Source of the DNA: Candidatus Hydrogenedentota bacterium
Lineage (GTDB): Bacteria > Hydrogenedentota > Hydrogenedentia > Hydrogenedentales > SLHB01
Reading direction: 5' to 3'
Length of the DNA stretch: 41,524 nucleotides
NCBI GenBank assembly: GCA_903925285.1
Contig: CAIYET010000980.1
Span: forward strand, 1 to 41,524
Shown: piece after piece, positions 1-41,524 of the stretch
Layout of the letters: every line of letters starts with the position of its first letter
Numbering within the stretch: the first letter of the stretch is position 1
The notes under the pieces: generated by a model
What the model saw: the letters and a program-made list of their open reading frames with translations, nothing else
The model's database searches: none
What the model was told of the DNA's origin: nothing
Made by a program: the position numbers and the translations under genes

Positions 1-147
1 CAGAATTCAGGAGTCAGAATTCAGGAGTCAGAATTCAGGAGTCAGAATTCAAGAGCCAGAATTCAGGAGTCAGAATTTAGGAGTCAGAAGCATTCTGAAT
101 TCTGAATTCTGACTCCTGGATTCTGTATTCTGTATTCTGTACTCCTA
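1..147. repeat. Heptamer repeat array, locus A
   Basis: Six 14-bp units of GAATTCAGGAGTCA or near variants lie at 3-86. Each is two 7-mers (GAATTCA and GGAGTCA). From about 91 the same 7-mers run in reverse complement (ATTCTGA, CTCCTGG, TTCTGTA types) to 147. The whole therefore forms a long imperfect inverted repeat directly upstream of exbB. The array runs off the left edge of the window, so its full length is unknown. Related arrays lie at 811-967, 1444-1545, 2643-2720, 8668-8847 and 10590-10768. Confidence 0.9.
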
Positions 148-168
148 AGAGCGGGAGGTTGCCAAGAC

Positions 169-816
169 ATGTTGCCAGCAGGTTACAGCACCGCATACGA
201 GTTGATCGGAAAAGGCGGCGTGGTGATGTGGCCGATCTTCATCTGCTCGATCATCGCGCTGGCCATCGCGCTCGAACGTTTCTATACGCTACGCCACATC
301 GCCATCGTCACGCGCGAGTTCCTCGAACTGATTCGCGACGCGCTGCGCCAGAACCACATCCAGGAAGCCTTGCAGACCTGCGACGCGACGCACGCCCCCA
401 TCGCGCGCATCGTAAAGGCCGGCCTCGTCAAACACAACCGCCCGAAGAACGACATCCGCGAGGCAATCGAGGACTCGGGACGCCTCGAGGTCCCGCGTCT
501 CGAACGCTATCTCGCCGGGCTGGGCACCTGCGCCCAAGTCGCGCCGTTGCTCGGTCTATTGGGCACGGTTCAAGGCATGATCAAATGTTTCGCGGCCATC
601 GAGAACAACAAAGGCATGGTCAATCCATCCGACCTGGCCGAAGGCATCGGCAACGCCTTGATCACGACGTTCGCGGGATTGGTGGTGGGCATTCCAGCGC
701 TCGTGGCTTATAACTATTTCGTATCGCGCGTCGATACGATGATTGTCGAGATGGAAGTCGGCGCATCGGAAGTAGCAGACCTCTTGATGATGCACCGGAC
801 GGACGAAGGTGAGTAG
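169..816 (+). CDS. exbB: ExbB/TolQ/MotA-family proton channel
   Basis: The 215-residue protein is the polytopic subunit of an inner-membrane energy-transducing complex that uses the proton gradient to drive an outer-membrane process. Three hydrophobic segments fall at about residues 17-36, 117-141 and 163-185. The family signature is visible as LLGLLGTVQGM near 127-137 and ALITTFAGLVVGIPA near 163-177, with polar Thr residues in the last two helices. Length is normal for short ExbB/TolQ proteins. A GGGAGG ribosome site at 153-158 supports the ATG at 169. The exbD gene follows after a repeat-filled gap. ExbB versus TolQ cannot be settled from sequence alone, because no TolB, Pal or TonB-dependent receptor is seen here. 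Confidence 0.93.
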   Translation: MLPAGYSTAYELIGKGGVVMWPIFICSIIALAIALERFYTLRHIAIVTREFLELIRDALRQNHIQEALQTCDATHAPIARIVKAGLVKHNRPKNDIREAIEDSGRLEVPRLERYLAGLGTCAQVAPLLGLLGTVQGMIKCFAAIENNKGMVNPSDLAEGIGNALITTFAGLVVGIPALVAYNYFVSRVDTMIVEMEVGASEVADLLMMHRTDEGE

Positions 817-967
817 GAGTTAGGAGTTAGGAGTTAGGAGTTAGAAGTTAGAAGTTAGGAGTTGAAAATCTGAAGATGGAGTTGTGATGGCGGCGAACTG
901 TAGCTCATGTGGAACCGCGTACTGCGCTTTTGACGTAGTCTGTTCCTATTCTAACTCCTAACTCCTT
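811..967. repeat. Heptamer repeat array, locus B
   Basis: Tandem 7-mers of the GGAGTTA/GAAGTTA type run from the exbB stop codon (TAG at 814-816) to about 862. The inverse form, CTAACTCCTAACTCC, lies at about 952-966. The two arms flank a unique core of about 90 bp and could fold back. The unit differs from locus A (TTA instead of TCA) but the design is the same. No gene is seen inside. Confidence 0.85.
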
Positions 968-989
968 AAGAACGATCAGGCAGGCGATA

Positions 990-1430
990 ATGGCTCAAGC
1001 AATGACAGATGGACATGGCATACGGTTCCGCAGGCAACGGCGGCTCAAGATCCGCGCCACGCTCGACATGACCGCGCTGATCGACATCGTGCTGAACCTC
1101 CTCATCTTCTTCATGCTCGGCGCCACCTTCGCAACGCAGTTCCCCGTCACGATCAAGACCGCCGAGGCGCACGGGCCGGTCGTTTACGAAGAAAAAGACC
1201 TTTCGATCACCCTCGCCTACGACGGCACGATCTACGTGAACGAGGAAAAAGCGACTGGACTCGACGAGGTGTCGCGGATCCTCGCCGAGACATACGCACA
1301 GCGCCCGGACATGACCGTAGTCATCCGGCCCGACGGACGCATCGAAAGCGCACGCCTCATCGAAGTCCTCGGATTAGTCAACAACGCCGGTATCCGCCAC
1401 TGTACCATTGCCGCGCGGCCCGCGAGGTAA
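990..1430 (+). CDS. exbD: ExbD/TolR-family biopolymer transport protein
   Basis: The 146-residue partner of ExbB has a short basic cytoplasmic N-terminus, one transmembrane helix at about residues 28-47 and a periplasmic domain. The helix carries the conserved acidic residue of the family (Asp32 in ALIDIVLNLLIFFML), which takes part in proton transfer in ExbD and TolR. The periplasmic part has the usual pattern of a displayed strand (AYDGTIYVNEE), a helix, then VVIRPDGRIE. An in-frame ATG at 1002 is an alternative start. The ribosome site before 990 is weak (CAGGCGAT). The gene lies between two repeat arrays. Confidence 0.9.
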   Translation: MAQAMTDGHGIRFRRQRRLKIRATLDMTALIDIVLNLLIFFMLGATFATQFPVTIKTAEAHGPVVYEEKDLSITLAYDGTIYVNEEKATGLDEVSRILAETYAQRPDMTVVIRPDGRIESARLIEVLGLVNNAGIRHCTIAARPAR

Positions 1431-1443
1431 CGCGCCTTCGTGG

Positions 1444-1545
1444 GAATTCAGGAATCAGGAGTCAGAATTCAGAATGTTGAGAGCAAGCAATTCAGGAGCC
1501 AGAATTCTGAATTCTGAATTCTGTATTCTGAATTCTGTATTCGTG
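1444..1545. repeat. Heptamer repeat array, locus C
   Basis: GAATTCAGGAATCAGGAGTC-type units run from 1444 to about 1474. After a short core, AATTCTG and TATTCTG units run from 1500 to 1545. The array begins 14 bp after the exbD stop codon. It continues in frame into the next gene, so part of it appears to be translated. Confidence 0.85.
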
Positions 1546-2289
1546 GTAGCGCTGGCCGTATCGGCCCTTTTCCACCTGTCGATGGTCTCCGTTTTCTCGA
1601 TCGTCATCCTATTGCCGAAAGCCGAACCCCGCCAATTCATGCTGGGAATCGTCTTACCCGAAGCGTCGGGAAAAACGCCGCTCTTCTCGCCGGGCGTTGT
1701 CGCGGACTTGCTCGCGAGGACCGAGGACAACGCCCAAGACGTATTGCCCCCCGTCGAGTTGCCGCGCCTCGAACCGTCGACTCCCGCATTGCGCACGCCC
1801 GAAGACAGCCTCAAGATACGGACGCGGTTCAGCGAACTGTTCGAGCCGCGCGAATCGGAAATAGCCCCCGCCGATTCCTGGGCGCGATTCACGCGCGAAC
1901 TACGCGGGATCGGCCCCACGCTGTCGCAATGGGCGTGGCCGCAAGAGACGCCACGCAAACAAGGCCGCGTGCGCATCAACAGCCCCGTGCCCGGAATTGC
2001 GTTGTCGATCGAATGGATGTCCGAGCCACGCGGACGTCGCGTGCTGTTCATGCCGCCCATCGCTTCACTCTGGCGCGTCGAACCCGACCGGCTTACAGCG
2101 CCGATCGCCATACTGTTCACCGTCAATGCGCAAGGCAAAGTGGAAGACGTCCAGACCTCCGTCGAAGACAAGGCCGGCGTCATATCGGAACTCCGCAACG
2201 CCCTGCCCAATTTCACGTTCGAGCCGATCGAGAACGGCACGGCGCAACGCGGCACGTTCTCCGTCGATGCCGAGGCCACAGCGCCATGA
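1474..2289 (+). CDS. TonB-like energy transducer (repeat-derived N-terminus)
   Basis: Proposed third member of the ExbB-ExbD complex. From the ATG at 1474 the protein has 271 residues: about 23 residues translated from the heptamer array (SGARILNSEFCILNS), one membrane helix (VVALAVSALFHLSMVSVFSIVILL), a long Pro- and Glu-rich linker, and a C-terminal domain. That domain has a strand, GKVEDV turn, helix and FEP pattern resembling TonB-like C-terminal domains. Repeat-derived AGGAG about 12 bp upstream could serve as ribosome site. A GTG at 1543, at the repeat boundary, is the other plausible start but has no ribosome site. The reading frame is open back to 1408. The stop overlaps the next ATG (ATGA). 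The role rests mostly on position. Confidence 0.62.
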   Translation: MLRASNSGARILNSEFCILNSVFVVALAVSALFHLSMVSVFSIVILLPKAEPRQFMLGIVLPEASGKTPLFSPGVVADLLARTEDNAQDVLPPVELPRLEPSTPALRTPEDSLKIRTRFSELFEPRESEIAPADSWARFTRELRGIGPTLSQWAWPQETPRKQGRVRINSPVPGIALSIEWMSEPRGRRVLFMPPIASLWRVEPDRLTAPIAILFTVNAQGKVEDVQTSVEDKAGVISELRNALPNFTFEPIENGTAQRGTFSVDAEATAP

Positions 2290-2639
2290 TCCAGATCTCG
2301 CTCACGTCCGCCCTTGTGTTTTACAGCGCCCTACTCTGTGCGCTGGCACTCGCCATCTGGACGCACACCGAAATCGTCGCACGACGCGTACAGGCCATAC
2401 TCACCGAACAGTTTCTCTGGCGTTGCGTGTTTTGCGGATTCATCTACCTCGACGAGCAAGCCGAGTCCCTCTCCCGCTGTCCCCGTTGCGACTGCTACAA
2501 CTCGACCGAAGACAAACTCGCACGCTACATCCCCACGACGCATCCCGCCAGCCCCGAAGCCCCGCACGAACCCCAACGCGACGGTTCCCACCGCAAACGA
2601 CCCAACCAACGCCGCCGAGGCCCACGACGGAGACGATGA
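2286..2639 (+). CDS. Small membrane protein with zinc ribbon
   Basis: This 117-residue protein overlaps the previous stop by 4 bp (ATGA), so it is probably translationally coupled to the TonB-like gene. It has one N-terminal transmembrane helix (about 6-26) and a compact zinc-ribbon-like module with CVFC (Cys47, Cys50) and CPRC (Cys65, Cys68). The tail is Arg/Pro-rich and ends in RRRGPRRRR. I do not recognise a named family. The layout suggests a membrane-tethered metal-binding or nucleic-acid-binding domain in the cytoplasm. Its place as fourth gene of an exbBD/TonB-like set suggests an accessory role there. Confidence 0.7.
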   Translation: MIQISLTSALVFYSALLCALALAIWTHTEIVARRVQAILTEQFLWRCVFCGFIYLDEQAESLSRCPRCDCYNSTEDKLARYIPTTHPASPEAPHEPQRDGSHRKRPNQRRRGPRRRR

Positions 2640-2762
2640 ATTTAAGGAGTCAGGAGTCAGGAGTCAGGAGTCAGAATGAACAGAGGCGGCAGCGCCATTC
2701 TGACTCCTGACTCCTGAATTCCTCCGCTGATTCATCCTTCATCCTTCATCCTTGCAAAGGAT
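2640..2762. repeat. Heptamer repeat array, locus D, plus a second heptamer run
   Basis: Four tandem GGAGTCA units start right after the zinc-ribbon gene. A core of about 18 bp follows, then CATTCTGACTCCTGACTCC and GAATTC in inverse orientation to 2720, giving a strong stem-loop that could act as a transcript end. A different heptamer, TTCATCC, is repeated three times at 2731-2751. Its last copy is part of a perfect 6-bp palindrome (ATCCTT-GCA-AAGGAT, 2748-2762). Confidence 0.85.
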
Positions 2763-2777
2763 ACGTCTCGCGAAAAG

Positions 2778-2806
2778 TTGAGTGCCCCCAGTAGTCCCTG
2801 TATGCT
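2778..2806 (+). promoter_or_regulatory. Possible sigma70-type promoter for the amidohydrolase
   Basis: TTGAGT (2778-2783) and TATGCT (2801-2806) are separated by 17 bp. Each box matches 4 of 6 consensus bases. It lies about 40 bp upstream of the start at 2848. Confidence 0.3.
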
Positions 2807-2847
2807 TCCACGATATCGATGGTCTTGGAAACACAGGAGCTCGGACC

Positions 2848-4032
2848 ATGAATCGCAGGACTTTTATTAAGCTAGGCGGAGCAGGCGTGGCCGTCGCCGG
2901 ATTATCTGCTCTCGGTTATGCTTCTCGTAAAAAGGCCGACTTGCCCGAAAGTATCGGCAAACTCCTGCCCAATGAAAAGGCCCCCTGTCCCGCGGCGCCC
3001 ATGAAGCCGAAGAATATCGAGGATCTCGGCATCCGTCACATGTCGGAACTCGACCGGCTCCCGTGGTTCAAGAAAAACGAGGCCGGCGACATATGCCTGC
3101 GCCCCGACGCGGGTATCGGACCCATCATCGACACCCATTCGCACCTCGGATGGGCCTTTGGATTCGGCCAATCCGTCGATATGACCCGCACGTGCAAGGT
3201 TCAGCATATGTACGATTACGAACGGGATCAGGATGTCCTGTTTACCCAAGATCACCCAACTTCCGAAGAAGCGTCGGCAGTCTCGCACGAGGGAATCAGT
3301 TCGTTTCTGCGGACCCCCGCGCGCAATCGCACGCACACGGCCGCCAATCTCAGCGCCGAAATGGACCGCATGAACTACCGCAACATCGTCCTGCTGCCCA
3401 TCGAGATTCCGCACCAGTCGCGTCACACCCACGATACGCTCGATGCCGCAAAACTCGACCCGCGCTTCATCGCCTTCGGCGCGATTTACCCCAAGCCATG
3501 GGGCCCGGCGAAAATCGCGCAACTCGTAGCCCAGGTGAAGATAGGCGTCAAAGCGATCAAATACCATCCCCTATTCCAGTTACTCGCCCCCGACGACCCG
3601 AACATGATGAACCTGTTCGACTGGTGCCAAGCCAACAACATCCTCGTCTATTCCCACATCGGCTATACCGGAAGGGAGCCAGGCTTCATGCGAAAGAAGT
3701 CCCACCCTTCGCTTTTCGAGACGCCCCTCAAAGCCTTCCCCAAGTTGCGCATGGTATTCGCGCACACGGGAGTGCGCCTCATGGACGAAGCGCTCGAGGT
3801 GGCCCGCAAATACGACGACCAAGTCTGGCTCGACATATCCGGACGCTCGGCCTCGAACATCGCTTACATCCTGCAACGATACGATACCGAGAAGATCATG
3901 TACGCATCCGACTGGCCATTCATGCCCCTAGCCATCATGGTAGCCCGCGGCCTGGTCGCAACGGAAACATGCCCCCAACTACGCGAACGATTCTTCAGCA
4001 CAAACGCCTCGCGCCTCCTGCAGTTGGCGTAA
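2848..4032 (+). CDS. Tat-exported amidohydrolase-2 family protein
   Basis: The 394-residue protein begins MNRRTFIKLGGAGVAVAGL, a twin-arginine signal, so it is probably exported folded with its metal. The start at 2848 is chosen because AGGAG lies 8 bp upstream and the Tat signal begins there; the longer in-frame start at 2782 has neither. The mature part is a metal-dependent TIM barrel: IIDTHSHLG gives the HxH metal pair, then KAIKYHP, a His in SHIGYTG, FAHTG, and a late Asp in MYASDWPF. These are landmarks of the amidohydrolase-2 (ACMSD-like) group. The substrate cannot be read from sequence. A cytoplasmic relative lies at 14936-15961. Confidence 0.85.
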   Translation: MNRRTFIKLGGAGVAVAGLSALGYASRKKADLPESIGKLLPNEKAPCPAAPMKPKNIEDLGIRHMSELDRLPWFKKNEAGDICLRPDAGIGPIIDTHSHLGWAFGFGQSVDMTRTCKVQHMYDYERDQDVLFTQDHPTSEEASAVSHEGISSFLRTPARNRTHTAANLSAEMDRMNYRNIVLLPIEIPHQSRHTHDTLDAAKLDPRFIAFGAIYPKPWGPAKIAQLVAQVKIGVKAIKYHPLFQLLAPDDPNMMNLFDWCQANNILVYSHIGYTGREPGFMRKKSHPSLFETPLKAFPKLRMVFAHTGVRLMDEALEVARKYDDQVWLDISGRSASNIAYILQRYDTEKIMYASDWPFMPLAIMVARGLVATETCPQLRERFFSTNASRLLQLA

Positions 4033-4108
4033 ACAATCCCCGCAACACCATAGAATTCCACCACGAGATTGTCTCAGAACGCCGATTTAGCCTGTTTTAG
4101 GCAATTCA

Positions 4109-4185
4109 CCATCACCCGCAGGGCGAGAGGTCAAGATGTCCCATTCTTTAGGCAATCCATGCCTGCACCAACTGCCGTTTCTGCC
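4109..4185. repeat. Dispersed repeat, copy 1 (compare 30101-30216)
   Basis: The segment has ATCACCC-GCA-GGGCGAG, then TCAAGATGTCCCATTCTT, TTAGGCAAT, GCCTGC and ACTGCC in the same order and spacing style as the segment at 30101-30216. It sits between two convergent genes. This copy lacks the 9-bp repeat expansion and the promoter seen at the other locus. Confidence 0.75.
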
Positions 4186-4188
4186 AGG

Positions 4189-5025
4189 TTAATTCGCGTG
4201 CTTCATATCGTCCAGCAATTCGGCAAAGGTTCCTGACGCGAGTCTGCGGTCGCGGACGTACTTGAAGGTCATATCGAGCATCCGCATGTCCGCATCGAAT
4301 CGGTGGAGGCTCCACGGATGCCAAATCAGGCTGACGAGCGGCATGCCGTCCGCGATGGCCTTGTCGATAAACGGCTTGTTGTTGTACGCGAATTCCTCTT
4401 CGGGCGTCTCGATGTAGCGGTCGGGAATCGTCTCCGGCATGGCCGGCGGAAACAAGCCAACCCGTACCGGGCCGCAGTCGTTGTTGCCTTTGAGCAGGTT
4501 CTCGTGCCAGCCGCACGGCGGGAATTCCCAGAGTTCGGGGTAGCCTTCTTCGGCATAGGTGAATGGACGGACGAGCAGCGCCGGCAGCGACCAGGACGGT
4601 CCCCAGGCCTGCGAACTGACGTACCGATAACCCGCCTGCGCGACGAGCCGCAATGCGTCCGGAGCGCTCTTCAACCCATCGACGAAACTGACCGGCGCGC
4701 GAAATCCGACGGCCTCGCGTTCGAACACATCCTCGATGCGCCGCTTACTGTCGACGATCTCGCGCGGGAATTGTTCGGTTGGACCGGCCTTGCCGAATTC
4801 GGGCGTATCGCGCAACACCATGTGGGTATACGAATGACTCGCGATCTCGAACAGGGGGTTGTCTTTGAGCAGCGCGACATATTCCGCTTCATTCTCGTCG
4901 AGCAATTGCGCCACGATGAAAAACGTCGCTGGCATCGCATGTTTCTCGTGCATGCGAACGATCTTGCGGACCGCAGCAAGGCACGCCGGGCTTTCGGTAT
5001 CGTATGCGGCAATGTAACGAGTCAT
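4189..5025 (-). CDS. Polysaccharide deacetylase (NodB-like) family protein
   Basis: The 278-residue protein has the NodB-homology fold landmarks: Asp9 in AAYDTES (catalytic or metal Asp position), PATFFIVAQLL, the metal-binding pair His64/His68 in SHSYTH, and GFRAPVSF with the conserved Arg-x-Pro. Family members remove N- or O-acyl groups from sugars, or hydrolyse related amides. A late WHPWSLH supplies the C-terminal His. There is no signal peptide, so it is predicted cytoplasmic, unlike cell-wall deacetylases; a precursor or nucleotide-linked sugar is a more likely substrate. It ends an operon with the DegT aminotransferase, with 12 bp between them. Confidence 0.85.
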   Translation of the reverse strand: MTRYIAAYDTESPACLAAVRKIVRMHEKHAMPATFFIVAQLLDENEAEYVALLKDNPLFEIASHSYTHMVLRDTPEFGKAGPTEQFPREIVDSKRRIEDVFEREAVGFRAPVSFVDGLKSAPDALRLVAQAGYRYVSSQAWGPSWSLPALLVRPFTYAEEGYPELWEFPPCGWHENLLKGNNDCGPVRVGLFPPAMPETIPDRYIETPEEEFAYNNKPFIDKAIADGMPLVSLIWHPWSLHRFDADMRMLDMTFKYVRDRRLASGTFAELLDDMKHAN

Positions 5026-5037
5026 CGATCTTCCACC

Positions 5038-6417
5038 TTACAGCCACTTCGCCGCTTTGGCGTCGGGCGTACAGTACGCCGACAAGACTTTATTTATCCC
5101 CTTTGCGATATTGTGGCAATCGCGCGCTGTATACCATTGGTTCAGGTTGACGTTGATTACGCGGTCGAAGAGGTCGTCGGCCACGGGACAGTCACCGCGC
5201 GCATATTGCACGCGACCGCCTGCGTCGGTGTAATGCTTGCACGTGTACACGCATTCCGGCCCGTGCGGTCCCGCCTGTAACGTGATCGGGTACATGTAGG
5301 AGTAGATATGCCAATCGGGCGCGTCGGAGTGCCCGCGCATCCCGCACGATACGCCTTCCGCGCGCAATGCCTCGACAATCCGCGCGCCAAGTTCGACATT
5401 CTCCGGAAAGAACCGTAGCAGATAACCGACATCGCCTGCAGCGTCGTTGAGTTTTTGCGGCACGATTTCCTTGAATGTATCGAGTTCGCGCAACACGCGC
5501 ATCTTGACGGCGTTGGACCGCTTGACCGTCGCGGGCATGCGCTTGAGTTGGACGACGTCCACCGCCGCTTCGAGTTCGGACATGCGGTAGTTCGTGCCGC
5601 AGAAGATCTCGCTCTCGTAACGCGGCAACGCAAAGCGGTCCGGACGCCACAATCCGCCGCACTCGGCTACTTGATTGGCGCGTTCCCACAGCCGTTTGTC
5701 ATTGGCCACAATCAGTCCGCCCTCTCCCCCGCCGACGATTTTGTAGCATGAAATGCTGAAGCAACCCAGGTCGCCGAAAGCGCCGACGCGCTTGCCCTTG
5801 AATGTCGCGCCGCACGACTGGGCGCAATCTTCGACGACGCGAAGCTTGTGCTTGCGCGCGATGCGCATGATCGCGCCCATGTTGCAGACCGTGCCCATGA
5901 CGTGGGTTGGCGCGATGGCCACCGTACGTTTTGTAATCAACTTTTCGATTTTCGAGGGATCGATCGCGAGCGACGCGTCCACGTCGCAGAAGATAGGCAC
6001 GCCTTTGGCGGTCACGACCGCCGCCGCCGTGGCATAGAAACCGATAGCCGGGCAGATCACCTCCGTACCCGGTCCCACGCCCGCCGCCACGAACGCGCTG
6101 TGCAGCGCACCCGTGCCCGAACTCACGCCGACGGCGTATTTCACGCCGAACGTCTCGCGTGCAATTCGCTCGAAAGCCTGGACCCTCGTTTCCTTCAACC
6201 CGGCGTAGTAATTGCCGAGAAACGGTCCGTCGCCGAAGTCTTCTTTCTCGACCGCCTTGCGAATCGCATCGAGCGTTTTCGCGGAAAACCCGAAGCGTTC
6301 CGAGACCGACATGAACTCGTCGATGCCGATCTTCGGTTTGCCCTTGCCCTCGATCCGCGTGACCGCCTTCATGCTGCCATGCAACGCCAACTGCTGTTCC
6401 GCGCGCGAATTTTCCAT
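5038..6417 (-). CDS. DegT/DnrJ/EryC1-family PLP aminotransferase
   Basis: The 459-residue protein is a type-I-fold PLP enzyme of the group that transaminates keto-sugars. Visible landmarks are SSGTGALHSAF (phosphate loop, residues 99-105), Asp197 in VVEDCAQS (pyridine-nitrogen contact), and Lys226 in SISCYKIVGGGEGG (internal aldimine). It is longer than the usual 370-400 residues. The start at 6417 is chosen because GGAGCGGGAG lies just upstream; a longer in-frame start at 6516 would add an unconvincing Arg-rich leader. The Cys-rich stretch near the C-terminus (CVYTCKHY, RGDCPV) is unusual. The neighbouring deacetylase suggests amino-sugar metabolism. Confidence 0.88.
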   Translation of the reverse strand: MENSRAEQQLALHGSMKAVTRIEGKGKPKIGIDEFMSVSERFGFSAKTLDAIRKAVEKEDFGDGPFLGNYYAGLKETRVQAFERIARETFGVKYAVGVSSGTGALHSAFVAAGVGPGTEVICPAIGFYATAAAVVTAKGVPIFCDVDASLAIDPSKIEKLITKRTVAIAPTHVMGTVCNMGAIMRIARKHKLRVVEDCAQSCGATFKGKRVGAFGDLGCFSISCYKIVGGGEGGLIVANDKRLWERANQVAECGGLWRPDRFALPRYESEIFCGTNYRMSELEAAVDVVQLKRMPATVKRSNAVKMRVLRELDTFKEIVPQKLNDAAGDVGYLLRFFPENVELGARIVEALRAEGVSCGMRGHSDAPDWHIYSYMYPITLQAGPHGPECVYTCKHYTDAGGRVQYARGDCPVADDLFDRVINVNLNQWYTARDCHNIAKGINKVLSAYCTPDAKAAKWL

Positions 6418-6551
6418 ACTCTCCCGCTCCTTTTCGCATTCCACAACTTGTGCCGCGAGTATACAGCCACTCCCCAAACGCCGCCAAATCCGCAGCTCGC
6501 GATCTTCTCCCCTCAACTCACCACCCGGGCATATGGCTCAGAGGAACGAGC

Positions 6552-6578
6552 GCGGACATCGGCCGAGCCGATGTCCGC
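6552..6578. promoter_or_regulatory. Perfect 12-bp palindrome between genes
   Basis: GCGGACATCGGC (6552-6563), loop CGA, then its exact complement (6567-6578). It lies between the lipoprotein gene and the DegT gene, both on the minus strand. No T-run follows on either strand, so it is not a classical terminator; operator or RNA-processing hairpin are options. Confidence 0.6.
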
Positions 6579-6664
6579 GAAAAGTGTGTTCTACTTGTTC
6601 AACGCACCTGGGTGAAAGACACGATGGGGTTCCCGCGTACGTCGAGCAACGCAACGTAAACGCC

Positions 6665-7207
6665 CTATTTTACCTCTTCCCACGTTTTCCACATCAGTTC
6701 CTTCGCATACCTGTCCGCTTTGGCGAGTCTGCCCGCTTCATTTTCCGCGTGATACGCCTTCCAGATGGTTATGCCGTTTTCGACGAGTATCTTTACGATT
6801 TCGGCGCCACCGACTATCGATAGCGAGTAAAGACGCACCCCTCCCTCGGTCAACGTCTTACCGCATTTCAAAAATGCGTCCGTTGCGTCAATCGCCTTCT
6901 GTGCTTGTTCCTTGAAAGCCGCCGACTTATCGAGATCCTGATTGTCTTGGATGCCCATCTTGAGCGAGTGTACCCAAGCGTTGTTCGCTGCCATCGTCTT
7001 GTCATACAGACCTCGTGCCTGGATGTAATTGGGGTCGGTTTCCTTGAACGCCTTCTTGATTCGAGGGATAAGTACCGTCACCGAATCGCGGCTCTCAATC
7101 AAAGCATTTCCTGCTTTGACGACCGCCGGTGGCGTTTCCTTCGGGCACCCCGCCCCCAGCGCCAACAGCATGGACACAACTGCCAGTAATGCAAGCTTGG
7201 AACGCAT
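6665..7207 (-). CDS. Lipoprotein of unknown function
   Basis: The 180-residue product starts with a lipoprotein signal, MRSKLALLAVVSMLLALGAGC, with a lipobox ending LGAGC and lipidation at Cys21. The start at 7207 is fixed by AGGAGG placed 5 bp upstream. The mature part is largely helical and Lys/Ala-rich, with no recognised domain. It may be a periplasmic coiled or four-helix protein. The residue after the lipid Cys is Pro, not Asp, so the inner-membrane retention signal of E. coli is absent. It may be monocistronic, given the palindromes on both sides. Confidence 0.75.
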   Translation of the reverse strand: MRSKLALLAVVSMLLALGAGCPKETPPAVVKAGNALIESRDSVTVLIPRIKKAFKETDPNYIQARGLYDKTMAANNAWVHSLKMGIQDNQDLDKSAAFKEQAQKAIDATDAFLKCGKTLTEGGVRLYSLSIVGGAEIVKILVENGITIWKAYHAENEAGRLAKADRYAKELMWKTWEEVK

Positions 7208-7250
7208 GTTTCCTCCTTCTGCCCCTTTCAGGAGCGTTATCCGAGAGGAC

Positions 7251-7273
7251 ACGAACGTCTCTCATTCGTTCGT
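7251..7273. promoter_or_regulatory. Inverted repeat upstream of the lipoprotein gene
   Basis: ACGAACG (7251-7257) and CGTTCGT (7267-7273) form a perfect 7-bp dyad with a 9-nt loop, 44 bp upstream of the lipoprotein start on the minus strand. It could be an operator or a leader hairpin. The rest of 7274-7485 shows nothing I can name. Confidence 0.4.
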
Positions 7274-7488
7274 AGCCCAGCTGCGGTTAAGACATTGCTC
7301 ACGCCCTCTACTGCGATTTCCGACTCCCGTAATCCGCCGATCCTGGGAGCGGTTGCCTCTTTACGCCCTTCTCACGAGCCCGTGGCCCGCCTTGATATGT
7401 TTCACCCTCTACAGTCGAGTTCTCTACAAAACTGCATAATCCCTTTTACCACGTTTCCCTGCATAAGTCAAGTAGCTTTTTTCTCTTA

Positions 7489-7649
7489 GGGGCGCGGTAC
7501 TTGCTGTTATACAGCATAATCATCTCCAGATCTGTACAGTAGTGCGACATTTCCAATGTCGCAGGCGTTCTCTGCCGTGCAAACGCGACGTTTCCAACGT
7601 CGCGCTACTCAAGGCCTTGAACCAGGTATATTGGAAAATACCGCGCCCC
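7489..7649. mobile_element. MITE-like element with internal hairpins
   Basis: GGGGCGCGGTA at 7489-7499 is the exact reverse complement of TACCGCGCCCC at 7639-7649. Both ends are bordered by TTA (7486-7488 and 7650-7652), a possible 3-bp target duplication. Inside are three hairpins: TGCTGT-TAT-ACAGCA (7502-7516), GCGACATT-TCC-AATGTCGC (7544-7562) and GCGACGTT-TCC-AACGTCGC (7585-7603). The last two share the same loop and resemble a REP pair, with outer arms AGTAGTGCGAC and GTCGCGCTACT. There is no transposase gene. It could be a non-autonomous transposon or a palindromic repeat unit. Confidence 0.6.
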
Positions 7650-7655
7650 TTATAA

Positions 7656-7684
7656 TTGGCTCATCGAAGGGCATGTGCTATAAT
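7656..7684 (+). promoter_or_regulatory. Promoter for the PfkB kinase, probably leaderless
   Basis: TTGGCT (7656-7661), a 17-bp spacer, and a perfect TATAAT (7679-7684). Transcription would start near 7691-7693, at the ATG itself, and no ribosome site precedes that ATG, so a leaderless mRNA is predicted. A second TATAAT lies at 7651-7656, touching the end of the MITE-like element. Confidence 0.55.
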
Positions 7685-7692
7685 CCACCGTT

Positions 7693-8622
7693 ATGACACC
7701 GAACGTCTCTGGAAAAGCGTACGATTTGTTTGGTTTTGGCATCGCCGCCGTCGACGATCTCATTGAAGTTCCGCGTTTTCCGCACGCGGGCACGAAGGTC
7801 GAGATCCTCGGACGGCGCCGTCAGGGCGGCGGGCTGTGCGCGACGGCGTTGGTGGCTGCGGCTCGGCTCGGGGTCAAGTGCATGTACGGCGGATTCCTGG
7901 GTTGCAACGAACTCTCGGATTTCACGCGCACGGTTTTGCGTAACGAAGGCATCGATTTTTTGGAAGAAGTCCCGTACCCCGACGCCGAACCGTTTCATTC
8001 GGTCATTCTCGTCGATCACGCCACGGGAGAACGCACGATCCTCTATTCGCGCGAGAAAGTCGTCGCACCGTGGGCGCGCGATATCCGCGCCGACCTGATC
8101 AAAAATAGTCGCGCGCTGTTCGTGGACCATTTCGCGCCGGACGGCACGGTGCAGGCCTGCAAGATCGCGCGGCGTTTCGGCATTCCAGTCGTCGCGGACA
8201 TTGAGAACGCGAACGAGGCAGGCGTGCGCGAGGTCATCGCGCTTGCGGACCACCTGATCGTGCCGATCCGTCTGGCCATCGAACTCACGGGCGCGAACGA
8301 TATCGAGTCGGTCGTATTCGCGCTGTCGCAACAACGCGCCTGTACCGCCGTGACCGACGGTGCGCGCGGCTGCTGGTATATCGAAGGCGGCAAGGATGTG
8401 CGCGTCAAACATCAGCCCGCGTTTACCGTCGAGGTCGTCGATACCACCGGCTGCGGTGACGTGTTTCACGGGGCATACGCCGCCGCGCTCCTCTCCGGCA
8501 GCGCCATTCCGGCGGCCATTCGATTCGCAGGGGCCGCAGCCGCGATCAAGGCCACGCAGCCCGGCGGCCAGCAAGGCATCCCCGACCGCGCCACCGTCGA
8601 AATGTTTCTGCGCGATCAATGA
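7693..8622 (+). CDS. PfkB-family carbohydrate or nucleoside kinase
   Basis: The 309-residue ribokinase-fold enzyme would transfer the ATP gamma-phosphate to a sugar or nucleoside hydroxyl. The first signature, with a Gly-rich stretch (RRRQGGGLCATALVAAARLG, 41-60), binds substrate. The second signature, VVDTTGCGDVFHGAYAAAL (248 onward), contains the anion hole and the catalytic base Asp256. Length is typical. The exact substrate (ribose, fructose, adenosine, 2-keto-3-deoxygluconate or other) cannot be read. The promoter overlaps the translation start. A heptamer array separates it from the downstream SDR gene. Confidence 0.88.
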   Translation: MTPNVSGKAYDLFGFGIAAVDDLIEVPRFPHAGTKVEILGRRRQGGGLCATALVAAARLGVKCMYGGFLGCNELSDFTRTVLRNEGIDFLEEVPYPDAEPFHSVILVDHATGERTILYSREKVVAPWARDIRADLIKNSRALFVDHFAPDGTVQACKIARRFGIPVVADIENANEAGVREVIALADHLIVPIRLAIELTGANDIESVVFALSQQRACTAVTDGARGCWYIEGGKDVRVKHQPAFTVEVVDTTGCGDVFHGAYAAALLSGSAIPAAIRFAGAAAAIKATQPGGQQGIPDRATVEMFLRDQ

Positions 8623-8667
8623 ACCTGGAAAAGGCATCAGGAATACAGAATTCCGACTGAAGCTAAA

Positions 8668-8847
8668 GAATTCAGAATTCAGGAGTCAGAATTCAGAATG
8701 GCAACAGGTTACGGTATCTTTCGACGCGCGAAAGCATTCGCCGTTAAAGCGCAAGGCTCCGCGCCTCTAGTGGGTGAGCGCAAATGTTGCCGAGTTTCGT
8801 GTGTAAGTCCACTGTTTTCAATATTCTGAATTCTGACTCCTGAATTC
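8668..8847. repeat. Heptamer repeat array, locus E, with perfect 25-bp inverted ends
   Basis: Positions 8675-8699 (GAATTCAGGAGTCA followed by GAATTCAGAAT) are exactly complementary to 8823-8847. The core between them (8700-8822, 123 bp) contains no gene I can support. A loose related fragment (ATACAGAATTCCGACT) lies just left, at 8643-8658. The stretch 8623-8914 holds only this element and the SDR ribosome site. Confidence 0.9.
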
Positions 8848-8914
8848 CGACTACCTTTTTTAGGCTGAAGCGTTCCCTCGCAACAGGCAGATCGATGTAG
8901 GAGGGTCTTGCGGC

Positions 8915-9688
8915 ATGGGTAAAGCGGTGGCATTGGTAACAGGGGCGAGCCGGGGCATTGGCCGCGGGATCGCGCTGGAACTGGCGGCGCATGGGTATGA
9001 CGTCGTCGCGTCGGCGACGCGGCTCGAAGGGCCGTTGCAGGAAACTAAGTCGTGCGTCGAGGCGCTGGGTGTGCGATGTCTGCCAGTCGCGGGCGATTTG
9101 GCGGATCACGCCTGCCACGTGCGGCTGCTCGATGAGGCGATCGATGCGTTTGGGCGGGTCGATCTTCTCGTGAACAACGCCGGCGTGGCTCCGGCGACAC
9201 GGCTCGATATCCTCGAAACGACGGAGGAAAGTTATGACCGGGTGATGGGGATCAATCTGCGCGGCGCATTTTTCTTCACGCAACGGGTCGCGCGGCAAAT
9301 GGTGCGCGCGGTGCAGACGGGCACGGCGGTCCGGCCCGCAATCGTGTTTATCACGAGCATCTCGGCGGATACCGCAAGCCCGAATCGCGCCGAGTATTGT
9401 ATCAGTAAGGCCGGACTGAGCATGGCCGCGCAGACGTTCGCGGTCCGTCTGGCGGAGTACGGTATCAACGTATACGAAATACGCCCCGGGGTCGTCGCGA
9501 CGGATATGACGGCCGCCGTCAAAGAGAAATACGATCGCTTGATCGGCGAAGGCATGCTCTTGCAGTCGCGCTGGGGTACGCCGGAAGATATCGGCAAGGC
9601 CGTGGCGGCATTGGCGGAAGGTTATTTTGGATATGCCACCGGGGCCGTCATCGAGGTCGGTGGCGGTTTCGGCGTCAAACGGCTTTAG
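8915..9688 (+). CDS. Short-chain dehydrogenase/reductase (FabG-like)
   Basis: The 257-residue classical SDR has TGASRGIG (cofactor loop, residues 9-16), NNAG near 90, a catalytic Ser in ITSISAD, and Tyr/Lys in YCISK. It would reduce a carbonyl or oxidise an alcohol with NAD(P). The order and spacing match 3-oxoacyl-ACP reductases and sugar or polyol dehydrogenases, so the name FabG-like describes the fold, not the substrate. GGAGGG about 10 bp upstream supports the start. Eleven bases separate it from the GT9 gene, so the two are probably co-transcribed. Confidence 0.88.
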   Translation: MGKAVALVTGASRGIGRGIALELAAHGYDVVASATRLEGPLQETKSCVEALGVRCLPVAGDLADHACHVRLLDEAIDAFGRVDLLVNNAGVAPATRLDILETTEESYDRVMGINLRGAFFFTQRVARQMVRAVQTGTAVRPAIVFITSISADTASPNRAEYCISKAGLSMAAQTFAVRLAEYGINVYEIRPGVVATDMTAAVKEKYDRLIGEGMLLQSRWGTPEDIGKAVAALAEGYFGYATGAVIEVGGGFGVKRL

Positions 9689-9699
9689 GCGAGATACCC

Positions 9700-10578
9700 G
9701 TGGAAGAGTCCAAGATTCAAGGAACGCGCAGATCCCATCGAGGGGGGATTCGCTGGCGTGCGAAAGGTCTGCTGGGCCTTCGGCGAAATATCCTTGTCGA
9801 GATCCGCTGGCGACTGGGCGACGAGATCATGGCGTTGCCCATTTACGACGGCCTCCGTAGCGGCTATCCTGACTGTCGGATCGCGGTCTTGTGCAACTAT
9901 CCCGAACTGCTCGAAGGGAACCCCTCTGTCGATGTAGTCAACGTTCCCATGTCGCCCGACCGTTTCATCCTGTTGCGTAGCGGGCCGCGCACCGTAAGGC
10001 GTATCGCGCATTACGCCGAACTGGCGGGCATTTCGACGCCTGTGGAACGCCCGCGACTGCATTTCGCCGACTGGTCCGCGCCGTCCGTCGCGCGGTACGG
10101 CGGAGGTTTCGTCGCGGTGGCGCCGGGCGCATCGTGGGCGATCAAGCGTTGGCCGGTGGAACGCTGGCGCGCGCTGTGCGAGGCTCTCGATGCGCATGGA
10201 TTGCCCGTGGTCGAACTGGGTCATGGCGACGAAGCGATCGGCGTGCAGCATTCGCTGATGGGACAAACGACCGTCCGCGAAGCGGCGTGCGTTCTTCACG
10301 CGGCACGGCTGCTCGTTTGCTGCGATTCGGGACTGATGCACCTCGCGCGCGCTGTCGGCACGCCCGCCGTGGCGTTGTTTGGCCCCACCGTTCCCTCTAT
10401 ACTCATCTCAAACGATCCCGGCCTGACGGCCGTCGTGAGCGAAGAACCATGCCAAGGATGTTGGAATACCGATCAACCGAATGTTTCGCCGGGCGTGTGC
10501 GCGCGTGGCCGCGCATCGTGCATGGAACGTATCTCGGTGGACGACGTGCTGTCGCGCGTCCTACCGGTGCTGGCGTAA
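9700..10578 (+). CDS. GT9 (heptosyltransferase-like) glycosyltransferase
   Basis: The 292-residue protein starts with GTG and has a basic N-terminus. The GT-B fold features of the ADP-heptose:LPS transferase family are visible: RWRLGDEIMALPIYDGL near the start (acceptor side), VAPGASWAIKRWPVERW in the middle (nucleotide-sugar side), and CCDSGLMHLARAVGTPAVALFGPT (the conserved D-x-G-x-x-H element). The Cys cluster after it (CQGCW, CARGRASC) recurs in the second GT9 at 20144-21259. It is slightly short for the family. It probably adds a sugar to a lipid-linked or core glycan at the cytoplasmic membrane face. Confidence 0.85.
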   Translation: MEESKIQGTRRSHRGGIRWRAKGLLGLRRNILVEIRWRLGDEIMALPIYDGLRSGYPDCRIAVLCNYPELLEGNPSVDVVNVPMSPDRFILLRSGPRTVRRIAHYAELAGISTPVERPRLHFADWSAPSVARYGGGFVAVAPGASWAIKRWPVERWRALCEALDAHGLPVVELGHGDEAIGVQHSLMGQTTVREAACVLHAARLLVCCDSGLMHLARAVGTPAVALFGPTVPSILISNDPGLTAVVSEEPCQGCWNTDQPNVSPGVCARGRASCMERISVDDVLSRVLPVLA

Positions 10579-10589
10579 TTCGAGAAAAG

Positions 10590-10768
10590 GAATTCAGAAG
10601 TCAGGAGTCAGAATTCAGAATGTTCACAGCGCTTGATCAATGTCGCCCACGGGGTGAGCCCCTCACCCTCCCATGCGATGCCGCAACGTCGGCGCGGAAG
10701 CCCGCTCCGCACGGACCTTGCGCGTAGCGCGTTGGCATTCTGACTTCTGACTTCTGAATTCTGAATTC
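10590..10768. repeat. Heptamer repeat array, locus F
   Basis: The left arm (10590-10621) reads in 7-mers of the TCTGAAT/CTTCTGA/CTCCTGA family and the right arm (10737-10768) in the opposite orientation. They match with small unit-order differences rather than exactly. The 115-bp core contains a perfect hairpin, GGGTGAG-CCC-CTCACCC (10652-10668). The inverse of that stem, CTCACCC-ACA-GGGTGAG, begins the dispersed repeat at 30101. No gene is seen between 10579 and 10791. Confidence 0.85.
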
Positions 10769-10791
10769 CTATTACCTTCGAGGATGGCTGC

Positions 10792-11862
10792 GTGAAAGTT
10801 CTCTTTCTGACGCTCTACCCGGACGTGGCGGCGAGTCCACGTTATCGCGTGACGCAGTTCGTACCGTACCTCGAATCGCGCGGCGTTGCGTGCACCGTGG
10901 CATGTCCGATGACGGCGACGGAATTGGACGCGCTGACGGGGCCGAATCGGCGCTACCGCCCGTTTTGGTATCACGCGCGCGAAACGGTCCACCGCGTACG
11001 GCAGATCCTCGATGCGCGGCGATACGACGTGGTTTTCGTGCAAAAGGCGATCATGAGCGCATATGTTCGCGGCTTGCCGGAATTGCTGCGCGCGCGCGCA
11101 CGTCGGCTCGTCTACGACATCGACGACGCGGTCCACCTCGCGCCGCCGCACCCGTTGCCCGCGATCTGCCGACCCATCGAGGACCGGGGCCAGATCGGGA
11201 GCCTGTTCGCTATGGCCGACCTCGTGCTGGCGGGCAATGCGTGGCTCGCCGAAGCCGCGCGCGAGGCCGGGGCGCACGTCGAACATTTTCCGACCGTCGT
11301 CGATACGGAGCGCTTCGTTCCCGGAGGCCGCGCGCAAGGCTTCCGCGGCGGCTTGCCGCCCAACGCATTTCGCATCGGCTGGGTAGGCAATCCGAGCACG
11401 ACGATTTGCCTCGCGCCCGCCGCCGAGGCCTTGGCGAAGGTACAAGGCTCGGTCCAGTTGATTGGCGCGGACGCGTCGCGCGTGCCGTTCGATGGCGCGG
11501 AAGTCGTGCCGTGGGCGCTCGACTGCGAAGTCGAAACGTTACAGGCGTTATCGATTGGGATTATGCCGCAACCCGCCGAACCGTGGATGCGGGGCAAGTG
11601 CGCGCTCAAGGCGTTGCAATACATGGCCTGCGGCATTCCCTGTGTGGCGACGCCATTCGGAGCGGTCCTCGAATTCATGAACCATGACGAAAACGGCCTG
11701 TTCGCGGACAATACTCGCGAATGGCTGGACGCGTTCGCGCGGCTTCGCGATCCTACGACTTGGCGTCGGATCGCCGAGGCGGGCCGCGCCACGGTCGAGC
11801 AGCGCTACGCGTTGCACACCGCCGCGCCGCGCCTGCACGACTTGTTGCGGGGGCTGCCATGA
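10792..11862 (+). CDS. Glycosyltransferase, GT4/GT1 (GT-B fold)
   Basis: The 356-residue protein starts with GTG after GAGGA. The N-terminal half (MKVLFLTLYP..., YRVTQFVPYLESRG) is the acceptor-binding Rossmann-like domain. The C-terminal half has GWVGNPST (start of the donor domain), then KCALKALQYMACGIPCVATPFGAVLEF, which includes the Lys and the E/G-rich donor-binding region of the GT1 group. There is no signal peptide or membrane segment. The stop overlaps the next ATG (ATGA), so it is coupled to a second GT4. Donor and acceptor cannot be told. Confidence 0.86.
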   Translation: MKVLFLTLYPDVAASPRYRVTQFVPYLESRGVACTVACPMTATELDALTGPNRRYRPFWYHARETVHRVRQILDARRYDVVFVQKAIMSAYVRGLPELLRARARRLVYDIDDAVHLAPPHPLPAICRPIEDRGQIGSLFAMADLVLAGNAWLAEAAREAGAHVEHFPTVVDTERFVPGGRAQGFRGGLPPNAFRIGWVGNPSTTICLAPAAEALAKVQGSVQLIGADASRVPFDGAEVVPWALDCEVETLQALSIGIMPQPAEPWMRGKCALKALQYMACGIPCVATPFGAVLEFMNHDENGLFADNTREWLDAFARLRDPTTWRRIAEAGRATVEQRYALHTAAPRLHDLLRGLP

Positions 11863-12980
11863 TCCGCGTCTGCTACGTCATCCCTACATTGAACGTCGGC
11901 GGTACGGAGCGTCAACTCTTGTACCTCTTGAAAGGACTTGCGCTAGATTACGAGTTGACGGTCATCTGCACGAACTACGAGGGCACGCTGGCCGGTGAGG
12001 CACGGCACGAAGGCGTCCGCGTAATCGATCTCGGCGTGCGTAGCGGCTGGGACCCGTCGGCGTGGTTAAAACTCAGGCGCATTTTCGCGGCACACCGCCC
12101 CGATGTCGTCCACACGTTTCTATTCGGATTCGACTTGTACGCGAACCTCGCCGCGCGGCAAACCGGGGTGCCGGTCGTCATTTCGAGCCGCCGCCAACTC
12201 GCCACGTGGAAAAAGAAGCGGCATTTGTTCATGCAGCGCTGGGCCAATCAACTCGTCAATTGCGTGGTCGCGAACAGCCGCGCCGTCGCCGAATTCGCTA
12301 TCGAACAGGAGCAGGCTGCCCCGGGCCTGTTCCGCGTCATTCCCAACGGCATCGATGCGAACCAGTTCGTCAGCCGCGCCGACCCGCACATGTTGCACCT
12401 GCGCTACAACATCCCATTCCATCGCCACGTCATAGGCATCGTCGCCAATTTCAGTCCTGTCAAGGACCACGACTTGTTCATACGCACCGCCGAGATATTG
12501 TTGCGGCGTCGCGCGGATGTGCATTTCCTCATGGCCGGGATCGGCCCGCTCATAAAATCCATCGAACGCGATCTTCACACGCGCAAGCTCTCGGATTGTT
12601 TTACGCGCGTATCGAGTATCGCCGAGATCGCGGACCTGTATGCGCTGATGGACGTGTCCGTCCTTTGCTCGAAAGTCGAAGGCTTTCCAAATGCCGTTAT
12701 CGAGTCCATGGCCGCGACGCGCCCCGTCGTCGCAGCGTCCGTCGGCGGCATCCCGGAACTGATCGTCGAGGGCGAGACGGGCCGCCTTGTCGCCTCGCGC
12801 GATCCGAATGCCTTCGCAGACGCCATCGAATGGGCGCTGGATGAACCAAACGAGAGCCGCGCCATGGCCGAGCGCGGCGCGCGGTTCGTACGAACCCAAC
12901 TCGACCTCGAACGCATGATCGAAAGTTACCGCACGCTGTATGCCGAATGCCTGGCACAAACCAGTTGGCAGGAGCGCTGA
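11859..12980 (+). CDS. Glycosyltransferase, GT4 family
   Basis: The 373-residue GT-B enzyme starts at the ATG overlapping the previous stop; longer in-frame starts from 11721 lie inside the upstream gene and were not used. MIRVCYVIPTLNVGGTERQ is the classical N-terminal motif with the Gly-Gly loop. The donor domain has VIPNGIDANQF, NFSPVKDH, and EGFPNAVIESMAATRPVVAASVGGIPELI, containing the E-x7-E donor-binding element. It is predicted cytosolic or membrane-peripheral and retaining. The neighbouring asparagine synthetase starts 2 bp downstream, so the three genes form a tight unit. Confidence 0.9.
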   Translation: MIRVCYVIPTLNVGGTERQLLYLLKGLALDYELTVICTNYEGTLAGEARHEGVRVIDLGVRSGWDPSAWLKLRRIFAAHRPDVVHTFLFGFDLYANLAARQTGVPVVISSRRQLATWKKKRHLFMQRWANQLVNCVVANSRAVAEFAIEQEQAAPGLFRVIPNGIDANQFVSRADPHMLHLRYNIPFHRHVIGIVANFSPVKDHDLFIRTAEILLRRRADVHFLMAGIGPLIKSIERDLHTRKLSDCFTRVSSIAEIADLYALMDVSVLCSKVEGFPNAVIESMAATRPVVAASVGGIPELIVEGETGRLVASRDPNAFADAIEWALDEPNESRAMAERGARFVRTQLDLERMIESYRTLYAECLAQTSWQER

Positions 12981-12982
12981 CT

Positions 12983-14836
12983 ATGTGCGGCATCTGCGGA
13001 CTCGTTGGCGCGCGACGCGACGAACACGTCGATCCCGATGCCGTCGCGCGTATGAACGAGGCTATGCGCCACCGGGGTCCCGACGACGCGGGCGTCTGGC
13101 ACAGCGGCCACATCTCGCTCGCCATGCGACGCCTGAGCATCCTCGACGTTCCCGGCGGACATCAACCCATGACCAACGAAGACGGATCGGTCGTCGTCGT
13201 GTTCAACGGCGAGATCTACAACTTCGAGGAACTCCGCAACGACCTTATCGAACACGGACACGTCTTCCGCACGCAAGGCGACACCGAAGTCATCGTCCAC
13301 GCCTACGAGCAATACGGCGACGCTGCGCTCGAGCGGTTCAACGGCATGTTCGCATTCGCGTTGTACGACCTTACACGCAACCGCCTCCTCGTCGCACGCG
13401 ACCGGCTCGGCATCAAGCCGCTATTCTACGGCATGCGCGGCGACACGCTCGCCTTCGCGTCGGAACTCGATGCACTGATGCAGTCGCGCCTCTTCTCATG
13501 CGAGATGAACGCCGGTGCGCTCGATGCGTATTTCACGTTTCTCTACATCCCCGCGCCAGACACGATCTACTCGGACGTACACAAGCTGCGGCCCGGCGAA
13601 AAGCTCGTCTTCGAGAAAGGCCGCATGTCGCTCGAACAATATTGGAGGCCCACCTTCGCGCCCGATCCGAAATGGACGCTCGATAGCGCCGCCGAGGCCT
13701 ATCGCGCGCTCTTGCAAGACGCCGTGCGCCTGCAACGGATCAGCGACGTCCCACTCGGCGCATTCCTCAGCGGCGGCATCGACTCGTCGTCCGTCGTCGC
13801 GATGCTCGCAGGCATGAGCACGCAACCGATCAAGACGTTCACGGTCGCTTTCGACGACCAAACGGCCAACGAAGCGCCTTACGCACGCCTCGCCGCGAAA
13901 CACTTCGGAACCGACCACACCGAAGAAATCCTTCGTCCCAACATGCTCGAGATCGCGCCCCAACTGATCGCGCATTTCGGCGAACCCTTCGCAGATTCCT
14001 CCGCCGTGCCGACATGGCTCGTCTCGCGGCTTGCGCGGCAACAAGTGACCGTCGCGCTTTCCGGCGACGGCGGCGACGAACTCTTTGCCGGATACACCTG
14101 GGCGCACAACACACGCCGCGTCCAAGCGTACCGCCGCGTCCCGCGACCACTCCGCGCGATCGTCGATACGGCACTCCGGTTCGCGCCCGAATCGCCGTTC
14201 ATGGGCAAACTTCGCCGTTTCAGTCAAGACGCGAGGCTCGAAGGCCGCGCGGCATTCCGCCGACGCGAGACATGCCTCGACGCCGACGCGCGCGCCACGC
14301 TCTACCGGACGAGTCTCGCGTACGCCGTCGAGAACGCCGCCGTGGACCGCTTCGCAGAACACGCCGACGCCGGTCCGTCCAACCTCGACGAGTGGATGCT
14401 GTACCAGGACACCGTCATGTATCTGCCCGACGACATCCTCGTCAAAGTCGACCGAATGAGCATGGCCCACTCGCTCGAAGCCCGCGTGCCGCTGCTCGAT
14501 CATCGCATCGTCGAATTCGCAGGCACGCTGCCCTTCCACCTGAAATACGGCAACGGCATCTCGAAACGCGTAGTCAAACACGCATTCCGAAACATTCTGC
14601 CGCCCGAACTCCTGCGCCAACGCAAACAAGGTTTTGCAATACCGATCCAACGCTGGTTCCGCGAAGACCTCCGAAACGTTTTCATCGAACTCGTCCTTGG
14701 AGACGACGCACGCTGCAAATCCTACCTCGACCATGACGCCATCCGCGCGCTATTCAAAACCCATACCATGGACCTCGAAAACCACGGCCACGCCCTCTGG
14801 GCCATCCTCATGTTCGAGCATTGGCTGCGCCGCTGA
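12983..14836 (+). CDS. asnB: Asparagine synthetase B, glutamine-hydrolysing (copy 1)
   Basis: The 617-residue two-domain enzyme begins MCGICGLVGA, so Cys2 becomes the N-terminal nucleophile of the class-II glutaminase after Met removal. Conserved glutaminase residues follow: MRHRGPDDAG, LSILD, FNGEIYNF, TQGDTEV. The synthetase domain has the ATP-pyrophosphatase loop SGGIDSS at 263-269 and LSGDGGDELFAGY. The start is set by Cys2 and by GGAG upstream. Copies in glycosyltransferase clusters often amidate a sugar or uronic acid instead of aspartate, which fits this setting but is inference. A second copy lies at 18165-20147. Confidence 0.93.
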   Translation: MCGICGLVGARRDEHVDPDAVARMNEAMRHRGPDDAGVWHSGHISLAMRRLSILDVPGGHQPMTNEDGSVVVVFNGEIYNFEELRNDLIEHGHVFRTQGDTEVIVHAYEQYGDAALERFNGMFAFALYDLTRNRLLVARDRLGIKPLFYGMRGDTLAFASELDALMQSRLFSCEMNAGALDAYFTFLYIPAPDTIYSDVHKLRPGEKLVFEKGRMSLEQYWRPTFAPDPKWTLDSAAEAYRALLQDAVRLQRISDVPLGAFLSGGIDSSSVVAMLAGMSTQPIKTFTVAFDDQTANEAPYARLAAKHFGTDHTEEILRPNMLEIAPQLIAHFGEPFADSSAVPTWLVSRLARQQVTVALSGDGGDELFAGYTWAHNTRRVQAYRRVPRPLRAIVDTALRFAPESPFMGKLRRFSQDARLEGRAAFRRRETCLDADARATLYRTSLAYAVENAAVDRFAEHADAGPSNLDEWMLYQDTVMYLPDDILVKVDRMSMAHSLEARVPLLDHRIVEFAGTLPFHLKYGNGISKRVVKHAFRNILPPELLRQRKQGFAIPIQRWFREDLRNVFIELVLGDDARCKSYLDHDAIRALFKTHTMDLENHGHALWAILMFEHWLRR

Positions 14837-14935
14837 AGACCAGGAGTGACATACGCCCGGCGATCGGGTTCCTTGAACGACATGGCGTGCATCTGCAACC
14901 ATTGCGCAATCTTTATGAAAGGAGTGGCGGTATTT

Positions 14936-15961
14936 ATGTGGCGGGAAACGACGAAACATGAGCGGAATCTGCGAATCTTCGCGGAGGAATTGGATGCGTT
15001 CCTACCGGCACGTATTCTGGATTTCCACGTTCACGTGTTTCCTGCGGAAACGTTGCCGCCGGGCGGTCCGTTTTCGTGCGCGGGACACTCGATGCCGCGG
15101 TATGATCTCGATGACTTGAGCCAGGATCTCGCCGAGGTCTATCCGGGCCGCGAGACCGCCGCCGTCTGTTTCGGCATTCCGCACCCGGTCTATGACCGCG
15201 TCGGCAACAATGCCTATCTGCGCGATGCATGCGATGGCCGGCGGTTCTTCGCGTTTCGCCTCTTCGATCCATTCGAGGACACGCCGGACAGCCTCTGGGC
15301 CGATCTGCGCACAGGGCGTTTCCTCGGCATCAAACCGTACCCGGATTACGTGCGCAAGCCCGACGTGAGTCTGGTCGAAATACCGGAAATGCTGCCCGAT
15401 TGGGCCATGGAAATTGTGAATGCGTTAGGCTTGGGCGTCATGCTGCACATCCCGCGAAAAGGACGCCTCGCCGACCCGCTCAACCAACGCCATATCGCGG
15501 CGCTTTGCGAACGCTATCCTCGCGCACGGATCGTGTTGGCCCACGTCGGTCGCGCGTTTTTCCTGAAGAATGTCGTCGGACAACTCGACGCATTGCGCGA
15601 CTATCCGAATCTCTACGTGGACGTCGCGATGTTGAACCATTGGGAAGTGCTCGAACACGCATTCGGCGTCCTCGACCCTTCGCGGCTCCTGTTCGGCACG
15701 GATATCCCGATCGCGCTGGCGCCGGGCAAATCGGTCGAGATCAACGATCAGTACACGTATGTCACGCCGGTGCCGTGGGCACTGTCGATCGCCGACGATG
15801 ATCGCAAGCTTGTTTTTACGTCGTTCTTGTACGAGTCGTTGCGGGCAATCCGCAAGGCGGTCGATCGGCTCTCGCTTCCCGATGCGTGGGTCCGTGCGCT
15901 ATTCTACGACAATGGCATGAACCTGCTGGCGGCGATTCGCCCCGGCTCGATTGCGGAATAG
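14936..15961 (+). CDS. Amidohydrolase-2 family metal-dependent hydrolase
   Basis: The 341-residue TIM-barrel protein has DFHVHVF (HxH metal pair), LGIKPYPDYV, HIPRKGR, VLAHVGRAFF and FGTDIPIAL with the late metal-binding Asp. It has no export signal, so it is cytoplasmic, unlike the relative at 2848-4032. The start at 14936 is preferred because AAAGGAG lies 11 bp upstream; an in-frame ATG at 14915 and one at 14846 lack this. Its stop overlaps the ribosome site of the HAD gene. The reaction may be hydrolysis or decarboxylation of a small ring or amide. Confidence 0.82.
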   Translation: MWRETTKHERNLRIFAEELDAFLPARILDFHVHVFPAETLPPGGPFSCAGHSMPRYDLDDLSQDLAEVYPGRETAAVCFGIPHPVYDRVGNNAYLRDACDGRRFFAFRLFDPFEDTPDSLWADLRTGRFLGIKPYPDYVRKPDVSLVEIPEMLPDWAMEIVNALGLGVMLHIPRKGRLADPLNQRHIAALCERYPRARIVLAHVGRAFFLKNVVGQLDALRDYPNLYVDVAMLNHWEVLEHAFGVLDPSRLLFGTDIPIALAPGKSVEINDQYTYVTPVPWALSIADDDRKLVFTSFLYESLRAIRKAVDRLSLPDAWVRALFYDNGMNLLAAIRPGSIAE

Positions 15962-15968
15962 GAGCAAT

Positions 15969-16724
15969 ATGGCAGTACGCTGGATTATCACCGATATCGA
16001 TGGGTGCATCAGCCCCGAAGAATCCATCCCGTGGAACCTCGATCTGTTCGGACGTTTCGCTCAAATTTGCCGCGATGCGAACGCCGGTAAAGGCAAGATA
16101 GCGCCGATTACGCTGTGCACGGGCCGACCGCAACCCTACGCCGAAGTGCTGGCGAAAATTCTCGGCATCCACGCGCCGATCATTTGCGAGAACGGCGCGG
16201 TGCTTTATACGCTCGACGACAACCATTCGCGATACGGACCCGGCGTCACCGAAGAGAAGGTCCTCGGCATCCGCGCCGTCCGCGAGTTCATCGAAACCGT
16301 GATCCTGCCGGCCTATCCGGGCCTCATTTTCCAATTTGGCAAAGAGGCGCAGATTTCCGTGTACACCGAGCACCCGGAGAGCTTTCCGGAGATGCAGGCG
16401 GAGATCGAGGATTTCGTCGCCGACACCGATTGTCCCCCGGTCGTGATCACGCCCTCGTTCCTCTACCTGAACATCTCGATGACCGGCGTCGACAAGGGCA
16501 GCACGCTCAAGACCTTGTTCAGCGAACTCGGTGTCACGCGCGAACAAGTCGCGGGGATCGGCGATACGGAAGGCGATCTACCCTTGCGAAACGCTGTGGG
16601 CTTTTTCGCATGCCCATCCAACGCCAAACAGATCCTTAAAGACGCCTCCGATTATGTATCGCCATATCCCGATATCGAGGGGCTTCTCGATATTCTCGCG
16701 CGGCCGGAATTGGAGAGGCTGTAG
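15969..16724 (+). CDS. HAD-superfamily phosphatase, Cof-like
   Basis: The 251-residue protein has all four HAD motifs: I, TDIDGC with nucleophile Asp9 and acid Asp11; II, Thr in LCTGRP; III, Lys in TGVDKGSTLKTLF; IV, IGDTEGDLPLRNAVGF. The cap is of the large alpha/beta type inserted between motifs II and III, as in the Cof, mannosyl-3-phosphoglycerate and sucrose-phosphate phosphatase groups. A sugar phosphate is a likely substrate. The start at 15969 has TAGGAG five bases upstream, made in part by the preceding stop codon. It ends the + run that begins with the PfkB and SDR genes. Confidence 0.87.
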   Translation: MAVRWIITDIDGCISPEESIPWNLDLFGRFAQICRDANAGKGKIAPITLCTGRPQPYAEVLAKILGIHAPIICENGAVLYTLDDNHSRYGPGVTEEKVLGIRAVREFIETVILPAYPGLIFQFGKEAQISVYTEHPESFPEMQAEIEDFVADTDCPPVVITPSFLYLNISMTGVDKGSTLKTLFSELGVTREQVAGIGDTEGDLPLRNAVGFFACPSNAKQILKDASDYVSPYPDIEGLLDILARPELERL

Positions 16725-16738
16725 GCTGGAAGCTGGAG
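16718..16738. repeat. Short heptamer run at a stop codon
   Basis: GCTGTAG, GCTGGAA and GCTGGAG follow one another, the first ending in the HAD stop codon. As at locus B, a 7-bp run begins at a stop codon. Three imperfect units may be chance, so confidence is limited. Confidence 0.4.
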
Positions 16739-16758
16739 ATGGATGCCGACTTCCTCCC

Positions 16759-17922
16759 TCAGAACGACTCGTACAGCGCGGGCAGGGCTTCGCGGAGGGC
16801 CTGCTGGTTTTCTTCGGGATTGGCGCGGCGGAAGATTCGGCAGCGCTTTGCGGCGTTATCGAGTCTGGCGTCGAACTGGCCGTCGTCGCGCGCCGTTACC
16901 TCGCACGGGAGCAACTCGCATGGCAGGACGGTATCGCCGGGTTTGACTTCGGCTGCGGGAACGATTCGATGGCGCCCGTCCTCGCGCCGCACGAGTTTTC
17001 GGATCGCCACGGCCATCCACGTTACGGTTTCCCAGACGTTGTGCGGCCTGTTGCAGACGCGGTTCATCGTCTCATCCGACGGTTCTTCCTCGATGGCGTT
17101 GAGGAAATCCACGCGCGCCGAGCGGTCGATGGCGTAGGCCATGTAGTTGCGTAGCGCTGGTCGCATTCGCCTTATGAACGACAAGTCGGGCAGTTGCCAA
17201 TAGGTGTTGTGCACGCCGAGGTCGAACGCGCTCTTGTCGGCGGCACACGGATAGATCGCCAGGGGCAAATCGGATTTCAGAATACGTAGAAAGGCATGCA
17301 CATCGAGTTGGACGTTCCATTCGAGGTATCCGGGCGGTGTCGAACCGGCGGCGAGGTGTACGCAACGCGTCTTCTCGCGCATGAGCCCCGGCTCTCGGTT
17401 GTACGCCACCGCCAACGGCCGTGCCGACCCGAAAGAGACGATCTCGACAGGCTCGGCGCTCTCGCGGAGGGTCCGCAACAAGAGGTCGACGCCCATTTGC
17501 TGGAACGCGGGGATATCGCGCATTTCGTCGTCAGGACGGCGCATGGGGTCGAAGGGCCCGACGGCGCACGGGACGTTGCGTCCGAAGAGGGCGTTGAGTT
17601 GCGTGACGGGAATGAATCCGGGATCTCTCCGTCCTTGCGGATCGTCATAGGAAGGGTTGTTTGGGTTGGCGTAGGGGCGGCGGTAGCGTTGCGTGACGTC
17701 GAGGATGACCGCCTTGAGATCGACCTCCGGCAACGCGTAGGCGGCGATCAGGTCCAGATTATCGCCGGGATCTTGCGGTGGGTGATAGAGGTCCGTGATA
17801 TCGATGAGCGGGACGGCGCGTCGCGAACGCCGGGCCGGTTCCGCTTCGCCCGACGCCGCGCCAAGCGTACAAGCGATTCCGCCAGCGGTCGTCGTCATGA
17901 ACCCGCGTCTTGATAGCTGCAT
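16759..17922 (-). CDS. Tat-exported nucleoside-hydrolase-like protein
   Basis: The 387-residue protein starts MQLSRRGFMTTTAGGIACTLG, a twin-arginine signal, and is probably exported. The start at 17922 is chosen for that signal and for GAGGAA upstream. Early on, PQDPGDNLDLIAAYALPEVDLKAVILDV resembles the calcium-binding D-P-G-x-D-D-A region of inosine/uridine nucleoside hydrolases, followed by the expected helix and strand, but with the acidic residues shifted. Later, VEIVSFGSARPLAVAY and PHNVWETV fit the same fold. It may be a ribohydrolase for a secreted nucleoside-like compound, or a fold relative without activity. It lies divergent to the second asparagine synthetase. Confidence 0.68.
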   Translation of the reverse strand: MQLSRRGFMTTTAGGIACTLGAASGEAEPARRSRRAVPLIDITDLYHPPQDPGDNLDLIAAYALPEVDLKAVILDVTQRYRRPYANPNNPSYDDPQGRRDPGFIPVTQLNALFGRNVPCAVGPFDPMRRPDDEMRDIPAFQQMGVDLLLRTLRESAEPVEIVSFGSARPLAVAYNREPGLMREKTRCVHLAAGSTPPGYLEWNVQLDVHAFLRILKSDLPLAIYPCAADKSAFDLGVHNTYWQLPDLSFIRRMRPALRNYMAYAIDRSARVDFLNAIEEEPSDETMNRVCNRPHNVWETVTWMAVAIRKLVRREDGRHRIVPAAEVKPGDTVLPCELLPCEVTARDDGQFDARLDNAAKRCRIFRRANPEENQQALREALPALYESF

Positions 17923-18098
17923 ATAGTTGTTCCTCAATTGTTTGCCGCGTATCCAAGCAAGCATTAGAATAGGCGAAGCGCACCTTTGCGGCAAGTTGCT
18001 ACCGATAGTGACTTTTCGTTGGGAGCGTGCTATATTGCGTTTTCGTACGAGGTCATGGGGAGAATTGTCTCCCTATGTGCCGGTCGGTTCGTTAGATG

Positions 18099-18130
18099 TA
18101 TAATCGACAAGGCACGATGTAGATCGTGCC
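18099..18130 (+). promoter_or_regulatory. -10 box followed by a 5'-end hairpin (second asnB)
   Basis: A perfect TATAAT (18099-18104) is followed by GGCACGAT-GTAG-ATCGTGCC (18111-18130), an exact 8-bp stem with a 4-nt loop. Transcription from this -10 would start close to 18111, so the hairpin would sit at the 5' end of the mRNA. No good -35 is visible. It could stabilise the mRNA or be an operator dyad. Confidence 0.45.
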
Positions 18131-18164
18131 CGTTCTGATAAAAGGAAATGGCGGGAGTAGGGAT

Positions 18165-20147
18165 ATGTGTGGCATCTGCGGCAAGCTGTCATTCGATCCC
18201 TCTCGATCCGTCGATGAACGGCTGATCCGCGACATGGCGTTGGCCTTGGCGCATCGGGGACCCAACGACGAAGGTTTCTACATCAACGGGCGCATCGGGC
18301 TGGGCCAACGGCGCTTGAGCATCGTGGACTTGGCGGGCGGCCACCAACCCATGCCCAACGAAGACGAATCGCGCTGGATCGTCTTCAACGGGGAAATCTA
18401 CAACCATCTCGAGGTTCGCGCGGACTTGGAGAAGCGCGGCCATCGCTATCGCACGCATTGCGACACGGAGACAATTCTCCACGCCTACGAAGAGTATGGC
18501 ACGGACTGCGTCAAACGGTTGCGGGGGATGTTTGCATTCGCGATATGGGATGAAAAAGACCAAACGCTGTTCGCGGCGCGCGACCGGTTCGGGATAAAAC
18601 CGTTTTACTATTGGCAGAGCGGTACCGCTCTTGCGTTCGCGAGCGAGATGAAGGCGCTCCTGCTCGATCCGGAACTGGAGGTCTCGCTGGATCACCTCGC
18701 GATCTTCGACTATTTTACTTACAGGTTCATTCCGGGTCCGAGGACTCCTTGGCGCGAGATTCGGCGGCTCCAACCGGCGCACTGGTTGCTGGCGCGCGAC
18801 GGAAAGGTCCGCACGGAGCGCTATTGGGATCCGGCCTTCAACGGATTGTCGACGAATACCGAAGACGAGAACCTCGAAGCGCTCGAAGCGCTGCTCAAGG
18901 AAGTCATCCTCGATCACCGCATGAGCGAGGTGCCGCAGGGCGTGTTCTTGAGCGGTGGAATCGATTCGAGCCTGATCGTCGAACTGATGAGCGCGATTTG
19001 CCCGGAACCCATCCAGACGTTTTCGGTCACGTTCAACCATTATCCGAAGTACGACGAGGCCGCGTACGCCCGCGAAGTGGCCCAGGCCTGCCACACGGTC
19101 CATCACGAATACGATTGCACACCCGAAGCCGTCGGAGAACTTCCCGAAATCCTCTGGCACGTGGAAGAGCCGCTGGCCGATGCGGCGATGATCCCGCTGC
19201 ACGAACTGTGTCGGCAGGCCAAGCGCGATGTGACGGTCATCCATTGCGGGGACGGCGGCGACGAGGCCTTCGCGGGCTATCCGCGCTTCTATTGGGACGA
19301 TTACGCCCATGCCATGGCGCATCTGCCCGAGTCGATGCGGCAATATGCGTTGGCGCCGCTGTTTCGTCTGGGTTGTCGGCTGCCCAATCCGATCAAGGAG
19401 TTGTGTCGGCGTGGCGAGAAATTCACGCGGTTCGCAGGTTTGCCCGCACCCGAGCGTTACATGAACTGGTTCACCATCATACCGGACGACGTGAAGCGGC
19501 AGATGCTGCATCCGGATTTCTTGGCGCACGTAGGCCCATACCGATCGAAGCAGGTCTTCGAGACCATTTTCGAGAACGCGCGGGGCCTACGATTCGACGC
19601 CTTGGGCGCACGGCAGTACTGCGAACTGAACAGCTTCATCCCCGACGACCTGATGCTGAAATCCGACAAGATCTCGATGGCTTCGGGGCTCGAGGGACGC
19701 TTTCCCTTCCTCGACGAACGATTGGTCGAGTTTGGGCTGGCGCTTCCGCCGCGCCAAAAGATCGCCTATACGAAACTCAAGTTGCCCCTCCGAAAATTGC
19801 TCGCACGGCACATGCCCGATCAATTCATCAATCGCGGCAAGCACGGATTCGAGGTCCCGGTAACGGAGTGGTTCAAAGGCAGTCTGGACCAAGTTCTGCG
19901 CGATACCATTGCCCAATGCCATTCGGACTCCGAGAACGTCTTCAATCTCTCGTACATCGAGGACATGATAGGCAACATGCGGCGCAACGACCCTGTCGCC
20001 GGCCGCCAGTTGTTCAAAGTGTTCATGTTCCAACAATGGCGGACGCTCTTCGCGCATCCGCGCGCCCTGTGCCTAAGTCGGCTTCACGGCGGACCGCTGC
20101 CGCCGAGCATTCTCACGCAACCAATCGCCCCAGTCCCCTCCGCATGA
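18165..20147 (+). CDS. asnB: Asparagine synthetase B, glutamine-hydrolysing (copy 2)
   Basis: This 660-residue protein is longer than copy 1. MCGICGKLSF gives the Cys2 glutaminase nucleophile, which fixes the start at 18165, preceded by GGGAG. HRGPNDEG, FNGEIYNH and THCDTETI follow in the glutaminase. SGGIDSS at 263-269 and IHCGDGGDEAFAGYPRFYW are in the ATP-using domain. The C-terminus has about 40 extra residues (QWRTLFAHPRA...) ending in a Pro-rich tail. It overlaps the GT9 gene by 4 bp (ATGA), so it is tied to glycan transfer. A role in amidating a sugar acid or peptide in a polymer is inferred from context. Confidence 0.92.
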   Translation: MCGICGKLSFDPSRSVDERLIRDMALALAHRGPNDEGFYINGRIGLGQRRLSIVDLAGGHQPMPNEDESRWIVFNGEIYNHLEVRADLEKRGHRYRTHCDTETILHAYEEYGTDCVKRLRGMFAFAIWDEKDQTLFAARDRFGIKPFYYWQSGTALAFASEMKALLLDPELEVSLDHLAIFDYFTYRFIPGPRTPWREIRRLQPAHWLLARDGKVRTERYWDPAFNGLSTNTEDENLEALEALLKEVILDHRMSEVPQGVFLSGGIDSSLIVELMSAICPEPIQTFSVTFNHYPKYDEAAYAREVAQACHTVHHEYDCTPEAVGELPEILWHVEEPLADAAMIPLHELCRQAKRDVTVIHCGDGGDEAFAGYPRFYWDDYAHAMAHLPESMRQYALAPLFRLGCRLPNPIKELCRRGEKFTRFAGLPAPERYMNWFTIIPDDVKRQMLHPDFLAHVGPYRSKQVFETIFENARGLRFDALGARQYCELNSFIPDDLMLKSDKISMASGLEGRFPFLDERLVEFGLALPPRQKIAYTKLKLPLRKLLARHMPDQFINRGKHGFEVPVTEWFKGSLDQVLRDTIAQCHSDSENVFNLSYIEDMIGNMRRNDPVAGRQLFKVFMFQQWRTLFAHPRALCLSRLHGGPLPPSILTQPIAPVPSA

Positions 20148-21259
20148 CCAATAAGACGGCCAACCGCGCGCTGGCATTCGCGATGAAGCTCCTCGGTGCC
20201 TTCTCGCCCACGAGATCCCTGGACGATGTCCGGCGGGTACTGGTCGTTCGGCTGGGCAACCTGGGCGACATCGTCGTCGCACTGCCCGCATTCCACGCGC
20301 TCCGCCGCCGTTTTCCGAACGCTCGGCTGGTTTTGCTAACCTCGCCGACGTATCGCGGCGCCCCGGACGCGCAAAACGTCCTGGCCGACGACCCGACGTT
20401 CGACGACACGATCATCTACTACGCCGACGAATCCAGTCGGCTCGGATTCTTGAAAGAGTTGCGCGCACGCCTGCGCCTCGAGTCCTTCGACCTGACAATC
20501 ATGCTACCCGGCGACCTAAGCCGTTTGCCCAATCTTGCGAGACACCTGTTACTGCTGGCCGCCGCCGGACAGCGACGCCTCATCGGATTCCAACTTGTCG
20601 CGCCGGGGCAATTCCGCCTCGGACAGGTCGCGCGATTGATGGAACTCGTCGCGCCGCTCGGCATAACCGAAATCGAACCGTTCCCGTGGATTCGCGTTTC
20701 GGACGAACGCCGCGTAGCGGTGCGCCAGCGATGGCCCGAACGCGCGGGTTCGCCAACCATCGCGATGCAGTGCGGCGCAAAACGTCCCGCGAACCGCTGG
20801 ATGCCGGACCGCTTCATCGAGACCGGACGCGCACTCATTGCCGAGCATGGCGCGCATATCCTCCTGACCGGCGGGCCTGACGAGCGCGCATTGACGGACG
20901 AGATCGCGCGCGGAATCGGCGACGGCTGTCAGTCTGTCGCAGGCGAGACCGGCGTCGCGGACCTCGCGGCCCTTCTCGAACGCTGCGTCCTGCTCATCTC
21001 GAACGATACAGGCACGATGCATGTCGCGGCGGCCATGGGCACGCCCGTCGTGGCCATCTTCAGCTCCCGCGACGACCCTTTCCGCTGGTACCCGTACGGC
21101 AACTGCCATGCAGTGCTGCGCCACGACGTCCCATGCAGCCCCTGCCTACAAGACGTCTGTCCCCTGCACGCCGAACCGATTTGCCTCACCGCAATCACGG
21201 TCGAACAGGTCTTGGACGCGGCGCGCACTTGTATTCGCTCGAGTTCGCCGCCGGTATGA
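20144..21259 (+). CDS. GT9 (heptosyltransferase-like) glycosyltransferase, second copy
   Basis: The 371-residue protein starts at the ATG overlapping the asnB stop. An open frame continues upstream into asnB, but that is an out-of-frame shadow. VLVVRLGNLGDIVVALPAFHALRRRFP is the family N-terminal motif, including the catalytic-region Asp. MQCGAKRPANRWMPDRF and ISNDTGTMHVAAAMGTPVVAIFSS mark the donor domain. A Cys cluster near the C-terminus (VPCSPCLQDVC, PICL) matches many heptosyltransferases and the copy at 9700-10578. It is closer to full family length than that copy. It would transfer a sugar to a lipid A core-like or other anchored acceptor. Confidence 0.9.
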   Translation: MTNKTANRALAFAMKLLGAFSPTRSLDDVRRVLVVRLGNLGDIVVALPAFHALRRRFPNARLVLLTSPTYRGAPDAQNVLADDPTFDDTIIYYADESSRLGFLKELRARLRLESFDLTIMLPGDLSRLPNLARHLLLLAAAGQRRLIGFQLVAPGQFRLGQVARLMELVAPLGITEIEPFPWIRVSDERRVAVRQRWPERAGSPTIAMQCGAKRPANRWMPDRFIETGRALIAEHGAHILLTGGPDERALTDEIARGIGDGCQSVAGETGVADLAALLERCVLLISNDTGTMHVAAAMGTPVVAIFSSRDDPFRWYPYGNCHAVLRHDVPCSPCLQDVCPLHAEPICLTAITVEQVLDAARTCIRSSSPPV

Positions 21260-21263
21260 ACCG

Positions 21264-21321
21264 GATTGCAGATTGCAGATTGCAGATTGCGGATTGACAG
21301 CAATCTACAATCTACAATCAA
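21264..21321. repeat. Heptamer repeat array, locus G
   Basis: GATTGCA-type 7-mers are repeated five times (21264-21298). After two bases, CAATCTA, CAATCTA and CAATCAA (21301-21321) follow in the other orientation. The unit is unlike loci A-F, but 7-bp length, inverted halves and position just after a stop codon are the same. Confidence 0.85.
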
Positions 21322-21336
21322 GAAGAGGGCCGCCCG

Positions 21337-22074
21337 ATGAAGCAAGGTCTACACAGCGTTGTTACTTATCTGGTCATAGTCTTGTTCCTCGCGTCAGTGG
21401 TCTCCTGCGGCAATCCGCCTCCCCTTCCAACGAGGGCGGATGTGCAATCCAAGTCGTCGAACCGTTCGGTCCCTGTCGACGACAAGGGCCTTCTGGCGAC
21501 GGTGGCGGCCAGCGTGTTCAACCGGACTGCGGTGAAGATGATCGCGTGGGAATATGACGATTTCTTCCGCACTGCGAAGCTCGATCCTCAAAAAGAGCGG
21601 CGGGTCCGCGAAATCCTTACCGAGAAACAGGCAGGGATGATGTTCGCGGCAGGCAGGTTCGTGCTGCAAAACGGCGATCCCGAAGGCGACTCGAAATCGT
21701 TGGACGCGGTCGCTGCAGCCACTGCGGAAAGAGACAAGCAATTGGCTACGATATTGAGTCCAGAAGAATTGAGGCGGCTGAGGGACTATGAGAGTCCCAA
21801 CAAAGTCGCGGAACGACTCACGCCGGAACGCCTTGCGAAGCTGTTTCCCGACCTGCTGAATGAAAAGCAAGGCCGGGCCGGCCAAGTGATGGCGGAAGAA
21901 CTCAACAAAGACGGCGCAAACCCGGTCTCTGTTCTCCAAAACAAAGAAGCCTATCGAAATCTCTGCAACCAAGTCCGCACGCGCCTTGGGCAGGAATTCA
22001 GTCCCGATGAAATGAAAAACGTCGAAGAGGGGTTAGGTCATCTACAAGACCCTCGCGAAGCTGTCGGCCGCTAA
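21337..22074 (+). CDS. Lipoprotein of unknown function, helical
   Basis: The 245-residue product has a lipoprotein signal with hydrophobic core YLVIVLFLASVVSC and lipidation at Cys24. The mature protein is charged and probably helical: EYDDFFRTAKLDPQKERRVREILTEK, then LDAVAAATAERDKQLATILSPEELRRLRDYE. Such runs resemble the Spy/CpxP-like type of periplasmic helical proteins in style only; I cannot claim homology. GAGGG lies upstream, after repeat locus G. It precedes the structured leader of the epimerase gene and is probably a separate transcription unit. Confidence 0.75.
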   Translation: MKQGLHSVVTYLVIVLFLASVVSCGNPPPLPTRADVQSKSSNRSVPVDDKGLLATVAASVFNRTAVKMIAWEYDDFFRTAKLDPQKERRVREILTEKQAGMMFAAGRFVLQNGDPEGDSKSLDAVAAATAERDKQLATILSPEELRRLRDYESPNKVAERLTPERLAKLFPDLLNEKQGRAGQVMAEELNKDGANPVSVLQNKEAYRNLCNQVRTRLGQEFSPDEMKNVEEGLGHLQDPREAVGR

Positions 22075-22113
22075 CGTGCAGGGTTTCCGGCGTGGCGTCT
22101 GCCTTTTCGGACA

Positions 22114-22154
22114 TCCCCGCGAAATCACTTGTTAACGACGATTTCGCGTGGGGA
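22114..22154. promoter_or_regulatory. Long inverted repeat after the lipoprotein gene
   Basis: TCCCCGCGAAATC (22114-22126) and GATTTCGC-GT-GGGGA (22140-22154) pair over 13 bp with a 2-nt bulge and a 13-nt loop. It lies 40 bp after the lipoprotein stop. With no T-run it is not a clear terminator, though it could protect the mRNA 3' end. Confidence 0.5.
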
Positions 22155-22171
22155 CAGCATGGTTCAACCAT

Positions 22172-22200
22172 TTGACATGCCCCGGCGTGTCCTTTAGACT
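22172..22200 (+). promoter_or_regulatory. Promoter with an internal dyad, for the epimerase/RmlD operon
   Basis: A perfect TTGACA (22172-22177), a 17-bp spacer and TAGACT (22195-22200, 4 of 6). The spacer carries a dyad, GACATGC (22174-22180) and GCGTGTC (22185-22191), overlapping the -35. Such a dyad is well placed for a repressor. The predicted transcript starts near 22207. Confidence 0.5.
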
Positions 22201-22206
22201 GGGATT

Positions 22207-22279
22207 CGAAGTCCCTGCACGGGCGGAAGCTCCGTGCACAGTCCGGTTTCGTCGAGGCCGGACCTTACAGTATAAGGAG
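22207..22279 (+). promoter_or_regulatory. Structured 5' leader, possible cis-regulatory RNA
   Basis: In about 75 nt there are TGCACGG-(9 nt)-CCGTGCA (22216-22238), then GTCCGGTTT-CGTCG-AGGCCGGAC (22241-22263, nine pairs with two G-U), then CCTTA-CAGTA-TAAGG (22263-22277). The last stem takes in most of the AAGGAG ribosome site (22274-22279) of the epimerase. A preceding GGGA-TTCGAAG-TCCC (22201-22215) may also fold. Sequestered ribosome site plus upstream stems is the layout of a translation-control leader. I do not recognise a known riboswitch class. Confidence 0.45.
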
Positions 22280-22287
22280 ATTAGTTC

Positions 22288-23310
22288 ATGATTTTATTGA
22301 CGGGCGGGGCGGGATACATCGGTGCGGTGGCGGTACGCGAGTTGTTGGACAAGGGATTCGCGGTACGTGTGCTGGACAAATTTCTGTACGGCTCGTATCC
22401 GCTGGACAGCGTCAAGCATCAGGTGGAAATCGTCGAGGGCGACATCTGCAATCTGGATGAGAAAGTTCTCGACGACGTCACAGGCGTGATTCATCTGGCA
22501 GGTCTGAGCAACGATCCGACGGCCGAGTTCAATCCGGAAGCCAATCGCCGCATGAACACCGTCGCAACGCAGACCATCGCCGAGGCGTGCAAGCGGCGCG
22601 GCATTAAGCGGTTCATCTTCGCGTCGAGTTGCTCGGTATATGATCGCGGGTTGATGGCGGAAGACGTTCTGCAAGACGAGACCTCGCCGCTCGAACCGCG
22701 TGCGGCCTACGCGACGAGCAAGTTCGCCGCAGAACAGGTTCTGTTGGAATTGGCGGACGATCAGTTCCAGCCGACGATCCTCCGGCAGGGCACGGTGTAC
22801 GGCTGGAGTCCGCGGATGCGTTACGACCTGGTCATCAATACGTTCGTGAAATCGGCGTTTACGGACCGCAAGCTGACCGTCCATTGCGGCGGCGAGATGT
22901 GGCGGCCGTTGGTGGACGTCACGGATGTGGCCAAGTGTTATCTCGCATGTCTCGAAGCGGACTTGGGGGTGGTCGGCAAACAGATCTTCAACCTGTCGCA
23001 CAAGAATTACCGCATTCTCGAATTGGCGCATTGGGTCAAGAGAGCGATGCAGGGTATCGTCGATATCGACATCGTGGTCGAATACGGCAGCCAGCGCGGA
23101 CGGAGCTATCGCGTGTCGACGCGCAAGATCGAAAATGCGCTGGGGTTCCGTCCGATGGTCTCGGTCGAGGATTCCGCGCGCGACATGACGCTCAAGATCA
23201 AGTCGAACGTGAATGCCGATTTCGAGAATCCGAAGTACTACAACATCCGCTGGCTCGAATTACTGGTCGAGATCCAGGCACATTTGCAGCGCATCGGGAG
23301 CATCTTTTGA
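22288..23310 (+). CDS. NAD-dependent nucleotide-sugar epimerase/dehydratase
   Basis: The 340-residue extended SDR has TGGAGYIG (residues 5-12) for NAD, HLAGLSNDP, SSCSVYD and the catalytic pair in YATSK (Tyr and Lys four apart). The C-terminal half (QGTVYGWSPRMRYDLVIN, MWRPLVDVTDVA) is the nucleotide-sugar-binding region. It probably changes the sugar of a UDP-, GDP- or dTDP-sugar by epimerisation or dehydration. AAGGAG eight bases upstream fits the start, but lies in a predicted hairpin. The stop overlaps the RmlD-like ATG (TGATG). This places it in a two-gene nucleotide-sugar unit. Confidence 0.88.
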   Translation: MILLTGGAGYIGAVAVRELLDKGFAVRVLDKFLYGSYPLDSVKHQVEIVEGDICNLDEKVLDDVTGVIHLAGLSNDPTAEFNPEANRRMNTVATQTIAEACKRRGIKRFIFASSCSVYDRGLMAEDVLQDETSPLEPRAAYATSKFAAEQVLLELADDQFQPTILRQGTVYGWSPRMRYDLVINTFVKSAFTDRKLTVHCGGEMWRPLVDVTDVAKCYLACLEADLGVVGKQIFNLSHKNYRILELAHWVKRAMQGIVDIDIVVEYGSQRGRSYRVSTRKIENALGFRPMVSVEDSARDMTLKIKSNVNADFENPKYYNIRWLELLVEIQAHLQRIGSIF

Positions 23311-24173
23311 TGCGCGTGCTGGTCACTGGCGCGAAGGGGCAACTCGGCACAGAGGTCTGCGCGGCCTACGCGGATGTCGAGCTGTTCGCGGTCGATATCG
23401 ATCGCGTGGATTTGCGCGACGCCCAGGCCGTGCGTGCATTGATCGTGGACGAGGTCAAGCCGGACCTTGTCGTGAATACCGCCGCAGCGCATAACGTGCC
23501 GGAATGCGAAAAGGACCCAGCGACGGCGTTCGCGGTGAACGCGACGGCCGTGCGCGCGATGGCCATGGCGTGTCAGGCATGCGGCGCGCGTCTCGTGCAT
23601 ATCGGCACCGACTATGTCTTCGGATACGGCGCGACGCGGCCCTATGTCGAGAGCGATCTGCCGGCGCCGTTGAATGTCTACGCCGCAAGCAAGCTGGCCG
23701 GGGAACATCTGCTGGCGGCGGAATGCGGGAATCACGTTATCCTGCGCACGGCGGCGTTGTACGGTCACTCGCCGTGCGTCGCCAAGGGCGGCAAGAATTT
23801 TGTGCAACTCATGCTCGATCTCGCCGCCACGCGTCCGGAGGTACGGGTCGTCACGGATGAAATCACGACGCCAACATACACGCGCGCGCTGGCCGCCCAA
23901 CTCCGGCTCGTCGCCGAAAAGGGCGAATCGGGCTTGTACCACGCAACGTGCAACGGGGAATGTTCGTGGCACGAATTCGCGCGGGCCATTTTCGATGAAA
24001 CAAACACGCCGGCCAACCTGCTCGAGGCATCGTCGAAGGATTTCCCGTCGCCCGTCAAACGGCCGGACTATTCCGTGCTGCGCAACAAGCATTTGCAGGA
24101 TCAGGGGCTTGATATCATGCCGCATTGGCGCGACGCGTTGCAGGATTACGTGCGGGCCGAACGGACCTCGTAA
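23310..24173 (+). CDS. RmlD-like dTDP-4-dehydrorhamnose reductase
   Basis: The 287-residue protein begins MRVLVTGAKGQLG, the RmlD cofactor loop, at the ATG overlapping the epimerase stop. The catalytic Tyr and Lys are in YAASKLAGEHLL, and IGTDYVFGYG gives the conserved Thr/Asp region. DEITTPTYTRALA and CSWHEFARAIFDE are also typical of RmlD. It reduces a 4-keto-6-deoxy nucleotide sugar, rhamnose synthesis being the standard case. No RmlA, RmlB or RmlC is in the window, so the sugar product is uncertain. Confidence 0.86.
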   Translation: MRVLVTGAKGQLGTEVCAAYADVELFAVDIDRVDLRDAQAVRALIVDEVKPDLVVNTAAAHNVPECEKDPATAFAVNATAVRAMAMACQACGARLVHIGTDYVFGYGATRPYVESDLPAPLNVYAASKLAGEHLLAAECGNHVILRTAALYGHSPCVAKGGKNFVQLMLDLAATRPEVRVVTDEITTPTYTRALAAQLRLVAEKGESGLYHATCNGECSWHEFARAIFDETNTPANLLEASSKDFPSPVKRPDYSVLRNKHLQDQGLDIMPHWRDALQDYVRAERTS

Positions 24174-24290
24174 GGCGTGTGACGCGCCCTCGTTAAGAAG
24201 CGAAGATTCTTTTGCGTAGCGCCCGAGCGGATCATCAATCGAGGAAGTTGTCTCCAAAACAACGTTTTATTTCAGGAAAGGATGCAAAAA

Positions 24291-25877
24291 ATGAAAAGCT
24301 TGGTAATCGTGGCCCTCGCGAGTTGGGCATGTCTTGCTGGCGCAGACTTGCTCGTCGGTTCGCCGGAGATGTCTGCGACGACCATTGACGCGGATGGCGC
24401 GGTTCACGAAGACTGGGGCGTTATATCGGTCAAGCTGGATCCCATGCCTGCCGATGCTTCGACGCAGCAGCGTTATGAACCGGCATTCATGCCTGCGGTC
24501 CTGTCCACGACAAGTGCAGGCCCCCTCACGTTGAAGCAATGCGTGTACCGTGCGCCGATCTGGCCTTTGGGCGTGGACGTTTTGCTGTTGAAGGTCGAAG
24601 CGAAACAGGAAACGACCGCCACGTTGCGCGTCGCCGTCCCGGAGACGGTCAGCGTCGGCGAACGCCTCGGCGTGGCCGGTGGACGCGCGGTATTGTACGT
24701 TCTTGCGGGTCCGAAGCTTGAGCGCAAGATGAAGGCGTGGGGTTGCATGGGCGGGGCGATGTCGATGCCCGGCTGGGCGACGCCGAGCGTCGAGTGCGAT
24801 CCCGCGTTCAAGAATATCAGAGCGGGCATGGGCGGCGTGCCCATAGAATACCGATTCGCGGTTCCGGCGGGCGAGAAACGCACAGTCGTGCTCGGGTTCT
24901 GCGAGAGCTTCCAGCCCAACGGGGGGATACGTCCTCTACGGATCGAGGTCGAGGGAGCGCCGGAACAGGATCTGGATCCCATCGCGGCGTGGGGACGTCA
25001 TGTGCCGGGCTGTCTGCGTTTGGATGCCGCGGACGCGGACAAGGACGGGTATATCAAGGTGATTGTGGGACCGCATCCCGCCGCCTCGGATAGGAATCCA
25101 ATTCTGAATGCCGCGTGGGTGTTCAAACCCGATGCGCCGGTCGATATCGAGCAGGTGAAACTCGGCAAGTTGAACGAAGCCGCCGAGTACTTCGTCGAGG
25201 TCGGCGGCGTCAAGGATCAGGACATCTATGAAAACGGGCCTGTCGCATACGACCTGAAGCTGACGCCGGATCAGCCCGTGGAAATGACCTTCCTGCTCGC
25301 CGTGCCGGGCGGCGCGGTACCCAGTCCGCCTACCGCGTGGACCGAGGCGAAACTGTTCAACGCCGCCGTCGCGGTGTGGGGCGACTGGTTCGATCAAGGC
25401 CGGAAGGACCTGCTAGATCCTCTCGCGGCCGCCGAGCGCGAAGCGCTCTTCACGATCGCGTTGACGCGCGTCCAGGCCAGCGGATTCTTCCTTGCCTTGC
25501 CCGTCGAACGTTATGCGGCGGCGCAGGCGGCGGAAGCGACCGCTCTGCTCGATAAGGCCGAATTGTTCGATGAGGCGGAACGCTTGCTACGCGTGTATTG
25601 GGACAAGGAGGTACCGCCGCCGTTCGCGCCGTTAGCGCAACAACCCGACGGTTCGTGGCGCGATGCGGCGAACGATCCCGTCGCGTCCGTGCACGTGCTG
25701 CGCGCCCTCGCCAACCATGCGCTCGCCACGAAAAATCTGCAATGGCTCGACAAAGCGTGGCCAGCGATCAAGACTGGTGCAGACGCCCTCGCGAAGAACC
25801 AGCCCGGCGATCCCGCCAACGCCGCGATACAGGCCGTCGCGCAAGCCCAGGCGTTGGACCCCGTGCGCTTCAAATAA
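24291..25877 (+). CDS. Secreted protein of unknown function, helical C-terminus
   Basis: The 528-residue product has a Sec signal (MKSLVIVALASWACLAGA). The ATG at 24291 is preferred over 24282 because AAGGA lies 8 bp before it. The N-terminal two thirds look beta-rich and lack recognised catalytic motifs. The C-terminal third (EREALFTIALTRVQASG..., LRALANHALATKNLQWLDKAWPAIKTGADAL) is helical and reminiscent of the alpha/alpha toroids of glycoside hydrolases. If so, the toroid is short, as only a few hairpins are present. It heads a three-gene unit with a glycosidase-like protein and an oxidoreductase, so polysaccharide breakdown is the best guess. Confidence 0.6.
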   Translation: MKSLVIVALASWACLAGADLLVGSPEMSATTIDADGAVHEDWGVISVKLDPMPADASTQQRYEPAFMPAVLSTTSAGPLTLKQCVYRAPIWPLGVDVLLLKVEAKQETTATLRVAVPETVSVGERLGVAGGRAVLYVLAGPKLERKMKAWGCMGGAMSMPGWATPSVECDPAFKNIRAGMGGVPIEYRFAVPAGEKRTVVLGFCESFQPNGGIRPLRIEVEGAPEQDLDPIAAWGRHVPGCLRLDAADADKDGYIKVIVGPHPAASDRNPILNAAWVFKPDAPVDIEQVKLGKLNEAAEYFVEVGGVKDQDIYENGPVAYDLKLTPDQPVEMTFLLAVPGGAVPSPPTAWTEAKLFNAAVAVWGDWFDQGRKDLLDPLAAAEREALFTIALTRVQASGFFLALPVERYAAAQAAEATALLDKAELFDEAERLLRVYWDKEVPPPFAPLAQQPDGSWRDAANDPVASVHVLRALANHALATKNLQWLDKAWPAIKTGADALAKNQPGDPANAAIQAVAQAQALDPVRFK

Positions 25878-25896
25878 CTAGGACTGGAGAACACGC

Positions 25897-27000
25897 ATGC
25901 TGGCAATTATGTGTTACCTCTTGACCGCGTCGCAGGGCATCGAGATCAAAGCGCCGGACAACGGGGCGGGACGCGCCATTCAGAAGGAAGACACATGGGA
26001 GCGCCTCGGAAAAGACCTGATCTACAACTTCTGCAATATGTATCAGCCATGCGTGGTCGAGCGGCCCGGCGAAGCGTATCCGTACTTGATGTGGTTCTTC
26101 GGCTGGGCCAGCGCGGACGCGAATCCAGACGAGGCGGGATGTGACGCGATCTATCACGCTCGCTCGAAGGACTTGCTCGCGTGGGAGGTCTACGCGAAGG
26201 ACGGCGGCTGGGATGCGGAAATGAAACCGGCACGGTGGAAGGCCGTGCTATCCGCGAGCGAGCGATATTACGATCTGTGGCACAACGGCGACCCGTCCGT
26301 CGTGTGGAAAGAAGGGCGCTACTACATGGCGTACAGCGCCACGAGCAACATCCATCGAAAGAAAGACGACGCCCATCTCGACGGCATGCTCCTGTGCGTC
26401 ATGGGCGCGACGTCATCCGACGGCATCCATTGGGAAAAGACGGCGCAACCGTTGCTCATCGAACCGAAGGATGTGCAAGACGCCGCCGATTCGAATCGGA
26501 TCTGCGATTTCCATCGTCCGTCGCTGATGTGGGACGGCCACTGGAAACTCTGGTTCGACTACTGGGCGCCGCCCAACGGCGTCTGCATGGGCTATGCGGA
26601 GAACGCGGGCGAGTTCGCAACGCCGGACGGATTCACGGTCGCGCACGACTTGCGCACGCCGCTCATCCTCGATTGGCCGAACCCCGCCGTCGTGAAAACG
26701 AAAGGACGCTACTACAGTTTCGCGGACCCGTCCGGCTATCCAACCAAGGCTGCATCGACACCCGAAGCAAAGAACTGGACCACGCGCGCTATCTGCGAAG
26801 CCGTGTCCGACGACGGTCTGCATTGGCACATCGTGGGCTACATCCCGCCCGATAAAGACGCCGCAGCCATCCACGTCCCGCAACCGCTCGTTCAAGGCGA
26901 TTGGCTCTACGTTTTCTACGCCACGCAACGCGGCGGCGAACCCGTGTACGACTATCGTTACGACCGCATCCGCGCAATGCGGAGCAAACTGGGAGAATAA
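25897..27000 (+). CDS. Five-bladed beta-propeller protein, GH43/GH117-like
   Basis: The 367-residue protein shows repeated blade signatures: HNGDPSVVWKEGRYYMAYSA, FHRPSLMWDGHWKLWFDYW, DWPNPAVVKTKGRYYSFADP and IHVPQPLVQGDWLYVFYAT. These D/N-P-x-V and Tyr/Trp-rich strands are the pattern of GH32/43/62/68/117/130-type glycosidases. The N-terminus (MLAIMCYLLTASQG) is short and hydrophobic, so export is possible but unsure. GGAG seven bases upstream supports the ATG. It lies 19 bp after the secreted protein and 4 bp before the oxidoreductase. Which acidic residues are catalytic cannot be assigned by eye. Confidence 0.72.
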   Translation: MLAIMCYLLTASQGIEIKAPDNGAGRAIQKEDTWERLGKDLIYNFCNMYQPCVVERPGEAYPYLMWFFGWASADANPDEAGCDAIYHARSKDLLAWEVYAKDGGWDAEMKPARWKAVLSASERYYDLWHNGDPSVVWKEGRYYMAYSATSNIHRKKDDAHLDGMLLCVMGATSSDGIHWEKTAQPLLIEPKDVQDAADSNRICDFHRPSLMWDGHWKLWFDYWAPPNGVCMGYAENAGEFATPDGFTVAHDLRTPLILDWPNPAVVKTKGRYYSFADPSGYPTKAASTPEAKNWTTRAICEAVSDDGLHWHIVGYIPPDKDAAAIHVPQPLVQGDWLYVFYATQRGGEPVYDYRYDRIRAMRSKLGE

Positions 27001-27004
27001 GCGT

Positions 27005-28015
27005 ATGAAGACCCGCATGGCCTTCATCGGGTTCCAGCATGGGCACATCGTCGGACTCTACAAGCTGGCCCAACAGCGCGAGGATATCGAAGTTGTCGCG
27101 GCATGCGAAGAGGACGCGGAAACACGCGCAAACCTGGCCGCGCAGGGCGTCGCGATCACGCACGATTCCTATCCTCGCATGCTCGACGAAGCCAAGTGCG
27201 ATGTGGTCGCATGCGGCGACTGGTTCGGCATACGCGGCCAGCGGCTCATCGATGCGATGGAGCGCGGCTTGCACGTCATCGGCGACAAGCCGCTATGCAC
27301 CACGCTCGACGAATGCGAGCGAATCGCGGCGCTCGCGCAAGGCGGCCTGCGCGTCGGATGCATGCTCGACCTTGGCGACCTCGGACCCTACCTCGCGTTA
27401 CGCGAATTGATCCGCGGCGGGCGCATCGGCGAAGTCCATACAATCCAGTTCTGGGGCCAGCACCCGCTGCTGTACGGCAAACGGCCCGCGTGGTACTTCG
27501 AACCCGGACGCCACGGCGGTTCGCTCAACGACATCGCGGTCCACGCCATCGACATCGTTCCATGGATGACAGGGCGGACGATTACCGAAATCACGGCGGC
27601 CCGCGCATGGAACGCCAAGCTCAAACAACACCCGTGTTTCCAGGACGGCGCGGCGCTCATGCTCACGCTCGACAACGGCGGGATTGTCCTCGGCGACGTG
27701 TCCTATCTCAGTTCCGACGCGCACGGCTATGCGATGGAACCCTACTGGCGTTTCACGATCGGCGGGACCGACGGCGTCGTTGAAACGAATTGCAACACGG
27801 GTCACACGACTCTTTGGCGTCACGACACCCCGCAGCCCATCCAAGAACCCATAGCGCCCAATCGCCCCGGCGCGTACTTGGATGCATTCCTAGCAGACCT
27901 CGCAGGTAGTCCCCTGCCGGACGCTCTCAGCACCGCCCGCGTCCTGCATAGCACCCGCCTCGCCCTGCTCACCCAGCACGTCGCAGATACGAAGACGTTT
28001 CCGCTGACGATCTGA
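27005..28015 (+). CDS. Gfo/Idh/MocA-family NAD(P)-dependent oxidoreductase
   Basis: The 336-residue protein has an N-terminal Rossmann domain (MAFIGFQHGHIVGLY, where the usual G-x-G-x-x-G is relaxed to GFQHGH) and the family's DKPL at about 94, replacing the common EKP. The C-terminal domain has PGRHGGSLNDIAVHAIDIVPWM with the G-G-x-x-x-D-x-x-x-H pattern that positions the substrate. It would oxidise or reduce a sugar ring carbon. GGGAG at the end of the previous gene is the ribosome site. It is convergent with the methyltransferase gene, with only 7 bp between. Confidence 0.85.
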   Translation: MKTRMAFIGFQHGHIVGLYKLAQQREDIEVVAACEEDAETRANLAAQGVAITHDSYPRMLDEAKCDVVACGDWFGIRGQRLIDAMERGLHVIGDKPLCTTLDECERIAALAQGGLRVGCMLDLGDLGPYLALRELIRGGRIGEVHTIQFWGQHPLLYGKRPAWYFEPGRHGGSLNDIAVHAIDIVPWMTGRTITEITAARAWNAKLKQHPCFQDGAALMLTLDNGGIVLGDVSYLSSDAHGYAMEPYWRFTIGGTDGVVETNCNTGHTTLWRHDTPQPIQEPIAPNRPGAYLDAFLADLAGSPLPDALSTARVLHSTRLALLTQHVADTKTFPLTI

Positions 28016-28022
28016 AACGTCC

Positions 28023-28934
28023 CTATTCAAGCTTCTTTCTTGCAGGCCGGGCGTCATACAGTTCGGGGGCCTCTCTCACGACGCACGCGCGCTCGTCCGC
28101 CTTCCGCTCGAAATACAACTTCGATTCACTGAAAAGATCGTTGCCGTCCGCCTTCAAATAGCGTGCCGCCATCCGGCAGTACTCGGGATCGATTTCGACG
28201 CCGATACTGTTCCTGTTCGTTCTCATGGCCGCGACCATCGTCGTTCCAGAACCACAGAAAGGATCGAGAACCGTATCTTCGACAAACGAGAACATGCGGA
28301 CCAAACGCGTTGCCAGTTCGACAGGAAAGGGTGCGGGATGATTCTTTGTGGACGCCCCGGGAATGTTCCAGATCTGCTGGAACCAAATGTTGAACTCGAC
28401 CTTGGATATCCTGCTCGAGTCCCTTTGGGCTTCACTCGGCTTCCGATATCCGCCGGGCTTGCGCTGCATCAGAATGAACTCCATGTCATTCTTGATGATC
28501 GCATTGGGCTCATAAGGTTTCCCAAGGAACTTCGATCCGTTGGTCACCTCGTAGGCTGCATTGGCAATCTTGTGCCACACAATGGGGTTCAGATTGTCGA
28601 ATCCGATCTTGCGGCACATCACACAAATATCCGCGTGAAGTGGGAACACCAAATGACGCCCAAATTCCCGCCGCGCCACGCAGACATCTCCCACGACGCA
28701 GACCAAACGGCCGCCGGGAACAAGCATGCGGAAAACATGCCGCCACACCTTATCAAGTTCCGCCAGAAATGTCTCGTAATCCTGTATATGTCCCATCTGG
28801 TCAGGATGATCGTTGTAGCGCTTCAGATTCCAGTAGGGCGGCGACGTGACCACGAGGTGCACGGATTCGTCGCCGAGGAAAGACAGGTCTCGAGCATCGG
28901 CGTTAATGAGTCGATGGGATGTCGATTCCGTCAT
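28023..28934 (-). CDS. DNA methyltransferase, beta class (predicted N4-cytosine)
   Basis: The 303-residue enzyme has the catalytic motif TSPPYW at residues 30-35 first and the S-adenosylmethionine motif LDPFCGSGTT at 223-232 late, with HPAPFPVELATRLV just before it. That order defines the beta class. A TSPPY motif is typical of N4-cytosine enzymes, while N6-adenine enzymes mostly have DPPY; this is a tendency, not proof. It starts immediately after the stop codon of the restriction gene (0 bp gap) and would protect the host from it. Confidence 0.9.
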   Translation of the reverse strand: MTESTSHRLINADARDLSFLGDESVHLVVTSPPYWNLKRYNDHPDQMGHIQDYETFLAELDKVWRHVFRMLVPGGRLVCVVGDVCVARREFGRHLVFPLHADICVMCRKIGFDNLNPIVWHKIANAAYEVTNGSKFLGKPYEPNAIIKNDMEFILMQRKPGGYRKPSEAQRDSSRISKVEFNIWFQQIWNIPGASTKNHPAPFPVELATRLVRMFSFVEDTVLDPFCGSGTTMVAAMRTNRNSIGVEIDPEYCRMAARYLKADGNDLFSESKLYFERKADERACVVREAPELYDARPARKKLE

Positions 28935-29648
28935 CTACGCAAATGCTCCAATGTGTGCGGTCAACGCTCTCGTAAACCGCTCGACCGAAAGGTCTGCAGA
29001 GGGCGTCTCATAGACGCCTTGAATGCCATCGGCGGCCCTCGATGTAATGAATGCGGCGGCCGAGTAATGGCGCTCGAGGATCAGTTTGCGACAGAATATC
29101 TCATATCGCTTCACGTAAGAGGCGCCAAGAAAATCGGGGAAAACCTTGAAGTGCGGTTCCTGCACTCTGATCGGCTGGTTTGAGCCCGCGCAGTCCTCGA
29201 TCATGAAGAAATATCCCACGAAGGGTTGTGGGCTGTCGAGGTAGGCACGCTCGCGAAAGGCCGTCCAGAGATCCAGTGCACTTCCCACCGCCTCCTCGGT
29301 GCGATTGTTGAAATTGTTCGCGAAAGAAGGCCCGGCGTGAGATTTCGCTTCAATGGCCGCTAGCAGCCTCTTCTCCTTGACAACCAATAAGTCCCATTTT
29401 TTCGTGGGCCTGAAGAAGCCTGGCAATTCGACGGCCTTCTTGCGAAATACGCAGGACTCGGGGATTCCGGCACGCACGATAATATCCGCAAAGAAGCTGA
29501 TGAATCCGTCCATCTGCGCACCGCCCGTTACGGCGCTACGCAAACCCCGATCGGACTTGCCGCCCGATTCCTGTTTCACGCGCTGTGCGGCTCGTGTAGC
29601 CCAATAGTGGGCAACGGCCTTTCTTGTTTTCTCCGCCGGGTTATCCAT
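28935..29648 (-). CDS. Type II restriction endonuclease, XhoI/PaeR7I-like
   Basis: The 237-residue protein resembles the XhoI/PaeR7I family (CTCGAG cutters) in several conserved stretches: TGGAQMDGF, LPGFFRPTKKWDLLVV, GPSFANNFNNRTEEAVGSALDLWTAF, and the late PHFKVFPDFLGASYVKRYE. The PD-(D/E)xK catalytic set is Asp86, Glu100 and Lys102 (WDLLVV...AAIEAK). I recognise the family from memory, so recognition of CTCGAG is an inference. The enzyme precedes its methyltransferase in one operon, the opposite order from many systems, so a separate promoter for the methyltransferase would be expected. Upstream is tRNA-Leu. Confidence 0.8.
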   Translation of the reverse strand: MDNPAEKTRKAVAHYWATRAAQRVKQESGGKSDRGLRSAVTGGAQMDGFISFFADIIVRAGIPESCVFRKKAVELPGFFRPTKKWDLLVVKEKRLLAAIEAKSHAGPSFANNFNNRTEEAVGSALDLWTAFRERAYLDSPQPFVGYFFMIEDCAGSNQPIRVQEPHFKVFPDFLGASYVKRYEIFCRKLILERHYSAAAFITSRAADGIQGVYETPSADLSVERFTRALTAHIGAFA

Positions 29649-29825
29649 CTCGCCATCCAGTTCCTTTGAAAACGCGAATCGACTATTCCGATTGAAGTTG
29701 AGCCACGGCTCACAGTGTCAAGTCCTGTATAAGATACCATGCCGGGTATCAAGAGGAAAAACATGTTCTGCAAAGGCTTGACGCTTCAAACACGACGAAT
29801 GCCGCGCGGGATGTGGGAAAAGAAA

Positions 29826-29912
29826 TGGTGCCCGAGAAGGGACTTGAACCCCCACGCCCTTGCGAGCACTAGGTCCTGAACCTAGCGTGTCTGCCAATTT
29901 CACCACTCGGGC
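29826..29912 (-). tRNA. tRNA-Leu (anticodon CAG)
   Basis: On the minus strand the acceptor stem GCCCGAG pairs with CTCGGGC. The anticodon stem is CTAGG/CCTAG with loop TTCAGGA, anticodon CAG. A long variable arm (TGCTCGCAAGGGCG) marks class II leucine. The T-loop is GGTTCAAGTCC. The CCA end is encoded, followed by a T-rich stretch. It is 87 nt with CCA. It lies about 178 bp upstream of the restriction gene on the same strand. Confidence 0.95.
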
Positions 29913-30039
29913 ACATGTAAAAATCTTATCATATTAGCATGCTTCGTTCAAGTTTTCCGTATGACCTCGCGTCGCGGGCCTGCGTCATGGTTCTTGCGAA
30001 AATCGCACAACGTACTCCCCTTTACCCTAAATTTGGCAG

Positions 30040-30068
30040 TTGACATAGAAGAGTATTGCTTATAGAAT
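30040..30068 (+). promoter_or_regulatory. Strong sigma70-like promoter with no clear gene
   Basis: A perfect TTGACA (30040-30045), 17-bp spacer, TAGAAT (30063-30068, 5 of 6). It points into the dispersed repeat and 9-bp array, where there is no convincing protein gene, so it may drive a small RNA. The stretch 29913-30039 shows nothing else I can name. Confidence 0.5.
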
Positions 30069-30100
30069 AGGACTTATATTACTTATGAGACAAATAGGGC

Positions 30101-30216
30101 CTCACCCACAGGGTGAGCGATCAAGATGTCCCATTCTTCCCATTCTTCCCATTCTTCCCATTCGTCCCATTCTTCCCATTCGTTAGGCAATGCCTGCCTG
30201 CGCCGACTGCCTTTTT
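30101..30216 (+). repeat. Dispersed repeat, copy 2, with 9-bp minisatellite; candidate small RNA
   Basis: It starts with CTCACCC-ACA-GGGTGAG (30101-30117), then TCAAGATGTCCCATTCTT. Six units of TCCCATTCT or TCCCATTCG follow at 30129-30182, then TTAGGCAAT, GCCTGC and ACTGCC. The end, AGGCA (30185-30189) with TGCCT (30208-30212) and a run of five T, resembles a weak intrinsic terminator. Together with the promoter at 30040, a transcript of about 140 nt is possible. Copy 1 lies at 4109-4185, without the expansion. A 33-codon ORF (30085-30186) encodes Pro-Ile-Leu repeats and is probably not real. Confidence 0.55.
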
Positions 30217-30272
30217 GAGGATGAAGAAGCAAGCATATTTTCGGCGGGTGCAATGGGGTTGAAGGCGCACCG

Positions 30273-31136
30273 TTAAGCGAGGCTGTCGAAGAGGGCGCGC
30301 TTGGCCTCGTAACGGGTGCGAAAACCTTGCATAAAGGTTTCATTGCCGTGGAGAAAGGCGCACGACTCGTACGCGGCGGTCGGCGGCGCGGTCTTTGTTT
30401 TCACGGCGGGAAATCCGAGGTGGTAACACGCCGCGTTGGCAATGTGGATCACCTTGAGGAGCGGCACGTCGTTTTTGGCTTCGAGGGGCGTATGATGCAT
30501 CTGGATGCTGTGGATGATGGATGTGGGGAGGTTCCACTCGCCCGAGGCCCATGCGCCGACTACACAGTGGTTCGCGCCGCACAACACCTCCTGCTCGGCG
30601 TGGAATTGGCTCAGGTGGCTGCCTTCCATCACGGCCATGACTTCACGCGCGGCGTCCGGCATCGCCTGCCAGATAATCGCCTTGCCTACATCGTGAAGCA
30701 GCGCCGCAGTGAAAATATCGTCCGAGTCGATGCCGCGCAGTTGGAAGCATTCGACGAGCGTTTCCGCCGCGATGCCGCAGACGAGGCTGTGCATAAACAA
30801 TTGATTGACGGCTTGGCCGCGGATGGTGCGCGCACTGAAATGCTTCATGACCGAGATGGCGAGGCTCAGCCGCTCGACTTCGCTGAATCCAAGTACAACG
30901 ACCGCGTCTTCGATGGTTTCAATGGTTCGGCGCAAACCGTAGAAGGGCGAATTGACCGTGCTCAAGAGTTTCATGGCCAGCGCCGGGTCGCGCGAGATTA
31001 CAGCGGCCAGTTTCGCGGCCGTGCCCGATGGATCGCGCGCGATACGCATGATCTGCGCAACGGACCCGGCCAGCGTCACCAACTCGGTCAGCGCGCCAAC
31101 GCGTTCGAAAACATCTTCGTAACTCAACCGGAGCAT
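30273..31136 (-). CDS. HDOD-domain signalling protein
   Basis: The 287-residue protein is one HDOD domain, a helical relative of HD phosphohydrolases that usually lacks catalysis and works in signalling, chemotaxis and stress control. Typical pieces are AAVISRDPALAMKLLSTVNSPFYGL, IETIEDAVVVLGFSEVERLSLAI, and ALLHDVGKAIIW, followed by HHTPLEAK. The upstream GTG (31145) is a possible start but only 2-3 bp follow GGAGGA; the ATG at 31136 has a workable spacing of about 11. It is divergent from the radical SAM operon. No partner kinase or GGDEF domain is attached. Confidence 0.88.
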   Translation of the reverse strand: MLRLSYEDVFERVGALTELVTLAGSVAQIMRIARDPSGTAAKLAAVISRDPALAMKLLSTVNSPFYGLRRTIETIEDAVVVLGFSEVERLSLAISVMKHFSARTIRGQAVNQLFMHSLVCGIAAETLVECFQLRGIDSDDIFTAALLHDVGKAIIWQAMPDAAREVMAVMEGSHLSQFHAEQEVLCGANHCVVGAWASGEWNLPTSIIHSIQMHHTPLEAKNDVPLLKVIHIANAACYHLGFPAVKTKTAPPTAAYESCAFLHGNETFMQGFRTRYEAKRALFDSLA

Positions 31137-31164
31137 CGAATCCACCGTCCTCCACCATCGGCAT

Positions 31165-31193
31165 AGAATACGCCATTCGAGCGGCTACATCAA
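31165..31193 (-). promoter_or_regulatory. Possible promoter for the HDOD gene
   Basis: Read on the minus strand: TTGATG (31193-31188), a 17-bp spacer, TATTCT (31170-31165). Each matches 4 of 6. Confidence 0.35.
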
Positions 31194-31594
31194 TCTTTCT
31201 TTCGCGCGCGCATGCATTTTGTGCCGTCTTGGCGCGATGAGGTAGAATTCAACGCCCGTGGATTGGGTTGCAGGCTGTAGGAAGTACGATGCGTGCGGAT
31301 TTTGGATTCTCCAGCCGGATTGATTTGCGCCGCTGCCTTCCGTTATCGTACGAGTGACCTTCGGCGAGATCCTATTCCGGATGACGACGGTCAACACCGG
31401 TTTTTTTCGAGAGTGTCTGCGTGCTGTAGGCGTTGCGTTTCAATGTGGTTCGCCGTTTGTACTTTTGCGGAACCATTACAGTAGACGCTGCAGAAACTCC
31501 CGAAAGCGGCTGGCCGCAACCGATATCATGGGTTCGAAATGATTTCGGACCTACGAGAGTAGTGGTCTTGATTCTGTTGTGAGAGGAATGGTTC
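31194..31594. other. Intergenic region, HDOD to radical SAM
   Basis: About 400 bp between divergent genes without a supported gene. I see two short heptamer-like units (TTGCAGG, CTGTAGG) at about 31268-31281, a GCGGC-TG-GCCGC palindrome (31506-31517), and a CGAA-type dyad near 31534. A GAGAGGA ribosome site precedes the ATG at 31595. No convincing promoter for the radical SAM operon could be chosen. Confidence 0.5.
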
Positions 31595-32896
31595 ATGATT
31601 ACGGAACGTGAGTGCGCCAAGGTTGCCATTCCGGCAGGTAGTCGCTCGCTTAAAAAGACCAAGAATCGCGTTTTGACACGGCGCGGCGTGTTGTGGCTGG
31701 GTCAGACCTGCAACCAGCGGTGCTATTTTTGTTATTTCGCGCACCGGATCACGAATCTGGATCATCCCGAACACGCCTTCATGGATCTCGATAAAGCCAA
31801 GCGCATCTGCAAAACGTTGCGCGAGTGTTATGGAAACACGGCCATCGACATTCAGGGCGGCGAACCCACGATACACCCCGGCATCTTTGAACTGGTTCGG
31901 TACTGCCGCGAGATCGGCCTGTTTCCCACGCTCATCACGAACGGCCTGGTATTGGGACGCCCGGGCATCATGGAAAAGTACCGCGACGCAGGCATCCGCG
32001 ATTTCCTCGTGAGCCTGCACGGAATCGGCACAGTCCACGACCAGGTTGTAGGACACGAAGGGGCCTACGGCAAGATCGTGGCCGCCATCGAGCGCATGCG
32101 CGAAGTGGGCGTACCGTTCCGCCTCAACTGCACCATGTCCAAGCCGGTCGTCCCCATTCTCCCCGATATCGCGCAAAAAGCCATCGAGTATGGCGCATAC
32201 GCAGTTAACTATATCGCATTCAACCCGTTTGGCGATCAAATATCCGGCGTCCGCACGCACGACAATGTCCCGAAATACACCGATATCAAGGCGCAGCTTG
32301 CCGTCGCAATGGACCTGCTCGAAGAAGCCGGTATCGAGGTAAACGTCCGGTACCTACCCCTGTGCATGAGCGAAGCGCGCCACAGGAAAAACTTTTATAA
32401 CTTCCAACAGTTGTCTTACGACACGCACGAGTGGGATTACCAAAGCTGGTTCTGGACCATGCGCCAGCCGCAGATGATGAAGGAAGGGACGTTGATGCCC
32501 ACGTTCCTGCTCGGTCCCAAGGCGCGCCAACTGTACCGCCTAAATCCCATCGCCGTCCGGGATCGATGCCTCGCGCATCCGCTGTACTGGGGCCTCGCGT
32601 TTGCGGGACAGCGGTGGGTTGCCCGCCTCGTGCAGACGTTGCGCGGCAAAGATGTGCTTTGGCGCAACGAAGCCTGCGCCCGTGCAGCGGAGGATTGCCA
32701 GTACCGCTATCACGAAGCGTGCGGGCGTTGCGCGCTTTGCAGCATCTGCGACGGATTTCACGGCGACTACAGCGACCTGTTTGGAACCGATGAAGCACAG
32801 CCCGTCACGGACATGCCGCCCACGGACGATCCCAAGGCCTACATACAGCACCAAGAGAAGACCGTCGAACCCGATGATGAGACCTGGGCTCTGTAA
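31595..32896 (+). CDS. Radical SAM enzyme with C-terminal Cys-rich cluster
   Basis: The 433-residue protein has the radical-SAM motif Cys39-x3-Cys43-x2-Cys46 (CNQRCYFC), binding the [4Fe-4S] cluster that cleaves S-adenosylmethionine. DIQGGEPTIHP is the SAM-contacting GGEP. The barrel continues through LITNGLVL and FLVSLHGIGTVHDQV. A C-terminal cluster, DCQYRYHEACGRCALCSICDGF, has enough Cys for an auxiliary Fe-S cluster, as in SPASM or twitch domains, but the spacing is not a clean match. The next gene's N-terminal half is similar but has lost the three Cys. Its stop is 55 bp before the proposed TTG start of that gene. The substrate is unknown. Confidence 0.87.
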   Translation: MITERECAKVAIPAGSRSLKKTKNRVLTRRGVLWLGQTCNQRCYFCYFAHRITNLDHPEHAFMDLDKAKRICKTLRECYGNTAIDIQGGEPTIHPGIFELVRYCREIGLFPTLITNGLVLGRPGIMEKYRDAGIRDFLVSLHGIGTVHDQVVGHEGAYGKIVAAIERMREVGVPFRLNCTMSKPVVPILPDIAQKAIEYGAYAVNYIAFNPFGDQISGVRTHDNVPKYTDIKAQLAVAMDLLEEAGIEVNVRYLPLCMSEARHRKNFYNFQQLSYDTHEWDYQSWFWTMRQPQMMKEGTLMPTFLLGPKARQLYRLNPIAVRDRCLAHPLYWGLAFAGQRWVARLVQTLRGKDVLWRNEACARAAEDCQYRYHEACGRCALCSICDGFHGDYSDLFGTDEAQPVTDMPPTDDPKAYIQHQEKTVEPDDETWAL

Positions 32897-32951
32897 CAGG
32901 ATTCTCTTCGAGGGCGATACGGATCGGACTGTCTGCACGAGGAGTCTCTGT

Positions 32952-35318
32952 TTGCAGGATTCAGCACTAGATGTATTGAAACGGCGCATCCCGCCAGTTC
33001 GAGGTCTGATTGTTACTGACAACGCCAAGGGAAAACCCTTCGCGCCAATCGATCTCAAACGATGGATCCGGCTGAGCCGCACGGCTTATGCCACGCCTAA
33101 GATCGATGTGTATGCCGTCGGTTTCAACGTCGGCCTCATGCTCGATCTGCTCGATTGTGCACGAACGGTCGATACGCGGCTGTCCATCAAGACCGGATGC
33201 ACGGTCCCGCCGGAAGATCTGGATGCGCTGAAGGAGGCGGGGTTGCTGGATGTCTGCCTTGCGCCTTCCTCGACTGACGCAAGACACTTCGACGCGTGGC
33301 TGAGTGCATGCAAAGCGGCCGGAGTTCCGGTGCGTCTCGAATGGCATGCCCCGTTTGACGTAGACCTGGATATCGACACGCTTGCGGCGCGTGCCGTGGA
33401 ATGCGGAGTGGTGGCTGCGAATATCTGTATAGGTTCGCCATTCTCACACCGCGCCGCTTGCACCGATGGTGCGCATGGGCGGCAAACCATCGAGCAGATG
33501 AACGACCTTGCGTCCGCGTTGGCCGCCGGAACCATCGACGTCGGCATTGTGGGCCTCCCTTTCTGCATGGTGCGCGAAGCGTTGCGTCCGCACTGCCTGA
33601 ACAGCACGCAGGTCTTTCAGGACCACCAGCAGTACCGCAAGGATGCGTACGACCTCGCCCTGCTCCTATACGGACGCCATCCCAGTATCTCCTCGAAAAT
33701 CCTTGCCATTCTCATTGCACAGTACACGCTGCACCGTGCGCCCATCGACGCCAAACTGTTACCGTGGCTCGTCAATCGCCCATGGTTTCATGCGCGCGCC
33801 ATTGCCTGGAACAAATTGACGCGGCATCTCCGTTTCCCGTTCGGTTCCCCAAAGGCCGCCGCAACGGATTATGAAACGCGCGAGAAAGAATTGAAGGCGC
33901 TTCAGGAGAAGGCGCTCAAGGCGTTAGGCCCCGCCTGCGAGTCGTGCCGTTTGCGGCGGATTTGCGACCATGCCGGCCCTGCCTTGCAACGCGTTTTGCC
34001 GGACGTGCAGGCGGTGAAGCAGCCGGGCGAGCTTGTGTATTCGCCTTTCTATTTTTCAAGCGGACGGAAGCGTTATTACGACACCATCGATGTGGATCGT
34101 TGCGCGTTCGGCGACGAGCAGGTGGACATGGCGCGCAAGGCCAACGAACTCACGGCGAACCGGCCTCAGGACAGACGCATCACCCCGTACGAGTACCGCG
34201 CGGAGACCACCCTATTCGCACCGTACGAAGGCGCGCTCAACTGGCTCGCGGTCACAAATGCGGAACAGCTCAGTTCGCCGCTTGCGACGCTCGAGCCGCC
34301 ATGTACGGTCTCCGTCACATTCGGCGGCGGCATGGCCGAGCACATCGGGTTTAGTTTCGGTCGTCGCATCAAGCTTGTGTGCCCGATGGAAGCCTGCCGC
34401 CACACGCTCACGCTGCACATCGAGGCGGACGGGCGCTATGTCTTCCTGCGCGACGGGATTCCGATCCGGCCTTCGGATTTCGACGGTGGAGTCTATGCGC
34501 CTCGGCGCCTGGGATCGAAACTCGAACTGCGTCTGTCAATCTGGAATATCGACACTTCCATCCTAAGCCAGTACGTCGACATCTGGGAAGAGAAAACCGA
34601 CCCCTTTCTCGCCGCCGCAAAGCCGAAGTACTCGGTAATCGTCGTATGCACGCGGTATGCACGGCGGCTCCAGGCGGCCCTCCAGTGTCTTGCCCATCAG
34701 CAAGACTTCGACATGGGAAAACTCGAAGTGATTGTGTGCTACGTCCCGGGGTTGGACGCCACGGAAGACCTTGTCGCAAGCATGCAGATGACCTATCCCG
34801 ACCTGCGCATACTGCACTCGCCATTTCCAGAACAGTGCGGCAACGCCAAAGGATTCATCATTAACGAATCGCGCCGCATGGCGTCGGGGGAATGGATTGT
34901 GCTCCTTGATTCGGACACCCTCGTGCCGCCGCGCATGTTCGCTGAAGTTGAAGCGGTCGAGAGCAAGACCAATTTCGTTGCCCCAGACGGACGTAAGATG
35001 CTCACGCCGGAAACCACCGCCCGGATCCTGCTCGGCGAGATCGCGCCATGGCGTCAATGGCAGGAGCTGATTGCCGGGCCGGGCGAGTACCGCCCGCGCG
35101 AGGCCCATGGCGTGCCCATCGGGTTCTTCCAGTGCGTTCGCGCGCAGTGTATGGATGTGGTCCAGTACCAAGAAATGGAGCATTTCGAAGGGGCCGACAT
35201 GCAGTTCGGCCTCCAGATATGGGAGAAATTCGGAGCCCCGGTCCGCCTCCTCGGCTATCCGGTGCTTCACCTCGACCACGGCGGAAGCCAGTGGTACGGC
35301 ACCCAGAAACACCGTTGA
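32952..35318 (+). CDS. Degenerate radical-SAM domain fused to GT2 glycosyltransferase
   Basis: The 788-residue protein starts at TTG (32952), chosen because GAGGAG lies 7 bp upstream; ATGs at 32874 and 32877 lie inside the previous gene. Residues 1-340 look like a radical-SAM barrel with no CxxxCxxC. IDVGIVGLPFCMVREALRP parallels IEVNVRYLPLCMSEARHRK of the upstream enzyme, and CESCRLRRIC (about 328-337) parallels its Cys-rich tail. Residues about 340-555 are of unknown, probably beta, fold. From about 556 a GT2 domain starts (PKYSVIVVCTRYARRLQAAL), with DSDT at about 653-656 and HFEGADMQFGLQIWEKFG late. It may be a pseudo-enzyme partner that hands a modified product to a glycosyltransferase. 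Confidence 0.72.
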   Translation: MQDSALDVLKRRIPPVRGLIVTDNAKGKPFAPIDLKRWIRLSRTAYATPKIDVYAVGFNVGLMLDLLDCARTVDTRLSIKTGCTVPPEDLDALKEAGLLDVCLAPSSTDARHFDAWLSACKAAGVPVRLEWHAPFDVDLDIDTLAARAVECGVVAANICIGSPFSHRAACTDGAHGRQTIEQMNDLASALAAGTIDVGIVGLPFCMVREALRPHCLNSTQVFQDHQQYRKDAYDLALLLYGRHPSISSKILAILIAQYTLHRAPIDAKLLPWLVNRPWFHARAIAWNKLTRHLRFPFGSPKAAATDYETREKELKALQEKALKALGPACESCRLRRICDHAGPALQRVLPDVQAVKQPGELVYSPFYFSSGRKRYYDTIDVDRCAFGDEQVDMARKANELTANRPQDRRITPYEYRAETTLFAPYEGALNWLAVTNAEQLSSPLATLEPPCTVSVTFGGGMAEHIGFSFGRRIKLVCPMEACRHTLTLHIEADGRYVFLRDGIPIRPSDFDGGVYAPRRLGSKLELRLSIWNIDTSILSQYVDIWEEKTDPFLAAAKPKYSVIVVCTRYARRLQAALQCLAHQQDFDMGKLEVIVCYVPGLDATEDLVASMQMTYPDLRILHSPFPEQCGNAKGFIINESRRMASGEWIVLLDSDTLVPPRMFAEVEAVESKTNFVAPDGRKMLTPETTARILLGEIAPWRQWQELIAGPGEYRPREAHGVPIGFFQCVRAQCMDVVQYQEMEHFEGADMQFGLQIWEKFGAPVRLLGYPVLHLDHGGSQWYGTQKHR

Positions 35319-35352
35319 GATCCAGTCCGGCCAGTCGAAGACGGGAGTATGC

Positions 35353-37845
35353 ATGAAGAAGACATTGAAGTACCTGTTTTATACGTTTGATTTCATTCTC
35401 GTACTACTAATCCTCTGTGGCGTCCTTCTATACTTTCTGGCCTATACGCGCGTGCCAAATCACAATCGAACCGTCGTCCACCCGTCTCTAACCGCCGAAG
35501 TCAACGTGATCCGCGACGACTGGGGCGTCCCACACATCAAAGCAGAGAACGAAACGGACGCCTACTTTGCCTTGGGCTACGTCATGGCCCAGGATCGTCT
35601 CGTGCAGATGGAAATCGTATTACGCCTCGCACGCGGCGAGTTGGCCGAGATCCTCGGTCCCATGGCCGTGCCTATCGACAAGCTCGCGCGCACCTTCCAA
35701 CTGCGCGCCAATGCCGAAAGATACGTGAACGAGCGGGCTGCGGCACGTCCCGAAATCAAAGCCGTCGCCGACGCATTCGTCGCCGGCATCAACCACCGCG
35801 TCGACAGCGAACCGGCCCCGTTCGAATTCGCAGTCCTGCACATTCCCAAACGGCATTACACCCCCATCGACTGCCTTATCGTTTCCGCCATTCTCCCCAT
35901 CACGTTCGCAGACGGACTCCGAACAGACCCGTTGTATACCCTCATCGAAGAGCGATTCCACAAGCTCGGCATCCAGCGAGACGTCCAGGAAATTTTTCCC
36001 GGCTACACGAAGGAACCGCCCATCACGGTTATGGAAACCATCGACGAAGCCGAGGCCTATCTCAAGGCGAAGCAACCTCAGCCGCGAGCCACCGCGACGA
36101 ACGACGCAACCAGCGATGGGTTGCGCGAGTTCCTGAAACCCGTGCAGATGTTGACCAAATTGTTTGGGCCAGCCCTCGGCAGCAACTCATGGGTACTCGG
36201 ACCCGCACGCACCCAATCCGGCAAACCCATCCTCGCCAACGACCCACACATCGCTTTCACCAATCCGAGCATCTGGTACGAGAGCCATCTGACCTGGGGC
36301 GACATGGACGTCTACGGCTATTTCCTGCCGCTGATCCCCTTCGCACTCATCGCCCACAACCACGACCGAGGCTGGGGGCTTACCATGTTCGAAAACGACG
36401 ACGTCGACCTCTATCGCGAAACATTCGACGCCAACAATCCAAACAAGGTCATGTACAAAGGCCAGTGGACCGACGTCAAAACCACGACGGAAACCATCAA
36501 GGTCCGCTTCGGACGCGACAAAACCATCGCCATTCGCAATACGCCCCACGGGCCGGTCATCACCGACCTCTTCCGCAAACTCCACAAATACGAAGGATCC
36601 GAAATTGCCATGTCATGGGTGTGGCAACACACACAGTACACCGACATGGAAGCACTCTACGACATGAACCACGCCAAGAACCTCGAACAATTCGGAACGG
36701 CGCTCGAGAAGATCACCTCGCCCGGACTCAACGTCTCCTACGCCGACCGCGAAGGCAACATCGCATGGTGGGCCGCCGGTATCATCCCCATCCGGCCCAA
36801 GCACGTCAATCATAAGCGGCTGCTCGAAGGCGCGTCCGGCGACGACGATATCCTTGGATACGTCCCGTTCGACGAAAACCCACACCTGATCAATCCGCCC
36901 TCCGGCTGCATCGTCACCGCCAACAACAAATCCACCGTCAAGCCCGTCGGCCCCATCCAGGACCTCGAAGGCTACTGGCAGCCAAGCGACCGCGCCGGAC
37001 GCATCGAACAACTCCTTGATGCGCGCGAAAAGTGGAACATCAACGATCTGCGCGCCGTGCAAATCGACGACGTCGCCTATAACGGCCCCAAGATGATCGA
37101 AGGAATCAAAGACGCCCTCGAACCTCTCGCCGCTCGCCTCAATCCGCTCGAACGCCAAGCGCTCGATATCCTCGGCAAATGGGATTTCGCACACGGCAAA
37201 GGTTCGACCGGCGCCGCCATCTTCCAGGTCCTCTGCGACAACCTGCTCAAACGCATCCTGACCGACGAACTCGGCGACGACAACTTCCACGTATTCTGCA
37301 TGTGTACCGATCACTGGAATTTCCTCAAATACGTCATCGGCAACCCCGCGTCGCCCTATTGGGACGACTGCACCACCTCCACCGTCGAAACCCGAACCGA
37401 CATGACCCTCAGAGCACTCGACGACACCATCGACATCCTCACCCGCAAACTCGGTCCCGACATGACCAAATGGGCCTGGGGCGCCATCCACACCATCGAA
37501 TTCAAACACCCCTTCGGATACGCCCCGCTACTGGGCCGAATCTTCAACATAGGACCATTCCCAGCCGCCGGCGGCGCACAACTCGTCAACAACATGCTCT
37601 ACGCGCGCGGCGAACCCCCCTATTCCGTAGTAGCCGGCCCATCCACCCGGCGACTAATCGACTTCGCGGACCCCGAACACTCGCTCACAGTCCTACCCAC
37701 CGGCAACGGCGGCAATTTCATGGGCACGCACTACAGCGACCAAGCCCCCCTCTTCATGACCGGCCAATACCGCGAACCCCACTTTACTCCCAAAGAAATC
37801 CGCAAACACCAGGAAAGCGCAATGAAATTCCGCCCGCGCCCGTAA
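35353..37845 (+). CDS. Penicillin-acylase family Ntn-hydrolase, membrane-anchored
   Basis: The 830-residue protein cleaves or forms amide bonds after self-processing. An N-terminal helix (about 8-30) would anchor it with its bulk in the periplasm. The start at 35353 has GGGAG upstream. The nucleophile is Ser277 in ALG-SNSWVLGPARTQSGKP, so autocleavage between Gly276 and Ser277 would give an alpha chain (with anchor) and a beta chain. NDPH follows directly, and VTANNKS near 524 carries the Asn of the oxyanion region. Substrates in the family range from beta-lactams to acyl-homoserine lactones and acyl-amino acids. It follows the radical SAM/GT2 genes by 34 bp, so a shared transcript is likely. 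Confidence 0.9.
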   Translation: MKKTLKYLFYTFDFILVLLILCGVLLYFLAYTRVPNHNRTVVHPSLTAEVNVIRDDWGVPHIKAENETDAYFALGYVMAQDRLVQMEIVLRLARGELAEILGPMAVPIDKLARTFQLRANAERYVNERAAARPEIKAVADAFVAGINHRVDSEPAPFEFAVLHIPKRHYTPIDCLIVSAILPITFADGLRTDPLYTLIEERFHKLGIQRDVQEIFPGYTKEPPITVMETIDEAEAYLKAKQPQPRATATNDATSDGLREFLKPVQMLTKLFGPALGSNSWVLGPARTQSGKPILANDPHIAFTNPSIWYESHLTWGDMDVYGYFLPLIPFALIAHNHDRGWGLTMFENDDVDLYRETFDANNPNKVMYKGQWTDVKTTTETIKVRFGRDKTIAIRNTPHGPVITDLFRKLHKYEGSEIAMSWVWQHTQYTDMEALYDMNHAKNLEQFGTALEKITSPGLNVSYADREGNIAWWAAGIIPIRPKHVNHKRLLEGASGDDDILGYVPFDENPHLINPPSGCIVTANNKSTVKPVGPIQDLEGYWQPSDRAGRIEQLLDAREKWNINDLRAVQIDDVAYNGPKMIEGIKDALEPLAARLNPLERQALDILGKWDFAHGKGSTGAAIFQVLCDNLLKRILTDELGDDNFHVFCMCTDHWNFLKYVIGNPASPYWDDCTTSTVETRTDMTLRALDDTIDILTRKLGPDMTKWAWGAIHTIEFKHPFGYAPLLGRIFNIGPFPAAGGAQLVNNMLYARGEPPYSVVAGPSTRRLIDFADPEHSLTVLPTGNGGNFMGTHYSDQAPLFMTGQYREPHFTPKEIRKHQESAMKFRPRP

Positions 37846-37900
37846 AGTAGTGCGCGACGGATCGGCACGGACGGAAACGACGATAGGCCGAGAAGACTCT

Positions 37901-39175
37901 CTACATAGAATGCCTTTTGAGTAGTGTGGCCACAAGTGCTCCAAGCAACACATGGCCAGCCACTGCTTCTAAGCTCGTGTATATTTGAGCCGGTGTATTC
38001 TTCGGAGCAGGGTGAATGTCCCCGTATCCAAGTGTGGTCATTGTCACTACGCTAAAATAGTAAGGTTCGTACCATGAGGGATAGCGCTTATCCCAGGGCT
38101 TGTCCTTGTCTGCGGTCCACTCAATCGTTGGGACCAACCCATACAGCACTGGCTCGATGAACGTACCTTCAAGGCAGACAGGTATGGGGGTGGGCGTGTA
38201 AATAGCGGCAAACGCAAACCAAGTGACAAGCGCCCAAAAGAGAAGTCGCCCCGGGGACCAGCCGCAGTCTGCAAGGATGTACCAGAGGATTCCGAGTATC
38301 CGATGTTCTGACATAATCGACCGTCGGTGATTTTCATTGGAAACGAAACGGCGGATTCGGGTGCCGGGATCCGGGACGAGTAGTTCTGGCGACTGGAAAT
38401 CGCCCCCGAACCGAGTCCACCGTTCGCGATATCGAAGCCAAAGCATCACAAGAATACTGAGTGAGATCAAAGAACCGAGAACTGACCACGCGAAAAGCAC
38501 TACGAACAAGACCAAGATTTCCAACAGCAGGACAGGCTTCCGGAAGAGGTGACCGCACCAGGGTTCTTCGACAAACTTCACGTCTCCGAAGTCGGTTCCT
38601 CGAAACACGCAATCCCGTAAATCCGCGCCCCTCAAATCGGCGCCCTGCAAAGTCGCGTCCTTGAGATCTGCCCGCCTAAACGAGACCCCTTTGCACAATG
38701 CGTGGCGCAATTTGGTGTTTCGCATCTTGGTGCCAGTAAATGCGCAACTCCCCCTCATTTCTGCAGATTCCATCGAGGTTGCGACAAGAGAACCACCATT
38801 GAACAACACGTTTTCGAGAATGCAGAAGTCCATGCAAGAATTTGCAAAAGCGTCGCATTCTTCGAAAGTTTTGTCTATTAGCCGGATACCCCGCAAATCT
38901 CTCAGCACCTGATCGGGGCTAAGGCGATATTCGGCAGGGCAATCCTGCAATCGAGGCAACTCAGGCCATCTATCGTTCTTGAGGAGGTTTTGTGTCCAGT
39001 CGTTTTCATCCCTTATGTCGCCGAGAATCGCAGTCACACGTTCGGGAAACTCAGTCCATCGTTCCCTGAGTTGTCGAATACCCTCTTCATCCACCAGGGC
39101 ACTTCCCCTGGCAGGGGACCGGTGGCCCCAGCACCTACAACGAAGGCTCAGCAAATTACTTAGTACCCTTGTCAT
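37901..39175 (-). CDS. Pentapeptide-repeat K+ channel-like protein
   Basis: The 424-residue protein has a cytoplasmic N-terminal half ending in pentapeptide repeats (about 155-195: CKGVSFRRADLKDATLQGADLRGADLRDC), a right-handed beta-helix. Two hydrophobic spans follow (about 214-248). The channel part is TM at 308-327, pore helix and selectivity filter TLGYGD at 381-386 (VVTMTTLGYGDIHPAP), TM at 398-418. The filter is the K+ signature. It is the last gene of a minus-strand unit after a receiver protein (10 bp gap) and a sensor kinase. The ribosome site is weak. GC is lower than that of the glycan genes. Confidence 0.85.
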   Translation of the reverse strand: MTRVLSNLLSLRCRCWGHRSPARGSALVDEEGIRQLRERWTEFPERVTAILGDIRDENDWTQNLLKNDRWPELPRLQDCPAEYRLSPDQVLRDLRGIRLIDKTFEECDAFANSCMDFCILENVLFNGGSLVATSMESAEMRGSCAFTGTKMRNTKLRHALCKGVSFRRADLKDATLQGADLRGADLRDCVFRGTDFGDVKFVEEPWCGHLFRKPVLLLEILVLFVVLFAWSVLGSLISLSILVMLWLRYRERWTRFGGDFQSPELLVPDPGTRIRRFVSNENHRRSIMSEHRILGILWYILADCGWSPGRLLFWALVTWFAFAAIYTPTPIPVCLEGTFIEPVLYGLVPTIEWTADKDKPWDKRYPSWYEPYYFSVVTMTTLGYGDIHPAPKNTPAQIYTSLEAVAGHVLLGALVATLLKRHSM

Positions 39176-39185
39176 CGCCGGTGCC

Positions 39186-39620
39186 CTATGACGTTACTTG
39201 CTCCAAGATCATCCTTGCCAACTTCCTGTTGTCGGCAGGATCTACATATTGGCCGCCCTCACGCTGGTAGAGAGCCTGCATATGACGAGCGTTGTTCGCT
39301 GTTCGCATGAAGATGGGAATTTCCACGTGACGTTTGGCGCGTTCTTTGTAGTATCCACCCCGCAGGCGCCTGAGAAATTCAATGCCTGTTTCCTCTTCAG
39401 ATACGACAACGGATTGGTTGTCATAGCGATACAGGATCCCAGCGATCCTCACCATTACGTCCAGGATGATTGCATCGTAATCGGTTTGACGAACGGCCTG
39501 CTCGAATTCGCTGATGGTAATGACAGTGGCTACTTGAATGCCGGACCACCTCAACTGATCCAGCAGAGCCTCGTTCTCAGAAGCTTTGGGGTAGTCGTCA
39601 AAGAATAGTACTCTAGGCAT
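39186..39620 (-). CDS. Stand-alone response-regulator receiver domain
   Basis: The 144-residue protein is only a receiver domain with no output domain. VLFFDDYPKASE gives the acidic Mg2+ pocket (Asp8, Asp9). IILDVMVR gives Asp54, the phosphoacceptor position. The usual C-terminal Lys-Pro of the T-x(n)-K switch is replaced by YVDP (GGQYVDPAD), so the Lys is missing and phosphorylation may be altered. GGAGAGGA upstream supports the ATG. It lies 13 bp after the kinase gene and 10 bp before the channel, and probably works by binding a partner protein rather than DNA. Confidence 0.8.
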   Translation of the reverse strand: MPRVLFFDDYPKASENEALLDQLRWSGIQVATVITISEFEQAVRQTDYDAIILDVMVRIAGILYRYDNQSVVVSEEETGIEFLRRLRGGYYKERAKRHVEIPIFMRTANNARHMQALYQREGGQYVDPADNRKLARMILEQVTS

Positions 39621-39633
39621 CCTGATTCCTCTC

Positions 39634-41524
39634 CTATTGTTTGATCAGTGGTAAACGTATTGTCGCCGTTGTAAGAAAGTTGTCTCCATCGAACCGGCGA
39701 TTCGGCGTATTAGCTTCTATACTTTCTAAGGATATTTTTCCCCCACACTCTCTTTCGACAACACGGCGGCAGAGCGTAAGCCCCATGCCCATGCCTTCCT
39801 TGCGTTTCGCAGGATCGATGTAGCGCGTTTTTACCCGAGGTTGGAATACAAGTTCTTTTTCGTCTGGTGCAACACCCTGTCCCAAGTTAGTGAATCTAAT
39901 GACACAATGATCATCTGTCTTGTCAATTCTGATAGAGATATCCCCATACGTCTCATTATACGCGAACTTACACATGTTGTCGAAAAGATTCAGAAACACA
40001 AGTTCGAGTCTTTCACGATCCGCTTTGACAACCGCTTTCTCACAAGATAGGTGATATTCGATTTTACTCAGCGAAGTGGTACGTATTGACTGCCTGAAGA
40101 AGGCAACTTGTTTTGTAAGTATCGATGCGACATCAATGGCTTCCTGGTGAAGTTCTTCTTCTTCCTCGATTCGCACCTGTCGGAAGGCCTGGAAGTTGTG
40201 TCGGATGAGGTACAGTTTCACAATGCCTTCCTTTATCGCGGCCTCTCCCTTAAGCAACCATTCCTCGGTTGAAGTGCCCTTGGCGTTTTCTCGAACACCT
40301 AACTCTTTTGCAACTTTATCCAAGTAGTCATATCCAGCCTGGATCTTTGCTCGAGTGCGCCCGAGGAGGTGGCCGACTTCAACCATCAGTAGATCAAGGT
40401 CGAGTGTTGAAATCGCGTTATCGATGAAGGGAAGGAGCTTCACGTTGACCGCCTCTGCCAGCACGGCTCGCTGAAAGGCCTTTGGCGCTTTGTCGCTATA
40501 ACCGAAAGCAAGCACGATGAGGTTGCCGGACACACTTTCGTGCGCGAAGAAAATGCCGTTCTTCGCGCCCACAATTTTCTCCGGATCGAGCCAGTCGAAT
40601 CTGCGGATCCCATCCGGGAGACATACACCCTCGTATGTCACCAACTTCCTGAATCCGGCCAAGGAATCGACTGTCAAGGGCGACGATGTCGTTACATCTG
40701 CTGGGTCTATAGCTTGTAGCATAAGACAAGTGTAGTTCAGCGTACTCGACTTATACATCGCCGCCGTCTCAAGGCCCAGATATTCTCTAATCTCTTTGAG
40801 TCCGTTCCGAAGGGCTTCGCGGAAAATGTCTTCCGTTATCCGGACATCCCCGAGTTCGAGGCGCAATTCCTTTACGAAACGGTCTCCGTCGTGAAGGGCG
40901 CCCGCTCGCAGGGTATGAGTTGCGATGATCTCCACTAGAGAAACGATTTCCTCCAGTTTTTCCGTAAATTTGTCTCGCTTTTCATTTGTCAACACAGGTA
41001 TAGTTGCGATCAGTTCTTGTAGCGCAAGGGCCTTCTTCTCCCGTTCTTCCTTAGTCAGTCCTGGGAAGTACGGGTTCCCTTTCGCACCAGTGACATTCTC
41101 TTTGATCTTTGCCGCGATCATGGCAATAGCAGCGTCGCCCGGCGCCCGGAAGTGACCAAACATGAGAACTGCAAGAATCGAAAGAATTCCGTCCTTTTTG
41201 TTAATCGATCGGATCGGCGCATAATAGTCAAGAAGTCCCATGTGGCACTCTCGCCACTGCCAGTTCCAAGAACCGCCTTTATCCTCTTCTTTGATGCCTT
41301 CCTCAACATAAGCTTTTTCGTTCTTGACACACGGCGAAAGCTGTTCCGGCTCTCCGAATGTGCTGCGTACTATCTTACAGAAATCGCAGAAACCTCGATA
41401 GCGAATCTTTTCGCCGTCTGAATCGAGTGTCTTTTCGCCGCGAGGAAAGCAAGGGCGCACAGTATTGGGGTCTTCCCTTATGTAGACAATTGAGGGAGAG
41501 TTGAATCTGTTGAAGATGAAATCC
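39634..41524 (-). CDS. PocR-like sensor histidine kinase (5' end outside the window)
   Basis: The open frame continues past the GTG at 41460 to the window edge in coding-like sequence (NSPSIVYIREDPNTV before RPCFPRGEK), so the start is missing. The N-terminal region has GFCDFCKIV, SPCVKN, ECHMGLLDYYAPI and a following hydrophobic stretch, the Cys/His layout of PocR-type sensory domains, suggesting metal or small-ligand sensing. A central region has no recognised fold. The C-terminus is a GHKL ATPase: N-box NLFDNMCKF, a modified G1 NLGQGV, and G2 GMGMGLTLCRR. VEVGHLLGRTRAKI may be the phosphorylated-His region, but I am unsure. A hand-counted line (40381-40440) is 27/60 GC, well below the glycan genes. 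Confidence 0.8.
   Translation of the reverse strand, partial: DFIFNRFNSPSIVYIREDPNTVRPCFPRGEKTLDSDGEKIRYRGFCDFCKIVRSTFGEPEQLSPCVKNEKAYVEEGIKEEDKGGSWNWQWRECHMGLLDYYAPIRSINKKDGILSILAVLMFGHFRAPGDAAIAMIAAKIKENVTGAKGNPYFPGLTKEEREKKALALQELIATIPVLTNEKRDKFTEKLEEIVSLVEIIATHTLRAGALHDGDRFVKELRLELGDVRITEDIFREALRNGLKEIREYLGLETAAMYKSSTLNYTCLMLQAIDPADVTTSSPLTVDSLAGFRKLVTYEGVCLPDGIRRFDWLDPEKIVGAKNGIFFAHESVSGNLIVLAFGYSDKAPKAFQRAVLAEAVNVKLLPFIDNAISTLDLDLLMVEVGHLLGRTRAKIQAGYDYLDKVAKELGVRENAKGTSTEEWLLKGEAAIKEGIVKLYLIRHNFQAFRQVRIEEEEELHQEAIDVASILTKQVAFFRQSIRTTSLSKIEYHLSCEKAVVKADRERLELVFLNLFDNMCKFAYNETYGDISIRIDKTDDHCVIRFTNLGQGVAPDEKELVFQPRVKTRYIDPAKRKEGMGMGLTLCRRVVERECGGKISLESIEANTPNRRFDGDNFLTTATIRLPLIKQ

Follow-up and report, generated by a model that had tools for sequence, protein, structure and literature searches.

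General features of the locus

The window analysed here is the whole 41,524-nucleotide stretch from the genome of a Candidatus Hydrogenedentota bacterium (8.28 Mb in 1133 contigs). Three open reading frames, called genes 1, 2 and 3 below, follow one another on the forward strand at 31595-32896, 32952-35318 and 35353-37845, with 34 bp between genes 2 and 3, as the original prediction had described. All three have a plausible ribosome-binding site; gene 2 starts with TTG and has GGAG upstream. The features of the locus are listed below.

31595..32896, forward strand: gene 1, radical SAM protein of 433 aa with a twitch-type auxiliary Cys set (Pfam, orthologues)
31709..31732, forward strand: gene 1, radical SAM cluster motif C39xxxC43xxC46 (invariant, 18/18)
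31856..31867, forward strand: gene 1, GGEP motif, residues 88-91 (invariant in the alignment)
32363..32365, forward strand: gene 1, C257 (LPLC), first auxiliary-cluster Cys (invariant, 18/18; pairs with gene 2 C205)
32720..32749, forward strand: gene 1, C376-x2-C379-x5-C385, auxiliary-cluster Cys (invariant, 18/18; pairs with gene 2 C329/C332/C338)
32952..35318, forward strand: gene 2, pseudo-radical-SAM / beta domain / GT2 fusion of 788 aa (63/68 genomes of the phylum)
32952..33986, forward strand: gene 2, barrel of pseudo-radical-SAM type with a helical, auxiliary-Cys segment, about residues 1-345 (AF2, HHalign)
33564..33566, forward strand: gene 2, C205 (51/57 homologues)
33936..33965, forward strand: gene 2, C329-x2-C332-x5-C338 (49-50/57 homologues each)
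34047..34595, forward strand: gene 2, middle domain rich in beta structure, about residues 366-548 (AF2)
34617..35315, forward strand: gene 2, GT2 / GT-A catalytic domain, residues 556-788 (Pfam PF13641, 1.8e-9; Foldseek GlfT2, 1.8e-12)
34908..34916, forward strand: gene 2, DxD motif, D653-S-D655 (neither Asp varies in alignments of 29 and 53)
35353..37845, forward strand: gene 3, membrane-anchored Ntn hydrolase of the penicillin acylase family, judged a passenger (Pfam, contig distribution)

Gene 1 was predicted to be a radical SAM enzyme, and the Pfam Radical_SAM match (3.6e-19), the CxxxCxxC motif within CNQRCYFC and the partial TIM barrel of PF04055 bear this out. It is one of 79 radical SAM matches in the source genome. 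In common with twitch/SPASM enzymes such as BtrN, MoaA, BlsE and PqqE, it combines CxxxCxxC and GGEP with a C-terminal Cys set that fits one auxiliary cluster, the number by which the twitch domain is defined (PMC9012708; PMC10470005). It differs from them in falling far below all NCBIfam equivalog cut-offs (best 74.5 bits vs 500). The solved relatives retrieved by sequence search include BlsE and DesII, which are radical SAM enzymes of sugars and nucleoside sugars, but also PqqE and MoaA, and therefore hint only weakly that its target may be a sugar. Orthologues are found in 41 of 60 Hydrogenedentota genomes, and 40 of these 41 also carry gene 2.

Gene 2 serves as a signature gene for Candidatus Hydrogenedentota. 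Of 68 genomes of the phylum, 64 are matched by its profile and 63 contain gene 2 proper; one genome (G015, 66% complete) was left out of the count as its match is through gene 1 only. It is found in every one of the 38 genomes with completeness of at least 90% and contamination of at most 5%. Outside the phylum, a pattern scan of 84,980 species, which can miss relatives, recovered it from two Myxococcales genomes only.

Domain architecture of gene 2

The only Pfam match in gene 2 is GT2 at its C-terminus, where a glycosyltransferase had been predicted; the GT2 profile, the DxD motif and a GT-A fold together identify this part as a GT2 / GT-A glycosyltransferase. The AF2 model of residues 356-788 (53 homologues) is a beta domain followed by the GT-A domain (pLDDT 90.2, pTM 0.88). 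Searched with Foldseek, this half returns GlfT2 first, at the E-value listed above for the whole C-terminal model, along with K4 chondroitin polymerase and TarS. The proposed division near residues 340 and 555 agrees with the models, and the radical-SAM-like and GT2 parts both stand, with the beta-rich domain between them as a third component that the original prediction did not have. This middle domain has no match in Pfam or in PDB sequence searches. It is not a copy of the long C-terminal extension of the Wzt proteins described below, to which it shows no relation (HHalign E 0.76). The GT2 domain averages 55% identity to the window protein, the beta domain 41% and the barrel 33%, and the looser constraint on the barrel would fit a binding role for it.

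The N-terminal half was expected to fold as a radical-SAM-type barrel. Residues 10-365 are modelled as a confident beta/alpha barrel (AF2, 57 homologues; pLDDT 91.7, pTM 0.86), which has no Pfam match and for which Pfam and PDB sequence searches return nothing useful. With Foldseek, the radical SAM enzymes SuiB and SkfB appear only among many other TIM barrels, at TM-scores near 0.37. The assignment to the radical SAM fold thus comes from sequence, and fold comparison alone would not single it out.

The sequence kinship with gene 1 is specific. The stretches that first suggested it (residues 247-265 of gene 1 and 195-213 of gene 2) do align, and the resemblance goes beyond chance: BLASTP gives 2e-6 between gene 1 and the N-terminal half of gene 2, and profile-profile comparison with HHalign gives an E-value of 1.4e-21 over 329 columns. 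The negative controls, two other local radical SAM families and GT4, score 0.003, 0.23 and 0.14, respectively, so that membership in either of those radical SAM families is ruled out. In addition, up to an E-value of 1e-10 the gene 2 profile recovers only gene 2 and the orthologues of gene 1, despite the many other radical SAM proteins of the source genome. Based on these three lines of comparison, the N-terminal half of gene 2 descends from a gene-1-like protein.

Homologous as it is to radical SAM proteins, this barrel is not a radical SAM enzyme by motif: CxxxCxxC is absent from its N-terminal end in all 57 homologues, and the sole match to the pattern among them falls in the C-terminal Cys element. 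Pseudo-SAM/SPASM proteins, as their family name indicates, are derived from radical SAM enzymes and are without the catalytic cluster. Gene 2 resembles such proteins, for example those of NCBIfam TIGR04347, in both respects; it differs in having no match to that model and in carrying beta and GT2 domains fused to it.

Conserved auxiliary cysteines

Gene 2 had been described as a Cys-less copy of gene 1. That is true of CxxxCxxC, but not of the auxiliary-cluster cysteines. C205, C329, C332 and C338 align with C257, C376, C379 and C385 of gene 1, and all four are present in 49 of the 57 homologues. Where they are lost, the loss tends to be joint; one such group is a clade that lies beside a different radical SAM family. 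The Myxococcales copy keeps all four in an N-terminal half that is otherwise hardly alignable. In both proteins the four residues are putative ligands of one auxiliary [4Fe-4S] cluster; compared with twitch/SPASM enzymes, gene 2 retains this auxiliary set only, without the radical SAM cluster motif. The metal bound in gene 2 would probably be a [4Fe-4S] cluster and possibly zinc. The retention of these cysteines across very divergent sequences after loss of the SAM cluster suggests a separate function for the auxiliary site.

Genomic neighbourhood

Within the window, no exporter genes lie near genes 1 and 2. The source genome does encode a Wzm-Wzt pair, on a contig (C1124) away from the window, and in other genomes the 10-kb flanks of gene 2 show a recurrent order: Wzm, Wzt with a long C-terminal extension, gene 1, gene 2 and one or two GT4 genes. 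A 160-aa protein of unknown family also recurs in these loci. Directly upstream of gene 2 there is gene 1 in 17 of 52 testable loci, and a radical SAM gene of any of three families in 25 of 52. Wzm/Wzt lie within 5 kb in 20 of 51 loci, which thereby link both components of an ABC-dependent O-antigen system to glycosyltransferase genes, and GT4 is downstream in 24 of 49. More than half of the loci showed neither an exporter nor gene 1 close to gene 2, in part because many contigs are short, so that missing neighbours are weak evidence.

The arrangement varies between lineages. The Myxococcales contig reads GT4-gene 1-gene 2-Wzm-Wzt. In family f6 a different radical SAM gene occupies the position of gene 1; in family f11 the order Wzm-Wzt-GT2-gene 2 occurs without gene 1, and most f11 genomes lack gene 1 altogether, yet keep gene 2 and its cysteines. 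In many genomes gene 1 sits beside Wzt while gene 2 is on a separate contig. On the gene tree, adjacency to gene 1 appears in several separate parts, Myxococcales included, which is the pattern that an old pair, broken repeatedly, would leave.

Wzt is present in all 37 good genomes, although a few matches cover the ATPase part only, and the best or near-best models for Wzt and Wzm are teichoic-acid and galactan exporters. As in known Wzm/Wzt-dependent O-antigen loci, a permease and an ATPase with a long C-terminal extension adjoin glycosyltransferases; the difference is that here radical SAM and pseudo-radical-SAM/GT2 genes lie inside the locus. A literature search found no paper that combines radical SAM enzymes with O-antigen export, or that describes pseudo-radical-SAM/glycosyltransferase fusions. 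More than 94% of Hydrogenedentota genomes encode the Raetz lipid A pathway (PMC11406978). With lipid A made in the phylum, the glycan is most naturally read as an O-antigen-type chain. LpxC is present in the source genome, which no more than allows attachment of the glycan to a lipid A core.

Gene 3 is a penicillin acylase by its Penicil_amidase profile (Pfam, 5.2e-211) and by Ser277, whose counterpart in the alignment with solved acylases is residue 1 of the beta chain, the position of the N-terminal Ser nucleophile. About 25 of the 60 genomes have an orthologue that scores above 600 bits. Genes 2 and 3 occur together in 24 genomes without sharing a contig in any of them (0/24), and gene 3 is rejected as a component of the system. 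Within the reach of the data, the 34-bp gap occurs in the source genome alone. Of the three-gene order that was expected in related genomes, the adjacency of genes 1 and 2 recurs and that of gene 3 does not.

Proposed function and alternative explanations

It seems marginally probable to us that genes 1 and 2 belong to a Wzm/Wzt glycan system, in which gene 2 would be a transferase with a metal-binding pseudo-radical-SAM module and gene 1 a sugar modifier. The product would be a surface glycan exported by the ABC transporter, most likely an O-antigen-type chain of lipopolysaccharide. The GT-A domain of gene 2, whose DxD motif is intact, would work in the cytoplasm, where it would add a sugar ahead of export with the aid of the protein's beta domain. 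The N-terminal domain, derived from a gene-1-like enzyme, would have lost SAM binding at a CxxxCxxC cluster but been kept as a metal-binding module that either docks gene 1 or holds the acceptor or the modified sugar. Gene 1 is predicted to be an active twitch-type radical SAM enzyme that may oxidise, epimerise or otherwise modify a sugar of the exported glycan, and it probably contacts gene 2 where both occur. That the two form an obligate heterodimer is unlikely, given that gene 2 and its four Cys persist in several lineages without gene 1. Gene 1 is missing from 16 of the 56 genomes with gene 2, some of them incomplete, and the f11 genomes in particular indicate that gene 2 does not need it; an obligate pair is thus rejected.

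These same lineages, and the many genomes in which gene 1 accompanies Wzt with gene 2 on another contig, speak for an alternative in which gene 2 polymerises or transfers glycan by itself, its pseudo-radical-SAM domain being only structural or acceptor-binding with a zinc-type knot, and gene 1 works independently in the same pathway without contact. We consider this rather unlikely: the N-terminal half of gene 2 is related specifically to gene 1, and direct adjacency to radical SAM genes of three families recurs. The scheme of the original prediction, a radical SAM/pseudo-radical-SAM heterodimer that modifies a peptide or lipid, with glycosylation by the GT2 domain and maturation outside the cell by the penicillin acylase, could appeal to the common strand and short gap in the source genome and to the existence of named pseudo-radical-SAM families in NCBIfam (TIGR04347, for example). 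The external deacylation step falls with the separation of gene 3 from gene 2 in all 24 genomes. Where Wzt, gene 1 and gene 2 are linked they abut or overlap, which leaves little space for a precursor-peptide gene between them. We therefore regard this scheme as very improbable. It had been presented as a new natural-product or lipid-modification system; the context points instead to an ABC-exporter glycan, not to a peptide natural product.

The identity of the glycan raises a further alternative, that gene 2 makes galactofuranan like GlfT2. GlfT2 is the best Foldseek match, and galactan exporter models are among the best for Wzt/Wzm. Gene 2 shares the GT-A domain with GlfT2 and the Kingella PamC-type GT2 galactan synthases (PMC12269835); it differs from them in its added pseudo-radical-SAM domain and in a beta domain without PDB sequence match. 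UDP-galactopyranose mutase (PF03275), the source of the UDP-Galf donor, is absent from all 60 Hydrogenedentota genomes, whereas the control matched in 4 of 14. Galactofuranan synthesis is accordingly rejected unless an unrelated enzyme makes the donor, and we find it scarcely credible.

Returning to the Wzm/Wzt glycan system, one extension of it, which we think improbable, is that the pseudo-radical-SAM [4Fe-4S] would exchange electrons with gene 1 during the change to the sugar, uniting radical modification and glycosyl transfer in one complex. If true, this would be a redox-coupled complex in which the partner subunit of a radical SAM enzyme retains only the auxiliary cluster. In any case, gene 2 offers a natural experiment on auxiliary clusters, with a site that can be tested in isolation. 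It also provides a near-universal signature protein for an almost uncultured phylum. The proposed system would tie radical SAM chemistry to exported surface glycans, and it predicts that a modified sugar is to be found in the surface glycan of Hydrogenedentota.

Variation of gene 2 and its neighbors

Homologues of gene 2, the fusion of a pseudo-radical-SAM domain, a beta domain and a GT2 domain, vary between genomes in both cysteine content and copy number. The auxiliary cysteines are gone from the copies at loci L076, L078, L083 and L092, where gene 2 is preceded by one to three radical SAM/SPASM genes of another family. At L042, L043, L045, L046 and L047 gene 2 occurs in tandem pairs, each copy being about 40-48% identical to gene 2 of the window. 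The records for L044, L061 and L070 are labelled Nitrospiraceae or Rhodothermaeota; judging from the contigs matched in the order-level search, they appear to be Hydrogenedentota genomes.

Two further families recur in gene 2 loci:

L083:13525-14007 and about 20 more gene 2 loci: family of about 160 aa, directly 3' of the GT4 glycosyltransferase gene
L057:6525-8630 and orthologues: ATPase (Wzt) of the presumed surface glycan exporter, extended by about 450 aa

The former gave zero matches in Pfam and NCBIfam. The Wzt extension is without a Pfam match and is unrelated to the beta domain of gene 2. This type of Wzt ATPase is present across the phylum Hydrogenedentota.

Other features of the window

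9700-14836: glycan cluster (GT9 heptosyltransferase-like, two GT4, asparagine synthase/glutamine amidotransferase)
28023-29648, minus strand: N4/N6 DNA methylase, then a 237-aa protein
37901-39175, minus strand: pentapeptide-repeat protein that also contains an ion-channel domain

The glycan cluster is separate and distinct from genes 1 (the radical SAM gene) and 2. One response-regulator-like and one kinase-like ORF, assigned by eye, adjoin the pentapeptide-repeat gene. The 237-aa protein resembles a restriction endonuclease partner, presumably of the PaeR7I type.
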